Source: Prevotella sp. (GTDB lineage Bacteria; Bacteroidota; Bacteroidia; Bacteroidales; Bacteroidaceae). From it: DNA of 64,000 bases. Positions 1 to 64,000 of this stretch are shown here, one piece after another. The notes under the pieces are model-generated. The model ran no database searches. It saw only the letters and a program-made list of their open reading frames with translations, and was not told the origin of the DNA. The translations under genes were made by a program, and so were the position numbers. The stretch is from assembly GCA_017548605.1 (NCBI GenBank), contig JAFYZT010000044.1:1-64000 (forward strand). The letters run 5' to 3'. Every line of letters begins with the position of its first letter. Position 1 is the stretch's first letter.

Positions 1-140
1 AGGGAGTTTGGGAGTTTAGGAGTTTGGGAGTTTGGACAAATGTCTGTTTGGGAGGGAAGTTATAAGAGGGAGTTTGGGAGTTTAGGAGTTTGGGAGTTTG
101 GACAAATGTCTGTTTGGGAGGGAAGTTATAAGAGGGAGTT
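1..140. repeat. 66-bp tandem repeat, about 2.1 copies
   Basis: Positions 1-66 and 67-132 are identical and a third copy begins at 133-140. Each unit is built from shorter gggagttt/aggagttt steps plus a small palindrome-like linker (gacaaatgtc). The same gggagttt/aggagttt steps recur at 52268-52400 and, in complement, near 40000 and 42970, so this is one member of a dispersed intergenic family. No reading frame here resembles a protein. The array may continue beyond the left edge. The stretch 141-182 holds further linker-like sequence with gttcggcat written twice. Confidence 0.9.
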
Positions 141-182
141 AAAATGGACAATAGTCCGTTCGGCATTCATTGTTCGGCATAG

Positions 183-213
183 CCCCCTCCTTGGGAGGGG
201 GAAGGGGGGAGGT
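183..213 (-). repeat. C-rich/G-rich inverted repeat (REP-like hairpin) after pullulanase gene
   Basis: CCCCCTCC and GGGAGGGGG face each other across two bases, followed by another G run. The element lies just past the stop of the minus-strand pullulanase gene. Related hairpins are at 8068, 18390, 41883, 54183 and 59494. It may act as a transcript end or mRNA stabiliser; that is inference. Confidence 0.7.
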
Positions 214-219
214 ATTCCC

Positions 220-2172
220 TCACCTTTTCAGTATCAAAGCTGACCGTGCGGAAACCCCCACCTCATGACCTTCGACGAAGCCGAGACCCTGTTCGTCAAT
301 TTGTCCGTCGCATGCCACGATGGTATAACGTCCTTCGGGGATGTTCAGCATTTGGAGATACTTATTGCCGTTAAGGATAACGATGATGTCTTTCCATGCA
401 TCGCCACCGGCATGGTCCTTGAGACGGAACGCCACCATACAGTCCTGCGTGGGCAGGAACTCCAGATGTCGGCGCACCAAGTCGGCATCACCCAGTCGGA
501 AGGCAGGATGGTGGGCACGCAGCGCGATGAGGTTACGATAGTATTCGAACACCTGCGGATAGCGCGTTAGGTTGTCCCAATCGAGGTGGTTGACACTGTC
601 GGGCGACTCAAAACTGTTGTGTACCCCTTTCTTGTCGCGCAGCATCTCCTCGCCACTGAGCATGAACGGCACACCCTGGGATGTGAACACTGCCGTCTGC
701 GCCAACAGGTCGAGGCGTATCAGTTCATCGGTGGTGATGCCGGGAATGCTTGTGCGCAGACGGTCGACGAGACACATATCGTCGTGGCAACTCACGTAGG
801 AAATCATCTGCGTGGGTTGTACCGCCCATGGCTCATCGGAATAGTTCACCTTGGCGTAGTCCACCTGCGGATGGGCTATCATGCCAGCAATGCCTGCTTT
901 CAGGCTCTCCTCTTCACCAGCTATGCCTGCGAGAAATGCCCCCTTGGTGTCGTCGGAGAACGGTCCGCGCAGCGCGTCGCGTATATCATCGGAGAAAGCG
1001 GCGATGCGTGGCAGTTGCGGTATGTGCGCTTTGGTGGCCAGCTGTTCAGCGGGCAGTGCACAGGCTCCCGCGCTCCATCCCTCGCCATAGATAAAGATGG
1101 TGGGGTCAATTGCGTCCACCGCCTGACGTATGGCGTTCATCGTCTCGATGTCATGTACGCCCATGAGGTCGAAGCGGAACCCATCGATATGGTATTCGTT
1201 AATCCAATATTTCACCGACTCAATCATGAAACGGCGCATCATAGGCTGTTCCGATGCCGTCTCGTTGCCACAGCCCGAGCCGTTGGAGTATTGAGGGGTG
1301 AGGGGTGAGGGGTTAGGAGAGGGAGATACCTTACGATAGAAGTAATCGGGATAGGTACGTTGGAAATTGCTGTGGTCGATGTCATAGGTGTGGTTGTACA
1401 CCACGTCGAGGATGACACGTATGCCTGCCTTGTGCAGTGCCTGCACCATCTGCTTGAATTCACGGATACGACAGGCTGGGTCGAAAGGATCGGTGGAGTA
1501 GCTACCCTCCGGCACGTTATAGTTCACCGGGTCGTAACCCCAGTTATATTTCTTGTCCTGCAGTCGTGTCTCATCAATGGAGCCAAAGTCGTAAGATGGC
1601 AGGATATGTATGGCATTCACGCCCAAGTCCTTAAGGTGTTGAATGGCCTTCGGCTCGGTGAGCGCGAGGAACTTGCCACGGTGTTCGGGCATTATGCCCG
1701 ACGAGGGGTCGATGGAGAAGTCGCGGTGGTGCATCTCGTAGATGACCAAGTCGGTGGGTGACTTCACTTCCGGCCGATGGTCGTATGCCCACCCCACGGG
1801 GTTGGTCTCGCTTAGGTTGAGGACATATCCCAACTGCCCATTTACACCCACCGCCTTGGCAAAGACACCAGGTGAATACTGGCCATCGACATAAAAGCGG
1901 TATTCGTGGTGGTTGAGGTCACGTTTCACCACCGCCTTCCAGATGCCATCCTTGCCGATTTTCATCTTTACGGCTTTCCATTTACTGACCGCTGCCGTAT
2001 CGGGATTGACATCATATTCCACCTTCACACTCTTGGCATCACAGGGCGCAAAGAGTTTGAACGTCGTCTTATCTGGGGTGTATGTCACCTCGTCGAAAAC
2101 GAAATCGGGTGTCTGGGCTTGGACCATTGCTGTCATAGCGAGCATGACTATTAAGATGATATTTTTTTTCAT
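220..2172 (-). CDS. pulA: type I pullulanase-like GH13 enzyme, secreted
   Basis: Predicted debranching enzyme that cleaves alpha-1,6 links of pullulan and branched maltodextrins, probably in the periplasm. The 650-aa product starts with a signal peptide ending near residue 19 (AMVQA). An N-terminal CBM48-type beta domain covers about 20-120 and the GH13 barrel about 140-560. The YNWGYDP signature of type I pullulanases is at about 209-215, DVVYNHT at 256-262, the nucleophile region GFRFDLM with D335, and the acid/base region IYGEGW with E364. It is the last of three minus-strand starch genes (malQ, susB, pulA). One oddity is a proline/serine-rich insertion at about residues 281-294, encoded by an intergenic-type repeat and listed separately. 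The family assignment is firm; substrate range is inferred. Confidence 0.9.
   Translation of the reverse strand: MKKNIILIVMLAMTAMVQAQTPDFVFDEVTYTPDKTTFKLFAPCDAKSVKVEYDVNPDTAAVSKWKAVKMKIGKDGIWKAVVKRDLNHHEYRFYVDGQYSPGVFAKAVGVNGQLGYVLNLSETNPVGWAYDHRPEVKSPTDLVIYEMHHRDFSIDPSSGIMPEHRGKFLALTEPKAIQHLKDLGVNAIHILPSYDFGSIDETRLQDKKYNWGYDPVNYNVPEGSYSTDPFDPACRIREFKQMVQALHKAGIRVILDVVYNHTYDIDHSNFQRTYPDYFYRKVSPSPNPSPLTPQYSNGSGCGNETASEQPMMRRFMIESVKYWINEYHIDGFRFDLMGVHDIETMNAIRQAVDAIDPTIFIYGEGWSAGACALPAEQLATKAHIPQLPRIAAFSDDIRDALRGPFSDDTKGAFLAGIAGEEESLKAGIAGMIAHPQVDYAKVNYSDEPWAVQPTQMISYVSCHDDMCLVDRLRTSIPGITTDELIRLDLLAQTAVFTSQGVPFMLSGEEMLRDKKGVHNSFESPDSVNHLDWDNLTRYPQVFEYYRNLIALRAHHPAFRLGDADLVRRHLEFLPTQDCMVAFRLKDHAGGDAWKDIIVILNGNKYLQMLNIPEGRYTIVACDGQIDEQGLGFVEGHEVGVSARSALILKR
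1292..1324 (-). repeat. in-frame copy of the gaggggt intergenic repeat inside pulA
   Basis: The plus strand reads gaggggtgaggggtgagggg followed by ttaggagagggag. This is the same low-complexity unit found between genes at 39961, 42880, 44500 and 44580. In the gene it encodes a PSPNPSPL-type loop between the YFYRK and YSNGSG segments. Both flanking segments are ordinary pullulanase sequence and the frame stays open. Confidence 0.75.
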
Positions 2173-2282
2173 GTTAATGAAATAATTATTTAAGAGGTTG
2201 GGACAGAGATTGACCCCTTTTCTGTGTATTTCTGTGGTATCTGTGAGACATTATTAAGAGAGGGAGAGGATAGCATGTCCAT

Positions 2283-4640
<2,358 letters not shown>

Positions 4641-4645
4641 TGGGG

Positions 4646-7333
4646 TTATTTCCTTCCGCTTTGTGTAATCAGTTCAATGATGCTCTCGTTGAATTTCTTG
4701 TCAGCCATGAGGTCCTCGATGTTGAGGTGCATGCGGTAGCGCCAATAATGCTTGGGATTGGCGGGGATGTTGATGCGCTCGGCATTGGCATCCGGCAGGC
4801 GCAACCGTTCGTCAATGGCCAGCCAGTCCTGTATGGAGAGGATGCAGAGCATGGACGGCGAGGTGAGGTGTCGCGAGATAATGTCGCGTGCCAGCCATCC
4901 CGGCAGCGGATGCGGTGCCTTGTCGCCCCGGTAGAGCATGGTGGCGTAGTATTCCTGGGTACGTTCCTCGTCCTCGTCCCACCACTGACGGAGCGTAGGC
5001 ATGTCGTGCGACGAGATGGTACATACCGAGCGGTATGGGTTACGTGAGAGGTGTCCGAAGCGCACGCTGGGGTCTTTGGGCATCGATTGCAGTTCAAGAC
5101 TGAGTATGCGCAGTTCATTCATCACCCATGGCACACAGTCGGGCACCATGCCGAGGTCTTCTGCACATACCAGCATACGTGTGGCATTGACCAGTTTTGG
5201 CATTTTCTTCATCGCCTCGCGGTACCAGAACTGGTTGTTACGACGATAGAAATAGTCATTGTAGAGACGGTTGAACGCCTGCTTGTCAACGTCGGACAGC
5301 GATTCGTAGATGAAGTCGAACTGCACGGATATACGCGGGTGGAACTTGTTCTCGTCCTTATGGTCGCGTAGGAAGAGCACGTCACTGATGAGCGCATAGA
5401 GTCCGTCGCGCAGCCATTGGTCTTTCTCCTCGGCTCCCAGGAACGCCGCTTCCACCTGTCGTTGGGTAGCATATTCCGGTCGCATACGGTAACGTCCGTC
5501 GCCGATGGGTTCGACATACCGCTGGCGCACCTCGTCGGCACGTTCTGCAAACATACGGTCGAGCACCCAGTCGGTGATGAACGGTTCGAGGAACAGCTGT
5601 TCCTGGAAGTGCAAGCCATAGGCCCCTATCTCCTCGCGTGTCATGCCCAGCGACGGCGCGAATTGTCCAAGCAGTCCGTGAACAGCATGTATGGGAATCT
5701 CCCAGATGCGGAAGAAGCCCAACACATGGTCGATGCGGTAAGCGTCGAAGAATTTGGCCATGTTGGAGAACCGGCGCACCCACCATGCACAGCCATCGGC
5801 CACCATGGCATCCCAGTTGTAGGTGGGGAACCCCCAGTTCTGTCCGTTGGCCGAGAAGTCATCGGGTGGTGCTCCTGCCTGACCGTTGAGGTTGAAGTAA
5901 CGTGGTTCCTGCCATACATCGCAGCCATGTCGGTTCACGCCGATGGGGATGTCGCCCTTGAGGATGACCCCTTTGGAACGCGCATGTTCATGCACCCGTT
6001 TCATCTGGATATACAGCACGAATTGCACGAAGTAATGCAGTGCCACTGCCTTGTAGGCCTTGCTCCGAACATTCGTCAACGCGGCACGGTCCGCCTCATC
6101 CCACGTCTGGTGGTCGGGCCACTGGCTGAAGTCAGCCGTGCCATAGGTGTCGCGTAGCATGCAGTACTGTGCATAGGGCACCAACCACTTCTTGTTCTCT
6201 TCAAAGAAATGTTTGTATTCCGCAGTCTGGAACGTCTTCTTACCCTCTTGTTCAAAGAGCAGGCGGAGGTATTCGTTTTTCGCTTCGTTAACCCGTTCGT
6301 AATCGATTTGCGGCAGCGCATTCAGTTCCTTGCGCAATTTCTCGAAACGTTTGCGCTGCGTGGCATCTGCCAAGGCAGGGAGTGCCTTGAAGTCAGCATA
6401 TTGCGGATGGATGGCGAAGATGCTGATGCAGCTATAAGGATAAGAGTCGGTCCAAGTGTGTGTGATTGTCGTGTCGTTGATGGGCAGTATCTGCAGCAAC
6501 CGCTGCTGGGTATGCGCCACCCAGTCGACCATCTTATGCAAGTCGCCGAAGTCGCCCACGCCGAAACTCTCTTTCGAGCGCAGCGAGAACACCGGCACCA
6601 GGGTACCGGCACATTTCAGGTCATATACATCGAAATGCACCTCGGAAAACTCATACACCACCACATCGCCCTCTTCCATGGCGGGAAGAGTGACCTTTCG
6701 GTTCTCGCCCCGTTCCCACAACGGCAGAACGTCGGGGTCATCATCGAGTGCTACGAATTTGAACTCGAAAGAAGGTGCAAGATGTGAAGCGTCAACATCA
6801 ACTATCCACTCATTGTAATTGTGCTCCGCCATCGGCAGTGCCTTTTGCAGTTGCCACCCGCCGAGCACCTTGTCACTGCCCACGAGAGCCAGCCTTTCTT
6901 CGTGGCGCAGTTGCGGAGCGCGCACCTTAAAGCGCACCGTTCGTACAAACTCCGTCTTCTCCACCGGCGCATGGGCATGCCTGTTCACGCAGTCGGTCAT
7001 GGCCGAGCTGTAGAGATAGGCATTTTCAGGAATGTCAATCCAATGGTCATAGACATGGTAGGTAACGCCGGCAGCACATGCCAATTCCAGCCGGTGCGTC
7101 TCGAGTGTCCACTCCCGACGAATCACCTCGTCGCCGCGCACCACACTATAATAATAGTCGATGGCGCTACCTATTTTCAACACACTTCTCATTTCGCACG
7201 ACCAGTGGTAACCGTCAGTCGTCGCCATTTTATAAGTCGTGACCTCACGTTCGCCGGCATCCACCGACACGTGGTTCAGTACCAACTCCTCGCCAAAGGC
7301 TGTTTGGTACTCGATATGAAAATGAAGGTTCAT
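4646..7333 (-). CDS. malQ: 4-alpha-glucanotransferase (amylomaltase) with N-terminal starch-binding domains
   Basis: GH77 disproportionating enzyme that transfers maltosyl and longer units between maltodextrins in the cytoplasm; there is no signal peptide. The product is 895 aa, much longer than classic amylomaltases, because two CBM20-like modules (about 1-105 and 125-235) precede the catalytic domain, as in plant DPE2-type enzymes. Catalytic residues are visible: nucleophile D535 in AYRIDH, acid/base E725 in CAEDLG and D777 in SSHDMPT. It is the first gene of the malQ-susB-pulA group. A perfect palindrome with a LacI-type operator core lies 84 bp upstream, which suggests control by the LacI regulator at 9472. 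The assignment is firm. Confidence 0.94.
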   Translation of the reverse strand: MNLHFHIEYQTAFGEELVLNHVSVDAGEREVTTYKMATTDGYHWSCEMRSVLKIGSAIDYYYSVVRGDEVIRREWTLETHRLELACAAGVTYHVYDHWIDIPENAYLYSSAMTDCVNRHAHAPVEKTEFVRTVRFKVRAPQLRHEERLALVGSDKVLGGWQLQKALPMAEHNYNEWIVDVDASHLAPSFEFKFVALDDDPDVLPLWERGENRKVTLPAMEEGDVVVYEFSEVHFDVYDLKCAGTLVPVFSLRSKESFGVGDFGDLHKMVDWVAHTQQRLLQILPINDTTITHTWTDSYPYSCISIFAIHPQYADFKALPALADATQRKRFEKLRKELNALPQIDYERVNEAKNEYLRLLFEQEGKKTFQTAEYKHFFEENKKWLVPYAQYCMLRDTYGTADFSQWPDHQTWDEADRAALTNVRSKAYKAVALHYFVQFVLYIQMKRVHEHARSKGVILKGDIPIGVNRHGCDVWQEPRYFNLNGQAGAPPDDFSANGQNWGFPTYNWDAMVADGCAWWVRRFSNMAKFFDAYRIDHVLGFFRIWEIPIHAVHGLLGQFAPSLGMTREEIGAYGLHFQEQLFLEPFITDWVLDRMFAERADEVRQRYVEPIGDGRYRMRPEYATQRQVEAAFLGAEEKDQWLRDGLYALISDVLFLRDHKDENKFHPRISVQFDFIYESLSDVDKQAFNRLYNDYFYRRNNQFWYREAMKKMPKLVNATRMLVCAEDLGMVPDCVPWVMNELRILSLELQSMPKDPSVRFGHLSRNPYRSVCTISSHDMPTLRQWWDEDEERTQEYYATMLYRGDKAPHPLPGWLARDIISRHLTSPSMLCILSIQDWLAIDERLRLPDANAERINIPANPKHYWRYRMHLNIEDLMADKKFNESIIELITQSGRK

Positions 7334-7416
7334 AATAACAAGGGTTAGTAATTATGCGGTAAAATTACTAATTATTATAAAACGTTGTTCTGCAAAAGGC
7401 TTAGTTTTACGAAAAA

Positions 7417-7440
7417 AGCAATGCAAACGTTTGCATTGCT
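7417..7440. promoter_or_regulatory. perfect 24-bp palindrome, LacI-type operator core; possible terminator
   Basis: The whole 24 bp is self-complementary. Its core TGCAAACGTTTGCA is a textbook LacI-family operator and resembles sites at 10579, 10653 and 18526. It lies between the PAP2 gene end (7476) and the malQ start (7333). On the minus strand it is followed by TTTTTT, so it could also terminate the PAP2 transcript. Both roles are possible together. Confidence 0.75.
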
Positions 7441-7475
7441 TTGAGGGTTGATTGGACAAACAAGGCGATTTAGAC

Positions 7476-8045
7476 CTATAGGCCTATAGCCACGGAGAAG
7501 CCCATTGGCGACACACCTACGGAGTATTTTCCTTTCTCATTCCATCCAGTTATCTTGTCACAAACCCAGTAAGCCGCCTCCGTGCCCAATACACCGATGG
7601 CAGCACCCGCAGCAACATCATACCAGTGGTGACGGTTGCGAGCCACACGGTCTACTGCCGTGAACGTCGCCACGGTATAGCCAGCCACACTGATCCACGG
7701 ACTAATATGTCCGTATTCCTTGTGCAAGGCATGAGCTCCTGCGAAAGCAATGACGCTGTGGCCGGAAGGAAAAGCACGGTCATCGGTCCCGTCAGGTCGT
7801 TTCTCCTTGATGGAATGCTTGAGCACCCAAGCCACGCCTGCGGAAAGGACATACGACGCGCCCACATTGACGCCCATCCGTTTCCATGAGCTCTCACTCT
7901 CCACGCCCAATCCCTTCAGTGCGAACACAGCACCGAAAGGTACATACTGCAACACATCGTCGGGACCGTCGCCATAATATTTCTTGTCCTGAGCAGAGAT
8001 GCCCAGCGACACGAACAATGCCAATATAAAAAACAGTTTTCTCAT
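7476..8045 (-). CDS. PAP2-family phosphatase
   Basis: Probable membrane-linked or periplasmic phosphatidic-acid-phosphatase-type enzyme acting on a lipid or polyprenyl phosphate; the substrate cannot be told from sequence. The 189-aa product has a cleavable-looking N-terminus (SLGISAQ, about residue 18). All three family motifs are present: K76-x6-R83-P84, PSGHS at 93-97, and R133 with H140 and D143 in the third motif. Hydrophobic stretches cover about 60-75, 95-130 and 143-160. It follows the MFS transporter on the same strand with a 70-bp gap holding a REP-like hairpin, so it probably shares the lacI-MFS transcript. A role in starch use is not obvious. The family call is sure; the function is not. 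Confidence 0.85.
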   Translation of the reverse strand: MRKLFFILALFVSLGISAQDKKYYGDGPDDVLQYVPFGAVFALKGLGVESESSWKRMGVNVGASYVLSAGVAWVLKHSIKEKRPDGTDDRAFPSGHSVIAFAGAHALHKEYGHISPWISVAGYTVATFTAVDRVARNRHHWYDVAAGAAIGVLGTEAAYWVCDKITGWNEKGKYSVGVSPMGFSVAIGL

Positions 8046-8067
8046 AAAGATTTTGTTGAAGTTACTG

Positions 8068-8110
8068 ACCCCACCCCTACCCCCTCCCCTTCAAGGGAGG
8101 GGAATGAGGA
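8068..8110 (+). repeat. REP-like hairpin between MFS and PAP2 genes
   Basis: A C-rich tract (ccccaccccta) leads into CCCCTCCCCTT facing AAGGGAGGGG, then aatgagg. It is the same family as the elements at 183, 18390, 41883 and 59494. Here the C-rich arm is on the strand opposite to the flanking genes, unlike most other copies. Confidence 0.75.
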
Positions 8111-8115
8111 GGTTT

Positions 8116-9417
8116 TTACCTCTTATCCTTAATAATACTTACAGCGCACGCACCGCAGATGAGGAGTACGCCCGACACAATCATCATGTTGCTCTGAACA
8201 CCGCCCACAAGCTTTAGCACGATACCGCCAAGAAGGGCCGCCACAATCTGAGGCAGACAGATGGTGCCGTTGAACAATCCCAGGTATGCACCCATGTGAC
8301 CATAGCCTTGGAGGGCATTCGTCACGAAGGTGAAAGGCATGGCCAGCATCGCCGCCCATGCGCAACCGATGAGCAGGAAGGGCAGGATTTGTAAGTACTG
8401 GTTGGGACAGAAGGGTATCAGTGCGAATCCCAAGCCACCCAACACCAGACTCAGCGAATAAGCCATCTTTGTGTTACTGAACTTGGGAAGTAGCGCTGCC
8501 CACACCACGCTGCCCATGGCTTGTATGGCATAAAGCACACCCGTCCAGTTACCTGCTGTCTGGTATGCCTCAGTGGTAGAATCCGCCGTTCCCCATACCG
8601 TGAGCGACACGGCATCTACGACGTATGTCCACATATAGAGCAGTGCCGACCAGCAGAAGAACTGTACCAGACCCACTTTCCAGAAGGTAGAGGGAGCGTT
8701 CTTCAACAGCACAAACCAGTTGGCCTTCGTCTCATTCTCCTCCTTCACGGGGTTATACTGACGGTATTCCTCAGGAGTCCATTCCTTCACTTTGAAGGTG
8801 GTGTAAAGTACACAAAGGATGAGAATTGCCGCACCTACATAAAACGACCATACCACCGACTGCGGTACCACGCCTTCGGGAGCCGTGTTTTTCAAGCCAA
8901 GCCACGTGAAGATGAAGGGGAAGAGGAATCCCACCACGCTACCTGCGTTGCACAGGAACGACTGTATGGAGTAGGCCTTCGCCTTCTGTTTCTCATTGAC
9001 CATGTCGCCCACGAGCATCTTGAACGGTTGCATGGCCATGTTAATACTCGTATCGAGAAGCATGAGCATGAGCAAACCGAAAATCATCACGGCAGAAAGA
9101 GCCAGTCCGAGCGACCCCGCGTTAGGCAACAGGCACATCACCGCCACAGCCACGGCAGCCCCCACAAACAGGTAAGGTATGCGCCGTCCGAAGCGGCACC
9201 ATGTCTTGTCGGAAAGCGTGCCCACGATGGGTTGCACCAGAATGCCCATAAGGGGAGGCAGAATCCAGAAGAAACTCAGGTCGTGCGGGTCAGCGCCGAG
9301 TGTACGGAAAATACGCGAGATATTGGCGCTCTGAAGCGCATAGGCTATCTGCACACCGAAGAACCCGAAACTCAGGTTCCACAGTTTCCAAAAGGAAAGG
9401 TCAGGTTTCTGTAACAT
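8116..9417 (-). CDS. MFS sugar transporter, probable maltose/maltodextrin importer
   Basis: Twelve-helix major-facilitator protein (433 aa) resembling the SLC45/GPH-like sugar:cation symporters of Bacteroidota starch loci. The inner-membrane location follows from about twelve hydrophobic segments. The loop after TM2 holds the family-type GTLSDKTWCRFGRR motif (residues about 66-79). The likely cargo is maltose or short maltodextrin made by the periplasmic GH13/GH97 enzymes, inferred from position between lacI and the starch enzymes. It starts 54 bp after the LacI gene, so the two are probably cotranscribed. The family is firm; the substrate is inferred. Confidence 0.85.
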   Translation of the reverse strand: MLQKPDLSFWKLWNLSFGFFGVQIAYALQSANISRIFRTLGADPHDLSFFWILPPLMGILVQPIVGTLSDKTWCRFGRRIPYLFVGAAVAVAVMCLLPNAGSLGLALSAVMIFGLLMLMLLDTSINMAMQPFKMLVGDMVNEKQKAKAYSIQSFLCNAGSVVGFLFPFIFTWLGLKNTAPEGVVPQSVVWSFYVGAAILILCVLYTTFKVKEWTPEEYRQYNPVKEENETKANWFVLLKNAPSTFWKVGLVQFFCWSALLYMWTYVVDAVSLTVWGTADSTTEAYQTAGNWTGVLYAIQAMGSVVWAALLPKFSNTKMAYSLSLVLGGLGFALIPFCPNQYLQILPFLLIGCAWAAMLAMPFTFVTNALQGYGHMGAYLGLFNGTICLPQIVAALLGGIVLKLVGGVQSNMMIVSGVLLICGACAVSIIKDKR

Positions 9418-9471
9418 AGTAACAGTAATATTTTAAATTTATAATTATAGAAATAAAAACGCCTCTCGTCA

Positions 9472-10497
9472 CTATCTCGTACTTCCTCGTATGATGAGGC
9501 GTGTGCGTACCACGCGGCGTTCCACTTTTTCCATGGGAATATTGCCCTCCACCTTATTTATTAGTATATTGGCAGCCTCCTCACCTACCACATGACCTCG
9601 TTGTTCCACAGTGGTAAGCATGGGGTCGCAAGCCACAGCCCGTTGTCCGTTGGTGAATCCGCATACCGAAATGTCGTCGGGCACGTGGAACCCCATATGT
9701 TTGGCAGTGTACATGATACCGATGGCCGTGTCGTCGTTGACGGCAAAGAAAGCATCAGGATGGTCATCGAGTTCCAACAGTTCGGGTGTTATCAGCTCGG
9801 CGTCGGCGCGGTTGTCGCAATAGCGCACATAGCGTTCATCGGGTTTCAGTCCGTGACGCACCAACGCATCATAATAGCCGTTATAGCGGTTTTTCGATAT
9901 TTCCAGGTTCATCGATGCCCCATAGTAGGCGATGCGGGTGCATCCCGTCTCAATAAGGTGCTTCACTGCATTGAACGCACCCTGATAGTCATCGACCACC
10001 ACGCGGCTGGCATCCACGCCCGTGCAAATACGGTCATAGAACACGATGGGCACCCCAGAGTCGATAAGTCGCTGGAAATGTTCGTACTGCATGGTATCCT
10101 TGGCCTGAGAAACAATGATGCCACATACCTTGTTCTCATAGAACGACTGGCAGATGGCCACCTCACGCTGGTATTGTTCATTGCTCTGTGCCACCATTAG
10201 GCGATAGCCATGGGTGGAGGCCTCCTGCTCGATGCCGCTGAGGATGGAAGAGAAATAGAAATGTGTGAATTGGGGTATAATAACCCCGATGATACGGAGC
10301 GGTTTTACTCGGCTATGGCGCAGCGATTCCGCTATCATATTGGGGGTGAAATTATGTTCCCGCGCATAAGCCTTTATCAACTCCCTGCGCTCGGGACTTA
10401 TACGAGGACTGTCCTTGAGCGCACGCGAGACAGTGGCCACCGACACACCAAGTGCCTGGGCTATGTCTTTCATCGTAACTGGCTGCGGTTTATTCAT
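9472..10497 (-). CDS. LacI-family transcriptional regulator
   Basis: Sugar-responsive DNA-binding regulator of 341 aa. The N-terminal helix-turn-helix is at about 9-34 (KDIAQALGVSVATVSRAL), the hinge helix at about 50-60, and a periplasmic-binding-protein-like effector domain from about 65 to 335. It lies between the minus-strand transporter genes and the plus-strand susCDEF genes. LacI-type operator sequences occur before malQ, susC and the amylase, so it probably controls the whole locus, including itself. It replaces the membrane regulator SusR of the Bacteroides thetaiotaomicron sus locus. The effector (maltose or an oligosaccharide) and whether it activates or represses are unknown. Confidence 0.93.
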   Translation of the reverse strand: MNKPQPVTMKDIAQALGVSVATVSRALKDSPRISPERRELIKAYAREHNFTPNMIAESLRHSRVKPLRIIGVIIPQFTHFYFSSILSGIEQEASTHGYRLMVAQSNEQYQREVAICQSFYENKVCGIIVSQAKDTMQYEHFQRLIDSGVPIVFYDRICTGVDASRVVVDDYQGAFNAVKHLIETGCTRIAYYGASMNLEISKNRYNGYYDALVRHGLKPDERYVRYCDNRADAELITPELLELDDHPDAFFAVNDDTAIGIMYTAKHMGFHVPDDISVCGFTNGQRAVACDPMLTTVEQRGHVVGEEAANILINKVEGNIPMEKVERRVVRTRLIIRGSTR

Positions 10498-10515
10498 AGG
10501 TTTGCTTTATGTTTG

Positions 10516-10523
10516 CAAAAATA
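10516..10523 (-). promoter_or_regulatory. -7 element of the lacI promoter
   Basis: The minus strand reads TATTTTTG, an exact TAnnTTTG Bacteroidota -7 box. It implies a transcription start near 10509, about 12 bp before the lacI start codon. GCAAAC half-sites directly follow it on the minus strand (about 10517-10502), which could allow autoregulation. Confidence 0.65.
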
Positions 10524-10578
10524 ATGAAAACCCACATACGTTGTCACTCAACAACAGGCTTTTAAATGGTTTTGATTG

Positions 10579-10592
10579 CGCAAACGATTGCA
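10579..10592. promoter_or_regulatory. LacI-type operator upstream of susC
   Basis: CGCAAACGATTGCA differs at two positions from the perfect palindrome core TGCAAACGTTTGCA found at 7417-7440. It sits midway between the divergent lacI and susC genes, about 55 bp upstream of the susC -7 box. Confidence 0.7.
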
Positions 10593-10646
10593 CGACTAGA
10601 AACGCAAATTTAATGCAAAAAAAGTACAACGAATATGTAAGAAAAT

Positions 10647-10666
10647 TATCTTTGCAAACGATAACG
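10647..10666 (+). promoter_or_regulatory. susC promoter with overlapping operator half-site
   Basis: TATCTTTG (10647-10654) is an exact TAnnTTTG box. The operator-like TGCAAACGATAACG (10653-10666) starts inside it and covers the expected transcription start, a position typical for repression. No clear -33 TTG is seen 20 bp upstream. The untranslated leader to the susC start would be about 85-90 nt. Confidence 0.65.
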
Positions 10667-10748
10667 GGAGAAATTATCTCGTATTGACCGCCGATTTAAC
10701 AAGCGAGAACACTATTAACAACCATATATTCTAACTTAATAACTATCA

Positions 10749-13700
10749 ATGATGAAGCAGGTAAATTTGAGAATCCCCTTCAGGATTCTGTCCCTACTAT
10801 TGGGGCTGTTCCTATCTGTAAGTGCCTATGCACAGCAAGTGACTGTGAATGGCCATGTTGAGGATGCTGCCGGCGAGCCTATCATTGGTGCCACCGTACG
10901 CGTCCAGGGACAGACTGGAGGTGTGGTGACCGACTATGATGGTAATTTCACCACGCAGGCACCCTCGGGAGCCACACTGGAGATATCCTACATTGGATAC
11001 CAGACGGCTACCGTTACCGCTTCCTCTAATGTCGTCGTGACATTGCAGGAAGACTCCGAAGTACTCAATGAAGTGGTGGTCATCGGTTACGGTGTCGTGA
11101 AAAAGACCGACCTCACCGGTGCCGTCACCGCCTTGAAACCCGACTCGAAGAACAAGGGTTTGGTGGTGACTCCGCAAGAGATGATGAGCGGTAAGATTGC
11201 TGGTGTGAACGTGACCAGCGACGGCGGTACGCCGGGTGGTAGCTCCACCATCCGTATCCGTGGCGGCTCATCGCTTTCCGCTTCGAACAACCCGTTGATT
11301 GTCATCGACGGTGTGCCAATGGATAACAACGGTGTGAAAGGTCTGGCCAACCCATTGGCCATGGTGAACCCTCAGGACATCGAGTCGTTCAACGTGTTGA
11401 AGAGTGCCTCCGCCACCGCTATCTATGGTAGCCGTGGTTCTAACGGTGTTATCATCATCACCACGAAGAAAGGCCGCAGGGGCTCAACGCCCAGCGTGTC
11501 GTATGCCGGCAATGTAAACGTCAGTATGAAGAAAAAGACCATCGACGTGATGAACGGCGATGAGTACCGCGAGTTCATTGACAGGATTTTCCAAGGTGCA
11601 TCCAACCATGACGAGGCTGTGGGTCTGCTGGGTACTGCCAACACCGACTGGCAGGAAGAAATCTACCGTACGGCAGTGAGCCACGACCACAACGTGACGG
11701 TGTCGGGTGCTGCAGGATTACTACCCTACCGTGTGTCGTTGGGCTATACCGACCAACAGGGTATCCTGAAGACCTCTGATTTCCAACGTTACACCGCCGC
11801 TGTAACCTTGAACCCCTCATTGTTCGACGACCATCTGAACATCACTTTGAACGCCAAGGGACTGTGGGCTAAATCACAGTATGCCGACGGTAGTGCCATC
11901 AACTCAGCCGTGGCCTATGACCCCTCGCAGAGTGTGTACGACCCGAGTGCTACGAACTTCGGAGGCTATTTCCAATGGCAGAGTTCCAGTGCTGCCCTAA
12001 ACGACAGTTCCTGGCCTTACACCTACAACAACCTTGCCACGAAGAACCCCGTGGCCATCCTGGAGTTGAAAGACGACCGTGCCATCAGCCGTACCTTCAT
12101 CGGCAGTGCCGAGTTCGACTACAAAATTCACGGTTTCGAAGACTTGCGCCTGCATGCCACTTTTGGTGCCGACATTTCCAAGGGTAAACAATGGACTGAT
12201 GTTGATCCCCGTAACGCGCTGTCAATCTACTATGGTTCACACGGATGGGAGACCATTATGAAGCGTAACCTCACGCTGTCAATGTACGCCCAATACTACC
12301 ATGACTTCAACGATAAGGCGAAGAACCACTTCGACATCATGGGTGGTTATGAGTGGGCACACTACTGGCGCACCCTGCACAATAACTACTGGAGTCTTTA
12401 TCCTGAGACCAACAACGACAAGTCGCTGGCTGGTACAAAGCGCGGAGAGAGTTTCTACGACTACAAGACGGAAAACTATTTGGTATCGTTCTTCGGTCGT
12501 GCCAACTGGAGCCTGATGGACCGTTACTACCTCACAGTGACCGTTCGTGATGATGGCTCTTCACGTTTCAAAGACCACTGGTCAATATTCCCCGCCGTTG
12601 CCTTCGCATGGAAGATTAACGACGAGAACAAGTTCCGTGAAATCGAGTGGCTCTCCGACCTGAAGCTTCGTCTGGACTGGGGTATGACCGGTCAGCAGGA
12701 AGGTATCGGTGACTACAACTACTTCCCCGTTTATTCCGTGAACACAGGTGTTCAAGGTTCATTCTATGATATCATCGGTGACGGTACCTTCGTACGTCCA
12801 AAAGAATATGACCCCAACCTGAAATGGGAGACTACAACCACTTATAACATCGGTTTGGACTGGGGTATCTTCGACCAGAGATTGACTGGTACCGTTGACT
12901 GGTACTATCGCAAGACCACCGATTTGCTCAACTCTGCTTATGTGGCCGCCGGTTCTAACTTCCGTAACAAGGTAACCACCAACATCGGTCACCTCTACAA
13001 CACCGGTGTGGAAGTTGCTTTAAGTTGGAAAGCCATCCAAGCCAAAGACTGGTACTGGACTATCGACTACAACTTCACGTACAACAAGAACCGCATCACC
13101 AAACTTGGTGGTGGCGACGATCCCGACTATAAAGTACTCACGGGTGGCATCTCCGCTGGTACGGGTGGTACCATCCAGGCTCATGCTGTAGGATATCCCG
13201 CCTTCTCGTACCTTGTTTATCAACAGGCTTACGACGACAATGGCATGCCCATCGAGGGACAGGTGGTAGACCGCAACGGTGACGGCCAGATTACTGAAGA
13301 CGACCAATATCTGTACAAATGCCCGATGGCACCCGTCACAATGGGTCTGGCCTCTCGCTTGGAGTACAAGAATTGGGACTTCGGCTTCTCACTGCGCGCC
13401 AGCATCGGCAACTACGTGTACAATGACTACATGGCAGGAAACAGCACGTTGGCCACCAACAATATTTTCTACAGCGGTTACTTAGTGAACCGTCCCACCT
13501 ATGTACTGCCCTACAACTGGCAGACCTACGATGTGGAGGCCACGCACTCCGACCGCTGGGTGCAGAACGGCTCGTTCTTGAAGTGTGACAATATCACCCT
13601 GGGCTACAGCTTCGCCAACTTGTTCAAGGTGGGTAACTACCACGGTGTGAGCGGACGTATCTATGCCTCTGCCACCAACGTATTCTGCATCACCAAATAC

Positions 13701-13793
13701 AAGGGCATCGACCCCGAAGTGTTCGGTGGAATCGACAACGGCGTATATCCGCGCCCCATCACCTTCCAACTTGGTTTGAATCTCAACTTCTAA
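10749..13793 (+). CDS. susC: SusC-like TonB-dependent outer-membrane transporter
   Basis: Outer-membrane barrel that imports starch oligosaccharides with SusD as lid. The product is 1014 aa with a signal peptide ending at about SAYAQ (29), a carboxypeptidase-D-like beta domain at about 30-100, a TonB-box-type segment LNEVVVIGYG at 106-115, a plug at about 120-235 and a barrel to the C-terminus, which ends in the aromatic LNLNF. Two adjacent ATG codons (10749 and 10752) make the exact start uncertain by one residue. It is the first gene of susCDEF, with susD beginning 19 bp downstream. The substrate, starch, is inferred from the neighbouring SusE/F, GH13 and GH97 genes. Confidence 0.95.
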   Translation: MMKQVNLRIPFRILSLLLGLFLSVSAYAQQVTVNGHVEDAAGEPIIGATVRVQGQTGGVVTDYDGNFTTQAPSGATLEISYIGYQTATVTASSNVVVTLQEDSEVLNEVVVIGYGVVKKTDLTGAVTALKPDSKNKGLVVTPQEMMSGKIAGVNVTSDGGTPGGSSTIRIRGGSSLSASNNPLIVIDGVPMDNNGVKGLANPLAMVNPQDIESFNVLKSASATAIYGSRGSNGVIIITTKKGRRGSTPSVSYAGNVNVSMKKKTIDVMNGDEYREFIDRIFQGASNHDEAVGLLGTANTDWQEEIYRTAVSHDHNVTVSGAAGLLPYRVSLGYTDQQGILKTSDFQRYTAAVTLNPSLFDDHLNITLNAKGLWAKSQYADGSAINSAVAYDPSQSVYDPSATNFGGYFQWQSSSAALNDSSWPYTYNNLATKNPVAILELKDDRAISRTFIGSAEFDYKIHGFEDLRLHATFGADISKGKQWTDVDPRNALSIYYGSHGWETIMKRNLTLSMYAQYYHDFNDKAKNHFDIMGGYEWAHYWRTLHNNYWSLYPETNNDKSLAGTKRGESFYDYKTENYLVSFFGRANWSLMDRYYLTVTVRDDGSSRFKDHWSIFPAVAFAWKINDENKFREIEWLSDLKLRLDWGMTGQQEGIGDYNYFPVYSVNTGVQGSFYDIIGDGTFVRPKEYDPNLKWETTTTYNIGLDWGIFDQRLTGTVDWYYRKTTDLLNSAYVAAGSNFRNKVTTNIGHLYNTGVEVALSWKAIQAKDWYWTIDYNFTYNKNRITKLGGGDDPDYKVLTGGISAGTGGTIQAHAVGYPAFSYLVYQQAYDDNGMPIEGQVVDRNGDGQITEDDQYLYKCPMAPVTMGLASRLEYKNWDFGFSLRASIGNYVYNDYMAGNSTLATNNIFYSGYLVNRPTYVLPYNWQTYDVEATHSDRWVQNGSFLKCDNITLGYSFANLFKVGNYHGVSGRIYASATNVFCITKYKGIDPEVFGGIDNGVYPRPITFQLGLNLNF

Positions 13794-13812
13794 CTAATAA
13801 AGATTAAAAGTC

Positions 13813-15426
13813 ATGAAAAGATATATCAAAAAAATTGTTCCCCTGTTAGCCGTTGCGCTGTCATTCGGAACAAGTTCATGTGTGGGCGACTTGGATGTTA
13901 CTCCCATCGACCCCAACTATGTGGAGCCTACGGCTGAGCAGCTCTTTACGAAATGTTACGCCACCATGGCCATGGCCGGTAACGGCGGTGCCGACGGTGA
14001 CAGTGATGTGGATGGCATCGACGGCGGTACCTCCGGTTATTATCGTCAGATGTGGAATGCGCAGGAACTGACCACCGACGAAGCAATCTGTGGATGGGGC
14101 GACGAGGGTATCGCGAATTTCTGCGACAACTCCTACGATGCCTCGCACCCGATGCTTCGCGGTTACTACTACCGTCTCTACACCGCCATCACGTTCTGTA
14201 ACCAATATATTGACCAGTATGGCGATTACGATGCCACTATGACGGCGGAAATTCGTTTCCTCCGCGCTTTCCACTACTTCCAACTGATAGATGGTTGGGG
14301 AAATGTTGCCTTCACGACCGAAATCAGTTCTGCCGCTCCCGAGCAACGTCCCCGTGCCGAAGTGTTCAAATTCATCGAGGATGAGCTGTTGGACATCGAG
14401 CCCAACCTGAGTGAAGCCAAAGCGAAGAAATCGACTGATGCCAATTATGGACGCGTGGACAAAGCAGCCGACTGGCTGCTCCTTGCCCGTCTGTACTTGA
14501 ATGCTGAGGTGTACACTGGTACAGCCCAATGGGATAAGGCCGCCGAATATGCCCAAAAGGTAATGAATTCCAATTATGCGCTGAACACAAACGGTATCGG
14601 TGTGTGGAGTGCTTACCAGATGCTGTTCATGGGTGACAATGGTGAGACCGATGCTGCCTATGAGTTCATCTTCCCGCTGTTGCAGGATGGAAAACGCACC
14701 ACCTCGTGGGGTACCTCGCTCTACCTGATTGCCGGTCCGTGGAAGGGTGACCTCATGCACGAGAACCCGCTGGATCCTACTGCCACCAATGGTACAGGTC
14801 AGGATTGGAAAGGCCAGCGTTCACGCAAAGAACTGGTGCTGAAATTCTTCCCCAGTGGCAATGCTCCACTCGGCCTGCCCGGCTATGAGATGAAGAGGGA
14901 AGCCGGTGATGACCGCGCCATGTTCAGCAGCGTAGGTTGCACACTTGAGAACGAGGAGATGGGCGTATTTGAAAGCGGCTTCTCCGTGGCCAAGTTCACC
15001 AACTTCAAGACCGACGGTTCTGCCGGACACGACTCGAACCATCCTGACATGGATTGTCCGTTGATGCGTAAGGCCGAAGCATACCTTATTTATGCCGAAG
15101 CTACCGCTCGCCAGAACGGCGGCAAAGCCACTTCTGCTGGTGTCGATGCACTGAACCAGATTCGTCTGCGTGCCCATGCCACTGCTAATTCAAGCTATTC
15201 GCTCAACGATATTCTTGATGAGTGGAGCCGTGAGTTCTACTTTGAAGGTCTGCGCCGCACTTGTCTTATCCGCTTCGGAAAATACGGCGGCAATACCGAC
15301 TACCAGTGGTCATGGAAAGGCGGCACCTACGAAGGCCGTGACTTCCCCGCCTACCGCAACCTCTTTGCCATCCCGACAACTGACCTGACTGCCAACAGCA
15401 ATCTTGTTCAGAATCCTGGCTACTAA
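13813..15426 (+). CDS. susD: SusD-like surface glycan-binding lipoprotein
   Basis: RagB/SusD-family surface lipoprotein that caps the SusC barrel and binds starch. The product is 537 aa with a lipobox ending at C23 (GTSSC). The TPR-rich N-terminal region is visible around FLRAFHYFQLIDGWGN (about 149-164), and the C-terminal part carries the usual LRRTCLIRFGKY segment. It directly follows susC and precedes the two starch-binding lipoproteins, the normal sus order. Membership in the family is clear from order and motifs. Confidence 0.95.
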   Translation: MKRYIKKIVPLLAVALSFGTSSCVGDLDVTPIDPNYVEPTAEQLFTKCYATMAMAGNGGADGDSDVDGIDGGTSGYYRQMWNAQELTTDEAICGWGDEGIANFCDNSYDASHPMLRGYYYRLYTAITFCNQYIDQYGDYDATMTAEIRFLRAFHYFQLIDGWGNVAFTTEISSAAPEQRPRAEVFKFIEDELLDIEPNLSEAKAKKSTDANYGRVDKAADWLLLARLYLNAEVYTGTAQWDKAAEYAQKVMNSNYALNTNGIGVWSAYQMLFMGDNGETDAAYEFIFPLLQDGKRTTSWGTSLYLIAGPWKGDLMHENPLDPTATNGTGQDWKGQRSRKELVLKFFPSGNAPLGLPGYEMKREAGDDRAMFSSVGCTLENEEMGVFESGFSVAKFTNFKTDGSAGHDSNHPDMDCPLMRKAEAYLIYAEATARQNGGKATSAGVDALNQIRLRAHATANSSYSLNDILDEWSREFYFEGLRRTCLIRFGKYGGNTDYQWSWKGGTYEGRDFPAYRNLFAIPTTDLTANSNLVQNPGY

Positions 15427-15476
15427 ACCCATGTAGATGTAGTATGCATCAAACTCAAAAACATAGCATTACGACA

Positions 15477-16601
15477 ATGAAAAAGATAATCAAGTCAACA
15501 CTGCTGCTTTTGTGCGGTATGGGGTTGTTCACCGCCTGTTCCGACGATAACGATTCCAACCCCACCCTATTGCAGCCGACCACGTTCGTGCTGAACACCC
15601 CGGCATACGCTAATTCAGCTATCGACCTGGGCACCTCGTCAGGCATACCTTTTACGTGGTCACAGCCCGACTATGGCTTCCCCGTGGAAGCAGAATATCA
15701 GTTGGAGGTGTCGAAAGACGGCAACTTCACGACCAACCTCGCCGACATGGATGAAGAGCATCTCACCGATGCCAACTATGCCACGTTGAAAGACTACTAC
15801 AATGTTCCCCAAGGTTCCATGGATGTCGTGGCGCTGTCGAACGCCATCAACCAGATGAACGGTTGGGACGCTGACAATGCCCCCGACGAGGCTACTGTCT
15901 ATGTGCGTGCCACAGCCACGACCAAAGGTGCTCCCGTCATCTATTCCAATGTGGTGACCATCAAAGTGGTGCCCACCCTCGAAGTAATCGTCACCTATCC
16001 CGAATTCATTTACGAGATTGGTAATGAGAGTGGTTGGAGTACAGCTTATCCGATGCGCAGCCCGAACCTCGACGGTATCTACCAGTCGTACAATTACCTT
16101 GACGGAGCCTTTAAGTTCAAGCCCAATGCCGACAACTGGGACGGCGACTGGGGACAGGATCCCAGCGGAGCCTATGGTTCATTGGTAGAGAGTGGCGAGG
16201 AAGACTGTAACAAGGCTGACGGTGCCTTCCCCGACAATGTGTTCGGTGCCGGCTTCTATCAGATTGATGTTAACATCATCGAAATGACCTGGAGCGTAAC
16301 TGAGGTGAAGACCATCAGTATCATCGGCGACTTCAATGGTTGGGGTGATGATGTGGACATGACTTACGATACGAGTGAGGGATGCTGGAAAGCCGTTGCC
16401 ACAGTGACCGACGGTGGTCTGAAATTCCGCATGAACCACGACTGGTCAGTGAGCTGGGGTGGTAAGACCAAGGAAGATCCCGACCTGAACGACTTGACTC
16501 AAAACGGTGGCGAGAATATCCCCGTGGCAGCAGGTACCTACATGTTCAAGCTCTACATCAGCTACGAAGGTAACAACCGTGTGGAAATCATCGCACAGTA
16601 A
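15477..16601 (+). CDS. susE: SusE-like starch-binding outer-membrane lipoprotein
   Basis: Surface lipoprotein of 374 aa that binds starch. I start it at 15477 (MKKIIKS) rather than at an in-frame ATG 33 bp earlier because this gives a clean lipoprotein signal with C21 in LFTAC. The N-terminal SusE/Ig-like domain covers about 25-165, followed by two starch-binding modules (about 175-275 and 280-374). A segment beginning GNESGWST (182-189) and the later FKFKPNADNWD are almost repeated in SusF. The 51-bp gap to susD and tight spacing to susF indicate one operon. Confidence 0.88.
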   Translation: MKKIIKSTLLLLCGMGLFTACSDDNDSNPTLLQPTTFVLNTPAYANSAIDLGTSSGIPFTWSQPDYGFPVEAEYQLEVSKDGNFTTNLADMDEEHLTDANYATLKDYYNVPQGSMDVVALSNAINQMNGWDADNAPDEATVYVRATATTKGAPVIYSNVVTIKVVPTLEVIVTYPEFIYEIGNESGWSTAYPMRSPNLDGIYQSYNYLDGAFKFKPNADNWDGDWGQDPSGAYGSLVESGEEDCNKADGAFPDNVFGAGFYQIDVNIIEMTWSVTEVKTISIIGDFNGWGDDVDMTYDTSEGCWKAVATVTDGGLKFRMNHDWSVSWGGKTKEDPDLNDLTQNGGENIPVAAGTYMFKLYISYEGNNRVEIIAQ

Positions 16602-16628
16602 AAGCGTAACGAATAAAAAAGTACAGCA

Positions 16629-18389
16629 ATGAAAAAGTTATTATATCTAGTCGGACTTGTGTTCTGTATCGCAAGTTGTACCGACGACTATACCGACTGG
16701 GCCAATCCGCTGACGAACGACCCTGAGGGTGCGAAGACGGTGATGATGGAAGTGAGTCCAGCCGCACCTATTGACTACGCCAATGTGACCAGCGAGACCG
16801 TGCAGCTCTTCGTGCCCACTTTGGAAGTGTCTGACGATGCCACTAAAGAGTATTTTGTGAGGGTCTACAATGACGACATGAGCGACTATGTGGAAATTGC
16901 CGCCGATGAGAACGGCTATGTGAATGCTGATGACCTGAAGGCCATCGTAGAGCAGCTCTATGGCAAGGCACCCACTCCACGTAGGCTCAACCTTGTTGTA
17001 AGCACCTACACCTATATCGGTGAGATGGCCATTAAAAACGTTGGAGGCACCACCGCCACGGTGACACTCACTGCGCCGCATATCTCCGAGGCCTACTACG
17101 TGGTAGGAGGTAAGTATGACTGGGGACAGTCAGCTGCTGAAAAGAGCCAAAAGTTCAGCCACAGCGACAAGAATGTGTATGACGACCCCGTGTTTACCAT
17201 TGAGATAGATGCCTCATTTGACGAAGACGGCAACCGCACTGACACCTGGTTCGCCATCGGTGATGACGAGGCTCTTGATGCCATTGTCAACGGCGACTGG
17301 TCGAAGTTACTCGGCACCACACTGGGCAACGGCAATAACGGCAACGAGGGAACGCTTGCTCCGCGCTCAGAACTGAGCGATGATGGCAGTTTCATGATGC
17401 CCGCCAGCGACGAGGCCGTAGGCTACCGTATCACCATCAACATGATGGATTACACCTATAAGATTGAGCCCATCAGCAACCTGGAAGATACGTATTACAT
17501 CATCGGTACGCCGCAAGGATGGAATCCTGATGACACCAGCTTCCCTGTGAAGAACAGCGGCATCAACACATCACTCGATCCTGTGTTTAAGGTACGTCTG
17601 CCGGCTACGGGTAGCAACGTCGAGTTCAAGCTCTGTCCGCAATCAGGCATCGGCTCCTGGGATAAAGACTTCACTGCCGACCCGAGCGGCGAGGAAGGCA
17701 AGTTGGCCTCAAACAACGCCGGTGGTAATATCACCATCGAAAATGTTGACGGTGCCGTGGCATACGACGTATGGTTCAACCTCCGCGACAAGGAGTGGGG
17801 CTACATGCCTGTTATGGCCGACGAGTTGTTCTTCGAAATCGGCAACGAGAGCGGTTGGAGCACCTCACACGGTCTGAAAGGTAGCGGCAAGGTGTACACC
17901 GGCTTCTACTTCCTTAACGGAGAGTTCAAGTTCAAGCCCAACGCTGACAACTGGGACAATGACATCGAGTATGATGGTGCTGCAGAGGGTGCCACGGGTA
18001 AGGTGGCCGACAATGGCGGTAGCAACATGCCCGCCCCCGAGACCGGCTTCTACAAAGTGATACTCGACCTGAACGCCATGACTTACACGTTGGTCAAGAT
18101 CAACACCGTGGGTGTGATTGGTGATGCCACGGCCGGCGGCTGGAGCGAAGACCAAGACATGACATGGAATCCCGACGGCGGTTACTGGTATATCGACAAC
18201 CTGACCCTTAACGATGGTACCATCAAATTCCGTGGTAATGACAATTGGGATGGTGACCTCGATTTGGGTGGTAACCCCAACTGCCTAACCATAGGTGGCA
18301 GCAACATCAGCGTCACTGCCGGAACCTATGACATCAAACTCTTCCAAGGTTACAGCGGCTATGCCCATGCTGTGATTACGAAGAAGTAG
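16629..18389 (+). CDS. susF: SusF-like multi-module starch-binding lipoprotein
   Basis: Surface starch-binding lipoprotein of 586 aa with lipobox C17 (CIASC). After an N-terminal domain (about 20-150) several SusE/SusF-type carbohydrate-binding modules follow, at roughly 155-280, 287-395, 400-488 and 490-586. The third module (GNESGWST at 406-413, then FKFKPNADNWD) closely matches a module of SusE, which suggests duplication and exchange between the two genes. It ends the susCDEF operon: a REP-like hairpin starts at the base after the stop codon and a strong terminator follows. Confidence 0.87.
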   Translation: MKKLLYLVGLVFCIASCTDDYTDWANPLTNDPEGAKTVMMEVSPAAPIDYANVTSETVQLFVPTLEVSDDATKEYFVRVYNDDMSDYVEIAADENGYVNADDLKAIVEQLYGKAPTPRRLNLVVSTYTYIGEMAIKNVGGTTATVTLTAPHISEAYYVVGGKYDWGQSAAEKSQKFSHSDKNVYDDPVFTIEIDASFDEDGNRTDTWFAIGDDEALDAIVNGDWSKLLGTTLGNGNNGNEGTLAPRSELSDDGSFMMPASDEAVGYRITINMMDYTYKIEPISNLEDTYYIIGTPQGWNPDDTSFPVKNSGINTSLDPVFKVRLPATGSNVEFKLCPQSGIGSWDKDFTADPSGEEGKLASNNAGGNITIENVDGAVAYDVWFNLRDKEWGYMPVMADELFFEIGNESGWSTSHGLKGSGKVYTGFYFLNGEFKFKPNADNWDNDIEYDGAAEGATGKVADNGGSNMPAPETGFYKVILDLNAMTYTLVKINTVGVIGDATAGGWSEDQDMTWNPDGGYWYIDNLTLNDGTIKFRGNDNWDGDLDLGGNPNCLTIGGSNISVTAGTYDIKLFQGYSGYAHAVITKK

Positions 18390-18427
18390 TACCCACCCCA
18401 ACCCTTCCCACGGGAGGGGCTTAAGGG
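18390..18427 (+). repeat. REP-like hairpin immediately after susF
   Basis: Starting at the base after the stop codon, tacccaccccaaccc leads to CCTTCCC facing GGGAGGGG. Closest in form to the copy at 59494, which also begins at the base after a stop codon. Confidence 0.75.
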
Positions 18428-18435
18428 AAGTTACT

Positions 18436-18474
18436 GAAGGAGAAGACCAGATGGTTTTCTCCTTCATCTTTTTT
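18436..18474 (+). terminator. rho-independent terminator of susCDEF
   Basis: GAAGGAGAA (18436-18444) pairs with TTCTCCTTC (18457-18465) and is followed by a T-rich run to 18474. Confidence 0.8.
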
Positions 18475-18525
18475 ACTCCCTTTCATTAAGAAGGGGTACT
18501 TGGGTAGGGCCGAGTTGGCTGTCAA

Positions 18526-18539
18526 TGCAACCGATTGCA
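18526..18539. promoter_or_regulatory. LacI-type operator upstream of the alpha-amylase
   Basis: TGCAACCGATTGCA resembles the operator cores at 7422 and 10579. A second small palindrome TTTGCGCAAA follows at 18546-18555. The site lies about 55 bp upstream of the amylase -7 box. Confidence 0.65.
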
Positions 18540-18594
18540 CTAACATTTGCGCAAAAGGAAAGGTATGGAAGCACCACCTTAATAAAAAAAACCT

Positions 18595-18602
18595 TATCTT
18601 CG
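18595..18602 (+). promoter_or_regulatory. -7 element of the alpha-amylase promoter
   Basis: TATCTTCG differs by one base from TAnnTTTG. It implies a start near 18609 and a short leader to the ATG at 18632, supporting that ATG over the upstream in-frame one at 18500. Confidence 0.5.
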
Positions 18603-18631
18603 CAGAAGAAAACTATCAAACCCCTACCAAT

Positions 18632-20614
18632 ATGAAGAAAATTTACACCACACTATTCGCTTTGGCCATGGCATTAACAGCGATGGCACAAGGCTGGCCC
18701 GCCAACTACCAAGGCGTGATGCTGCAAGGATTCTATTGGGATTCGTTCAATGACAGTCAATGGACCTCTCTGAAAGCACAGGCCGATGAGCTGGCTCAAT
18801 ATTTTACACTCGTATGGATACCCCAGAGTGGCAAGTGCAACGACAACGGCTGGAACTCGATGGGTTACGACGATTACTATTGGTTCGACCAAAACAGCTC
18901 TTTCGGAACGGAAGCCCAGTTGCGTTCTCTCATCACCACTTTTAAGACCAAAGGCATCGGCACTATTGCTGACGTGGTGGTGAACCACCGCAACACCAAC
19001 GGATGGGTGACCTTCCCTAAGGAGGTGTATAACGGAGTGACCTACCAACTGCTGCCATCTGACATCTGCGCCGATGACGACAATGGTCAGACGAAAGCAT
19101 GGGCCGAAGCAAACGGTTACAGTCTGAGTACGAACAACGACACAGGCGAGGGTTGGAATGGCATGCGCGACCTCGACCATAAGAGCACCAACGTGCAGAC
19201 CTGCGTGAAGGCCTACCTCGGTTTCCTACTCAACGACTTAGGCTATGCCGGATTCCGTTACGACATGGTGAAAGGGTTCAGCGCTTCGTTTTTGGGACAG
19301 TACAACAAAGCTTCGGCACCCACTTTTAGTGTGGGCGAATATTGGGATGGCAATAAGACGATTGTGGCAAACTGGCTCAATAGCACGAAAGTGGATGGTG
19401 ACATTCAAAGTGCCGCCTTCGACTTCCCCTTCCGATACACCGTGCGCGACGCTATCAACAACAACAACTGGGGAAAACTTAGCAACACATCGCTGATGGC
19501 CGATGCCGCATATCGCCGCTATGCCGTGACGTTTGTTGAGAACCACGACACAGAGAAGCGCTCCAATGCCAATCAAGACCCCATCAAGCGCGACACCTTG
19601 GCCGCCAATGCCTATTTGCTGGCCATGCCGGGCACCCCATGCGTGTTCTTCAAGCACTGGAAAGATTGCAAAAAAGACATCGCCCAGATGATCAACGTGC
19701 GCCAGTTCGCCGGCATTCACAACCAGAGCGAATACAACATGTTTAGTAGCGCCTCCACACACTACGCCGTACGCACCAGTGGAGCCAACTGCGACCTGTT
19801 GTGTGTAGTGGGCGATGTGACAAAATACACGCCCACCAATAGGTGGATCAAGGTGATTGAGGGCTATCACTACAGTTACTTCCTGCCCAACGATGCCAAT
19901 ACCGCATGGATTGACCTGGCCTCGGGCGAATACCTCAGTGAGCAGACTGCCACTTTGACCGCCGTGACCAATGAAAACGCACAGATTGTTTACACCACCG
20001 ACGGCAGTACACCGACAGCATCGAGCACGAAAGTGGCCAGCGGCACCAAGGTGAACATCCCCGTGGGCACCACGACGCTGAAAGCCGGTCTGCTCATCGG
20101 CAGCACTGTGTCAGGCATAGTAAGCCGCACTTACAACATCATTGATTTCCAACCGTTCGACATCACCATTTACGTCAACACCGACCAAGTGGGCTGGAGC
20201 AACGTGAACTTCTGGACATGGGGTGGCGACGGCAGCCACTCTCCGACGAACAATAATTGGCCGGGTGACAAGGTAAGTACAACGGTGGAGAAAGATGGCA
20301 AACAGTGGTTTACACATACCTACACCATCAATAGTCCCAGCGATTTCGTCAACTTCGTATTCAGCACGGGCAGCGGTTCACCGCAGACCGTCGATATCGA
20401 AAACATCAGCGAAGACACGTTCTTTGAGATTTCCACAGAAACAGAAGGTGGTAAGAACAAGGTGAACGTGGTGAGTACAGGCATAGAAGAGTTACAAATG
20501 ACGAATGACAACTCAGTAATGGATGATGCCATCTACGACCTGCAAGGACGGAGAGTAACGAATCCAACACATGGCATCTACATCCGTGGCGGAAAGAAAT
20601 TTATCGTAAGATAA
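18632..20614 (+). CDS. secreted GH13 alpha-amylase with starch-binding module and sorting-tail-like C-terminus
   Basis: Endo-acting alpha-1,4-glucan hydrolase that probably makes the first cut of starch outside the cell. I start it at 18632 (MKKIYTT; 660 aa), which gives a signal peptide ending near AMAQ, residue 20. An ATG 132 bp upstream would precede the promoter. Catalytic residues are D211 (GFRYDM), E236 (VGEYW) and D306 (ENHDTE). After the barrel come a chitobiase-C-type beta domain (about 436-503), a CBM26-like module (about 510-600) and a final motif with YDLQGRRV and GIYIRGGKK. There is no lipobox, unlike SusG of the B. thetaiotaomicron locus. The tail resembles Prevotella-type T9SS sorting ends. 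It has its own promoter and operator. Confidence 0.92.
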   Translation: MKKIYTTLFALAMALTAMAQGWPANYQGVMLQGFYWDSFNDSQWTSLKAQADELAQYFTLVWIPQSGKCNDNGWNSMGYDDYYWFDQNSSFGTEAQLRSLITTFKTKGIGTIADVVVNHRNTNGWVTFPKEVYNGVTYQLLPSDICADDDNGQTKAWAEANGYSLSTNNDTGEGWNGMRDLDHKSTNVQTCVKAYLGFLLNDLGYAGFRYDMVKGFSASFLGQYNKASAPTFSVGEYWDGNKTIVANWLNSTKVDGDIQSAAFDFPFRYTVRDAINNNNWGKLSNTSLMADAAYRRYAVTFVENHDTEKRSNANQDPIKRDTLAANAYLLAMPGTPCVFFKHWKDCKKDIAQMINVRQFAGIHNQSEYNMFSSASTHYAVRTSGANCDLLCVVGDVTKYTPTNRWIKVIEGYHYSYFLPNDANTAWIDLASGEYLSEQTATLTAVTNENAQIVYTTDGSTPTASSTKVASGTKVNIPVGTTTLKAGLLIGSTVSGIVSRTYNIIDFQPFDITIYVNTDQVGWSNVNFWTWGGDGSHSPTNNNWPGDKVSTTVEKDGKQWFTHTYTINSPSDFVNFVFSTGSGSPQTVDIENISEDTFFEISTETEGGKNKVNVVSTGIEELQMTNDNSVMDDAIYDLQGRRVTNPTHGIYIRGGKKFIVR

Positions 20615-20672
20615 GGAAGAATATTCAAGTTCGCATGTTAGGAAGATAAAGGAAGATAGCCATCCGAAAGAA

Positions 20673-20702
20673 GTGTTCAAAGTTTCTTTGGACACTTTTT
20701 TC
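20673..20702 (+). terminator. rho-independent terminator of the alpha-amylase gene
   Basis: GTGTTCAAAG (20673-20682) pairs with CTTTGGACAC (20686-20695) with one G-T pair, followed by a TTTTTT run. Confidence 0.85.
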
Positions 20703-20786
20703 GGATAAAAGACGTTACATGTCAAGTTTTTTATGTAAGTTTTCATAACTTACTCCATCTCGACAAAAAAATAAACAAGATTTATT

Positions 20787-20816
20787 TTGTTCTGCACTCA
20801 ATTTTTCGTAAGTTTG
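20787..20816 (+). promoter_or_regulatory. promoter of the GH53 galactanase gene
   Basis: TTG at 20787-20789 and TAAGTTTG at 20809-20816 (exact TAnnTTTG) with a 19-bp spacer. The leader to the ATG at 20842 would be about 20 nt. No LacI-type operator is visible here, so regulation probably differs from the starch genes. Confidence 0.75.
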
Positions 20817-20841
20817 CACACAGACTAAAAGAAACGACATC

Positions 20842-22104
20842 ATGAAACAAATCATTACTATTTTTCTTTCCCTGTTCTTCGGCGTGGTGCTGACCATTGA
20901 TGCCCAAACCAAATATGTGGGCGGCGACATCAGCGTGCTACAAAGCTACGAGGACAACAACGTGGCTTACTACGACATGAACGGCACGAAGATAGATGAC
21001 GTGCTTCAGTATATGAAGGGCAGCGACGTAGGCTGGAACGCCCAACGCGTGCGCCTGTTCGTCAACCCCACGCAGAAAGCCCCAGACGGCTCCACCGACG
21101 CGCAGGTGTGTCAGGACCTTGACTATGTGAAACGACTGGCCAAGCGTATCAAAGACGAAGGATTTGCTCTGATGCTCGATTTCCACTATAGCGACACTTG
21201 GGCCGACCCTGCGAACCAATGGACACCCGCTGCGTGGCTCTCGCTGAGCGATGAGGAGATGGCCACTAAAGTGTACGAATACACCAAAGAATGCTTGCAA
21301 GAGTTGGTGGCCGCGGGTGCCACACCCGACTTCATCCAGCCTGGTAACGAAATCAGCTATGGCATGTTGTGGGGAGCCTATGGCACCAAAGCTAACCGCT
21401 GCTACACCAGCAGCGATGCCAACTGGGACAGGTTCCGCACCTTGCTCGGTCAGGCCATCCTGGCCTGTCGCGAAGTATGCCCACAAGCAAAGATTATCAT
21501 CCATACCGAGCGGGCAGGCAATTGGTCGACCACAAGAGGCATCTATGAACGACTGGCATCCGTCGACTACGACATCATCGGTCTGAGTTACTACCCCTTC
21601 TGGCACAACGCACTCAGTGTACTGGCCAGCACGCTCAACCAGTTAGCCACATACTTCCCCGACAAACGGGTGCAAATTGTTGAGACCGCCTATTATTATC
21701 AGTGGCAACCCAACGACGTATCCTACGACTTCTCCTCCATCTGGCCCATCTCTCCCGAGGGGCAAAAAACGTTCACGCAGGACTTAATCACCGAACTGAA
21801 AAAACACGCTAATGTGGACGGTCTGTTCTGGTGGTTTCCCGAGGAGAACGGCAATGGCCCCAACAGCAAAGTTCTCACCAACTGGGTGAACCGTGGCCTG
21901 TGGGATGACAATACCCACCGTGCTCTGCCCGCCCTCTACGTACTGAAGGATTTCCTAGACGAACAGACAGGCATCCATGAGGCAACGATAGGAAACACTT
22001 CCATCAGTGATGGTATCTTTACCATCGACGGCAAACAGGTAAGTAAAGACCAGATGACTACAGGTCTTTACATTGTCAACGGCAAAAAAACGATGCTGAG
22101 ATAA
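20842..22104 (+). CDS. GH53 endo-beta-1,4-galactanase, secreted
   Basis: Predicted arabinogalactan endo-beta-1,4-galactanase that cuts the galactan side chains of pectin. The 420-aa product has a signal peptide (to about TIDAQ, 22) and the GH53 barrel with the characteristic LDFHYSDTWADP stretch (about 112-123), acid/base E170 in QPGNE and nucleophile E281 in IVETAY. The last 30 residues carry FTIDGKQV and GLYIVNGKK, matching in pattern the tail of the upstream amylase and suggesting type IX secretion. It is a single-gene unit with its own promoter between the starch locus and unrelated genes; no other galactan genes are in view. Confidence 0.93.
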   Translation: MKQIITIFLSLFFGVVLTIDAQTKYVGGDISVLQSYEDNNVAYYDMNGTKIDDVLQYMKGSDVGWNAQRVRLFVNPTQKAPDGSTDAQVCQDLDYVKRLAKRIKDEGFALMLDFHYSDTWADPANQWTPAAWLSLSDEEMATKVYEYTKECLQELVAAGATPDFIQPGNEISYGMLWGAYGTKANRCYTSSDANWDRFRTLLGQAILACREVCPQAKIIIHTERAGNWSTTRGIYERLASVDYDIIGLSYYPFWHNALSVLASTLNQLATYFPDKRVQIVETAYYYQWQPNDVSYDFSSIWPISPEGQKTFTQDLITELKKHANVDGLFWWFPEENGNGPNSKVLTNWVNRGLWDDNTHRALPALYVLKDFLDEQTGIHEATIGNTSISDGIFTIDGKQVSKDQMTTGLYIVNGKKTMLR

Positions 22105-22121
22105 CGCTTCGACTTATTTTC

Positions 22122-22189
22122 GACAACGGATTTAACTCTTTTTTCGGATTCTTATATACCTATCCGTTTCATCAGTTCAATCCGTTGTC
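22122..22189. terminator. long-range inverted repeat between converging genes
   Basis: GACAACGGATT (22122-22132) is matched exactly by AATCCGTTGTC (22179-22189) across 46 nt. It lies between the galactanase stop and the stop of the converging ABC gene. A shared transcript end is likely, though the loop is long and T-runs are weak. Confidence 0.45.
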
Positions 22190-22202
22190 CTTTCAGATAT
22201 CA

Positions 22203-23873
22203 TTATATTTTCTCCACGCGAAGTGTCTGATCGCAATAATCAACCACGGCGGGACGGTGGGTGATGAAAATGATGGTGCGGTCATGAGAGGCGAGGATAT
22301 TGTGCAACAGTTGTCGCTCAGTGTCAGGGTCAAGGGCAGACGTAGCCTCATCGAACAATAATATGGCGCGGTTACGGAGCAAGGCACGCGCTATGGCGAT
22401 ACGTTGTGCCTGTCCTTCGCTCAATCCCCCACCCGACTCGGCGCACGATGTGTCCAGCCCCTCGGGCAAATCGAACACAAAGTCGGCACAGCTCTTATGC
22501 AGTGCATCGCGCATCTGCTCCTCCGTGGCATTGAGTTTTCCCAAACGAAGGTTGTCACGTATGGTACCACTCATGAGCGTGTTGCCCTGTGGTACATACA
22601 CAAAGTTGCAACGCATTCGCGGCGTAAGCGTCTTCACCTCGTTGGCATTATATATCTCCACCTTTCCCTCCTGAGGCCGCAGCAGTGCCAAAATGATGCG
22701 CACCAGCGTCGTCTTTCCTGATCCTGTCTCACCGAGGATGGCCGTACAACTGCCTGGGCGGAAATCGAACGTGAGGTGGTCGATTACCTTCCCGTCTTTC
22801 TCATCGTATGCATAGCTCACATCGCTGAAGCGCACACCACACGGAGCCTTCACGCGGATAGGCGTGCCTTGTTCCTCCAACGGGTTCTCCTCGAGTTCCA
22901 TCAATCGCTCGGCTGCCGTGAACACTCCCACGAAAGCCGGTACCAATTTGGTAAGGTTGCGGGCTGGTCCCTGTATCTTATTCACTAGTTGAAGGAATGC
23001 CGTCATGCCGCCGAAGGTGAGCGTATGCTCTGACAGACGGATGGCACTCCAAAGGAAAGCCACGAGATAGCCTAATGCAAAACCAAAGTTGAGTATGAGG
23101 TTTGAGAATACCGAGAACGCCGTGCGTTTCACTACATGATGACGCAATTCGCTCTGTGTGTTCTCCAGTTTATCGACCATGGCACTGTCGCCTTCAAGCG
23201 TCTTGATGAGCATGCGGTTCTGAATCGTTTCCTGAAGCACACTCTGTACCTTACTGTCGCTGTCGCGCACCTGACGGGTCAGCTGGCGCATCTTACGAAT
23301 GTAAATCTTGCTGACAAGCACGAACACCGGTATGATGGCGATGATGACGCAGGCCAGCATCTTGTCCATGGAGAAGAGGTAAAAGAAGGCACCAAGAAAC
23401 ATTGCCAACACCGAGAGCGCACTTGGAATGGTCTCTGTCAGGAAGCCCACCACATTGCTCACGTCTATCTCCAACCGATTGAGCACATCTCCGCTATGGT
23501 GGCTCTCCTTGCCATGCCACTCCGAACGCAGGATTCTGTCGAGCATGCGCTGCTGCATGCGGTTTTGCGCCCGTATGCCCAGAATATTTCGTACCCAGAT
23601 ACTCGCGATGCTCAGTCCGAAATCGACAAGAACCAGACCACCCATCAGTGCCACGGCCCAATAGATAGACCCCTCGACATAGCCCGAGGCCACATCGATG
23701 GCATGCTGCACCGCCCATACCGAAGCGAGGCTGGCCCCAACGCCCATAAGACCGAGGGATGCGTTGATGCCAGCTTGCAGTCGGTTTCCTCGCCATGCAC
23801 GCCACAGCCACCGCAATATCTGCCGTGCCGTGTATTTGCTGTCGGGAACAGTGAAATATTCTTTTATACTCAT
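22203..23873 (-). CDS. ABC exporter with fused membrane and ATPase domains
   Basis: Half-size ABC transporter of 556 aa. The six-helix membrane domain spans about 35-330. The nucleotide-binding domain has Walker A GETGSGKTT (381-389), Q-loop VPQG (about 427-430), signature LSEGQ (484-488), Walker B ILLFDE (504-509) and the switch histidine in ITHR (about 537-540). It probably works as a homodimer exporting a lipid, peptide or drug; the cargo cannot be told. It follows nadK on the same strand, with an 81-bp gap rich in low-complexity repeat steps, so cotranscription is possible. Confidence 0.88.
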   Translation of the reverse strand: MSIKEYFTVPDSKYTARQILRWLWRAWRGNRLQAGINASLGLMGVGASLASVWAVQHAIDVASGYVEGSIYWAVALMGGLVLVDFGLSIASIWVRNILGIRAQNRMQQRMLDRILRSEWHGKESHHSGDVLNRLEIDVSNVVGFLTETIPSALSVLAMFLGAFFYLFSMDKMLACVIIAIIPVFVLVSKIYIRKMRQLTRQVRDSDSKVQSVLQETIQNRMLIKTLEGDSAMVDKLENTQSELRHHVVKRTAFSVFSNLILNFGFALGYLVAFLWSAIRLSEHTLTFGGMTAFLQLVNKIQGPARNLTKLVPAFVGVFTAAERLMELEENPLEEQGTPIRVKAPCGVRFSDVSYAYDEKDGKVIDHLTFDFRPGSCTAILGETGSGKTTLVRIILALLRPQEGKVEIYNANEVKTLTPRMRCNFVYVPQGNTLMSGTIRDNLRLGKLNATEEQMRDALHKSCADFVFDLPEGLDTSCAESGGGLSEGQAQRIAIARALLRNRAILLFDEATSALDPDTERQLLHNILASHDRTIIFITHRPAVVDYCDQTLRVEKI

Positions 23874-23879
23874 TCGTTC

Positions 23880-23952
23880 TAGGTGGTTTCAGGATATCCC
23901 AAGTTATTCCAGGAAGGCCTAAGAGATTCAGGAATCGTTACTCGTCGCTCAT
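23880..23952. repeat. low-complexity intergenic repeat steps between nadK and ABC genes
   Basis: The gap holds aaggcctaagagattc-like steps and, on the minus strand, gatgagcgacgagtaacga, which recalls the aactcatcactcg units at 43010-43050. It belongs to the same style of mosaic filler seen across the window. Confidence 0.45.
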
Positions 23953-23954
23953 CG

Positions 23955-24842
23955 CTACTTCCTCAAATCAACGCCCCATTGCATTTTTTCGCGCAAGGTG
24001 GAGAAATATTTCTGTCCGTGGCGTTTGATAATACGCACGGGATATGCCGCCTTACGTATGGTGAGCGTGACCCCTTCTGAGCATTTCTCACTCCGTCCGT
24101 CGATAGCCACGAGGAACTGGTGGGTGCGGCTTTCTACGCTCACGGTGACTATGCTGTCATCAGGTAGCACCAACGGGCGCACGTTAAGGCTGTGCGGTGC
24201 CACGGGGGTGAGGCAGATAACCCCTGCCTGCGGTGCCACGATAGGTCCACCATTGGAAAGTGAATAGGCCGTACTTCCCGTGGGAGTGCTCACCACCAGA
24301 CCGTCGGCCTGGTAAGTGGCCAGGTATTCACCATTGACGCATGTGCGTATGCTGATCATCGATGCGTTGTCGCGTTTTAGCACCGCAATGTCGTTAAGCG
24401 CAAAAGGATTGCCTGGTATGGGTGCTTCAGGGCAATCGACACAAAGCACAGCATGTTCCTCCAACTGGAAATCTCCTTTATAGATGGAGCGCAGGGATGA
24501 CTCTATCTCTGCCGGACTGATGTCAGCAAGGAATCCCAATCGTCCCATGTTCACGCCCACGATGGGAATGCTTTTGCTTCCCACACGTGCCGCTGCCTTG
24601 AGGAACGTACCGTCGCCACCCATGGAGATGACAAAATCCGCGTCGAAGGCATCACCCTCGAACACCTCACATCCCGGCATGTCGATATGTTGGTCGTCAA
24701 CGAGGAAACGATGGTATTCCTTGTCGATACTCACCCTGGCGCCTCGTTCAGAGAGGAACGACAGCACCTTTTGAATAGACATCGACTTTTTCGCCTGATA
24801 GACATTGCCGAAGATGGCGAAGCGTAATTTGCGCTCTGACAT
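23955..24842 (-). CDS. nadK: NAD kinase
   Basis: Phosphorylates NAD to NADP in the cytoplasm. I start at 24842 (MSERKLRFAIFGN, 295 aa), which matches the usual family N-terminus; a longer frame to 24941 would begin upstream of the predicted transcription start. The ATP/polyphosphate-binding GGDGTF is at about 75-80, followed by the conserved NDIAVLKRDNASM and STPTGSTAYSLS segments of the catalytic core. It diverges from the DJ-1 gene, and the two promoters overlap face to face. Confidence 0.94.
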   Translation of the reverse strand: MSERKLRFAIFGNVYQAKKSMSIQKVLSFLSERGARVSIDKEYHRFLVDDQHIDMPGCEVFEGDAFDADFVISMGGDGTFLKAAARVGSKSIPIVGVNMGRLGFLADISPAEIESSLRSIYKGDFQLEEHAVLCVDCPEAPIPGNPFALNDIAVLKRDNASMISIRTCVNGEYLATYQADGLVVSTPTGSTAYSLSNGGPIVAPQAGVICLTPVAPHSLNVRPLVLPDDSIVTVSVESRTHQFLVAIDGRSEKCSEGVTLTIRKAAYPVRIIKRHGQKYFSTLREKMQWGVDLRK

Positions 24843-24906
24843 GGCTTTTTGCTTTGATTTAAAAATCTTTTCGTCTTTTGTGGGATGGGAAATGCGAAAA
24901 AAAACG

Positions 24907-24946
24907 TATTTTTGCATCATCATCGCACACAGATGATGCAAAAGTA
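24907..24946. promoter_or_regulatory. overlapping divergent promoters of nadK and the DJ-1 gene, with inverted repeat
   Basis: TATTTTTG (plus, 24907-24914) and TACTTTTG (minus, 24946-24939) both match TAnnTTTG. They point at each other, so the two transcripts would start inside each other's promoter and share about 12 nt near 24921-24932. TTTTGCATCAT (24910-24920) and ATGATGCAAAA (24933-24943) form an exact 11-bp inverted repeat over this point. Confidence 0.6.
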
Positions 24947-24976
24947 AGATTTTTCATTGACATACGAAAAAATATC

Positions 24977-25540
24977 ATGGCAAAAGTATATGAATTTCTT
25001 GCCACGGGCTTTGAAGAGTTGGAAGCCCTGGCTCCCGTCGACATTCTTCGTCGCGGAGGAGTAGAAGTGACTACGGTAAGCGTAACGGGTAGTCTGTTCG
25101 TCGAGTCGTCACATGGCGTGACCGTCAAGGCTGACCAATTGTTTGAAGACACTGATGTAAGCGATGCCGACCTGTTGCTATTACCCGGCGGCATGCCAGG
25201 TTCGAAGAACCTAAACGCCCATGAAGGAGTGCGTGCTGCACTCATGAAACATGCGGCCAAAGGAGAGCTTATCGGTGCTATCTGCGCCGCCCCCATGGTA
25301 CTCGGTTCATTGGGACTGTTGCAAGGACGACGTGCCACCTGTTCGCCAGGTTTCGAGATTTATCTCACCGGTGCTGAGTACACCGGCGAATTGGTAACCG
25401 AAGACGGCAACATCATCACTGGCGAGGGACCTGCCGCCTCGATGCCTTATGCCTATGCCCTACTCGCCCGTTTCACCGACGAACAAGCTGTGACCACCCT
25501 GAAGAAGAAGATGCAGTTCCTGCATCTGATGGAGGGGTGA
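24977..25540 (+). CDS. DJ-1/PfpI family protein
   Basis: Cytoplasmic 187-aa protein of the DJ-1/ThiJ/YajL family, variously described as deglycase, chaperone or oxidative-stress protein. I start at 24977 (MAKVYEFLATGFEELEA), the usual family start; an upstream ATG at 24878 precedes the promoter. The reactive cysteine is C103 in GAICAAP, with the partner glutamate E13 or E14 in GFEELE. It diverges from nadK. The downstream 109-bp gap before recG contains repeat filler, so linkage with recG is uncertain. Confidence 0.9.
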   Translation: MAKVYEFLATGFEELEALAPVDILRRGGVEVTTVSVTGSLFVESSHGVTVKADQLFEDTDVSDADLLLLPGGMPGSKNLNAHEGVRAALMKHAAKGELIGAICAAPMVLGSLGLLQGRRATCSPGFEIYLTGAEYTGELVTEDGNIITGEGPAASMPYAYALLARFTDEQAVTTLKKKMQFLHLMEG

Positions 25541-25625
25541 GGGGCAAGGAGCAAGGGGCAAGAGATTACCCTGCTGTCCATTAAACCTATGAAAACCTAA
25601 GATAACTTAGAGTATCTTAAGAAAG
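25541..25625 (+). repeat. purine-rich and cctaag-type repeat filler before recG
   Basis: ggggcaaggagcaaggggcaagag is followed by attaccctgctg, then by aaaacctaagataacttagagtatcttaag. The gcaagg unit is the same as at 41930, 44530, 44610 and 56733. It begins right at the DJ-1 gene's stop. Confidence 0.7.
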
Positions 25626-25649
25626 CGAAATAATAAAAAACACGCTCAA

Positions 25650-27752
25650 ATGCTCGACGTATTAGAACAAGATGTGATGTATGTTCCCGGTGTGGGACCG
25701 AAGAAGAAGGAGTTGTTGAGCCGAGAGCTCAACATCCAAACCTTCGGTGATCTGCTGGAATACTATCCCTATAAATACGTTGACAGAAGCCGAATCTACC
25801 AAAGTAACGAACTGTCGGCCGACATGCCTTTTGTGCAGTTGAAAGGCAAAATCTTGAGTTTCGAACAGTTCGAGATGGGTCCGCGCAAGAAACGGGTCGT
25901 TGCCCATTTCTATGACGGTCATGGTCCTGTGGTTGACCTGGTGTGGTTTGCCGGCACACACTATGTGATGAAGAACTACCAGGTGCAGACGGAATATATC
26001 GTTTTCGGAAAACCCACCGTTTACGGCGGACGTTACCAGATTGCCCACCCCGAAATAGAGAAGGTGTCGGAACTGCAGCTCGATACCATGGGCATGCAAC
26101 CCTATTACGTGACCACGGAGAAGATGAAAAATGCCGGGTTCACTTCGCGCACCGTGGAGAAAATTGTCAACAACCTGCTTGAACGACTCACGCAGCCCCT
26201 GCCCGAGACACTGCCCCCCTTCATCACCGAACGGTTGCACCTTGTATCGCGCGACACCGCTTTCCGCCACGTACACTACCCACACAACGCCTCAGAGATG
26301 CAGGCTGCCCGCCTGCGGTTGAAGTTCGAGGAACTGTTCTATGTACAACTCAACATCCTTCGTTACGCCAGCGACCACAGGCGCAAATACCGCGGTTTTA
26401 TATTCTCTCAGATAGGAACGTTTTTCAACGGTTTTTACTACGACCACCTGCCCTTTGCCCTGACTAACGCCCAGAAGCGCGTGGTGCGCGAGATACGTCA
26501 GGACGTGGGCAGCGGCCGACAGATGAATCGTCTGCTGCAAGGTGACGTGGGCAGTGGTAAGACACTGGTGGCACTGCTATCCATGCTCATCGCCCTGGAC
26601 AACGGTTACCAAGCCTGTATCATGGCACCTACAGAAATCCTGGCCGAACAGCACCTTGCCACGCTTCGCAAGTTCGTGGGTGACATGGACATCCATATCG
26701 AACTGCTCACCGGCGTGGTGAAAGGGAAGCGTCGTCAGGCCGTACTCGACGGATTGCTCGACGGCAGTGTACATATCCTCGTGGGAACCCATGCCATCAT
26801 CGAAGACGGAGTAATGTTCCAACGCCTTGGACTGGCCGTCATTGACGAACAGCACCGCTTCGGTGTGGCCCAGCGTGCCAAGCTATGGAACAAGAGCACC
26901 AACCCGCCCCATATCCTCGTGATGACCGCCACCCCCATCCCTCGCACCCTGGCTATGACCATCTACGGTGACTTGGACGTGAGCGTTATCGATGAATTGC
27001 CCCCCGGCCGCAAACCCGTTCAGACCATTCACCGCTACGACAACCAACTCGGCAGTCTCTACGAGAGCATCCGCAGACAAATCAGAGTAGGCAGGCAGGC
27101 ATATATCGTATTCCCCCTCATCCAAGAGAGTGAGAAGAGCGACCTGAAGAACCTGGAAGAAGGATTTGAGGCTCTCAAGGATGTGTTCGCCGAATTCCGT
27201 CTGAGCAAGGTACACGGCAAGATGAAGCCCAAGGACAAAGAGGAAGAGATGCAACGGTTCCTGGCTGGCGAGACCCAGATTCTCGTAGCCACCACAGTCA
27301 TTGAGGTGGGTGTCAATGTGCCCAACGCCTCGGTGATGGTTATCCTCGATGCCCAGCGTTTCGGTCTGTCGCAGCTGCACCAGTTGCGCGGCCGCGTGGG
27401 TCGTGGAGCCGACCAGTCGTACTGCATCCTTGTGACGAACCACAAACTGAGCAAAGAGACGAGCCGACGTATCGACATCATGTGCGACACCAACGACGGT
27501 TTTGAAATTGCCGAAGCAGACCTGAAACTGCGCGGTCCGGGCGACTTGGAAGGAACCCAACAGAGCGGAATTGCCTTCGACCTGAAAATTGCCGACATTG
27601 CCCGCGACGGACAGATAGTACAGTTGGCCCGCGATGAAGCACAAAAGATTATCGACGATGACCCCACCTGCGAGAAGCAGACCTACGCCATGTTGTGGAA
27701 CCGCCTGGCCACACTGCGTAAGACCAATATCAATTGGGCAGCAATTTCTTAG
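25650..27752 (+). CDS. recG: ATP-dependent DNA helicase RecG
   Basis: Superfamily 2 helicase that remodels stalled replication forks and Holliday junctions. The product is 700 aa, normal for the family. The N-terminal helix-hairpin and wedge OB domain cover about 1-170. Walker A GDVGSGKT is at 298-305, the DEQH box at 399-402, TATPIPRTL at about 425-433 and the C-terminal motif VI region QLRGRVGRG at about 580-588. It appears as a single gene, with an imperfect hairpin (TTGGAAA/TTTCCAA near 27792-27810) after the stop. Confidence 0.96.
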   Translation: MLDVLEQDVMYVPGVGPKKKELLSRELNIQTFGDLLEYYPYKYVDRSRIYQSNELSADMPFVQLKGKILSFEQFEMGPRKKRVVAHFYDGHGPVVDLVWFAGTHYVMKNYQVQTEYIVFGKPTVYGGRYQIAHPEIEKVSELQLDTMGMQPYYVTTEKMKNAGFTSRTVEKIVNNLLERLTQPLPETLPPFITERLHLVSRDTAFRHVHYPHNASEMQAARLRLKFEELFYVQLNILRYASDHRRKYRGFIFSQIGTFFNGFYYDHLPFALTNAQKRVVREIRQDVGSGRQMNRLLQGDVGSGKTLVALLSMLIALDNGYQACIMAPTEILAEQHLATLRKFVGDMDIHIELLTGVVKGKRRQAVLDGLLDGSVHILVGTHAIIEDGVMFQRLGLAVIDEQHRFGVAQRAKLWNKSTNPPHILVMTATPIPRTLAMTIYGDLDVSVIDELPPGRKPVQTIHRYDNQLGSLYESIRRQIRVGRQAYIVFPLIQESEKSDLKNLEEGFEALKDVFAEFRLSKVHGKMKPKDKEEEMQRFLAGETQILVATTVIEVGVNVPNASVMVILDAQRFGLSQLHQLRGRVGRGADQSYCILVTNHKLSKETSRRIDIMCDTNDGFEIAEADLKLRGPGDLEGTQQSGIAFDLKIADIARDGQIVQLARDEAQKIIDDDPTCEKQTYAMLWNRLATLRKTNINWAAIS

Positions 27753-27901
27753 ATTGAGTTATTTGTTTGAAGATTAGGATTACCATAAAGCTTGGAAAAA
27801 TGGTTTCCAAAGCCTTGTATTTAAGTTTTTTAACAAGACCTTTTGAGTGTTAAGAAGACAATAAAAACTGTTAATTGTTAATTATTCCCGATTTTTATCC
27901 C

Positions 27902-27961
27902 TACCTTTGCAGCGGAAAAGTAAAATAGTCGGTTACAATTTGTTTTTCGCCGAACTATTTT
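27902..27961 (+). promoter_or_regulatory. promoter and 5' UTR hairpin of the M23/LysM gene
   Basis: TACCTTTG at 27902-27909 is an exact -7 box; the implied leader of about 100 nt is long for this window. Within it AAAATAGTCGG (27922-27932) pairs with CCGAACTATTTT (27950-27961) with one bulged base. The rest of 27753-28014 is AT-rich with the recG end hairpin. Confidence 0.6.
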
Positions 27962-28014
27962 AGAAATACATTTTGCGACGAGACAAATCGCTTGAAACCG
28001 CTTAATCAAGGTAT

Positions 28015-28965
28015 ATGCATTTGAACAAAAACATAAAGAATTTATTTTTTGCCGTGGTCATGACAATGGCTGCTGCACCTGTTATGGGCCAAGACCTGCT
28101 TGCTCGTCAGGCCCCAGTAGACAAAAAGATGAGAGCCGTAGACACCCTCGCCCTTCAGAGCATCACAGCCCGTGAGGAGTCGGAGTCGCCTGCCTCAGCC
28201 CTCTATCACGATTGGGACAACCGTTATGCACACAAAGCTACCGAATTGCCCAATGAATACCGCATCGACCTGCGCGGATTCTGCATGCCCACACCAAGCC
28301 GTGTTATCACCTCGAACTTCGGTGCCCGTTGGGGACGCATGCACAAAGGTCTTGACATTAAAGTGTATATTGGCGACACCATCCGCGCCGCTTTCTCCGG
28401 CAAGGTGCGTGTTGTGAGATATGAAGCCAAAGGTTACGGCAACTACGTCGTGATTCGCCACCACAATGGTTTGGAGACCATCTATGGTCACATGTCGAAG
28501 CATCTGGTGAGAGAGAATCAGGTAGTTCGTGCTGGTGACCCCATCGGTCTGGGTGGCAATACCGGTCGTAGCTCCGGTTCACACCTTCATTTCGAGACCC
28601 GTCTGTGCGGTGTGGCATTGAACCCTGCCCTTTTCTTCGATTTCAAAGCCCAAGACGTGACGGGTGACTTCTACACCTTCCGTAAGAGCACTATCGACCG
28701 TGAGTCGGCTGAGGCCACTCGTATGCGCGGCAAGAACGACGGCAACGGCTATCGTCCTGAGGATGTCACTGGCAAAGCCAGCGCCAGCACACAGCGTCAG
28801 CAGTCGGAATACACTGGCAGCGTTCGTTACCACAAGGTGGAAGCCGGTGAGACCGTTTACAGCATCGCCCGCAAGCGCGGCGTGAGCGTCGATACATTGG
28901 TGAAGCTCAATCACCTCGGCGAGAACATGCGTGTTCGTCCTGGACAGATTCTCCGTTATTCATAA
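28015..28965 (+). CDS. secreted M23 metallopeptidase with C-terminal LysM domain
   Basis: Peptidoglycan-directed endopeptidase or amidase activator of the LytM type, 316 aa, exported by an N-terminal signal (to about APVMGQ, 26). The M23 domain spans about 95-210 with zinc ligands H110 and D114 in HKGLD and H192 in HLHFE. The upstream HxH partner in IYGHMS is also visible, so the site looks complete. A LysM module covers about 272-315 (YHKVEAGETVYSIARKRG), which should bind glycan strands. It is monocistronic with its own promoter and a strong terminator. Confidence 0.92.
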   Translation: MHLNKNIKNLFFAVVMTMAAAPVMGQDLLARQAPVDKKMRAVDTLALQSITAREESESPASALYHDWDNRYAHKATELPNEYRIDLRGFCMPTPSRVITSNFGARWGRMHKGLDIKVYIGDTIRAAFSGKVRVVRYEAKGYGNYVVIRHHNGLETIYGHMSKHLVRENQVVRAGDPIGLGGNTGRSSGSHLHFETRLCGVALNPALFFDFKAQDVTGDFYTFRKSTIDRESAEATRMRGKNDGNGYRPEDVTGKASASTQRQQSEYTGSVRYHKVEAGETVYSIARKRGVSVDTLVKLNHLGENMRVRPGQILRYS

Positions 28966-29002
28966 GATTCATAACCATCACCTCAAATATACCATAAGAA
29001 AT

Positions 29003-29040
29003 AGGCGCCGGAAACTTTTGTTCCGACGCCTTTCTTTTTT
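29003..29040 (+). terminator. rho-independent terminator of the M23/LysM gene
   Basis: AGGCGCCGGAA pairs with TTCCGACGCCT with one mismatch, and a T-rich run (tttctttttt) follows. Confidence 0.85.
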
Positions 29041-29054
29041 GCTTTCCCTGATGG

Positions 29055-29372
29055 TCAACGTTTAATGGTTGCCTGTCCTTGCGGCGACCTGGGAGTAGTC
29101 GTAGATGAAGCCTTTCCGCTACTCTTTCCCGAACCGAACTTCTTTCCTATGGCACTCTGTGCCGGTTGACCCTGTGTAATCGTCATATCCCTTTGTGATG
29201 CCCCACTTTGAGCAGCAGGAGCCGGACGCAAATCTCTTGAACCAGGACGATCGGATTGCTGGACTTTTACGCCACTTGCCGTGGTGGGTTTTCTAGAGGT
29301 TGATTGTGCTGATGCTTGGGAGGCAAACCCAAAGGCAGCCACCACCACTAAGGATAAGAATAATTTTTTCAT
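29055..29372 (-). CDS. small secreted, disordered Ser/Gln/Lys-rich protein
   Basis: I do not recognise this 105-aa protein. It has a clear signal peptide (to about SQASAQ, 23). The mature part is rich in Ser, Thr, Gln, Ala, Lys and Arg, without hydrophobic core or cysteine, and is very basic toward the end (TIKR). It is likely exported and unstructured. It is flanked by the M23 terminator on one side and a glycosyltransferase gene on the other, with no shared operon evident. The signal peptide and start codon make a real gene likely; no function is claimed. Confidence 0.65.
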   Translation of the reverse strand: MKKLFLSLVVVAAFGFASQASAQSTSRKPTTASGVKVQQSDRPGSRDLRPAPAAQSGASQRDMTITQGQPAQSAIGKKFGSGKSSGKASSTTTPRSPQGQATIKR

Positions 29373-29396
29373 GATTTTTTTATGTTTAAAAATAAT

Positions 29397-30179
29397 TTAT
29401 GGATTTATGAATTTACGTATAAAGAACCAAGCGTGCATTAGCACAGTACTGAACCATCCGTAGTGATGACACATTACGCGGAAACGCTCTTTAAGCGATT
29501 CCTTATGATGCTTGGTAGTCTGACCCTCCTCGAGATAATGTGCCACGACAGCATCAACGGGTGTAAGGTCGAGTTCTCGTCGCTGCACCTCTTTCATTAC
29601 CCTGATACACCAATCCACATCGGCCGAATAGCGGTAGCGTGTATCGTATGTCACCCCCTTAGCCACATCCATCCGTGCATAGAAGGCCTGGTGGCACACT
29701 AACATCCCTTGTCGGAACGAGCGCCAGGTAAGCGTCTTCGGCGGTCGCAGTCGTCGATGGTATAGGAACTGTCCGTTAGCATCTACTATATCCGTGTCGC
29801 CATACACCACTCCCGGCATATCACCGTCGCCTGCAGCCATGGCCACAGCAGCCACACGTTCCAACGTGTTGTCATCTGGCAGTCGGTCGCCTGCATTGAG
29901 GAAACAGACATATTCGCCCGACGCACGTGCCAGACCTTTGTTCATGGCATCGTAGATACCCTTATCAGGTTCAGAAATGATACTTACATCATGGCCATTG
30001 TCGGCCTCGTCAGACTGTTGTTTGTATGTCTGTACCTTATCGAGAGTACCATCCGTAGAAGCCCCGTCAACAATGATATGCTCCACGTTGGCGTAAGTCT
30101 GCCGCATCACGCTCTCCAGTGTCGGATCTATGACATCAGCCGCCTGATAGGTGATGGTGACAAGGCTGATGCAAATCAT
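29397..30179 (-). CDS. glycosyltransferase family 2
   Basis: Cytoplasmic GT-A-type transferase, 260 aa, likely adding a sugar to a surface glycan. The N-terminal SLVTITYQAADVI and IIVDGASTDGT segments are the usual nucleotide-sugar site of GT2 enzymes, with a later metal-binding-type GDTDIVD and a YSADVDWCIR acceptor-side segment. Its start overlaps the stop of the upstream GT4 gene by four bases (ATGA), so the two are translationally coupled. Donor and acceptor are unknown. Confidence 0.88.
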   Translation of the reverse strand: MICISLVTITYQAADVIDPTLESVMRQTYANVEHIIVDGASTDGTLDKVQTYKQQSDEADNGHDVSIISEPDKGIYDAMNKGLARASGEYVCFLNAGDRLPDDNTLERVAAVAMAAGDGDMPGVVYGDTDIVDANGQFLYHRRLRPPKTLTWRSFRQGMLVCHQAFYARMDVAKGVTYDTRYRYSADVDWCIRVMKEVQRRELDLTPVDAVVAHYLEEGQTTKHHKESLKERFRVMCHHYGWFSTVLMHAWFFIRKFINP

Positions 30180-31450
30180 ATCTTATAGTCCTTGTATGCC
30201 ATCATCTGGTTATACACCTCGATATATTTCAGAGCCACACTATGCTGTGAATAATTCTGCACCACTTTACGCAATGCCGCATCGGAGAGCGACTGGTAGT
30301 CAGCTTCTTCCAAGCACCAATAGATACCCGCAGCCAGATCGGCGGAGTTACGGTATTCCGCAACATAACCGTTTTTCTGGTGATCTATCTCTTCGGGAAT
30401 GCCGCCTGTCTTAAATCCTACACTGGGAACGCCACAGGCCAAAGCCTCCATGATGGTGTTGGGGAGGTTGTCTTCGAGCGAGGGCAGTACAAACAGGTCA
30501 GCGGCATTGTACACATCAACGATTTTCTTCTCATCATTGATATAGCCCAAAGGATAAACCGGAAGGAGGAGATGGTTGTCAAAATCTTCGGAATGTCCAC
30601 CCATAATAGCGATGACCGTATTTTCTTTCATCTCGGGATGGTCATGAACGAGTTTGTCCACTGCCTCAATCATGAAATCCATGCCTTTGCGTCGCTCCGT
30701 AACCCTTTGTGACACGAAGAGTATGATACGTTTATCAAGGGGCAGTCCTACCTGATGGCGTGCCTCCTGCTTGTCTTTCCTACAGAACACATGCGTATCG
30801 ATTGGGTTGGGTATGTTATAGATATGCTGTCCTGTGAGCAGCGCACTCTTCTTAGCCTGTCCTTCCAGCCACCGGCTGCATGCCACGAAAGAGATGTGCT
30901 GCCCGTCGAGCATGGCCTTTTTCTTTTGCCACACACGGTTGGCCAAGTCTTTACGCGACCCTTGTCCTGGCAGGAAACGACAGTTACGGCACACATTGGC
31001 GAAAGCCATGCATCCGTGAGTGTAATGGCATATAGCTGTGGCCGGCCAAGCATCGTGCATCGTCCACACTACTGGTTTTCCCGAGAGCAGAATCTTGCGA
31101 ATGTTTGACAGCGAGAGCATTCCTTGGTTAATCCAACTGAGATGTATGATGTCGGCCTCCTTGAACTCACGCAATGTGGTAATGTCGAAACCAGTATTGG
31201 CGATATCAATATCGAAAAGGTTTTTGCGAGAGAAATGCAACTTGCGGTATATGGACCACCTTTCCCACAAGAAATTCCATTGTGAGCGTAGCGTTTGTTT
31301 ATATCCCACTACGGAGATGTTGTCTGTTTCTTTATCCCGCACCAACATCTTGGCTTTCACGCCATTATTATTAAGTGCTTCCATCAACCGGTTGGCAGCC
31401 ACTGCCGCACCGCCGGTTTTCTCACTTGTACTTACTATTAGAACTCTCAT
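30176..31450 (-). CDS. glycosyltransferase family 4 (GT1 superfamily)
   Basis: GT-B-fold retaining glycosyltransferase of 424 aa. I start at 31450 (MRVLIVSTSEKTGGAA), the usual beginning of the Rossmann fold; a longer frame to 31543 would start upstream of the promoter. The C-terminal donor domain carries the typical LPSLEDNLPNTIMEALACGVP stretch with the EX7E-like arrangement (about residues 333-352). A cysteine-rich insert (ICHYTHGCMAFANVCRNCRF) lies in the N-terminal domain and could bind a metal; this insert occurs in other GT4 enzymes. It is the first gene of a two-gene operon with the GT2 gene. Confidence 0.9.
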   Translation of the reverse strand: MRVLIVSTSEKTGGAAVAANRLMEALNNNGVKAKMLVRDKETDNISVVGYKQTLRSQWNFLWERWSIYRKLHFSRKNLFDIDIANTGFDITTLREFKEADIIHLSWINQGMLSLSNIRKILLSGKPVVWTMHDAWPATAICHYTHGCMAFANVCRNCRFLPGQGSRKDLANRVWQKKKAMLDGQHISFVACSRWLEGQAKKSALLTGQHIYNIPNPIDTHVFCRKDKQEARHQVGLPLDKRIILFVSQRVTERRKGMDFMIEAVDKLVHDHPEMKENTVIAIMGGHSEDFDNHLLLPVYPLGYINDEKKIVDVYNAADLFVLPSLEDNLPNTIMEALACGVPSVGFKTGGIPEEIDHQKNGYVAEYRNSADLAAGIYWCLEEADYQSLSDAALRKVVQNYSQHSVALKYIEVYNQMMAYKDYKI

Positions 31451-31472
31451 TGTTGTCTTTTTTTCAATAGCA

Positions 31473-31503
31473 CAAAGATACGGTAAAATCCATGTAAAAC
31501 AAA
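31473..31503 (-). promoter_or_regulatory. promoter of the GT4-GT2 operon
   Basis: On the minus strand TTTG (31503-31500) and TATCTTTG (31480-31473) are separated by 19 bp, fitting the Bacteroidota pattern. The start lies about 16 bp before the GT4 ATG. Confidence 0.75.
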
Positions 31504-31595
31504 GAAAACATATAAAAAAAGTAGCTGTTAACGCACACAACAATTGATTTATATCAAGAAAAGGGTTAAAAATTACGATTTTTAGGTGATAAGTA

Positions 31596-31626
31596 TTGAC
31601 ACGGGGTCAAAAATGTTGTACCTTTG
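31596..31626 (+). promoter_or_regulatory. strong promoter with no downstream gene
   Basis: TTGACA-like TTGAC at 31596-31600 and TACCTTTG at 31619-31626 with a 20-bp spacer give a near-ideal Bacteroidota promoter. It points into 31633-31831, which has no usable reading frame. Confidence 0.8.
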
Positions 31627-31632
31627 CATCGT

Positions 31633-31831
31633 CAAAAGGTTAATAGATTGTTTAGGTTAGTAGTAATAGATTTAGGTTTTTAGTTATTAGGTTTAAGGTA
31701 ATTTAAGTAAGATTGTTAAATCGGACAACAAAGGAGGCCGTGAGGTTCCCTTTGGTTTTTTTGAAAAGGATTTTTAGTTAAACATAGGCTCGTACGCTGC
31801 TGCTCGTTGAGGGTTGCAGCGTACTTTTTTT
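31633..31831 (+). ncRNA. candidate small non-coding RNA, about 200 nt
   Basis: A strong promoter upstream and a strong terminator at the end define an orphan transcript that opposes the flanking minus-strand genes. There is no ATG in the first 100 nt. The first 90 nt are almost free of C. A hairpin CAAAGG...CCTTTG (31729-31754) followed by a T-run (31756-31762) lies in the middle, so there may be a shorter form. It could be a 6S RNA homologue, the described Bacteroidales-1 RNA or an unnamed regulator; I cannot assign it by eye. Confidence 0.6.
31792..31831 (+). terminator. rho-independent terminator of the orphan RNA
   Basis: GTACGCTGC (31792-31800) pairs perfectly with GCAGCGTAC (31816-31824), followed by seven T. 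Confidence 0.9.
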
Positions 31832-31866
31832 GTGTATTCTGAATTAGCCGTGATTAGTTATCTTGA

Positions 31867-32340
31867 TTACTTTTCTATCAATGCCACAGCGTAGGCACTG
31901 ATACCCTCTTCACGTCCTGTGAAGCCGAGGCGTTCTGTGGTAGTAGCCTTGATGGAAACGTTATCTTCATCAATACCCATCACCTGTGCCAGACAAGCGC
32001 GCATGGCAGGCACATGAGGGTTGATTTTAGGTCTTTCAGCACATACCGTCACATCGATATTGCCCACATGATACCCTTTTGTGGCCAACAGATCCACCGT
32101 TTGTTTGAGGATGATTTTACTATCCATGCCGAGCGTGTCGTCTGACGTATCAGGGAAATGATAGCCTATGTCACGCATATTGGCTGCTCCGAGTAAGGCA
32201 TCGCAAACGGCATGGATGAGGACGTCGGCATCGCTGTGACCCAACAAACCCAATGAATGGGGTATTTTTATCCCTCCTAACCACAGGTCACGGTCAGGCA
32301 CCAAGCGGTGTACATCGAAACCCATGCCTACTCTAATCAT
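31867..32340 (-). CDS. ispF: 2-C-methyl-D-erythritol 2,4-cyclodiphosphate synthase
   Basis: Fifth step of the MEP isoprenoid pathway; forms the cyclic diphosphate from CDP-ME-2-phosphate with release of CMP. The 157-aa product has the metal ligands in GFDVHRL (D9, H11) and LGHSDADV (H43 region), and the conserved ATTTERLGFTGREEG C-terminal segment. It lies directly after porV, the same order as in Porphyromonas gingivalis (porU, porV, ispF). The other MEP gene in the window is dxr at 56817. Confidence 0.96.
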   Translation of the reverse strand: MIRVGMGFDVHRLVPDRDLWLGGIKIPHSLGLLGHSDADVLIHAVCDALLGAANMRDIGYHFPDTSDDTLGMDSKIILKQTVDLLATKGYHVGNIDVTVCAERPKINPHVPAMRACLAQVMGIDEDNVSIKATTTERLGFTGREEGISAYAVALIEK

Positions 32341-32397
32341 TGTGGTTTGTAATTTGAAGGTTGAGGAACAGATTACCCCTTAATTGGAAATAATAAA

Positions 32398-33573
32398 TTA
32401 TCGTTTGCGGAAAAGGTCCTTGATACCATCCATGTCGAAGGAGAGCGTGAAGCGCAATGTCTGGTCGAGTGGATTACTTTTTGCCGTGGCAATGACATAA
32501 CCTGCATCAAGCGAGAACACACTCATACGAAAACCGGCACCCACTGTAAAATATTTACGGTTACCCTTGTTTTCACTCTCGTGGTGGTATCCTGCGCGTA
32601 TGGAGAACTGGTCATGGTACACATATTCAGCACCTACGCTCCACTGTATCTCCTGCATCTCCTCCTTGAAGCCGTTAGGCGCATCGCCAAAGCTCTTGAA
32701 AATACCACTGATGCTCGACACATCATAATAATCTTTCTGCACCCGTTCCTGATAGTCTTCCGTTGTCTCCCCTTCCTCCTGTTTCGGATAGGTAGGCACA
32801 AGCAATTTATTGGCATCGGCAGCTATGGTGAAACGGTTATATTCATCGACAGGCACCATGAGCGAAGCACCCAGACGCATGTTAGTAGGTATGAACTCAC
32901 TGTTGTCATCACCACCGAAGGTAATCTTACTACCTATGTTGCTGATGTTCATACCCAGTCCTATCTGGCACTCACGTGAGCCGATATTCAGGTAGTCCTG
33001 ATAATAGACCGCCACGTCTGCCGCAAAGGCACTACCAGGACTTGTATCCTCCGTATAGTCGTAAGTCAGGTCAGAATAAATCCACCGCAGTGTCGCTCCC
33101 AAGGAGAATTTCTCGCTGAGCATGAGCGAGTAGCCCACATCCAACGACATCTCATAGGGATTGATGGTCATGTCGTTTCCTGCATCAAGACTGCTGCTCG
33201 TGTACACCTCGCCCAGGGAGAAATAGCGCAGGGAGCCACTCACCGCACTATAATCACCAATGCGATAATATCCTGAGAGATAGCCCAGATACATATCATT
33301 GACGAGCTGTCTGAGCCACGGTGTATAACTGATACCTACACCAGCCCTTGAGATAGTGAAAGGATATTTTGCAGGATTCCAGTATTGTGAAAGCACATCG
33401 GGGTCAGTTGCCGCACCCACATCACCCATACCCGCCGAACGGGCATCGGGAGCTATAGTCTGCGAGGTGACCGAGTGGTACACCGGGTTAAAAATATCTT
33501 CCTTTTGCGCCTGGGCACTGATGACGACAAGCACCATCATAGCAGCAAAAGCTATTCTTTTATGATTCTTCAT
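32398..33573 (-). CDS. porV: type IX secretion outer-membrane protein PorV
   Basis: Outer-membrane beta-barrel of the FadL-like fold that shuttles T9SS cargo to the attachment complex with PorU. The product is 391 aa with a signal peptide to about ISAQAQ (23). The conserved APDARSAGMGDVGAATDPD segment is at about 42-60, and the C-terminus is barrel-like. It sits 43 bp downstream of porU on the same strand. Assignment rests on this N-terminal signature and the porU-porV-ispF order. Confidence 0.92.
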   Translation of the reverse strand: MKNHKRIAFAAMMVLVVISAQAQKEDIFNPVYHSVTSQTIAPDARSAGMGDVGAATDPDVLSQYWNPAKYPFTISRAGVGISYTPWLRQLVNDMYLGYLSGYYRIGDYSAVSGSLRYFSLGEVYTSSSLDAGNDMTINPYEMSLDVGYSLMLSEKFSLGATLRWIYSDLTYDYTEDTSPGSAFAADVAVYYQDYLNIGSRECQIGLGMNISNIGSKITFGGDDNSEFIPTNMRLGASLMVPVDEYNRFTIAADANKLLVPTYPKQEEGETTEDYQERVQKDYYDVSSISGIFKSFGDAPNGFKEEMQEIQWSVGAEYVYHDQFSIRAGYHHESENKGNRKYFTVGAGFRMSVFSLDAGYVIATAKSNPLDQTLRFTLSFDMDGIKDLFRKR

Positions 33574-33616
33574 TGTCTACCTTATGAATTATGCTAAGAA
33601 ATAACGTTACAAACCC

Positions 33617-36600
33617 TCAATTATTGCCTATGATAATGAGTTTCTTGGCTTTCGATGCCTTTTGACTGCCATCGCTGCCGATGAGTGCTCGGTAGAGATA
33701 TACCCCCGTCTGCAAGTGCTGTCCTCCATCGACAGTGAGGTTCCACTGCATGGTATAGGTATTGTCTGTACTTACGCCGCTCTCCTCATGTCGCCACAGC
33801 AATCGGCCACTCATATCAAACACCTCCAGTTCTACATCCACCATACTTCCTCTACGGTCGTGGTTGAGGATAAAGGTGGTGGTCGTGGTTGCCGGGTTGT
33901 CGGTACAACTCACGCTGAAGAGCGTCGGTTCCAGACCGTTGACCACCTCGAATGTCAGTTCCGCCGTCGACGAGTTATTGAGGATATCCCAAGCCCTGAA
34001 CTTCAATTTGTGCATTCCTGCCGTCAATTCAGGGATATTATAGAATGTCTGTCCACTGGTATAGGTTCCGAAGTCGAATGTGAAGTTATCGTTGAGTATA
34101 TATGTGCGCATCATCTCATCATCGATAATCAGTTCCATGTCGTGTCCTATACCCGTTCCCGAGGCATTCACGCCATCTTTGTCCGTCACCTGCGCTACGA
34201 AGAAAGGAGTACTGTTCACCTTTCCCCCGTTGGAGAACGACGGCGAGTTGAGATAGCAGTATATTGACGGTCCTATGGAGTCGTTGGCTGTCGATGCGCT
34301 GCCATTGACCTGAAAGCGTTCGAAGGCGCCATGTACGGCACTGCTGTTATCATTCTTCAACGCGTAGAGATTCATCAGTCCTGTCCCCTCACCATAGTTG
34401 ATGTCCATGGGTACGGCAAAGGTGAATGAGAATTTTCCGTTGCGTACACTGTCGGAACCATTGAAAAGGACGTTCTGTCGGTCTTCGAAGGTAAAAGGTG
34501 CATTTGCCTCCTGCGTATTGTTCACGTGACAGACCACCGTCTCCTTTGTGTCGCGCACCACTGCCGACACCCTTCCGTTGAACGACTCGTCAAAAGCGCC
34601 CTGTGTCTCGACGTGTCCTGCCACGCGAGCAACGGAGCCGGCAGCCAGCGTAGCTGTCGTTCCCTCATCAGCCTTTCTGCCATTGATGCTGTCAATCACC
34701 ACCCTTGCCATCGGTCTGTTAAGTGTCAGTGCCGGATCGCCAAGCAGCGAATACTGCAGTTTGTTGGGTGTACGGTCTTCACCCGAAGCAATCAAATAGT
34801 TTTTCGCCAACCGCTGAGCCTCACCCAAGGTGTTGGGTTTACCGTTGGTTGAGTCAAGAACATAGCGCAGGAAAGCCCTGTTGATGACCTTGTTGTAATT
34901 TGTCCAGACGGTGCGTGTGGTACCGAAAAACGCCATCGATCCTCCGTGGCTGTTGAGCACACATTCCTCACCGATGTTCGTCACCGGACCGTCAAAGGGC
35001 ATCACGTCGCAAGAGGCTGTTATCCACAGCGGCATGTGTGTATTGTTGAAATTTTGGAAATCAGCTAGTTTGAGTACCCTCTCGTGCGATATACTAATCT
35101 CCGACCCATGACCTCCATAGTCCATGATCAAGGCACCCTCGGCCTGTTGTTTTTTCAGGATGTTCGTTATCTCGGGATAGCTGTTTCCCGTGGCCGACGT
35201 TTCCATGTTAAAGGCGTCCCACATCACCCGTTTGCAATAATAACCGGGATAAGCACTTTCAATGCCTTGCGACACTTCATACACATCCCTCATGTGAAGG
35301 TTATTGTTTCCGTCGTCGCCCATGAACATGATGATGTTTTGCCAGTCGCCCGCATCTTTGTTCTCCATATATGCGATACTCTTGTCAACCATCACCTTGG
35401 CTTGTTCAGCCGTACGTACGGGAAATCGTCCCACGGCCACGTCAAGTTTGTCACCGGCGAGCAGGTTAGCACCCTCACCATCATCGAGCAGACAGAAGAA
35501 GCCGTCATCAACATAGCAGTCGGTAGTGCTAAATGAGTTGTCACTCTCGTAACAGAGCAGGAAATCATCGGGTGAGAAGCCCTTGGTGGTTGCTGTAAGC
35601 ATACGGTTATCCCAAAAGCAGTCGCCGAAAAGCAACAAGTATTTGGGCATGTCGTTCTCTGTTTCCGCCCTGTCATAAAGCATCTTCAGATAACGCCGGT
35701 AGGCATTGGCATCAGGTGTACCCGACGAAAATTCATTGAACAGTTCGTCGGCGGGTACCACCTTCACCCTCATGCCATCGTGTTGAACATGATAATCGGC
35801 CAGCCTTTGTGCCTGGTCGGCCCATTGTTGTGTTGTAGGGATGATGATGACCATGTCGTATGCCGTATCGGCATGATGGTCTTGGTTGGTGATATTGTAT
35901 ACATATTGTGCCACCGGGATTGTTGCCGAAGAGAGGCGCGGAGCATCTCGTGGTATATCTGCCTCAATGTCGATAAAATCCAGACGCACGGGACCACCTT
36001 TTATCGTAGTGATAGTAATGGTGTTAGAGCCTTGCAGGTTGACGTCATAGGTACCCATCTTCATGTCTCCATAGTCATGGTCTCCCAGGGACATTGACAA
36101 CTGTCCCACCGCCTCGCCGTTGATGGCCACTTGTGCGGTGCTGTTCGCTCCCGCACTGAGGCGCACCCTCACCTTACCCGTCGTTGCCTCTCCTGAGGGT
36201 GTTGCGAGTGTATAGTCCTTGGATGCCCCCTGTGCGACGGGTGTATTTTCGAAGAGGTTACGTCCGCCATAGAACCAAGCGTAGTTGTCCACTTCGTGCA
36301 AGGTATGGTAATCGTTGTAGGCTGGATAAAATGCAGAGACGAAAGCCGCGCTGTCGACCATCAGCGGGGTGTCATCGCCCTCGGTAATGAAATAGCACCC
36401 CACATCGGAATATGGGTTTCGTGTGCGCATCGTCGACTTCTCGTTCCAGTTCACCGGCCCCATAGCATAAAACAGTCGCCGTCCGCCTACCATACACGAG
36501 GGCACCTCGATAAGGTCGTCGAGCATTTGGAGTTCATCACCCTCCAACTGTTCATTCTGCAATGCACCGCCATAGCCATAGATACGTACACGGCTCAAGT

Positions 36601-37156
36601 CAGCAAATCCTGCTTGTTTGACCACCTCGGCAGTCAGCTGGTGCACCCCCGTGTTGCTTACGGCTATTTTTGCCCATTTGCCTGTGTTAAGTACCGAGTG
36701 CCCGGCATATCGCTCAGCATGAGCCGAAGCTTGTGCGGGTGCCTTTCTGGCTCCGCTCTTCGCCATGGCTTCCACCCTGAGCATAAAGCTCACCAGAATC
36801 ATGTCTTTGCCTTCACGATGTGCGAGCGGCACAAAGACCACCTCCAGTGCTCCTTTCTTACGGTCGACCACGATGCGTTGTTCCACAACCGGCAGTTCAG
36901 GCAGTGGATTCTGTGTGATAAGCGCATATTTCCGTCGGTCGGCTGCACTCATCGGAATAAATTCCGGGTAATCGATGGATACCTTGTAAACAGAATCGGC
37001 ATAGTTTCCGTCCAAGGGAATGGAATAGGTGAAATGCGGCAGCACGCTGTCAATGGTTACCTCATCGGCCGTGAGGTTATAGAAGCGTTGGGCACCTGCC
37101 TGCAAAGTGCAAAGCAAGAGCCAAAGCGTCATGATATGTCGCAATGCTTTCCGCAT
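33617..37156 (-). CDS. porU: type IX secretion sortase PorU
   Basis: Gingipain-family (C25) cysteine peptidase at the cell surface that removes the C-terminal sorting domain of T9SS cargo and links the cargo to the surface. The product is 1179 aa, matching the family, with a signal peptide to about AGAQ (23). The catalytic pair is visible as H683 in DYGGHGSE and C716 in TASCD. The last 100 residues form a CTD-like domain typical of PorU itself. It is followed by porV and preceded by a FAH-family gene 6 bp upstream, so these appear to be one operon. Confidence 0.94.
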   Translation of the reverse strand: MRKALRHIMTLWLLLCTLQAGAQRFYNLTADEVTIDSVLPHFTYSIPLDGNYADSVYKVSIDYPEFIPMSAADRRKYALITQNPLPELPVVEQRIVVDRKKGALEVVFVPLAHREGKDMILVSFMLRVEAMAKSGARKAPAQASAHAERYAGHSVLNTGKWAKIAVSNTGVHQLTAEVVKQAGFADLSRVRIYGYGGALQNEQLEGDELQMLDDLIEVPSCMVGGRRLFYAMGPVNWNEKSTMRTRNPYSDVGCYFITEGDDTPLMVDSAAFVSAFYPAYNDYHTLHEVDNYAWFYGGRNLFENTPVAQGASKDYTLATPSGEATTGKVRVRLSAGANSTAQVAINGEAVGQLSMSLGDHDYGDMKMGTYDVNLQGSNTITITTIKGGPVRLDFIDIEADIPRDAPRLSSATIPVAQYVYNITNQDHHADTAYDMVIIIPTTQQWADQAQRLADYHVQHDGMRVKVVPADELFNEFSSGTPDANAYRRYLKMLYDRAETENDMPKYLLLFGDCFWDNRMLTATTKGFSPDDFLLCYESDNSFSTTDCYVDDGFFCLLDDGEGANLLAGDKLDVAVGRFPVRTAEQAKVMVDKSIAYMENKDAGDWQNIIMFMGDDGNNNLHMRDVYEVSQGIESAYPGYYCKRVMWDAFNMETSATGNSYPEITNILKKQQAEGALIMDYGGHGSEISISHERVLKLADFQNFNNTHMPLWITASCDVMPFDGPVTNIGEECVLNSHGGSMAFFGTTRTVWTNYNKVINRAFLRYVLDSTNGKPNTLGEAQRLAKNYLIASGEDRTPNKLQYSLLGDPALTLNRPMARVVIDSINGRKADEGTTATLAAGSVARVAGHVETQGAFDESFNGRVSAVVRDTKETVVCHVNNTQEANAPFTFEDRQNVLFNGSDSVRNGKFSFTFAVPMDINYGEGTGLMNLYALKNDNSSAVHGAFERFQVNGSASTANDSIGPSIYCYLNSPSFSNGGKVNSTPFFVAQVTDKDGVNASGTGIGHDMELIIDDEMMRTYILNDNFTFDFGTYTSGQTFYNIPELTAGMHKLKFRAWDILNNSSTAELTFEVVNGLEPTLFSVSCTDNPATTTTTFILNHDRRGSMVDVELEVFDMSGRLLWRHEESGVSTDNTYTMQWNLTVDGGQHLQTGVYLYRALIGSDGSQKASKAKKLIIIGNN

Positions 37157-37162
37157 AGATAT

Positions 37163-37780
37163 TTATTTCACGTTGAACCGCAGAACCTCCATCCCTTGCA
37201 GACGACCTTCTATATGGTCGTTGATGGTAACGGGTATTGCTGGCGATGGCGTTCCCGTAAAGATAATGTCTCCCGTACGCAAGGTCATGTATCGGCTGAC
37301 GTATGCTACTATTTCATTCACCGAGTGTATCATATTGGATGAGCAGCCCTCCTGTGTACGTCGACCATTGACGGCGAGGTCGAAACGGAGGTCCTGCACT
37401 TGTGGCAGCCTTTCCTTGTCCACCCATTCGCCGATGGCTGCCGAGCCATCGAAAGCCACGGCCTCTTCCCAAGGCAGTCCATCCTTCTGCAAGCGCTGCA
37501 GCACGTCAACAGCCATGAAGTTCACCCCAACAGTGATGGCATCATAATAGCGATGGGCAAAACGTACGGGGATACTCTTCCCCAGTCTGTTCACCCTTAC
37601 CGCCAGTTCAGCCTGACAGCTGACCCTTCCCAGTTCATCGGGCACGAAAAACGGTTTTCCGTTTTTGAGCAGCGACGTGTCGGGCTTGGTGTAGAACGCG
37701 GGCTTTCCGTTATTAAATAACGTAGCTTCATCGTCTTTATTGTGTGTGGAATAATTCCCCGTTATGGTAAATATCTTCAT
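37163..37780 (-). CDS. fumarylacetoacetate hydrolase family protein
   Basis: Cytoplasmic 205-aa enzyme with the C-terminal FAH fold, as in YcgM-type acylpyruvases or oxaloacetate-tautomerase-like proteins. The metal-binding glutamate region CQAELAVR (about 54-61) and the conserved IIFTGTPSP segment (about 172-180) near the end support this. It lies immediately upstream of porU and probably shares its transcript; there is no known functional link to secretion. The specific substrate is unknown. Confidence 0.88.
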   Translation of the reverse strand: MKIFTITGNYSTHNKDDEATLFNNGKPAFYTKPDTSLLKNGKPFFVPDELGRVSCQAELAVRVNRLGKSIPVRFAHRYYDAITVGVNFMAVDVLQRLQKDGLPWEEAVAFDGSAAIGEWVDKERLPQVQDLRFDLAVNGRRTQEGCSSNMIHSVNEIVAYVSRYMTLRTGDIIFTGTPSPAIPVTINDHIEGRLQGMEVLRFNVK

Positions 37781-37824
37781 GAGCGTATGGGAGGGGGCTG
37801 GATTTCATGGGTATCAAATGAGTG

Positions 37825-37859
37825 AAAAAGAGCATGCACCGCATTGGCGATGCATGCTC
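37825..37859 (-). terminator. terminator of the rplM-rpsI-rpsB-tsf operon
   Basis: GAGCATGCA pairs perfectly with TGCATGCTC across 12 nt, and on the minus strand TTTTT follows. It lies just past the tsf stop codon. Confidence 0.85.
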
Positions 37860-37887
37860 ATCTTAAATTTGCTTTTTTAGCTTTCGA

Positions 37888-38880
37888 TTACTCTGCGCGC
37901 AGGGTGAAACGTTTGAAGGCGAGCACCTTGAGTTCCTTGTCGGCACTCTTGAGGTAGTCGGCCACGGTCATCTTGGTATCCCAGATGTACTCCTGTTTCA
38001 CCAGGCATGAGTCCTTGAAGAACTTCTGCAGACGGCCCTGGGCGATATTTGCCACCATCTGCTCAGGCAGGTTGGCAGCTTTCTCCTCAGCCACGCGCTC
38101 CTTGAGGTCGCGAATCTCCTGGGCCTGTGCCTCGGTGATGTTACCTTTGGCGATACCCTCGGCGATGTGTTCCTCGTTCTCAGCGATGTAGAGGTTGAAG
38201 CCAGCTTTCTTCAGAGCGGCCTCAACAGCCTTCTGCACCTGCTCCTGCTTGGTCTTCTCGATAGCCACCTTCAACTCGCTCTCCTTCACCGACTCGGGGA
38301 TGCTGTCCACATCGAGACCCAGCGGGTTGGTGTTGGCCACCTGAAGGGTGAGGTTGTGTCCCTGTTCCTCGGCAGCCTTGTTGAGCTGCACCATGGTGCA
38401 CAGGAGGTTTTTGTTTTGGTGGTTATAGGTGTAGATATTTTCACCCTCGATGAAGAGATAGCCATCAAGTTCCATCTTCTCACCCGTGATACCTGAGCGC
38501 TGAACGACGGCATCGGCAACCTTGGCACCATCGGCCAGGGTCAGTTCCTTCACCTCGTCGAGGCTCTTGCAGCGGTTCTCCACAGCGGCATCGAGGATAC
38601 TCTGAGTAAGGGCGATAAAATCCTTTCCATTGGCCACGAAGTCCGTTTCGCACTTCAGGGCAATCATGGCACCGAATCCATTGGCCACTTTTACGAGCAC
38701 ACAGCCGTTGGATGTTTCACGGTCGGAACGTTTGGCGGCGATGGCCAAGCCACGCTGGCGTACCAGCTCGATGGCTTTTTCGATGTCGCCTTCAGCTTCG
38801 GTGAGAGCCTTCTTGCAGTCAGCAAGGCCAGCACCGGTCATCTTACGAAGTTTCTGTATATCAGCTATTGTAACAGCCAT
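37888..38880 (-). CDS. tsf: elongation factor Ts
   Basis: Guanine-nucleotide exchange factor for EF-Tu, 330 aa, the longer form usual in Bacteroidota. The N-terminal UBA-like part begins VTIADIQKLRKMTGAGLADCKKALTEA (split here as the family's RxxTGAGxxDCKxAL signature at about 12-25). Dimerisation domains follow. It is the last gene of the rplM-rpsI-rpsB-tsf order and is followed by a strong terminator. Confidence 0.97.
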   Translation of the reverse strand: MAVTIADIQKLRKMTGAGLADCKKALTEAEGDIEKAIELVRQRGLAIAAKRSDRETSNGCVLVKVANGFGAMIALKCETDFVANGKDFIALTQSILDAAVENRCKSLDEVKELTLADGAKVADAVVQRSGITGEKMELDGYLFIEGENIYTYNHQNKNLLCTMVQLNKAAEEQGHNLTLQVANTNPLGLDVDSIPESVKESELKVAIEKTKQEQVQKAVEAALKKAGFNLYIAENEEHIAEGIAKGNITEAQAQEIRDLKERVAEEKAANLPEQMVANIAQGRLQKFFKDSCLVKQEYIWDTKMTVADYLKSADKELKVLAFKRFTLRAE

Positions 38881-38959
38881 AATTGTATTTTTTTATTTTT
38901 TAACGAGTTATTTGTCAGATGACAAGTTAACTTGTTTTTTACAGTTGATTAATTGATGA

Positions 38960-39844
38960 TTACTCAGCGGCGGGAGCTTCTTCTTCCTTAGCAGGAGCAG
39001 CCTCTTCCTTGACGGGAGCAGCTTCTTCTTTAGCAGGAGCAGCCTCTTCCTTGGCAGGAGCAGCCTCTTCCTTACGGGCGCGACGAGTACGGCGCTGTGG
39101 TCTTTCTGCAGCTTCTTCAGCCTGCTCAGAGGCAGCTTTCTCGTCAGCTTTCTCAGCCTTGCGTTCTTCCAGTCCCTCGGCGATAGCCTCGCAGCAAGCT
39201 GTCAGGATGACGTTGATGCTGTCCTTAGCGTCGTCGTTGGCGGGAATCACGAAGTCCACCTCATTGGGGTCGGAGTTGGTGTCGACGATGGCGAACACGG
39301 GGATACCGAGGCGCTGTGCCTCTTTCACTGCGATGTTCTCCTTCATTACGTCAACCACGAAGAGGGCAGAGGGCAGACGGGTCAGGTCGGCGATAGAACC
39401 GAGGTTCTTCTCCAACTTGGCGCGCTGACGTGTCACCTGCAGCAACTCACGTTTCGAGAGGTTGGCATAAGTACCGTCACTCATCAGCTTGTCGATGTTC
39501 GACATTTTCTTCACAGCCTTGCGGATGGTGGGGAAGTTGGTGAGCATACCGCCCGGCCAGCGTTCAATCACGTAAGGCATGTTGACGCTCGTGGCCTTTT
39601 CAGCGATGATGTTCTTGGCCTGTTTTTTAGTAGCTACGAAAAGAATTTTCTTTCCTTGCTTGGCAATCTGCTTCAAGGCTTCAGCGGCCTCGTCAATCTT
39701 AGCCACGGTCTTGTGCAGGTCGATGATATGAATGCCATTGCGCTCCATGAAGATGTAGGGAGCCATGGCGGGATTCCACTTGCGGCGGAGGTGTCCGAAA
39801 TGGCAACCAGCCTCCAGCAGCATATCAAAATTTGTTCTTGACAT
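38960..39844 (-). CDS. rpsB: 30S ribosomal protein S2 with repetitive C-terminal tail
   Basis: Small-subunit protein bS2-type, 294 aa against about 240 in E. coli. Residues 1 to about 235 are normal, with the family start SRTNFDMLLEAGCHFGH and the KKQAKNII segment. The extra tail begins with an Arg-rich stretch (RPQRRTRRARK) and continues with a seven-residue repeat KEEAAPA, four to five times, ending EEEAPAAE. The tail is encoded by a 21-bp DNA repeat. Acidic or Ala/Pro/Lys tails on S2 are common in the phylum, but the repeat number is likely to vary between strains. Confidence 0.97.
   Translation of the reverse strand: MSRTNFDMLLEAGCHFGHLRRKWNPAMAPYIFMERNGIHIIDLHKTVAKIDEAAEALKQIAKQGKKILFVATKKQAKNIIAEKATSVNMPYVIERWPGGMLTNFPTIRKAVKKMSNIDKLMSDGTYANLSKRELLQVTRQRAKLEKNLGSIADLTRLPSALFVVDVMKENIAVKEAQRLGIPVFAIVDTNSDPNEVDFVIPANDDAKDSINVILTACCEAIAEGLEERKAEKADEKAASEQAEEAAERPQRRTRRARKEEAAPAKEEAAPAKEEAAPVKEEAAPAKEEEAPAAE
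38988..39074 (-). repeat. 21-bp tandem repeat encoding the S2 tail
   Basis: Four near-identical 21-bp units (gcaggagcagcctcttcctt plus one base) encode KEEAAPA units. The third unit carries a few synonymous or V/A changes. Confidence 0.85.
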
Positions 39845-39960
39845 TGTTTGTTGATTTAAAAAATGTGTTTACTTTCCTTTTAGTTTCTCTGAGAACCAAC
39901 CGTCAGGTAACTGCAGATGACAGGTCCTCACGGTTTGGATGCTAAACTGCGTTAATAAAG
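39845..39960 (-). promoter_or_regulatory. structured leader before rpsB
   Basis: On the minus strand CCAAACCGT (about 39938-39930) can pair with ACGGTTGG (about 39905-39898), enclosing a further possible stem. The segment is unlike the low-complexity filler next to it and leads straight to the S2 start. It could be a ribosomal-protein autoregulatory leader. This is inference from one sequence. Confidence 0.4.
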
Positions 39961-40037
39961 GGGTGAGAGATGAGGGGTGAGAGATTACTCCACAGACTAA
40001 TGTCTACACTCCTACACTTCTGAACTCCTACACTCCA
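39961..40037 (+). repeat. low-complexity repeat mosaic between rpsI and rpsB
   Basis: ggggtgagagatgaggggtgagag is followed by the linker cagactaatgtctac and by actcctacacttctgaactcc steps. The same three modules occur elsewhere in the same order, but here the order runs opposite to the flanking genes. Confidence 0.8.
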
Positions 40038-40043
40038 AAAAAA

Positions 40044-40430
40044 TTAACGCTTGCTGAACTGGAAGCGACGACGAGCCTTCGGACGTCCCGGCTTCTTACG
40101 CTCTACAGCACGTGAATCGCGTGTGAGGAAACCATGGTCCTTCAGGTTTTTCTTGTCCTCGGCGTTGATCTTCACCAGTGCGCGGGCGATAGCCAGACGC
40201 AGAGCTTGGCTCTGTCCTGTGAAGCCACCACCATCGAGGTTCGCCTTAATATCATACTTCTCGGCCACTTCGAGCAGGTTAAGCGGTTGTTTCACCACAT
40301 ACTGCAGAATAGCTGAGGGGAAATAATCGTTCAGGTCTTTCTTGTTAATGGTAATCTTGCCTGTACCTTCGCTCACATATACGCGTGCTACCGCGCTCTT
40401 GCGGCGACCTATTGCATTAATCAATTCCAT
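40044..40430 (-). CDS. rpsI: 30S ribosomal protein S9
   Basis: Small-subunit protein uS9, 128 aa. It has the family start INAIGRRKSAVARVYV and the conserved basic end KARRRFQFSKR that reaches the P-site tRNA. It follows rplM by 10 bp, the universal L13-S9 pair. Confidence 0.98.
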   Translation of the reverse strand: MELINAIGRRKSAVARVYVSEGTGKITINKKDLNDYFPSAILQYVVKQPLNLLEVAEKYDIKANLDGGGFTGQSQALRLAIARALVKINAEDKKNLKDHGFLTRDSRAVERKKPGRPKARRRFQFSKR

Positions 40431-40440
40431 CCTATTCTAA

Positions 40441-40902
40441 TTATTTATACTGGTTAATATCAATTGCCTTGGGCTTCTGGGCCTCATGTTTGTGCTCTGT
40501 ACCGTCGTAGATATAGAGGTTCTTGAGAAGGCTGCGACCGAGGGGACCTTTGGGGAGCATACCCTTCACGGCATGACGCAGGATGCGCTCGGCACCATAT
40601 TCATGCTTGCGCAGTTCGGCGGGCGTGTTAAAGCGCTGACCACCAGGATAACCAGTATAGCGGGTGTACACCTTGTCGGTCTCTTTCTTACCGGTGAACA
40701 CCACTTTGGCTGCGTTGATGATAATCACATTGTCGCCACAATCCACATGCGGCGTAAAGGTGGGTTTATATTTCCCACGGAGCAGTTTGGCAACTTTCGA
40801 GCACAGACGACCCACAACTTGGTCGGTAGCGTCGATGACCACCCACTCTTTCTTGGCTGTTTCCTTATTCACGGAAATAGTCTTGTAACTTAAAGTGTTC
40901 AT
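40441..40902 (-). CDS. rplM: 50S ribosomal protein L13
   Basis: Large-subunit protein uL13, 153 aa. I start at 40902 (MNTLSYKTISVNKETAKKEW); the in-frame ATG 42 bp upstream would add an unusual lysine-rich piece lying in the leader. The conserved VIDATDQVVGRLCSKVA and PKGPLGRSLLKNL segments are present. First gene of the rplM-rpsI-rpsB-tsf group. Confidence 0.97.
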   Translation of the reverse strand: MNTLSYKTISVNKETAKKEWVVIDATDQVVGRLCSKVAKLLRGKYKPTFTPHVDCGDNVIIINAAKVVFTGKKETDKVYTRYTGYPGGQRFNTPAELRKHEYGAERILRHAVKGMLPKGPLGRSLLKNLYIYDGTEHKHEAQKPKAIDINQYK

Positions 40903-41053
40903 TTTAAACTGTTGATTTTCTACTAAAAAACGTTTTTTATTCACTACCTGGACGGCGATTCACTAACCACCATGCCCGGCCAAAGGCACAGCTATTAACA
41001 CGCTCATCCCCGGGGGCCTAAGACTCCCCCGAAATAATCGGACTGCAAAGGTA
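40903..41053 (-). promoter_or_regulatory. rplM promoter and structured L13 leader
   Basis: TACCTTTG on the minus strand (41053-41046) is an exact -7 box, giving a start near 41038 and a leader of about 135 nt. The leader is GC-rich and has a strong G/C stem candidate (GGGGGAGTC...GGCCCCC, about 41030-41005). An L13 leader motif has been described in Bacteroidia, and this fits by position; the match was not computed. The rest of 41054-41279 shows no gene. Confidence 0.55.
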
Positions 41054-41279
41054 CTACCTTTTTATGTGATAGCCGCCATGAGCGCACTGCCAAATGCAGA
41101 GAATTATATTTTGTTAACTGTTTTAACATTATTTATAAACGCTTTTTCGTGGAGAATGTTGAACAAAAGACATCCCGGCGAGCACATCATGCACGTTTCT
41201 GTCGGAAATTGTAATGAATAAGAAAGGGAACGCGTTAGGTCTTAACTAAAAGCAAGGGAAAGTAAAAATTCAAATTAAT

Positions 41280-41310
41280 TTGGTTTTTCGCCCGCCTTGC
41301 ACTACCTTTG
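41280..41310 (+). promoter_or_regulatory. promoter touching the acetyltransferase start codon
   Basis: TTG at 41280-41282 and TACCTTTG at 41303-41310 with a 20-bp spacer. The expected transcription start (about 41314-41318) falls on the ATG at 41315. Confidence 0.7.
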
Positions 41311-41314
41311 CAAC

Positions 41315-41875
41315 ATGAACAGATATACCCAAGCCATATTGCTTTCTGCCTCGACATTGCGGATGTTGCCGCACATTGTATTGTATATGGCATACTGCAA
41401 GCGGATAGACCCCGACTTGGTGAAATACCAAGACAGGAAGACGGGCGTGCGGAACTTTATTAAGGTTTGCACGCGCGAGCGCGTATTTCGCAACCTTTTC
41501 TATTACCGTCTGGGCGAATACCGGTCGGTGTGGGTGAAATGGATGCTGCCACCCGAACGGTCGCTCCACATCTGGTGTCCGAGCATCGGCGAGGGGGCGC
41601 ATTTCGAACATAACTACGCCACCTACCTCAATGCCGAGAGCATAGGCAAAGATTTCTACTGTCTTCAGTTGGTGACCCTCGGTAACGACAAGGATGGTCG
41701 CCGCCCCACCATCGGCGACAATGTGAAGATTTTTACCGGTGCAACCGTCTTCGGCGGAATTACGATTGGTAACCACGTGACCATCGGAGCTGGAGCCGTG
41801 GTGAACATGGACGTGCCCGACAACTGCACGGTGACGGGAAATCCGGCGGTAATCAGAATAAGGGGTGAGAAGTGA
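41315..41875 (+). CDS. hexapeptide-repeat acetyltransferase (serine acetyltransferase-like)
   Basis: Left-handed beta-helix acyltransferase of 186 aa, similar to CysE/serine acetyltransferase-like proteins of polysaccharide loci. Hexapeptide steps run from about 95 to 180 (IGDNVKIFTGATVFGGITIGN and following), and the end PDNCTVTGNPAV is family-typical. The catalytic histidine is probably the one in HFEHNY. I start at 41315; that leaves almost no 5' UTR, so a later start (an internal ATG near 41365) is possible. It heads a four-gene plus-strand glycan cluster and may modify a surface sugar rather than serine. Confidence 0.82.
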   Translation: MNRYTQAILLSASTLRMLPHIVLYMAYCKRIDPDLVKYQDRKTGVRNFIKVCTRERVFRNLFYYRLGEYRSVWVKWMLPPERSLHIWCPSIGEGAHFEHNYATYLNAESIGKDFYCLQLVTLGNDKDGRRPTIGDNVKIFTGATVFGGITIGNHVTIGAGAVVNMDVPDNCTVTGNPAVIRIRGEK

Positions 41876-42033
41876 GAAGTGAGCACCCACCCTGACCCTC
41901 CCAAAGGGAGGGAGTGAAGAAGGTGCAAGGAGCAAGAGATATGCCAGTAGGGTAATGACCTAACTCCTTAATTACATTCATCAGTCGTCACTAAACAATC
42001 AACACTCAACACTCAACATTCAACATTCCAAGA
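41876..42033 (+). repeat. mosaic intergenic repeat: REP-like hairpin, gcaagg and caacattcaa modules
   Basis: In order: gtgagaagtgag, the REP-like hairpin (41883-41921: cacccaccctgaccctccc facing gggaggg), ggtgcaaggagcaagag, atgccagtagggtaatgacc, taactccttaatt and finally caacactcaacactcaacattcaacattc, which ends next to the LicD ATG. The same order recurs at 44511-44744. Confidence 0.85.
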
Positions 42034-42849
42034 ATGGATGGAAATAAGACAGACCATGAGGCGTTACGGCAGCGGTTCAACCCGGAAGGGTCGGAACTAC
42101 GTCAGATGCAGTTGGTGATGCTCGACATCCTCAGCGAAGTGGATGCCATCTGCCGTCGCCACGACATACCTTATTGGCTGAGTAGTGGCACGCTGCTCGG
42201 TGCATGGCGGCACGACGGGTTTATTCCCTGGGATGACGACCTCGACATAGAGATGCGGCGCGAAGACTACCTGCGGCTGCTGCCCATCCTTCGTGGGGAA
42301 CTGCCCGAACACCTGGCCCTGCAGACCATGGACGACGACCCCAACTATTTCTTTTTCTATGCCAAGATACACGACCGACGCACCTACTTAGAGGAAGGCA
42401 ACAACTACGACCGTCGTTGGAAGGAACGTGGTATCTACATCGACATACTGCCCATGGAACGGCAGCGGATTTGGCTCCACAAGATTGGTGAGAAGGCACA
42501 GGGTCATGTGTACAAGATATGGCGCACGTCAACCGATGATGAGCGGAGTATGCGCAAGGTGCGGCGCATCACGCAGTTCAACAAAAAGGTCACCTACCCC
42601 ATTCTGCGTGCGCTGTGTAAGCTGTCGGGTGCACGTACATGGACAAGCGGCATGGGCATGCCCTTCCACAAGCCGAGGTATGACGAAGACATCTTTCCAC
42701 TGGCCGAACATGTGTTCGAGGGACGGAAGTTCCCCGTACCCCACGACAGCGACCACCACATGCAGCTGCTTTTCGGTGACTGGCGACAGCTGCCCAATCT
42801 TGACGAACTGCACCCACACGCCAGGAAAATTAAAATATTAAAAGATTAA
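42034..42849 (+). CDS. LicD-family phosphotransferase
   Basis: 271-aa cytoplasmic protein of the LicD/fukutin nucleotidyltransferase-like family, which transfers phosphocholine or a similar phospho-substituent onto surface glycans. The signature YWLSSGTLLGAWRHDGFIPWDDDLDI (about residues 48-73; catalytic DDD) is intact. It lies between the acetyltransferase and a flippase gene, so its target is probably the same surface glycan. The donor is unknown, since no choline or CDP-sugar genes are in view. Confidence 0.9.
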   Translation: MDGNKTDHEALRQRFNPEGSELRQMQLVMLDILSEVDAICRRHDIPYWLSSGTLLGAWRHDGFIPWDDDLDIEMRREDYLRLLPILRGELPEHLALQTMDDDPNYFFFYAKIHDRRTYLEEGNNYDRRWKERGIYIDILPMERQRIWLHKIGEKAQGHVYKIWRTSTDDERSMRKVRRITQFNKKVTYPILRALCKLSGARTWTSGMGMPFHKPRYDEDIFPLAEHVFEGRKFPVPHDSDHHMQLLFGDWRQLPNLDELHPHARKIKILKD

Positions 42850-43067
42850 AGGGGGCAGGGAGCAGGGGGCAAGAGAGGTGAGAGGTGAGGGGTGAGAGAA
42901 TAGTTGAGGGGGAAAGGGGCAGGGAAGATTAAATAATTAAAAAATTAAAAGATTAAAGGAACAAGGGGGCTATTGTCTAAACTCCCAAACTTCTAAACTC
43001 CCAAACTCCAAAAACTCATCACTCGTAACTCATCACTCGTAACTCATCACTGTACACTAAACAACAA
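42850..43067 (+). repeat. mosaic intergenic repeat before the flippase gene
   Basis: Modules in order: gggggcagggagcaggg, gaggtgagaggtgaggggtgagag, aatagttgaggggg, attaaaaaattaaaagattaaagg, the linker ctattgtctaaac, actcccaaacttctaaactccc, aactcatcactcgt written three times, and tgtacactaaacaacaa ending at the ATG. No gene is seen. Confidence 0.85.
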
Positions 43068-44510
43068 ATGGAATCACTGAAAGAGAAGACGGCAAAAGGA
43101 CTGTTCTGGGGCGGCATGAACAACGGCATGCAGCAGCTCATCGGACTGGTCTTCGGCATCATCCTCGGACGATTGCTCTCGCCCGACGATTATGGTATGA
43201 TTGCCATGATCAGCATCTTCTCGCTCATCGCCAACGAGTTGCAGAGCAGCGGCTTCAAGACGGCACTCGTCAACCTGCAGCACCCAAAGCACGAGGACTA
43301 CAATGCGGTGTTCTGGTTCAATGTGATGGCTGGGGCGGTGATATACATTATCCTCTTCTTCTGTGCTCCACTCATCGCTAACTACTATCACCAGCCCGAC
43401 CTTGTCCCCCTCTGCCGATACGCTTTCCTCGGTTTTGTATTCTCGAGTTTCGGGACAGCACAGTCGGCCTATCTCACGAAGAACCTGAAGATAAAACAGA
43501 TAGCAGAGACGGGCATCACCGCCGTGCTCTTCTCCAGTATCGTGGGAGCGTTGATGGCCTGGCAAGGATTCTCCTACTGGTCACTGGCCACGCAGACCAA
43601 CTTGTTTATCGCCACCAATACCATCCTGCTATGGTACCACTCTTCATGGCGGCCCACCCTGCATATCAACCTGCGGCCCGTAGCCCGTATGTTCAAATTC
43701 AGTTGCAAAATTCTGGCCTCGGCCATCTTCGGTCATATCAATGTCAATGTGCTCAACATCCTTTTGGGGCACTATTTCACCGCCCGCGACGCAGGTAACT
43801 ACAACCAGGCCTACCAATGGAACTTCAAATGTTTCTCTTTGGTACAAGGTATGACCACCCAGGTGGCCCAGCCCGTGTTCGTGGAACTGTCGGGACAACG
43901 TGAACGACAGTTGGCCGCCTTCCGTAAGATGATGCGCTTCACCGCCTTCATCGCCTTCCCACTGCTTTTCGGATTGTCCTTGGTGTCGCACGAGTTCATC
44001 GTCATCACCATCGGCGAGAAATGGTTAAATAGTGCCAGTCTGATGCAGATACTCTGCATCGGCGGAGCCGTGATGCCCCTGTCCACCCTGATGACCAATA
44101 TGGTTATCAGTCACGGACGTAGCAATATCTATATGTGGTCGACCATCGCTCTCGGTTTGGCACAGATAGGTCTGATGATGCTGCTCTATCCATACGGCGT
44201 GAGCACGATGGTCATCGCCTACACCCTGTTGCAGATAGCATGGGTTCTGGTGTGGTGGTGGTTTGTGCACCGACTGACAGGCTACCGCCTGACCTCACTG
44301 CTGAAAGACACACTGCCCTTTGCCGGTACTGCTGCGGTGGTCATGATAGTCACCCACTTCGCCACGCTGCCCATCGAGTCGAACATTCTCCTGTTGTTGG
44401 CCCGCATCGTACTGGCCGCCCTGCTCTATTTCTTCATCATGAAGATAGCCAACGCCGTGATACTGAAAGAATGTATCGGATTCTTGAAGAATAAAAGAGG
44501 TGAGAGGTGA
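43068..44510 (+). CDS. polysaccharide flippase, Wzx/MATE-like
   Basis: Inner-membrane protein of 480 aa with about 12-14 hydrophobic helices, of the lipopolysaccharide/O-antigen flippase group (WzxC-type, MOP superfamily). The N-terminal SLKEKTAKGLFWGGMNNG and FGIILGRLLSPDDYGMIAM are typical of this group. It probably moves lipid-linked glycan units across the membrane. It is the third gene of the cluster after the acetyltransferase and LicD genes. No polymerase (Wzy) gene is in view. Confidence 0.88.
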   Translation: MESLKEKTAKGLFWGGMNNGMQQLIGLVFGIILGRLLSPDDYGMIAMISIFSLIANELQSSGFKTALVNLQHPKHEDYNAVFWFNVMAGAVIYIILFFCAPLIANYYHQPDLVPLCRYAFLGFVFSSFGTAQSAYLTKNLKIKQIAETGITAVLFSSIVGALMAWQGFSYWSLATQTNLFIATNTILLWYHSSWRPTLHINLRPVARMFKFSCKILASAIFGHINVNVLNILLGHYFTARDAGNYNQAYQWNFKCFSLVQGMTTQVAQPVFVELSGQRERQLAAFRKMMRFTAFIAFPLLFGLSLVSHEFIVITIGEKWLNSASLMQILCIGGAVMPLSTLMTNMVISHGRSNIYMWSTIALGLAQIGLMMLLYPYGVSTMVIAYTLLQIAWVLVWWWFVHRLTGYRLTSLLKDTLPFAGTAAVVMIVTHFATLPIESNILLLLARIVLAALLYFFIMKIANAVILKECIGFLKNKRGER

Positions 44511-44744
44511 GGGGTGAGAGAATAGTTAAGGGAGCAAGGAGCAAGAGATATGAGGGATGAGGGATGAGGGATGAGAGGTGAGGAGTGAGAGAATAGTTGA
44601 GGGAGCAAGGGACAAGGAGCAAGAGATGTGCCAGCAGGGTAATGGCTTAACTTCTTAACTCCTTAACTTCTTAACTCCTTAATTATATTCGTCATCGCGA
44701 AGCGACCATTCAACATTCAAAAATCAACATTCAAAATTCAAAAA
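44511..44744 (+). repeat. mosaic intergenic repeat before the glycosyltransferase gene
   Basis: Modules in order: gaggtgaggggtgagagaatagtt, agggagcaaggagcaagag, atgagggatgagggatgagagg, a second gagagaatagttgagggagcaagg, gtgccagcagggtaatggc, ttaacttcttaactcc repeated, and caacattcaaaaatcaacattcaaaattcaaaa, which meets the ATG. No gene is seen. Confidence 0.85.
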
Positions 44745-45761
44745 ATGAATCCTGCCAAGATAGACGTATCTGTACTCATCCTGTTTTTCAACCGCCCCGA
44801 ACAACTTAGCCAGGTGTTCGAGCAAGTGCGTCAGGCACGTCCTGCCCGTCTGTTCCTCTACCAAGACGGGCCACGCGGAGAGAAAGACATGCCAGGCATA
44901 GAGGCTTGCCGGAAAGTGGTGGAAGAGATTGACTGGGAGTGTGAGGTACACCGCAAATACCAGGAGCGCAACTACGGCTGCGACCCGTCAGAATACCTGT
45001 CACAAAAATGGGCCTTTTCCTTGACCGACAAATGTATCGTTTTGGAAGACGACGATGTACCCTCGCAGTCGTTCTTCCCTTTCTGTAAGGAACTGCTCGA
45101 CCGTTATGAGGACGACCCGCGTGTGGCGATGATATGCGGGTTCAACGAAGACGAGGTGACACCCCATTGCTCCGACAGCTATTTCTTCACCTCCATCTTC
45201 GCTATCTGGGGCTGGGCCTCTTGGCGCAGAGTCATCGACCAGTGGGAGGGCGATTATGCTTTCCTCGACGATGAGGAGAACATGCGGCGGTTGGAAGAGT
45301 TGTCAAATCAACGCCGCTACCGCAAGGATTTTATCCCTATGTGCCGTAACCATCGTGCCACGGGCAAAGAATATTATGAGAGTATTTTCTGGGCGAGTAT
45401 GTTGCTCCACTCGCAGTTGGCCATCATGCCACAGAAAAACATGGTCAACAACCTCGGCCTGACCGCCGACAGCACCCATTTCGGCGGCAGCATCGACACC
45501 ACGCCGCGTGCCTACCGGCGTATCTTCACCATGAAACGTCATGAGATGGATTTTCCATTGCGCCATCCTCGTTATCTCATCGAAGATGTGAGCTATAAAG
45601 AACGGCTCTACAAGACCAATGCCTGGGGCCATCCCTGGATTAAAATAGGCCGTTCATTGGAAGAACTGTGGCTGAACCTGCGCCACGGCAATTTCTCCTT
45701 CATCGGTAAATCCATCAAGCGCAGGTTCAACAAATGGTTCGGTAAAGATAAGCATTCCTAA
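44745..45761 (+). CDS. glycosyltransferase, GT-A fold
   Basis: 338-aa protein with an N-terminal nucleotide-sugar site (VSVLILFFNRPEQLSQV, about 8-24) and the metal-binding DxD-like cluster VLEDDDVPS (about 101-109), arranged as in GNT-I/GT2-like enzymes of Bacteroidota glycan loci. IWGWASWRR (about 154-162) is a further conserved feature of this group. It ends the four-gene plus-strand cluster; its last bases overlap the stop of the converging outer-membrane gene by four bp. Donor and acceptor are unknown. Confidence 0.83.
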   Translation: MNPAKIDVSVLILFFNRPEQLSQVFEQVRQARPARLFLYQDGPRGEKDMPGIEACRKVVEEIDWECEVHRKYQERNYGCDPSEYLSQKWAFSLTDKCIVLEDDDVPSQSFFPFCKELLDRYEDDPRVAMICGFNEDEVTPHCSDSYFFTSIFAIWGWASWRRVIDQWEGDYAFLDDEENMRRLEELSNQRRYRKDFIPMCRNHRATGKEYYESIFWASMLLHSQLAIMPQKNMVNNLGLTADSTHFGGSIDTTPRAYRRIFTMKRHEMDFPLRHPRYLIEDVSYKERLYKTNAWGHPWIKIGRSLEELWLNLRHGNFSFIGKSIKRRFNKWFGKDKHS

Positions 45762-47773
45762 GGCCCCTGTAAGATACCCGTTTCTGTATCACGATGATTC
45801 ATCGTTCGCTGTATATCACGGTATTTGTGTCCTGATGACAGATGCCATGTGATGTTGAGTGTCAGCATATTGCCGAAGTCGCGGCAATGTTGCGATACCT
45901 CTTTGTGAACGTAACGGTTGAGCACCTCTGTCTGATGAGTAAGAGGACTCGCACAGAAAGGATGCTGGGCGTAAAGGGAAAAGGTAAGATTCTTCAAGCT
46001 ATAGGAGGCTGTAAGGTACCACGCCGCCGCTTGATGGCCTCGATGTTCACCCTCCATGAAGTTCCAGCCATTATCAGCATAGGCAGATAGCGTCCACTTT
46101 CCTAAATAGGCCTCCATGCTGGCACCCCCATTGAATGCCGTATAGGTATGGCGATAATCATCTGTGAAATTGAAAAAGCGATAGATGCCTCCATAGATGG
46201 TGACAGACAGATGCTCGGGAATAGCTTCCCATCGGTTGTAATTCTGGATGAAGAAAAAGCTGCATTCATTACCAGCATTTGTCTGGGTCTGATAGAAACG
46301 TCCGTCCTCGCGGATATATTTCTCCATATTGCAATCAGCATTCAACCGCCAATAGCCTTGCAGTTCAGTCATTATCCTTGGTGTGGAATAAGTCAGGCGG
46401 AGATCATGCGAGGTCACGCGATTGGGTCTCACCTCAGGATTACCCACCAGTGTCTCCATCGCATTCTGCTTGATACTGACATCACTGACAAGTGCTATTT
46501 GGGACACGTGTTGCGACACCTCGAAGTCGTATTTCACTTTCAGGTTTCTGGCTAACGGATAAGCAAGTGTCAGCCTCGGGCGGAACAGCAGATAGCGGTC
46601 ATTCCATTCTGCCTGCCGGTAATACCGTGTACTTATGCCCAAGCCTCCCATATAGCCGAGTTTGCCAAGACGTCCTTTCAGCTGTCCAAAGAAGTATAGC
46701 ACAGATGAACGCATAGAGTTGGAGGCGTTGGCATCACCCGAATATTGATTATTCATGTACTTCTGTCCATATTGTGTACCTAAAGAGAGCGTGAAGGGTT
46801 TCAGGCGGTTCTCATAGACCGCCTCTGCCCAAAGCGAATACGTCTTTCCTTTCACGTTGTAGGCATAGCTGCCACCCTCATTATGCTCTGCTTGGCTGTC
46901 GGTCTTGATATATGTTCCCACGATGTTTGCTGTCAGCGACTGATGTTGCTGGAAGTCACGATGCAGGTAGAGGTCAAGCACCGGCGAGGATGTGCGAGTA
47001 GAAGAATAGTCTTCGTAGGTTTCAAACTTTTCCCATGTGCTATTTGGCTGAATATCGCAACGGGCAGAGAGTTTCGATTGGAACACATAGTTTGAATCAC
47101 TCAGACTATAGGTCAGTTGGAGGTTATGCCCCAGGCTCTTCTCCTGCCCATCTAACTGACGGCGCATAATATGTTGCTTTGTCCCAGCCTCCAGCTCGTA
47201 TGTCGCCTGTTCTTCATATTCCATTCCTTTGAAATTGCTATAGTCCAACGAATAGGTTGCTCCAAACTCACTCTTACCGTGGTTGAATTTGCCATAGAGC
47301 GTCTCATTACCATTGATAGCGGTAAACGTGTTCGTCAGGTCTGCCCCGATGTCGTAGCCACTGACGGTCTTTTTCACCATGATATTAATGACACATGCTA
47401 TTCCCTCTCCATAACGGACTCCAGGATTATCAATGTAGTCAATATACTCCACGTCCCTCATGTTGAGTGCCAGCAAATCTTCCTTTGAGGCAACGATGTC
47501 GTTGATGCGCACCTGCACATTACCCAGATTAGAGAGCGCGGTGATGGAATGCGCCACAGGGTCAACACGCAGATGTGGTAGTGTCAGTTTCGACAGTAAC
47601 GAATAGCTATTAGTTGAACTCTCCAGTTGCTGTCGCGTTGGATAGATGGTTTGTCCGTCCACCCGTTGCACCACTTTGGAGCCCTGAATGGTCACTTCCT
47701 GCAAATCCACCTCCTTCTGTGCTGAAGCCACAAATGATACTGACAACATCCATAAAAATAGAAATCTCTTCAT
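45758..47773 (-). CDS. outer-membrane beta-barrel protein with plug domain
   Basis: 671-aa outer-membrane protein resembling TonB-dependent receptors of the OMP_b-brl type. It has a signal peptide (to about FVASAQ, 19), a TonB-box-like DLQEVTIQG at about 23-31, a plug at about 35-135 (RINDIVASKEDL, VEYIDYIDNPG) and a long barrel. There is no carboxypeptidase-D-like N-terminal domain and no SusD partner, so a glycan importer of the Sus type is unlikely. The membrane-anchored regulator gene directly upstream, on the same strand, and the repeat-containing promoter between them suggest a dedicated pair. The ligand is unknown. Confidence 0.75.
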   Translation of the reverse strand: MKRFLFLWMLSVSFVASAQKEVDLQEVTIQGSKVVQRVDGQTIYPTRQQLESSTNSYSLLSKLTLPHLRVDPVAHSITALSNLGNVQVRINDIVASKEDLLALNMRDVEYIDYIDNPGVRYGEGIACVINIMVKKTVSGYDIGADLTNTFTAINGNETLYGKFNHGKSEFGATYSLDYSNFKGMEYEEQATYELEAGTKQHIMRRQLDGQEKSLGHNLQLTYSLSDSNYVFQSKLSARCDIQPNSTWEKFETYEDYSSTRTSSPVLDLYLHRDFQQHQSLTANIVGTYIKTDSQAEHNEGGSYAYNVKGKTYSLWAEAVYENRLKPFTLSLGTQYGQKYMNNQYSGDANASNSMRSSVLYFFGQLKGRLGKLGYMGGLGISTRYYRQAEWNDRYLLFRPRLTLAYPLARNLKVKYDFEVSQHVSQIALVSDVSIKQNAMETLVGNPEVRPNRVTSHDLRLTYSTPRIMTELQGYWRLNADCNMEKYIREDGRFYQTQTNAGNECSFFFIQNYNRWEAIPEHLSVTIYGGIYRFFNFTDDYRHTYTAFNGGASMEAYLGKWTLSAYADNGWNFMEGEHRGHQAAAWYLTASYSLKNLTFSLYAQHPFCASPLTHQTEVLNRYVHKEVSQHCRDFGNMLTLNITWHLSSGHKYRDIQRTMNHRDTETGILQGP

Positions 47774-47790
47774 ACGTTTGCTTTTTGCGG

Positions 47791-47858
47791 CAAAGATATG
47801 AAGAGACTGGTTTATGACCTAAAATGATGACTGACATTTGTCTGACATTTCACTGACA
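47791..47858 (-). promoter_or_regulatory. activator-type promoter with 11-bp direct repeats
   Basis: The minus strand has TATCTTTG (47798-47791) as -7 box and no -33 TTG. Instead ctgaca (plus strand) occurs at 47831, 47842 and 47853, exactly 11 bp apart, that is at about -46 to -73. This is the layout of OmpR/PhoB-type winged-helix binding sites. It lies between the barrel gene and the winged-helix gene. Confidence 0.65.
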
Positions 47859-47867
47859 GACGGCTAT

Positions 47868-48533
47868 CTATCTGATTGTCAGACTATACGATTTTCCCCT
47901 TTCAGATTCGATTTTGAGTTCGGAATGTTGTTCTATGACGGGTTTCAGACGTCGGATAAGTGTATAAAGCGTCTCGCTGGCATCCTCTTTTTTAGGCCAA
48001 AGAGTATCGCAGATTTCGGTTTTCGACAGCTGGTGAGAAGGTGATTGCCATAACATTTCCATCAGTTGTTGTTGCATGGGTGTTAGCTTTACCACATGGC
48101 CTTTTACATCAACGAAATGTCCCTCTTGCAGGGCCAATCCGCCATACAGCCCCATCGACATGGTTCGCTTATGTTGATACATGCAGAAGAACCCCCATAA
48201 TAATGCCATCGCCCAAAGCGCCATTGCAGGTCGTTGGTCAGACAGCGAAAAGATGGTGGCCGCCGATACCTGTGGTCGAGGACAGAAACCTTTTTGGGTA
48301 TCCACTGCCAGCACAGCCCTACCCTTCAACTCTTCTATTTGCAAATGGCTGTTGAACACACGTATCGTGTCAGCACTGATTAAGTCCGACTGTTGTTCAT
48401 CCAACGCTTTGGCTAACGCCTGGTTCAAATCTTGAGTCACCTGTTCCTTTGTTGTCCGATAACTCGTAAGACTCACCAGACTTGAAAGCACTATCATTGC
48501 AAAGAGCACCACTACTGCATAACGCTGTTTCAT
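47868..48533 (-). CDS. membrane-anchored winged-helix transcription regulator
   Basis: 221-aa protein with two membrane helices (about 5-23 and 103-119), a periplasmic loop of about 80 residues between them, and a C-terminal cytoplasmic OmpR/PhoB-type winged-helix domain (about 140-221; LTPMQQQLMEMLW, SKTEICDTLW, LYTLIRRLKPVIE). It is like ToxR in principle but with the opposite order of domains. There is no kinase partner or receiver domain, so it would sense a periplasmic signal directly. It is immediately upstream of the barrel gene and probably activates it through the 11-bp repeats. The fold is confident; the signal is unknown. Confidence 0.82.
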   Translation of the reverse strand: MKQRYAVVVLFAMIVLSSLVSLTSYRTTKEQVTQDLNQALAKALDEQQSDLISADTIRVFNSHLQIEELKGRAVLAVDTQKGFCPRPQVSAATIFSLSDQRPAMALWAMALLWGFFCMYQHKRTMSMGLYGGLALQEGHFVDVKGHVVKLTPMQQQLMEMLWQSPSHQLSKTEICDTLWPKKEDASETLYTLIRRLKPVIEQHSELKIESERGKSYSLTIR

Positions 48534-48540
48534 TGTTCTT

Positions 48541-48641
48541 CCCGCTTAGATTTCTTTAATTGTTCTGTAGGATGCAAAGTTACAGTTATTTTGAAAAATA
48601 CTGCTCACCTTAACCTTGTCTTTTATGAAATAATAGCACTA
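48541..48641 (-). repeat. 101-bp direct repeat, copy 1 (promoter of the membrane regulator)
   Basis: Matches 50966-51065 except for two or three substitutions and a one-base gap. It contains a minus-strand -7 box TAACTTTG (48582-48575) and, just upstream of it, the palindrome TATTTTGAAAAATA (48587-48600). Confidence 0.92.
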
Positions 48642-48660
48642 ATCGCAGACGGGGTATCTT

Positions 48661-50244
48661 TTACTTTGATAGTGCTTGATGTATTTTCTCTTTTGTTAGT
48701 TCTGATACTTTGTAGCCGAACATCGTTTCCTGTCTTCCATTCCAATTCATATAAGTAGAACGTCTTTGTAACTCGGCCACGAACTGATCATTAAACACGT
48801 CAAGCAATGGCTCACTTTGAATTTCTTTATTCAATGGACATAGGAACAGATAACCATCGAAATTGTCCTGATATAATCCTGTGCTGCCCTTGTATTTTAT
48901 TTCAAAAATACCATCAAAAGGTTCTTTACCGAATGGCGAGCCATACAGCAAGAAACCCACGGGACAGTTGCCATTAGCGGCAAAAGCTTGGTCGAAAATA
49001 CCACCTCGAATGAGCGACTGATGCCCTCCACTATTGTCACAAGTCATGACATGCTGGAACACAGTAAATACATTCTGTGACCCAAGACGCTGCGTTAACT
49101 GCGCTCCAGCTGTCATATCCTCTATGCCATCTCCACCAGCCGAGGCGAAGCCTGCTATACCCGACTTATAAGCATGACCACATCCAACAAGAAACAAACT
49201 ACCACGCATATCATTCTTATTCTTTATGTATTGCTCTATGATATCGGCCATGTGGGTGTTCCGATTTTCCGCCTTACTATTTGCAATATCGTATTCTTCT
49301 GCCGTTTGAATTTGAGAATAAGGTATCTGGAAATCCACCAATCGGATATTGATACGTTTCTTTTGTGGCAAACGTTGGTTGATTTGCCACACATCACAAA
49401 TAAAATCATTTTCCCCTTTGTCCCACCAACCATCAAGTTGCTCGTTGCGAAATATATTCATTATAAGTTCGCCATTAAGACTGTCAGTTTCCATGAATCT
49501 ATCCATTGTCGGCTGTTCTCTTGATGGCAATTCCATAAAAATAGTGCTGCAGACTTCCGTGAAATCGGGTAACGCAATTAAACGTCGAAGCATATCCCAC
49601 GACACTTTCCGGCGATGATATTCACCATAAATAACAAGTTTATGTGTGGCTATTTGCTGCAAAACAAACTCTTCTGGTGAAAGTGTTTGCCGATTTAGGA
49701 AATCAACAAAAGGCTTTGTGTCTGTTGGTAATGTCGTGATGGCTTTAATACGTGGCAAATCACGATAAAGAATGGGCATGTTATTCTGCAATTGTCTGTC
49801 AGTTTCTTCCATATTCTCGGCCATCCCTTGACCTCCATTTACCCATTTCCCATTCTCAATCCATGCATAACTAAATAACAACCAGTCTCCATACTCAGTG
49901 ACAATAGCAGCTACCGAGTCCTTGTAGATGACAATCTTTACAATCTTCTCGTCAAGGATTCTTTGCCTCTTTGCAGCATCTACCACCTCGTCGGCCGCAC
50001 AAGTATCTAGTTCGAATTTTGCAGTTGACATCTTTGCCATCTGCCCCATTTTGCCCTCAGACAATACATAGGCACGGGAGAGATAATAATTCAGCGGAGA
50101 TGATTGGTCTATTCCGTTGAAAGCATAGTCAGAAACACGGCGGTCAATCTTTTTCGTTTCCCACCCGTCATTCGCTTTACAAATAACAGATAAGTTCAAT
50201 GTTACGAGGACGAGTAGTGCGGTGATGATTGTTTTCTTGTTCAT
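48661..50244 (-). CDS. secreted protein with GExH/GHAxK motifs (ChaN/EreA/TraB-like), function unknown
   Basis: 527-aa protein; I start at 50244 (MNKKTIITALL), which gives a signal peptide ending near VICKA (22). A longer frame to 50310 adds 22 residues without signal character. The N-terminal half (about 30-195) is unrecognised. From about 205 it has VIYGEYHRRK, FMELPSREQ, RLVDFQ and LFLVGCGHAYKSG, an arrangement recalling the haem-binding ChaN, erythromycin-esterase and TraB/Tiki group, in which such Glu/His residues form the active or metal site. It is visibly AT-richer than its neighbours, hinting at transfer. It lies with a Crp-like gene between two 101-bp repeats. The family call is tentative. 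Confidence 0.6.
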   Translation of the reverse strand: MNKKTIITALLVLVTLNLSVICKANDGWETKKIDRRVSDYAFNGIDQSSPLNYYLSRAYVLSEGKMGQMAKMSTAKFELDTCAADEVVDAAKRQRILDEKIVKIVIYKDSVAAIVTEYGDWLLFSYAWIENGKWVNGGQGMAENMEETDRQLQNNMPILYRDLPRIKAITTLPTDTKPFVDFLNRQTLSPEEFVLQQIATHKLVIYGEYHRRKVSWDMLRRLIALPDFTEVCSTIFMELPSREQPTMDRFMETDSLNGELIMNIFRNEQLDGWWDKGENDFICDVWQINQRLPQKKRINIRLVDFQIPYSQIQTAEEYDIANSKAENRNTHMADIIEQYIKNKNDMRGSLFLVGCGHAYKSGIAGFASAGGDGIEDMTAGAQLTQRLGSQNVFTVFQHVMTCDNSGGHQSLIRGGIFDQAFAANGNCPVGFLLYGSPFGKEPFDGIFEIKYKGSTGLYQDNFDGYLFLCPLNKEIQSEPLLDVFNDQFVAELQRRSTYMNWNGRQETMFGYKVSELTKEKIHQALSK

Positions 50245-50374
50245 AGTTTGTTTCCTCTTATGAATTTGACAGCGAAGATACAAAATGGCATACAAAGAAT
50301 CCCCCAGCATACCATAAAATCGGATGCCGAGGGGTAAAGTCTCAACTTAGGTTGAGAGTTTTTGCTATTTTAGA

Positions 50375-50953
50375 CTATTTTCGACAGTCAAACGTGATGT
50401 CGCGACGAATCTTGCTGATGGTATTGGGATGAACGTTGAGAAACGAGGCAATGTCCTGCAAGTCGAGCAAATCAACGATGCCGGGACAGCGTTGCATCAG
50501 CAGTTCGTAACGTTCACGGGCCGTGGTGCAGTGGAGGTCGAGATAACGCGAACGGAACTGAAAGAGGATGTGTTCGGCAATGACGGCTCGCAGCTTCATC
50601 GTCTCCTTGCTTTGGTCAAAGAACTGCTCCAGTTGCTGGCCCGTGACCCTCAGTACGCGGCTAGGCATCATAGCCACGATAGTGGTCTGCGCCGGACAGG
50701 CGTAGAGGAACGTCGGATAGTCAACCACGAACTCGCCCTCGAAGGAAAACCATGTGATATGTGCCTTATCGTCGCTGATGCCGTGTGTCACATACTTAAA
50801 ACAACCGCTCTCCACGTATGCGAACCATCGTGCCGGATCGCCTTCGCGCTCCAGTTGGTCACCCTTACGGTAGGTGACCGCCTCGCCCTCCTGCTTGCAA
50901 AACTCCCGCAGTTTCTCGAGGTCTAAACTATTATTACTGAATCTTTGTTCCAT
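50375..50953 (-). CDS. Crp/Fnr-family transcription regulator
   Basis: 192-aa regulator with a cyclic-nucleotide-binding-type beta-roll (about 15-110; TYRKGDQLEREGDPARWFAYVESG) and a C-terminal helix-turn-helix (about 160-185; LQDIASFLNVHPNTISKIRRD). There is no Fnr-type N-terminal cysteine cluster, so oxygen sensing through an iron-sulfur centre is unlikely. It is upstream of the GExH protein gene on the same strand, 130 bp away. Its promoter lies in the 101-bp repeat also found before the membrane regulator, so the two regulators may be controlled alike. Confidence 0.9.
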   Translation of the reverse strand: MEQRFSNNSLDLEKLREFCKQEGEAVTYRKGDQLEREGDPARWFAYVESGCFKYVTHGISDDKAHITWFSFEGEFVVDYPTFLYACPAQTTIVAMMPSRVLRVTGQQLEQFFDQSKETMKLRAVIAEHILFQFRSRYLDLHCTTARERYELLMQRCPGIVDLLDLQDIASFLNVHPNTISKIRRDITFDCRK

Positions 50954-50965
50954 ATTATCGTTTCG

Positions 50966-51065
50966 CCCGCTTAGATTTCTTTAATTGTTCTGTAGGATGC
51001 AAAGTTACAGATATTTTGAAAAATACTGCTCACCTTAACCTTTCTTTTATGAAATAATAGCACTA
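50966..51065 (-). repeat. 101-bp direct repeat, copy 2 (promoter of the Crp-like gene)
   Basis: Same sequence as 48541-48641 with minor changes. It contains TAACTTTG (51007-51000) and the palindrome TATTTTGAAAAATA (51012-51025), and lies 13 bp upstream of the Crp-like start codon. The following 51066-51143 has no evident feature. Confidence 0.92.
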
Positions 51066-51143
51066 TTGTTGGCTTGAGAATACTGGAAAGATTACATTAC
51101 CATCATAGAAATGGAAGATAAAAAATAATGAATGAAGAATAAA

Positions 51144-51704
51144 TCACTGTAGCATCTTTGCCACAGCGGGGGGAACGAGGTGGTCGATGGGCAGACCTTC
51201 ACCAAGGCGTTGGCGTATCTCCGTGCTACTCACATCGACGGTGGGTGCCTGCATGAGCAGCACACCTTGTGGCAAAGAGGCCGGGTCGATAGGCGCATCT
51301 TTACGCGGATAAACCGCTATGGGATACCGGGCAAGAATATCCTCATGACGATACCACTTATCGAAAGCCACCCAGTTGTCACCGCCGATAAGCAAAGTAA
51401 ACTCCCGGTCGGGATATTCGGCGGACAGTGCCTGTAACGTGTTCCAGGTATAGGAAGGTTTGGGTAGTTTGAATTCAAAGTCCGACGCTTTCAGTCGTTT
51501 GAACCGCCGAAGTGCAGCCGTTACCAATTGGTAGCGTAAATCGTCGGGCATGAGGTCGTTGTCCTGTTTCCACGGGTTCTGCGGTGTGACGAGAAACCAC
51601 ACCTCGTCAAGTTTCGCCTCGCGCAACAACTGACGCGCGAGGTGAATATGCCCGTTATGAATGGGGTTGAACGAGCCGCCGAAGATGCCCGTGCGGATGC
51701 TCAT
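51144..51704 (-). CDS. nadD: nicotinate-nucleotide adenylyltransferase
   Basis: Makes deamido-NAD from nicotinate mononucleotide and ATP. The 186-aa product has the nucleotidyltransferase start TGIFGGSFNPIHNGHIHLA (about 5-23) and the C-terminal SSTEIRQRL (about 159-167). Its start overlaps the gmk stop by four bases, so the genes are coupled. Together with nadK this window holds two NAD(P)-synthesis steps. Confidence 0.95.
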   Translation of the reverse strand: MSIRTGIFGGSFNPIHNGHIHLARQLLREAKLDEVWFLVTPQNPWKQDNDLMPDDLRYQLVTAALRRFKRLKASDFEFKLPKPSYTWNTLQALSAEYPDREFTLLIGGDNWVAFDKWYRHEDILARYPIAVYPRKDAPIDPASLPQGVLLMQAPTVDVSSTEIRQRLGEGLPIDHLVPPAVAKMLQ

Positions 51705-52267
51705 GCCTCTATGAATTCCGTCACCATCTGCAGGGCCTCGGCGAGTGCCGTGTCAAGGTCATCGTTAACAAGCACACGGTCGAAGCGCGGGGCAAACGTC
51801 AGTTCATAGCCCGCCTTCTCCACACGGTCGTTGATAACCTCGGGTGAGTCAGTGCCCCGTTTCTCCAGTCGCCGACGCAGTTCCTCCACCGACGGTGGCT
51901 GGATGAAGATAGCCAGGGCACGGTCGCCGAAATAATTCTTCAGGCTGCAGCCCCCCTTCACATCGACGTCGAACACCACATTCTGACCATCGGCCAACTG
52001 GCGTTCCACCTGCGACTTAAGGGTGCCATAGAAACGGCCCTCGTACACCTCTTCGTATTCAAGGAATTCACCACGTTCTATGCGTTCCTTGAACTCCTCG
52101 ACCGTGAGGAAAAAATACTCCACGCCATCGCGTTCATTGCCACGCGGAGGTCTGCTAGTGCAAGAGATACTGAAAGCCAACTTCAGTTCTTCATGCTGCA
52201 TCAGCCAGTTGATAATTGTGCTTTTGCCACTACCGCTCGGAGCGGAAACAATAATCAGTTTGCCCAT
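51701..52267 (-). CDS. gmk: guanylate kinase
   Basis: Phosphorylates GMP to GDP. I start at 52267 (MGKLIIVSAPSGSGKST, 188 aa). A frame extending to 52378 adds 37 residues that are only translated aactcc repeat (PKLLNSQ units) and is rejected. The P-loop is APSGSGKS at about 9-16, and the GMP-binding SCTSRPPRGNERDGVEYFF follows at about 37-55. It is the middle gene of yicC-gmk-nadD. Confidence 0.96.
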   Translation of the reverse strand: MGKLIIVSAPSGSGKSTIINWLMQHEELKLAFSISCTSRPPRGNERDGVEYFFLTVEEFKERIERGEFLEYEEVYEGRFYGTLKSQVERQLADGQNVVFDVDVKGGCSLKNYFGDRALAIFIQPPSVEELRRRLEKRGTDSPEVINDRVEKAGYELTFAPRFDRVLVNDDLDTALAEALQMVTEFIEA

Positions 52268-52400
52268 ATTTAGGAGTTTAGGAGTTTGGGAGTTTAGGAG
52301 TTTGGGAGTTTGGGAGTTTGGGAGTTTAGACAATAGTCTGAGGAGTTTGGGAGTGTAGGAGTCTGGGAGTGTAGACAATAGTCTGAGAAATTAGGGAGTG
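52268..52400 (-). repeat. aactcc-type repeat array directly before gmk
   Basis: On the plus strand aggagttt/gggagttt steps repeat about seven times, then the linker tagacaatagtctg, then gggagtgtagg steps and a second copy of the linker. On the coding strand this is an actccc/aactcc array ending a few bases before the gmk ATG. It matches the array at 1-140. Confidence 0.88.
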
Positions 52401-52441
52401 TAGGGGTCTTGAAGTTGGCCGGGGTGGGTATCTTGTACCAC

Positions 52442-53317
52442 TTATAACACATTGAGCACTTGCTCTTTTATCTGTTCCAGTTCATCTTTCATACGGACCA
52501 CGAGGTTCTGCATCTCAGCATGGTTGCTCTTCGACCCTGTGGTATTGATTTCACGCCCCATTTCCTGAGCAATGAAACCCAATTTCTTACCTTGTCCACA
52601 GTCCTCTGCCATGGTCTTGCGGAAATAATCCAGGTGGTTGGTCAGACGTTGTTTTTCCTCGCTGATGTCCAGCTTTTCGATGTAATAAATCATCTCTTGC
52701 TCCAAACGGTTCTTGTCATAATCCACCTCGGGTAGGTTCTTCAACCCATCAACGATGCGCATCCGAATCTTCTCCACTCGAGCCTGCTCATAGTCAGACA
52801 GTTGCGCAAGGAGTGATGTTATGTTATCTACTTTTTCAGTGAATTTTACTTGCAGGGCAGCTCCCTCCTGGCGACGGAAAGCCTCCAATTGTTCAAGTGC
52901 CATCAAGACAGCACCCTTAGCAACACCCCATTCCTCGTCGGACAGTTGTTCATTATCGGTCTTCGTCATCACGTCAGGCATACGCAGCAAGGTGTAGAAC
53001 CAATCCTTTGGTTCGGGAATACCACTGTTTTTCGCTATCTCCTTAATTTGTTGGTAATAGTTCTCCACCAATGCCCCGTTGATTGGAGTAGCATCGGCTG
53101 TCGCATCTTTCTCTATCCAGATAGCGAAGTCCACCTTACCACGAATTACTGCCGTGGCGATGAGTTGGCGTATTTCCATCTCTTTCTCTCGATAGAGGGG
53201 AGCGATACGTGTGGAGAGGTCGAGCGACTTGCTGTTGAGCGACTTAACCTCGACATTGATTTTCTTGTCACCATAGGGAACGACAGCTTTGCCGTAGCCC
53301 GTCATTGAAAGAATCAT
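52442..53317 (-). CDS. yicC: YicC family endoribonuclease-like protein
   Basis: 291-aa YicC/YloC-family protein; the E. coli member has been linked to stationary-phase survival and RNA cleavage. The start ILSMTGYGKAVV and VEVKSLNSKSLDLSTRI is the family's N-terminal signature, and the C-terminal DUF1732 region has KLGFIAQEMGREINTTGSKS (about 253-272). It is upstream of gmk, the usual arrangement, and diverges from tsaB. The biochemical role in this phylum is not established. Confidence 0.94.
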   Translation of the reverse strand: MILSMTGYGKAVVPYGDKKINVEVKSLNSKSLDLSTRIAPLYREKEMEIRQLIATAVIRGKVDFAIWIEKDATADATPINGALVENYYQQIKEIAKNSGIPEPKDWFYTLLRMPDVMTKTDNEQLSDEEWGVAKGAVLMALEQLEAFRRQEGAALQVKFTEKVDNITSLLAQLSDYEQARVEKIRMRIVDGLKNLPEVDYDKNRLEQEMIYYIEKLDISEEKQRLTNHLDYFRKTMAEDCGQGKKLGFIAQEMGREINTTGSKSNHAEMQNLVVRMKDELEQIKEQVLNVL

Positions 53318-53360
53318 ATTTTTAGTGTTTAGTGTACTGGGGGTTAATGTTTAGTGTACT
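53318..53360 (-). repeat. tttagtgtactg repeat before yicC
   Basis: tttagtgt and tttagtgtactg steps occur three times just upstream of the yicC start. On the coding strand this reads cagtacactaaac, the same as the module that ends at the flippase ATG (43053) and, in variant form, at the glnN ATG (59560). Confidence 0.7.
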
Positions 53361-53430
53361 GTTTATTTTCACTTTTCGTTTTTACTTTCCAAAGAGACCT
53401 ATTTTGGAGTCCTTAGACAAGAATTTTATG

Positions 53431-53468
53431 CAAAAGTACTCATTTCTATCGAAAAATGCGTACTTTTG
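53431..53468. promoter_or_regulatory. back-to-back promoters of yicC and tsaB
   Basis: TACTTTTG on the minus strand (53438-53431) and TACTTTTG on the plus strand (53461-53468) are both exact -7 boxes, 22 bp apart. Their upstream regions overlap. The yicC leader would be about 105 nt, the tsaB leader about 20 nt. Confidence 0.75.
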
Positions 53469-53495
53469 CACTTTAATTTTGAATATTATTATTCT

Positions 53496-54224
53496 ATGTC
53501 GTGCATATTAAACATTGACACGAGTACTGACGTGTGTTCCGTAGCCGTGAGCGATGACGGAGCATGTATCTACCATGCTGAGGACTTCGAGGGACCCAAC
53601 CATGCCCAGAAATTGGGCGGCTATGTCGATGCAGCCCTGTCGTTTGCTGACAGTCATGCCATCCCCCTCGACGCGGTGGCCGTGAGCAGCGGTCCCGGTT
53701 CCTACACCGGGCTGCGCATCGGTGTGTCGATGGCCAAGGGCATCAGCTATGGTTTCGGGGTGCCCCTCATCGGTGTACCCACCTTGGAATTGCTCTGCGT
53801 GCCCGTTCTTTTGGGTCGCAGGGAACTGGAAGAAGAAGCCCTGCTCTGTCCCATGGTTGACGCGCGACGCATGGAGGTGTATGCTGCTATTTATGACCGG
53901 GCATTGCACCCAATACGCGAGACCCTGGCCGACGTGGTCGATGCCGACACCTACCGTGAATACCTTGACCGCGGTCCCGTCTATTTCTTTGGCCCGGGAG
54001 CAGCCAAATGCATGGACATCATCAACCACCCCAATGCTCACCTCTTGGAGGGCATCCAACCCGTGGCCAAATACATGTTTCCCCTGGCAGAGAAACGTAT
54101 CGCCATGGGACAAACCGAAGATGTGGCCTATTTCACCCCCTTCTACCTCAAAGATTTTGTGGCGAAGAAAAGTGAAAAGAACCTCCCCCTGTCGCCCTCC
54201 AAAGGAAAGGGGAAACCAGCCTGA
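53496..54224 (+). CDS. tsaB: tRNA threonylcarbamoyladenosine biosynthesis protein TsaB
   Basis: Partner of TsaD in forming the t6A37 modification of tRNA. I start at 53496 (MSCILNIDTSTDVCS, 242 aa); a start 30 bp upstream lacks family similarity and overlaps the leader. The conserved GPGSYTGLRIGVSMAKG lies at about 68-84. The last ten or so residues (PLSPSKGKGKPA) are not family-like and are encoded by a REP-like hairpin, which has supplied the stop codon. It begins the tsaB-DUF4290-murA-rimM series. Confidence 0.93.
   Translation: MSCILNIDTSTDVCSVAVSDDGACIYHAEDFEGPNHAQKLGGYVDAALSFADSHAIPLDAVAVSSGPGSYTGLRIGVSMAKGISYGFGVPLIGVPTLELLCVPVLLGRRELEEEALLCPMVDARRMEVYAAIYDRALHPIRETLADVVDADTYREYLDRGPVYFFGPGAAKCMDIINHPNAHLLEGIQPVAKYMFPLAEKRIAMGQTEDVAYFTPFYLKDFVAKKSEKNLPLSPSKGKGKPA
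54183..54213 (+). repeat. REP-like hairpin forming the tsaB 3' end
   Basis: cctccccctgtcgccctcc faces ggaaaggggaa, a degenerate copy of the C-rich/G-rich hairpins at 18390 and 59494. It lies inside the open frame and encodes the non-conserved TsaB tail. Confidence 0.55.
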
Positions 54225-54284
54225 AAATTTGTTGTACCCTCATTGAGTATCGACTATATTATTTTGAACTTAGCAGACAAAGAT

Positions 54285-54884
54285 ATGAACATGGAAGGAT
54301 TAGACTACAACACCCAGCGCGAGGAGCTCAAGCTTCCTGAATATGGGCGTGAAATCCAGAAGATGGTAGAACATGCCATTGCACTGCCTACCAAGGAAGA
54401 GAGGCAACAATGTGCCGAGACTATCATCAGTATCATGCAACGTATGTCGCCCCAAGGGCGTGACAGCAACGACCAAAAGCAGAAGCTCTGGGACCATTTG
54501 GCTATCATGAGCGGTTTCCGTTTGGATATCGACTACCCTTATGATGTGAGCCAGGCATTGAAGATTGCCGGCAAGCCCGAACCCATGGGTTATCCCATGC
54601 AAAGCATACCCGTCCGTCACTATGGTCATCTGGTGTTTGAGTTGTTCGAGAAGCTGAAGACCATGCCTGCCGGTCCCGAGCGCGACCAGTTGACACGCAT
54701 GACGGCCAACCAGATGAAGCGCGACCTGCACCAGTGGAGCCATGGCTCTGCCGACCATGAGAAAATAGCTGACGACCTGGCGCGTTTCACCGACGGTGTC
54801 ATCCAGCTCGACCTCAACGATTTTGAGTTTGAGCGCATCAGCAACAAGGAACAGCCTACCGAAAAACGTAAAAAGAAGAGATAG
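54285..54884 (+). CDS. DUF4290 family protein
   Basis: 199-aa cytoplasmic protein of the Bacteroidota-specific DUF4290 group, function unknown. It starts MNMEGLDYNTQREELKLPEYGR (an alternative ATG lies two codons downstream); an upstream in-frame ATG at 54243 is less likely because the added residues are not family-like. It is mainly helical, without signal or membrane segment, and ends in a basic stretch KRKKKR. It lies 3 bp before murA, which argues for cotranscription and possibly a role in envelope growth. Confidence 0.85.
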   Translation: MNMEGLDYNTQREELKLPEYGREIQKMVEHAIALPTKEERQQCAETIISIMQRMSPQGRDSNDQKQKLWDHLAIMSGFRLDIDYPYDVSQALKIAGKPEPMGYPMQSIPVRHYGHLVFELFEKLKTMPAGPERDQLTRMTANQMKRDLHQWSHGSADHEKIADDLARFTDGVIQLDLNDFEFERISNKEQPTEKRKKKR

Positions 54885-54887
54885 CCC

Positions 54888-56198
54888 ATGCAGTCATTCA
54901 TCATCGAAGGCGGCCGTCGTCTCAGCGGCACCATCCTACCCCAAGGAGCGAAGAATGAAGCGTTGGAAGTAATCTGCGCCTCGCTGCTCACCACTGAACC
55001 CGTGCTTATCAAGAACATCCCCGACATTCTCGATGTGAACAATCTCATCCTGCTGTTGGAAAGCATCGGCGTGAAGGTAAAAAGACCTGCCAAGGGGGAA
55101 TACCTCTTCCAAGCCGATGACCTCGACCTCGACTATCTGCAGAGTGATGAATTTGTAAGCCGCTGCTCATCACTCCGTGGCAGTGTGCTGATGATTGGTC
55201 CGCTGCTGGCGCGTTACCACAAGGCGACGATAGCCAAGCCCGGCGGTGACAAGATAGGCCGTCGCCGTCTGGACACCCACTTCCTGGGTTTCAAGAGTCT
55301 GGGGGCCAATTTCGAACGTGTGGAGGGTCGCGATGTCTTTGAACTGTCGGCCGCTAAGCTGAAAGGCTGCCACATGTTGCTCGATGAGGCATCAGTTACC
55401 GGCACGGCGAATATCATCATGTCTTCGGTGCTCGCCGAGGGTACCACCACCATCTACAACGCTGCCTGTGAGCCTTACGTGCAACAGCTGTGTCACCTGC
55501 TCAACAACATGGGTGCACAAATCAGCGGCATCGCCTCGAACCTCATCACCATAGTAGGTGTGAAAAAGCTGCATGGTGCCGAACATAAGGTACTGCCCGA
55601 CATGATTGAGGTAGGCTCGTTCATCGGCATGGCTGCCATGGTGGGCGACGGCATACGCATCAAGGACGTGTCGCTGAAGAACCTGGGCATCATACCCGAC
55701 GCTTTCCGCCGCCTAGGCATACGCATCAAGGTGGAGGGTGACGACCTATTTATTCCCCGCCACAGCCATTACCAGATTGACTCGTTCATCGACGGTACCA
55801 TCATGACTCTGGCCGATGCGCCGTGGCCCGGACTGACGCCCGACCTGCTGTCGGTGCTGCTCGTCGTGGCCACCCAGGCCCGTGGCAGTGTGCTCATTCA
55901 CCAGAAGATGTTTGAGAGCCGCCTGTTCTTCGTCGATAAGCTTATCGACATGGGTGCACAGATTATCCTCTGCGACCCCCACCGTGCCGTGGTGGTGGGT
56001 CATGACCACAAGCTGCGCCTGCGTGCCGGACGCATGACCAGTCCCGACATCCGTGCCGGTATAGCCCTGCTCATTGCCGCGATGAGCGCCGACGGCACAA
56101 GCCGCATCGACAATATTGCCCAGATAGACCGCGGCTACGAAGACATCGAGAGCCGTCTGAACCAACTGGGAGCAAACATTCAACGTGTGGAGTATTAA
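54888..56198 (+). CDS. murA: UDP-N-acetylglucosamine 1-carboxyvinyltransferase with Asp at the fosfomycin-target position
   Basis: First committed step of peptidoglycan synthesis, joining enolpyruvate from PEP to UDP-GlcNAc in the cytoplasm. The product is 436 aa, slightly longer than the E. coli enzyme. Two inside-out alpha/beta domains are intact, with GAKNEALE near the start (K22, N23) and LDEASVTGTANIIM in the middle. In the mobile loop, PGG-D-KIGRRRLDTH replaces PGG-C-xIGxRPxDxH, so the cysteine alkylated by fosfomycin is D121. It is flanked closely by the DUF4290 gene and rimM. Confidence 0.96.
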   Translation: MQSFIIEGGRRLSGTILPQGAKNEALEVICASLLTTEPVLIKNIPDILDVNNLILLLESIGVKVKRPAKGEYLFQADDLDLDYLQSDEFVSRCSSLRGSVLMIGPLLARYHKATIAKPGGDKIGRRRLDTHFLGFKSLGANFERVEGRDVFELSAAKLKGCHMLLDEASVTGTANIIMSSVLAEGTTTIYNAACEPYVQQLCHLLNNMGAQISGIASNLITIVGVKKLHGAEHKVLPDMIEVGSFIGMAAMVGDGIRIKDVSLKNLGIIPDAFRRLGIRIKVEGDDLFIPRHSHYQIDSFIDGTIMTLADAPWPGLTPDLLSVLLVVATQARGSVLIHQKMFESRLFFVDKLIDMGAQIILCDPHRAVVVGHDHKLRLRAGRMTSPDIRAGIALLIAAMSADGTSRIDNIAQIDRGYEDIESRLNQLGANIQRVEY

Positions 56199-56207
56199 CC
56201 GTGTCCC

Positions 56208-56729
56208 ATGATACGCGACGAAGAAGTTTACAAGATAGGACGCATCGGTAAGGCCCACGGTGTGAAGGGCGAGGTTACCATGCAGGTGGACGATGACGTG
56301 TTCGACCGTGTCGATGCCGATTATGTGGTGCTACGCATTGACGGCATCCTCGTTCCTTTCTTCTTTGAAGAATACCGTTTCCGCACCGACACCACCGCCT
56401 TGGTAAAGTTCTACGACATTGACGATATGCAGCATGCCCGCCGTCTGACCGGTTGCGACGTGTTCTTCCCCCACGAATTGGCCGACGAAGATGACCAGTT
56501 TTCATGGGCTGCCATCATCGGCTACAGCATCTGCGATGCCAGCGATGGAAAGACTATCGGCACCTTGACAGGTGTCGATGACAGCACAGCGAACATCTTG
56601 TTCAACGTAGAGACCGCCGACGGAAATGTCCTATTGCTTCCCGCCGCCGAGCCGCTCATCGAGAGTATCGACAGCGAGGCACGACGCATCGACTATAGAG
56701 TGCCCGAGGGACTTATGGAACTGAAATAA
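56208..56729 (+). CDS. rimM: ribosome maturation factor RimM
   Basis: Assists 30S-subunit head maturation and binds S19. The 173-aa product has the N-terminal KIGRIGKAHGVKGEV (about 7-21) and a C-terminal PRC-barrel (about 95-170; IGTLTGVDDS, PAAEPLIESID). It starts 9 bp after murA. After its stop the purine-rich repeat begins at once. Confidence 0.94.
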   Translation: MIRDEEVYKIGRIGKAHGVKGEVTMQVDDDVFDRVDADYVVLRIDGILVPFFFEEYRFRTDTTALVKFYDIDDMQHARRLTGCDVFFPHELADEDDQFSWAAIIGYSICDASDGKTIGTLTGVDDSTANILFNVETADGNVLLLPAAEPLIESIDSEARRIDYRVPEGLMELK

Positions 56730-56732
56730 AGG

Positions 56733-56780
56733 GGCAAGGGGCATGGAGCAAGGAACAAGGGGCAAGGAGCAAGAGAATCC
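56733..56780 (+). repeat. gcaagg-type repeat between rimM and dxr
   Basis: ggggcaaggggcatggagcaaggaacaaggggcaaggagcaagag follows the rimM stop; the remaining bases to the dxr ATG include attaactcgtcaact, the start-proximal type of module. Confidence 0.85.
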
Positions 56781-56816
56781 CATGCGGGAAACCATTAACT
56801 CGTCAACTAAAAAATA

Positions 56817-57971
56817 ATGAAACAACAGATATGCATACTCGGTTCAACAGGTTCCATAGGCACACAAGCCTTAGAGGTCATTGCCGAGCATCCTGACCGC
56901 TATGAGGTCTACTGCCTGACCGCCAACCGTCGATATGAACTGTTGGCTGAACAGGCACGTCAATTTCATCCTTCCGCCGTGGTCATCGCCGACGAGCGTT
57001 ACTACGAGCCTTTGCAGGACCTGCTTGAAGACCTGCCCGATGTGAAGGTGTACGCCGGACGTCAGGCCTTGGATGAGATTGTCGAGGCTGACCCTATCGA
57101 CATGGTGCTCACCGCCATGGTCGGTTTCGCCGGTCTGTCGCCCACCCTTCATGCTATCCGTGCGCGGAAGAAAATCTGTCTGGCCAATAAGGAGACGCTT
57201 GTCGTGGCCGGTGAACTGGTTTGTCGCCTGTCACAGGAACATCATGTACCCATTCTTCCCGTCGACAGCGAACACTCCGCCATCTTCCAAAGCATCGTTG
57301 GTGAGGGTGACAACGAGATAGAAAAGATTCTGCTGACAGCCAGTGGCGGTCCTTTCCGCACTTTCACGAAGGAGCAGCTGGCCCATGTGACGAAGAACGA
57401 TGCGCTGAAACATCCCACCTGGGATATGGGCGCGAAGATTACCATCGACAGTGCCACAATGATGAACAAAGGGTTTGAGGTGATGGAAGCCTCATGGCTC
57501 TTCGGGGTGCCTGTCGACCGTATCCAGGTGTTGGTGCACCCCCAGAGCATCATACACAGTGCCGTGCAGTTTGCGGACGGTGCCGTGAAGGCTCAGCTCG
57601 GTGTACCCGACATGCGTCTGCCCATACAGTACGCCTTTTCCTTTCCCGAGCGTCTGTCGCTCTCAGCAGCACGCCTTGACCTGACCACCCACCCCTTGGA
57701 ATTCTTTGAGCCCGACGTGGAGAAGTTCCGCTGTCTGGCCCTGGCCTTCGAAGCCATGAACCGTGGCGGTAACATGCCCTGTATCGTCAATGCGGCCAAT
57801 GAGGTGGTAAACCGCGCCTTTCTCGAAGACCGCTGCTCATTCCTCGCCATGGGCGATATCATTGCCAAGACCATGGACCGCGCCACTTTCGACGCCAAAC
57901 CCGACTACGACACCTATGTGGCTACAGACACCGAGGCACGGCGTATCGCGGAGGAACTACTCCCGAACTAA
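56817..57971 (+). CDS. dxr: 1-deoxy-D-xylulose 5-phosphate reductoisomerase
   Basis: Second step of the MEP isoprenoid pathway; converts DXP to MEP with NADPH. The 384-aa product has the NADPH site ILGSTGSIGTQALEV (about 7-21), LANKETLVVAG (about 122-132), the metal and substrate region PVDSEHSAIFQ (about 147-157) and the C-terminal helical domain. Together with ispF it shows that this organism uses the MEP route. It lies between rimM and rseP. Confidence 0.97.
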   Translation: MKQQICILGSTGSIGTQALEVIAEHPDRYEVYCLTANRRYELLAEQARQFHPSAVVIADERYYEPLQDLLEDLPDVKVYAGRQALDEIVEADPIDMVLTAMVGFAGLSPTLHAIRARKKICLANKETLVVAGELVCRLSQEHHVPILPVDSEHSAIFQSIVGEGDNEIEKILLTASGGPFRTFTKEQLAHVTKNDALKHPTWDMGAKITIDSATMMNKGFEVMEASWLFGVPVDRIQVLVHPQSIIHSAVQFADGAVKAQLGVPDMRLPIQYAFSFPERLSLSAARLDLTTHPLEFFEPDVEKFRCLALAFEAMNRGGNMPCIVNAANEVVNRAFLEDRCSFLAMGDIIAKTMDRATFDAKPDYDTYVATDTEARRIAEELLPN

Positions 57972-58032
57972 AAACTCATCAACAAAGAACTCAACAACTC
58001 AATAACTCACGAACTCATAAACTCAACAATAC
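57972..58032 (+). repeat. aactcat/aactcaac repeat directly before rseP
   Basis: The whole gap consists of aactcatcaac, aactcaacaactcaat, aactcacgaactcataaactcaac steps running up to the rseP ATG. No promoter box is apparent. Confidence 0.8.
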
Positions 58033-59493
58033 ATGGAAGTTTTTTTGATACGACTGTTACAGTTCATACTGTCAATATCCTTGTTAGTGCTGCTTCACGA
58101 AGCAGGCCATTTCTTCTTTGCCCGCCTGTTCAAGGTGCGCGTCAGCAGGTTTTATCTGTTCTTTAACCCCAAGTTCCACATTGTCAGCACCTACGACAAA
58201 TGGGTGCGCCGTTTGTTCCACATGAAACCCGAAGTGGTGCCGGAGAAGACGGTGAAAGATAAGGAAGGTAATGAGCGCAAGGCGAAAGAGTATGTGGGTA
58301 CCGAGTATGGAATCGGTTGGCTGCCATTGGGCGGCTACTGCGCCATCGACGGCATGGTTGACGAGACCAACCAGCACCTCGACGACGACCCCAAGCCCTG
58401 GGAGTTCCGTACCAAACCCGCCTGGCAGCGCCTGCTCATCATGATTGGCGGTGTGCTTGTGAATTTCCTGCTCGCCCTGTTCATCTATTCGATGGTGCTT
58501 TACCATTGGGGTGACTCGTATATCCAGACCCGCGACATGACCATGGGCATGAAGTTCAATGAGGAGGCCAAGGCTCTTGGGTTCAAAGACGGTGACATCC
58601 TGTTGGGCACCGACAAGAAGACCTTTACCAAGTTCGACGTTGACCTGTACCGTTCACTCACCGACGCCACTCGCGTCGACATCATACGTGACGGCAAGCA
58701 GATGAGCGTGCCCATCCGTGAAGAGCTGAACCTGCTGAACATGATTAAGACGCAGCCCACCTTCGTGGCACCTCTGGTACCCGCCGATATCGACAGTGTA
58801 ATGCCCGGCTCTCCCGCCGCCAGCATCGGCTTGCAGAAGGGTGACAAGATTCTGGCCGTCAACGGTAAGAGTGTCGATTCGTGGAATGAGTTCACCTATG
58901 AGATAGGTCGTCTGAACGACGTACTGTCCGCCAAAAAGAGCAGTGCCGACAGCATGGCTTTGCGCCAGGCTACCGTGGCCGTGCTGCATAAGGCAACAGG
59001 TATCACCGACACGGCCAAGGTAACCCTGACACCCGAACTAAAATTGGGCGTTGGACAGTCGAGTATTTACGACTATTACAAGGAGACACACCTGGAATAT
59101 GGATTCTTCGAGAGTTTCCCCGCTGGCATCAAATACGGTGTCGGTGTGCTTCGTGGCTATGTTGATGACATGAAATATGTGTTCACCGCCGACGGTGCCA
59201 AGTCGTTGGGTGGTTTCGGTGCCATCGGCAGCCTGTTCCCCGCCGAGTGGGACTGGATGATGTTCTGGCGCATGACCGCTTTCCTGAGTATCATCCTTGC
59301 CTTCATGAATATCCTTCCCATCCCCGCCCTCGACGGCGGTCATGTACTGTTCCTGCTGTGGGAGATGATTACCGGTCATAAGCCAAGCGACAAATTCATG
59401 GTCTGGGCCGAATATATCGGCATCGGCCTGTTGCTGCTATTGATGGTGGTGGCCAACCTGAATGATATCCTCCGGTGGATAGGGGTGATGTAA
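58033..59493 (+). CDS. rseP: site-2 intramembrane metalloprotease, RseP-like
   Basis: Inner-membrane zinc protease (M50) that cleaves membrane-spanning substrates such as anti-sigma factors or signal-peptide remnants. The product is 486 aa. HEAGH at 22-26 lies in the first helix, PDZ-like domains are in the periplasmic middle part (second one near GSPAASIGLQKGDKIL, about 256-271), and the third zinc ligand is in NILPIPALDGGH (about 424-435). It follows dxr, as in most Bacteroidota. Its specific substrate here is unknown. Confidence 0.93.
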   Translation: MEVFLIRLLQFILSISLLVLLHEAGHFFFARLFKVRVSRFYLFFNPKFHIVSTYDKWVRRLFHMKPEVVPEKTVKDKEGNERKAKEYVGTEYGIGWLPLGGYCAIDGMVDETNQHLDDDPKPWEFRTKPAWQRLLIMIGGVLVNFLLALFIYSMVLYHWGDSYIQTRDMTMGMKFNEEAKALGFKDGDILLGTDKKTFTKFDVDLYRSLTDATRVDIIRDGKQMSVPIREELNLLNMIKTQPTFVAPLVPADIDSVMPGSPAASIGLQKGDKILAVNGKSVDSWNEFTYEIGRLNDVLSAKKSSADSMALRQATVAVLHKATGITDTAKVTLTPELKLGVGQSSIYDYYKETHLEYGFFESFPAGIKYGVGVLRGYVDDMKYVFTADGAKSLGGFGAIGSLFPAEWDWMMFWRMTAFLSIILAFMNILPIPALDGGHVLFLLWEMITGHKPSDKFMVWAEYIGIGLLLLLMVVANLNDILRWIGVM

Positions 59494-59573
59494 CACCCAC
59501 CCCAACCCTCCCAAAAGGAGGGAGCATAAAAAGTTTTCCGAATGAGCACTAAGCACTAAACATTAAACATTCA
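59494..59573 (+). repeat. REP-like hairpin plus start-proximal module between rseP and glnN
   Basis: Directly after the stop codon comes cacccaccccaaccctccc facing ggaggg (59494-59525). Then tgagcactaagcactaaacattaaacattca runs straight into the ATG of glnN. Confidence 0.8.
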
Positions 59574-61796
59574 ATGCCAAATTTAAGATTTCAGGTAGTA
59601 GAGAAAGCCTTTAGCAAGAGACCTCTGGAGGTGGAAGCCCCCAAGGAGCGTCCTTCGGAGTATTTTGCCAAGAAAGTCTTTACACGCACGAAGATGTACA
59701 AATACCTGCAGCGCGACGTGTACGAAAAGATGATTGACGTGATTGACAATGGAGCGCCCTTAGACCGTTCCATCGCCGATGCCGTGGCGTCGGGCATGCG
59801 CCAGTGGGCCGAGGAAAACGGTGTGACACATTACACCCATTGGTTCCAGCCCCTAACCGAAGGCACAGCCGAGAAGCACGATGCCTTCATCGAGCACGAC
59901 GGCAAGGGCGGCATGATTGAGGAGTTCAGCGGCAAGCTGCTTGTTCAGCAGGAGCCCGATGCCTCGTCGTTCCCCTCTGGCGGCATCCGTGCCACTTTTG
60001 AGGCCCGCGGCTACTCTGCCTGGGATCCCATGTCGCCCGTATTCATCATCGACGACACCCTCTGTATCCCTACCATCTTCATCTCCTACACTGGTGAGGC
60101 TCTCGACTACAAAGCCCCTCTGAAGCGGTCGATTCGTGCCGTGTGCGAGGCAGCAACAGCCGTAGCCCGCTATTTCGACCCCCAGGTAAAGAAAGTAACC
60201 TCGAACCTCGGTTGGGAACAGGAATATTTCCTGGTGGATGAAGGGCTCTATTCCGCCCGTCCCGACCTGATGCTTACCGGTAGAACCCTTATGGGGCATG
60301 ACTCGGCGAAGAACCAACAGATGGATGACCATTATTTCGGTACCATCCCAGACCGTGTGCAGGCATTTATGAAAGACTTGGAGATACAAGCTCTCGAACT
60401 GGGCATTCCCTGCAAGACACGTCATAACGAGGTAGCACCCAACCAGTTTGAGCTCGCCCCCATCTATGAAGACACCAATCTAGCCGTTGACCATAACATG
60501 TTGCTCATGTCACTCATGAAGCGCGTGGCTCGCAAGCACGGGTTCCGTGCCCTGCTCCATGAGAAACCTTTCGCCGGCATCAACGGCTCGGGCAAGCACA
60601 ACAACTGGAGCCTGAGCTCCGACACCGGCGTGCTGCTGCACGCCCCAGGCAAGAATGCCGAGCAGAACCTGCGCTTCGTGGTATTCATCGTCGAGACCCT
60701 GATGGGTGTGTATCGCCATAATGGTTTGTTGAAAGCCTCCATCATGAGTGCCACCAACGCCCACCGTCTGGGAGCCAACGAGGCACCGCCCGCCATCATC
60801 AGTTCATTCCTTGGCAAGCAAATCAGCGAGTTGCTCGACCATATCGAACGTGCCGACAAGGAAGACCTGTTTACCATGGCCGGTAAGCAGAAGATGGAGC
60901 TTGATTTGCCCGAGATACCAGAGTTGCTCATCGACAACACTGACCGCAACCGCACCAGCCCATTCGCCTTCACCGGTAACCGTTTTGAGTTCCGTGCCGT
61001 AGGCAGTGAGGCCAACTGCGCCAGTGCACTGATTGCGTTGAACACTGCCGTGGCGGAGGCACTGACCGATTTCAAGCAACGTGTGGACCAGCGGATAGCC
61101 GAGATTGCAGGCGACTCACAGTTTACGGAAGGTAAACACAGCGCCACCTTCCACGCCATCATCGACGTGGTACGTGCCGACATCAAGACCTGCAAGCCCA
61201 TCCATTTCGATGGCAACGGCTATAGCGAAGAATGGGTGAAAGAAGCCACCCGTCGCGGACTGGATGTGGAGACAAGCTGTCCACTCATCTTCGACCGTTA
61301 CCTCGACGAAGACACCGTGCGTATGTTTGAAAGCATGGGTGTGATGAACCGCAAGGAGCTGGCCGCCCGCAACGAAGTGAAATGGGAGACCTACACCAAG
61401 CGCATCCAGATAGAGGCGCGTGTGATGGGCGACCTGTCGATGAACCACATCATCCCTGTGGTGACTCATTACCAAAGTCAGTTGGCAAAGAACGTACAGA
61501 ATATGTACACTATTTTCGACAAGGCCGAAGCCGATGAATTGACCATCCGCAACAAAAAGATCATCAAGGAGATAGCCAAACGTGTGCATAGCATTGAGGT
61601 AGGCGTTGAAGAACTGGTCAATGCCCGTAAGGTGGCCAACCGCATCGAATCAGTGCGCGAGAAAGCCATCGCTTATCACGACACCGTGGCTCCCAAGATT
61701 GAGGAGATACGTTACGAGATTGACAAGCTCGAACTCATCGTCAGCGATGAGTGCTGGACGCTGCCCAAATATCGCGAACTTTTGTTTATCAGGTAA
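59574..61796 (+). CDS. glnN: glutamine synthetase type III
   Basis: Ammonia assimilation: glutamate plus ammonia plus ATP to glutamine, as a large dodecamer of the GSIII class. The 740-aa length and the N-terminal GSIII-specific domain (start LRFQVVEKAF, then MRQWAEENGVTHYTHWFQP) distinguish it from GSI. Catalytic-core segments present include LGWEQEYFLVD, CKTRHNEVAPNQFE and GINGSGKHNNWSLS. It probably forms a separate unit or the end of the rseP transcript; no promoter was seen in the 80-bp repeat-filled gap. Confidence 0.96.
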   Translation: MPNLRFQVVEKAFSKRPLEVEAPKERPSEYFAKKVFTRTKMYKYLQRDVYEKMIDVIDNGAPLDRSIADAVASGMRQWAEENGVTHYTHWFQPLTEGTAEKHDAFIEHDGKGGMIEEFSGKLLVQQEPDASSFPSGGIRATFEARGYSAWDPMSPVFIIDDTLCIPTIFISYTGEALDYKAPLKRSIRAVCEAATAVARYFDPQVKKVTSNLGWEQEYFLVDEGLYSARPDLMLTGRTLMGHDSAKNQQMDDHYFGTIPDRVQAFMKDLEIQALELGIPCKTRHNEVAPNQFELAPIYEDTNLAVDHNMLLMSLMKRVARKHGFRALLHEKPFAGINGSGKHNNWSLSSDTGVLLHAPGKNAEQNLRFVVFIVETLMGVYRHNGLLKASIMSATNAHRLGANEAPPAIISSFLGKQISELLDHIERADKEDLFTMAGKQKMELDLPEIPELLIDNTDRNRTSPFAFTGNRFEFRAVGSEANCASALIALNTAVAEALTDFKQRVDQRIAEIAGDSQFTEGKHSATFHAIIDVVRADIKTCKPIHFDGNGYSEEWVKEATRRGLDVETSCPLIFDRYLDEDTVRMFESMGVMNRKELAARNEVKWETYTKRIQIEARVMGDLSMNHIIPVVTHYQSQLAKNVQNMYTIFDKAEADELTIRNKKIIKEIAKRVHSIEVGVEELVNARKVANRIESVREKAIAYHDTVAPKIEEIRYEIDKLELIVSDECWTLPKYRELLFIR

Positions 61797-61850
61797 ACAC
61801 CTATCCCCTTCTGCTTCCCCATCTTCACCTTCCATCAGCCTCCCCCATGA

Positions 61851-62693
61851 TTATTTCATTCCAGTACGGCTGCTGAAGTTGATACGGACACCTTTGTCGT
61901 CTACCATCAGGTCATTACCGCCGCTGTTACCATTGCTGACAGTTGGCTTGCGTTCACCGTTCAGTATCTCGCGGCACATGTTCTTGATATCGGTAACACG
62001 CTGAAGTGTCTCCAGATTGTCACCACTGTAATGACCGGGAAAGAGAAAATGGATATCATTCTTCTTCATATAGTCCTCTATTCTCTCCGCAGTGTACATT
62101 ACAGTTGAAAGATTGGTGAATACCAGCAGGTTGGTTGAGCCGAAAGCATCACCACTGAAACCATAATGCTTTTCCTTATCGAAGAAAGTAGTGCTTCCTG
62201 CTGTATGACCAGGAGTAAATATGACCTCTATATCGCGTCCGCCTAGAGATATCACTTCGCCATCGTAAAGATACTTAATTTGCCCTTTGTAATTACGCAT
62301 ATTATTCGGAACGATCGGCATGTCACCTGCATTCAGATAGACCTCAGGGAAAGGACCTACTCCACCTACATGGTCACCATGGGCATGGGTTGCCATCATA
62401 GTGACAGGCTTTGAAGTAATCTTTGCCACAATCTTGTCCAACTCAGGTATGTATGTCCCTGCATCAATCAGAAGTGCGCGCTCATTACCTTCAACAATGT
62501 AGAGGGATTCATTATAGACTCTGTGCCCGTTCCCTATCCATGTATGCTCGTCAAGCTGGCGGAACACCACTTCATCATCTTGATAAACCACTTTACCGCG
62601 AAGGTCACGACTATTAATATCTGTTCCCTGTGCCTCAACCATATATGGCATCAGGCCAAGCAGCATAGCCGCAAAAAAGTTATAGGCTTTCAT
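61851..62693 (-). CDS. secreted metallo-beta-lactamase-fold hydrolase
   Basis: 280-aa MBL-fold protein with a signal peptide (MKAYNFF start at 62693; cleavage near MVEAQ, 22). A frame starting 69 bp upstream lacks signal character and reads through a hairpin. Zinc ligands are visible in THAHGDH (102-108), TPGHTAGS and PGHYSGD. It may be a lactonase, phosphodiesterase or lactamase-like enzyme; the motifs do not separate these. The gene downstream of the hairpin at 62733 belongs to another unit. Confidence 0.85.
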   Translation of the reverse strand: MKAYNFFAAMLLGLMPYMVEAQGTDINSRDLRGKVVYQDDEVVFRQLDEHTWIGNGHRVYNESLYIVEGNERALLIDAGTYIPELDKIVAKITSKPVTMMATHAHGDHVGGVGPFPEVYLNAGDMPIVPNNMRNYKGQIKYLYDGEVISLGGRDIEVIFTPGHTAGSTTFFDKEKHYGFSGDAFGSTNLLVFTNLSTVMYTAERIEDYMKKNDIHFLFPGHYSGDNLETLQRVTDIKNMCREILNGERKPTVSNGNSGGNDLMVDDKGVRINFSSRTGMK

Positions 62694-62732
62694 ATCTAAA
62701 AAGGTTCTGTATGTTATGATTCTCGTTCGTAA

Positions 62733-62768
62733 ATCGAGGTGGCTGGCGATTTTGCCAGCCACCTCGAT
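62733..62768 (-). terminator. 15-bp perfect hairpin after the Omp28-like gene
   Basis: ATCGAGGTGGCTGGC (62733-62747) pairs perfectly with GCCAGCCACCTCGAT (62754-62768) across GATTTT. It lies 22 bp after the Omp28-like stop. The following T-run is weak on the minus strand, so it may instead shield the 3' end. Confidence 0.7.
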
Positions 62769-62789
62769 GATATGTCTATACTATATGTC

Positions 62790-64000
62790 TTATTCCACCA
62801 CCACCTTGCGGACGGAGCCGTCGCTCATGCGGATGATGTTCAGGCCGCGGGCGGGAGCTTGCAGACGCATACCGTCAATATTGTAACGTGCCTGCTCGCT
62901 CACTTCGGTCGAAGAGACCACACCTTGTATGCCTGTAGCATCCTCCTGAATGGTGGCCTTCACGGCATTGGTGATATAACCCTTACTGTCGAGCACCAGT
63001 GCCACGATGAAGATGTCGCCTCTTTCTTGGGCTTCGGTCAGAGCCGGCTTCAGTTCGCTCCTGGTGGGCAATGTGAGCGTATATTCACGCTCCGCCCTCT
63101 CGCCACGTGTCATGGCACCCAACGCTTCCACCTTGTTGTTGTAATTCACGTAGGAACTGACGAGTGCCACATCGTTGAACAAGAGACCGGCAACAGACGA
63201 CTGTCCGTATTTACCGCCTTTGCAGAAATCCTCCATATCGGGGTCACCAACCTGGGCTGAGGTATATTGGCTATAATAATTCGACTGTCTCCACCTTGTG
63301 GAAGTGCCCGTCAGATTGTCGGCTACTACGACAAAAGCCACCGTGAAATTCTCATCGGCCAACGCCTCCACCTCGGCTTTCGCCGTAAGTCCCGTCTTCT
63401 CTTCGTTCCAAGTTCCCTCGACTGTCACGTCTGCCTTGGCAGCCACATTGTCAAGCACATCTTGTATATCATCGATGATGGAATAGCCCGTGCCATATTT
63501 GGGGTCTATTTCGCCTCCCATGCGGTTGAGGAGGCATGAAGGAGCCGACCCGCTGAAAATCCTGGCATAGTTGCTGGCTGAACCCAATGCCATGGCATCG
63601 GAAGAAGCAGAAGAGTAAAGGTGCGCAGCAACACCAATGAACAGGTCGCCAAAATGCTCACGCGCCATTTCCATACCAACGATGCCACGCGGACACCATC
63701 CGCAACCCAGTCCAGTGAACTCCTCCACTACGGCACGACGTTCCACCTGATGGTCAACGGTAAGAATGGGAGCGGTATAAGAGGGATCTTCCACCGTCTC
63801 GTTCGCCTCGCCGTTCACCTGTTTGATGGTGATGGTCACTTCGTCTTTTCCAGGAGTATCCAGACCTTGGAATGGCATTTTCACGCCCACGTTGCCCCCG
63901 AAGACATTACAGGGAACTGACAGGTCGACATGCTGCACCTCGCCCTCCACGCCATTGGCCGTGATGGTATAGTCGATGGAAGATATGCCTTTTGCACCCT
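62790..64000 (-). CDS. Omp28-like secreted thioredoxin-fold protein (5' end outside window)
   Basis: The frame is open to the right edge (upstream residues include GAKGISSIDYTITANG), so at least 403 residues are encoded and the true start is missing; a GTG at 63950 is only internal. The middle carries EEFTGLGCGWCPRG, a CxxC thioredoxin-like site as in Omp28-related surface proteins, followed by an Ig-like region. The C-terminus has RYNIDGMRL and GLNIIRMSDGS, resembling the tails of the amylase and galactanase here, so type IX secretion is plausible. Its function is unknown. Confidence 0.8.
   Translation of the reverse strand, partial: GAKGISSIDYTITANGVEGEVQHVDLSVPCNVFGGNVGVKMPFQGLDTPGKDEVTITIKQVNGEANETVEDPSYTAPILTVDHQVERRAVVEEFTGLGCGWCPRGIVGMEMAREHFGDLFIGVAAHLYSSASSDAMALGSASNYARIFSGSAPSCLLNRMGGEIDPKYGTGYSIIDDIQDVLDNVAAKADVTVEGTWNEEKTGLTAKAEVEALADENFTVAFVVVADNLTGTSTRWRQSNYYSQYTSAQVGDPDMEDFCKGGKYGQSSVAGLLFNDVALVSSYVNYNNKVEALGAMTRGERAEREYTLTLPTRSELKPALTEAQERGDIFIVALVLDSKGYITNAVKATIQEDATGIQGVVSSTEVSEQARYNIDGMRLQAPARGLNIIRMSDGSVRKVVVE

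Follow-up and report, generated by a model that had tools for sequence, protein, structure and literature searches.

Arrays of tandemly repeated heptamers are known from scattered bacteria, and both how they spread and why they are biased towards start codons had stayed unexplained. In heterocystous cyanobacteria, the STRR and small dispersed repeats of Mazel and of Elhai reportedly form heptamer arrays in which small unique elements are nested. Three reports describe direct repeats of the heptamer TAACTGA in marine Beggiatoaceae, Cyanobacteria and five Bacteroidetes (MacGregor 2015, PMC4679880), heptamer repeats of the types GGGAATC and GGGGAYT in Xanthomonas and Nostoc (Rehm 2015, PMC4692102), and BrickBuilt of Porphyromonas gingivalis, a defined MITE with a 23-nt unit and inverted ends (Klein 2015, PMC4596501). 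A search of titles and the beginnings of abstracts, with subscription literature mostly outside its scope, found no description of such arrays in Prevotella.

We report here on tandem arrays in a 64-kb stretch of DNA from a rumen Prevotella (64,000 nt, hereafter the window), and on their distribution in its source genome and in related genomes. The arrays are probably short tandemly repeated non-coding sequences with 7/8-nt units, of the STRR or long-SSR kind, which colonise the gaps between genes throughout this Prevotella lineage and are filtered by translation at the gene ends.

Materials and methods

The source genome (G000) is a 92% complete MAG, and that of its sister G222 is 81% complete. 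Statistics were derived from samples of the genomes, with three sister genomes pooled for the counts of gene-end abutment and polarity; G023, a complete congener, was excluded from the pooled polarity counts. Loci L190-L194, which had been fetched around pattern matches, were excluded from every statistic. Genes were called by our own codon-usage script, which places some starts late (42106 instead of 42034). Tandem repeats of the window were also called with TRF.

Results

Arrays in the glycan cluster

The gaps of the glycan cluster are located at 41876-42033, 42850-43067 and 44511-44744, and the stretch 41876-44744 is otherwise mostly coding. We observed that all three gaps are filled with tandem arrays of 7/8-nt units (GTGAGRG, GGRGCAA, TTAACTYC, AACTCCY and CATTCAA), that a 28-nt core lies inside two of them, and that the 3' end of the LicD gene is itself a AATTAAAAGATTAA-type repeat (Table 1). 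A first-pass annotation had described the same modules in one common order in every gap. The tandem units are indeed real, and far above chance, but one common order is not seen: the gap 42850-43067 is without the core and CAACATTCAA, and GGGGGCA/GGAGCAG units precede GTGAG there, while the AACTCC steps said to occur in each gap are represented in 41876-42033 by a single AACTCC unit. What the three gaps truly have in common is that the arrays near the stop are G-rich and those near the start C-rich.

Table 1. Positions of array features in the window
Feature	Position	Strand	Remarks
GTGAGAA units	41864..41883	+	overlap acetyltransferase gene 41315-41875 and provide its stop TGA (41873-41875)
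Dispersed hairpin module CCCACCCTGACCCTCCCAAAGGGAGGG	41884..41913	+	
GGRGCAA array	41922..41936	+	two units with one mismatch
28-nt core copy, then lone CTAACTCC unit	41938..41965	+	one of ten genome copies
CACTAAAC step and CACTCAA/CATTCAA array	41989..42030	+	stops 3 nt short of LicD-family ATG (42034)
GGGGGCA and GTGAGRG, G-rich units	42850..42920	+	immediately 3' of LicD stop
CTATTGTCT head (42970-42978) and AACTCCC/AACTTCT octamer array	42970..43009	+	
CTCATCACTCGTAA array (period 14) and CACTAAAC	43013..43062	+	stops 5 nt short of flippase ATG (43068)
GTGAGRG array	44500..44518	+	overlaps flippase gene 43068-44510 and provides its stop
GGRGCAA and RTGAGGG arrays	44531..44623	+	
Second 28-nt core copy of the cluster (GATGTGCCAGCAGGGTAATGGCTTAACT)	44625..44652	+	
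TTAACTTC/TTAACTCC octamer array	44646..44682	+	
GCGAAGCGA spacer and CATTCAA-type array	44697..44743	+	stops 1 nt short of fourth gene's ATG (44745)
Array element in ribosomal rpsI-rpsB gap	39959..40038	.	same module kind, no glycan locus
AAACTCCC/AAACTCCT octamer array with AGACTATTGTCT heads	52269..52409	-	sense strand C-rich, reaches start codon

The words differ in how strongly they are enriched in the window. Matches to GTGAGRGGTGAG with at most one mismatch numbered 13, compared with 0.59 expected (three overlapping matches, at 1291-1316, fall within the minus-strand ORF 220-2172), and there were 12 matches to GGRGCAAGGRGCAAG (0.03 expected) and 18 to AACTYCNNAACTYC (0.02 expected). As single words, CAACATTCAA (13 matches with at most one mismatch, 6.0 expected; 1 of 100 shuffles reaches 13) and CACTAAAC (5 matches, 1.6 expected; 3 of 100 shuffles reach 5) were modestly enriched; CAACATTCAA/CACTAAAC units are in tandem at 42000-42030 and in near-tandem at 44711-44741. 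Alone, CCAGTAGGGTAATG gave 2 matches with at most two mismatches (0.30 expected), a number reached by 9 of 100 shuffles. The most frequent 13-mer of the CCCACCCTGACCCTCCCAAAGGGAGGG hairpin-module family, CCACCCCGACCCTCCCAAAGGGAGGGAG, was found in 19 sampled gaps of the genome. Further window copies outside the cluster lie at 1-140, 25541-25562, 39963-39981, 52269-52409, 56731-56773 and 57966-58029.

Abundance, vocabulary and the 28-nt core

The 740,888 sampled bases contained 263 intergenic arrays, compared with 17.2 in shuffles; these 263 lie in 118 kb, whereas 623 kb of coding sequence held 108. The commonest periods were 7 (34 arrays), 8 (34) and 14 (32), followed by 10 and 16 (23 each), and none was shorter than 7. 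The traits of STRRs and long SSRs are thus present, namely tandem units of 5-11 nt with an excess of heptamers, a mainly intergenic location and a unit common to many loci. Tandem TAACTGA (TAACTGATAACTGA) was absent from each of four genome samples. A specificity for glycan genes is not supported, since of 217 co-directional gaps of 50-600 nt sampled in the source genome 84 carry an array, next to ribosomal, purE, dusB and lgt genes besides glycan genes, and the core flanks many non-glycan genes.

Period-7 arrays (n=72) use only 25 dominant words, the minimum in 500 null draws being 61, and the ten top words head 76% of these arrays (null maximum 29%). Word concentration in genome G182 was similar, and in G222 it was weaker, yet outside that genome's own null. 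Slippage at random seeds alone cannot give rise to such a shared vocabulary; the copying step proposed below is inferred.

For the 28-nt core, which is longer than CCAGTAGGGTAATG, a search of the whole genome gave 10 copies (0 for a reversed control); five related genomes together hold one relative. Its copies, which are mosaic and without evident fixed ends, flank purE, uracil-DNA glycosylase, a phage capsid gene, dusB, ham1, lgt, speA and three glycan sites. An nhmmer profile of the core gave 20 matches at E<=5, of which 13 were in G000 and 5 fell within coding sequence, versus 2 on reversed sequence. Spread of the core by phage was rejected: although one copy adjoins the capsid gene, a 24-base core pattern had 0 exact matches in viral contigs, and the 11 GGRGCAA matches in viral contigs shared no common core by eye. 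An AGAC-N4-GTCT palindrome was also rejected as a general head of the arrays, its 4 intergenic and 9 coding occurrences in the G000 sample being too few for enrichment.

Comparison with sister genomes

G222 keeps the same four genes in collinear order, at 83-86% identity, and the array words differ in each gap; some gaps of G222 have much shorter arrays or other words at the same genes. The 45 nt 3' of the last cluster gene hold an array in neither genome. Arrays are carried, in one or both genomes, by 13 of 25 gaps whose neighbours are still adjacent between the window and G222. The array of the rpsI-rpsB gap is missing in G222 and has a similar counterpart in G182, and the words there differ between congeners. 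Array differences between sister species are large, and extend to the 3' ends of genes, which the arrays rewrite while gene order is retained. Alignment with G182 stops at 41138 of the window, a point at which the window side is without an array. Orthologous gap edges were too diverged to define the empty sites by which target-site duplications of a MITE are recognised.

The first-pass annotation had also suggested that the repeats could allow gene cassettes to recombine in glycan loci, a role to which ten near-identical cores scattered over the genome would be suited and which has a parallel in the rearrangement role that MacGregor suspects for Gramella heptamer regions (PMC4679880). However, the four glycan genes stayed collinear in G222 despite three differing gap arrays, arrays occur where neighbours stayed adjacent, and none is found in the 45 nt past the last gene. 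By this comparison with a single sister, which is a local test only, we consider cassette exchange very unlikely.

Polarity of arrays at gene ends

In the three pooled genomes, 196 of 500 arrays lay within 10 nt of a gene end, compared with 128 under random placement (maximum 149), counts that are not fully independent since several arrays may share one gap. Many start-side arrays terminate 3-8 nt from the ATG. Polarity was counted after arrays with |skew| <0.34 had been omitted (80 of 498 in one count and 80 of 500 in the other). The outward strand was G-rich in 59 arrays overlapping a stop and not in 4; the corresponding counts were 63 and 19 at 0-40 nt after a stop, and 67 and 4 at 0-20 nt before a start. 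The sense strand is therefore C-rich in 67 of the 71 skewed arrays directly before starts, the single orientation that marks the TAACTGA family. The bias was not monotonic with distance from the start (9 vs 6 at 21-40 nt; 28 vs 9 at 41-80 nt), was only 7 vs 3 for arrays overlapping a start, and was absent more than 80 nt from gene ends (53 vs 56). Convergent gaps had the same polarity (23 of 28 arrays at <40 nt), and in an out-of-sample check on 79 other Bacteroidales loci the rule was kept in 34 of 41 cases at <=20 nt.

Two opposed arrays in one gap stood in the order G then C in 62 of 65 instances. Taken with single-polarity gaps, and leaving out five of mixed order, the counts were GC 62, CG 3 and single 27, where independent ends predict 62.0, 3.0 and 27.1. 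The apparent common order of the glycan-gap modules, and with it the modular look of the gaps, is thus accounted for by a polarity rule acting at gene ends. Of the earlier expectations, that of a preferred orientation and placement with respect to gene ends was borne out, both being strongly non-random in the sampled genome parts; that of a word-specific signal was not. Polarity set by the replication strand was rejected, because it expects one polarity per region and opposed-array gaps are GC in 62 cases and CG in 3. We also disfavour the idea that G-rich post-stop arrays shield operons from Rho, because convergent gaps, where termination is harmless, have that polarity too.

The rule has exceptions. 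TGAYGAG words violate it at starts, where all 3 cases within 40 nt point inward. G023 does not follow it, as judged from its 24 skewed arrays: the stop side of co-directional gaps has 3 G vs 4 C, and the start side, read on the sense strand, has 6 G vs 2 C. The ends of tRNA genes, a translation-free control, had two arrays only within 80 nt of 28 tRNAs, which is too few.

Stop triplets in stop-overlapping arrays occur at 0.116/nt as found versus 0.029 if the arrays are flipped, and start triplets in start-zone arrays at 0.019/nt versus 0.088. Yet stop supply is not the whole cause of the polarity, because GGRGCAA has no stop triplet and yet all 26 of its occurrences after stops are sense-oriented, 11 of them beyond 40 nt. 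The sense bias of this word after stops is not explained by translation filtering. Nor do G-rich post-stop arrays merely imitate their surroundings, since ordinary post-stop sequence is slightly C-rich (C 0.22-0.24, G 0.18-0.21).

Arrays that end so near the ATG, with the sense strand so regularly C-rich, could be taken for word-specific cis elements, that is, for signals of translation or mRNA stability which S1 or some other RNA-binding protein recognises and which are selected at glycan and other genes; MacGregor proposed this for the TAACTGA repeats of Beggiatoaceae (PMC4679880). The first-pass annotation had raised a similar role. We regard it as unlikely, as the same genes in G222 have other words or much shorter arrays, and as conservation is apparent for composition only, the words of the rpsI-rpsB gap differing between congeners.

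RNA folding and searches for transposases and polymerases

Minimum-energy folds of two of the three glycan gaps pair the G-rich and C-rich arms over long stretches, as would be expected of intercistronic hairpins that stabilise or end transcripts. The fold z of the three gaps is only -1.1 to -1.7, however, and 73 array-rich gaps had a mean of -1.19 versus -1.85 for 90 of 189 array-free gaps, so that, measured against shuffles, folding is no stronger in array gaps than in gaps without arrays; this also tells against the stability signal considered above. The arm words, moreover, are not complementary beyond chance: word sharing between arms of one gap was 0.039, versus a null mean of 0.058 for arms re-paired between gaps (70 arm pairs). 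Selection for hairpins was rejected, and such a role has the slimmest of chances.

The layout (G)n-core-(C)n, present in ten copies, could also represent one transposable palindrome of the MITE or REP kind, in which G-rich left arm, core and C-rich right arm end in terminal inverted repeats. A few symmetric copies exist, such as locus L205 of G222, where GGAGCAA and TTGCTCC arms flank a core. Arm word sharing reveals no terminal inverted repeats, however, the order of two arrays fits independent ends, and copies are mosaic. Y1 (RAYT-type) transposase PF01797 was found once each in G182, G268 and G009, and in searches of G000 (92% complete), G222 (81% complete) and G023 there were 0 matches. 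We hold a mobile palindrome to be decidedly unlikely. Reverse transcriptase PF00078 (RVT_1) had 0 matches in G000, G222, G182 and G268, and was present in G009 (2) and in the array-poor G023 (1).

Discussion

As sampled in three sister genomes, the arrays draw on a small shared vocabulary, tend to abut gene ends, overlap gene 3' ends in many cases, follow a polarity near gene ends and turn over between sisters while gene order is kept. On the reading that we favour, of tandem repeats colonising gaps under a translational filter, units would be gained and lost by slippage, and words and cores may move between gaps by recombination or template switching among dispersed copies. Translation would then decide which arrays survive at a gene end, mainly G-poor, start-codon-poor and unstructured strands being kept upstream of the ATG, and the strand with TGA/TAA at the 3' end. 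The ordered modules of the glycan gaps would accordingly result from two end filters, together with the dispersal of a single composite of the form (GGRGCAA)n-core-(TTAACTYC)n.

These observations fit a role for composition, G-poor and A/C-rich, upstream of starts; one report describes Shine-Dalgarno pairing as non-functional in Prevotella bryantii, and Bacteroidetes leaders as unstructured and SD-free (PMC3155529). The arrays do not imply a glycan-specific function, and they do not resemble a sugar-gene switch, because they are widespread in other gaps, change fast and have mostly one orientation per gene end. Ordered modules such as these should therefore not be taken as regulatory elements of the adjoining genes.

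Gene ends might instead receive caps from an activity by which 3' DNA ends are prolonged outward in G-rich 7/8-nt units, much as in telomere synthesis, when a gap is broken and rejoined; a (G)n-core-(C)n gap would then have arisen where two ends, each capped on its own, were fused head to head. Capping is compatible with the outward-G rule at starts and stops alike, the independent arms, the shared species-specific vocabulary and the unchanged gene order. As RVT_1 was not detected in G000, G222, G182 and G268, capping would need another polymerase or slippage-prone repair synthesis, and we think it highly improbable.

A quantitative rule, by which the outward strand is G-rich near a gene end and the two ends of a gap are independent, makes the pattern testable, and singles out GGRGCAA after stops as the case that translation filtering leaves unexplained.

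Among known systems, the cyanobacterial STRRs are said to be alike in their heptamer arrays with nested elements and to differ in phylum and words. The TAACTGA repeats, as described by MacGregor, are likewise intergenic heptamers, there mostly just before starts in the main genome and in one orientation, and likewise flank genes without common function; in the Bacteroidetes cases other heptamers are intermixed and near relatives are without repeats, as here. That system consists of one word, whereas here one genome has dozens of words, in species dialects and with 8-nt words among them; arrays stand at both gene ends, with opposed polarity on the sense strand, and cores are dispersed. The Xanthomonas and Nostoc repeats resemble ours as intergenic arrays of G-rich heptamers, which mostly lie between the same genes and whose length changes from one close species to another; they comprise one G-quadruplex-prone word type per lineage, and the passages describing them give no two-ended polarity and no cores. 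BrickBuilt shares with our arrays the Bacteroidales host, the intergenic location and a tandem repeat with flanking leader and tail, but the arrays described here have 7/8-nt units, mosaic copies and arms not complementary beyond chance.

Repeat arrays in the glycan gaps and in the genome

The genome that contains the window (G000; a 3.25-Mb assembly, 92% complete, with the window on contig 40) encodes in its glycan cluster a hexapeptide acetyltransferase, a LicD-family protein, a polysaccharide flippase matching Pfam Polysacc_synt_3 and a 338-aa protein that matched no Pfam family. The first-pass annotation held that the three gaps between these genes are filled by repeat modules in a common order. 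Tandem units of 7 or 8 nt are indeed present in all three, but the order differs in the gap at 42850-43067, which opens with GGGGGCA-type units, has GTGAG after them, and lacks both the CCAGTAGGGTAATG core and CAACATTCAA. Such a common order is generated by the polarity rule described below.

We called arrays with Tandem Repeats Finder in a G000 sample of 740,888 bases (23% of the genome), and observed 263 intergenic arrays, where dinucleotide shuffling of these gaps gave 17.2 per shuffle, as well as 108 arrays in coding sequence. Periods of 7, 8 and 14 were the most frequent (34, 34 and 32 arrays), followed by 10 and 16 (23 each), and none was shorter than 7. The sister genomes G222 and G182 were similar (141 intergenic arrays versus 8.0 shuffled, and 190 versus 10.6), whereas arrays were rarer in the more distant complete congener G023 (74 versus 13.0, only one with period 7). 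Among co-directional gaps of 50-600 nt, arrays occurred in 84/217 in G000, 50/114 in G222, 48/100 in G182 and 10/107 in G023. This frequency, which does not agree with the view of the repeats as a feature of glycan loci, makes the glycan gaps members of a widespread class. Features of the window and related sites are collected in the following table.

Locations of features in the window and in G000
Feature	Position	Strand	Observation
GTGAGGG-type array	1291-1316	+	inside minus-strand ORF 220-2172
Gaps with G182 orthologues	25541-25649, 32326-32397		CCCTAAA/CACTAAA/CACTCAA arrays in the G182 gaps, also in locus L229; some adjoin start codons
rpsB 3' end	38982-39074		21-nt repeat (7 codons), repetitive S2 tail
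rpsB (S2) leader	39845-39950	minus	conserved leader; GTTTAGYATCYAAAC palindrome, then predicted stem
L13-Bacteroidia leader	40957-41030	minus	known ribosomal protein leader, RF03127
Locus L278	contig 41, ~41.1 kb		core copy directly 3' of SU10-like major capsid protein gene

Across an alignment of 19 Bacteroidales sequences, 10 of the 11 predicted stem pairs in the rpsB leader have both positions changed in one sequence or more; the segment had no Rfam match at E<=1, and we regard it as a candidate ribosomal-protein leader. CCCTAAA is also the plant telomere word.

Polarity of arrays at gene ends

For each array, we took the strand that leads away from the closest gene end and scored it as G- or C-rich at |skew| >= 0.34, with counts pooled over G000, G222 and G182. 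On the stop side, G-rich exceeded C-rich arrays by 59 to 4 where they overlapped the stop codon, 63 to 19 at 0-40 nt and 20 to 13 at 41-80 nt after it. The start-side counts were 7 to 3 for overlapping arrays, and 67 to 4, 9 to 6 and 28 to 9 at 0-20, 21-40 and 41-80 nt before the start; beyond 80 nt from either end they were 53 to 56. Within 40 nt, the rule was followed in co-directional gaps by 99/115 arrays at stops and 73/84 at starts, in convergent gaps by 23/28 and in divergent gaps by 10/12. Gaps with one skewed array were G-rich outward in 118 cases versus 50. Those with at least two, read on the + strand, were G-then-C in 62 cases, C-then-G in 3, of one polarity in 27 and mixed in 5; a model of independent ends (fitted p = 0.82) expects 62.0, 3.0 and 27.1 for the first three classes.

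In 79 other Bacteroidales loci, 34/41 skewed arrays that overlapped a gene end or lay no more than 20 nt from one obeyed the rule (9/12 on the start side alone), as did 16/33 located more than 60 nt away, and two-array gaps were G-then-C in 9 cases and C-then-G in 2. The rule was not followed in G023, which has few skewed arrays.

Translation at gene ends could account for part of this pattern. On the start side, the rule amounts to a leader that is poor in G and offers few false starts. In start-side arrays, start triplets occur at 0.019 per nt as found and 0.088 if flipped, and G content is 3-6% in 70 leaders with arrays and 15-16% in others. According to PMC3155529, Shine-Dalgarno sequences are generally absent from Bacteroidetes, where unstructured leaders are favoured, and Shine-Dalgarno pairing is non-functional in Prevotella bryantii. 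On the stop side, arrays themselves often supply the stop codon (stop triplets at 0.116 per nt as found in stop-overlapping arrays, 0.029 flipped). The window acetyltransferase and flippase genes stop at the TGA of GTGAG arrays; their G222 orthologues extend through GGRGCAA-type units and a CCCTCCC hairpin, respectively. Three observations are left unexplained by translation: GGRGCAA arrays nearest to a stop are G-rich outward in 26/26 cases, though without stop triplets, and lie in the sense orientation in 8/8 cases inside called genes; TGAYGAG near starts points inward (3/3); and array-free sequence after stops is slightly C-rich.

Complementarity between the array arms of a gap was not above chance, and gaps with arrays folded no better, relative to shuffles, than array-free gaps.

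Vocabulary and turnover of the arrays

The 72 period-7 arrays of G000 are reduced to 25 dominant words, where 500 draws from array-free gaps give at least 61, and the ten top words head 76% of them (null maximum 29%). Concentration was weaker in G222 (25 words in 45 period-7 arrays; null minimum 33). The vocabulary is in part common to the sister genomes, with words that also head arrays in G222 and G182 found in 60% and 76% of period-7 and 58% and 29% of period-8 arrays of G000. Telomerase-like synthesis of such words is disfavoured, as no PF00078 reverse transcriptase was found in G000, G222, G182 or the related G268 (completeness 81-99%). Pattern TTAACTYCTTAACTYCTTAACT was found in 17 of 100 genomes including G000, all 17 among 60 of the same genus; its reversed control, itself another microrepeat, was positive in 5 genomes. 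Read by eye, the rpsI-rpsB gap of congeners contains AACTTTG (locus L054), AATGGAG/AATTGAG (L066), AATTGAT/AATTGAC (L079) or AATTTAC (L129).

For gaps with the same neighbours, and arrays of at least 20 nt, comparison of the window with G222 (25 gaps) gave arrays in both in 5, in the window only in 1, in G222 only in 7 and in neither in 12; mean identity was 0.75 among array-free gaps and 0.50-0.55 among array-bearing ones. The corresponding counts for G182 (17 gaps) were 2, 1, 3 and 11, with identities of 0.63 for array-free gaps and 0.65 for the two gaps that share arrays. The glycan genes are collinear in G222 at 83-86% identity, and their gaps carry arrays in both genomes, but the words differ, and lengths are 45, 154 and 167 nt in the window versus 22, 65 and 27 in G222. 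Arrays can also persist, since that of the rpsI-rpsB gap has a similar counterpart in G182, with none in G222.

Dispersed repeats

Allowing up to 3 mismatches, a search of G000 for the 28-nt core GATATGCCNGYAGGGTAATGRCTTAACT yields ten copies (reversed control, 0); a shorter core pattern has one relative in G222 and no match in G182, G283, G268 or G009. A G-rich array precedes 10/10 copies (nine GGRGCAA-type, one GTGAG), and tandem TTAACTYC units come after 9/10, with a single unit after the window copy at 41938. Nine of the ten are oriented with the flanking genes, the copy at locus L279 against (two-sided p 0.02). This composite was most likely copied between sites, because separate slippage is unlikely to yield a unique sequence in fixed order. 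Spread of the REP/RAYT kind is disfavoured, as PF01797 Y1 transposase was not found in the incomplete assemblies of G000 and G222.

Scanning 15 of 16 neighbouring genes outside the window sites gave purE, a PAP2 protein, Kdo-kinase-like, glycosyltransferase, phosphoglycerate mutase, uracil-DNA glycosylase, SU10-like capsid, dusB, dprA, ham1, a YitT protein, lgt, ychF, a speA-like decarboxylase and shikimate kinase; the capsid-gene locus is apparently a prophage or remnant.

G000 has 272 non-tandem 13-mers common to at least 4 gaps; none of the five shuffles gave any. Such dispersed repeats are not peculiar to array-rich genomes, since array-poor G023 also has 138. A dispersed hairpin family, CCACCCCGACCCTCCCAAAGGGAGGGAG, whose own commonest 13-mer occurs in 19 gaps of the G000 sample, has relatives in the sister genomes; often situated right after stop codons, it may be a terminator or a separate repeat family.

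Comparison with known repeats

What we single out as worth following is the polarity rule for both gene ends, together with the overwriting of gene 3' ends. In the literature searched, as far as it was consulted, we found no statement of such a two-ended rule; the start-side half is reported for TAACTGA in MacGregor 2015 (PMC4679880). A transposition-like mechanism was suspected for short-repeat satellites recurring genome-wide in a survey of prokaryote satellites (PMC6749651). The glycan-gap repeats are a rich variant of the STRR, or heptamer-repeat, kind and not a device of glycan loci.
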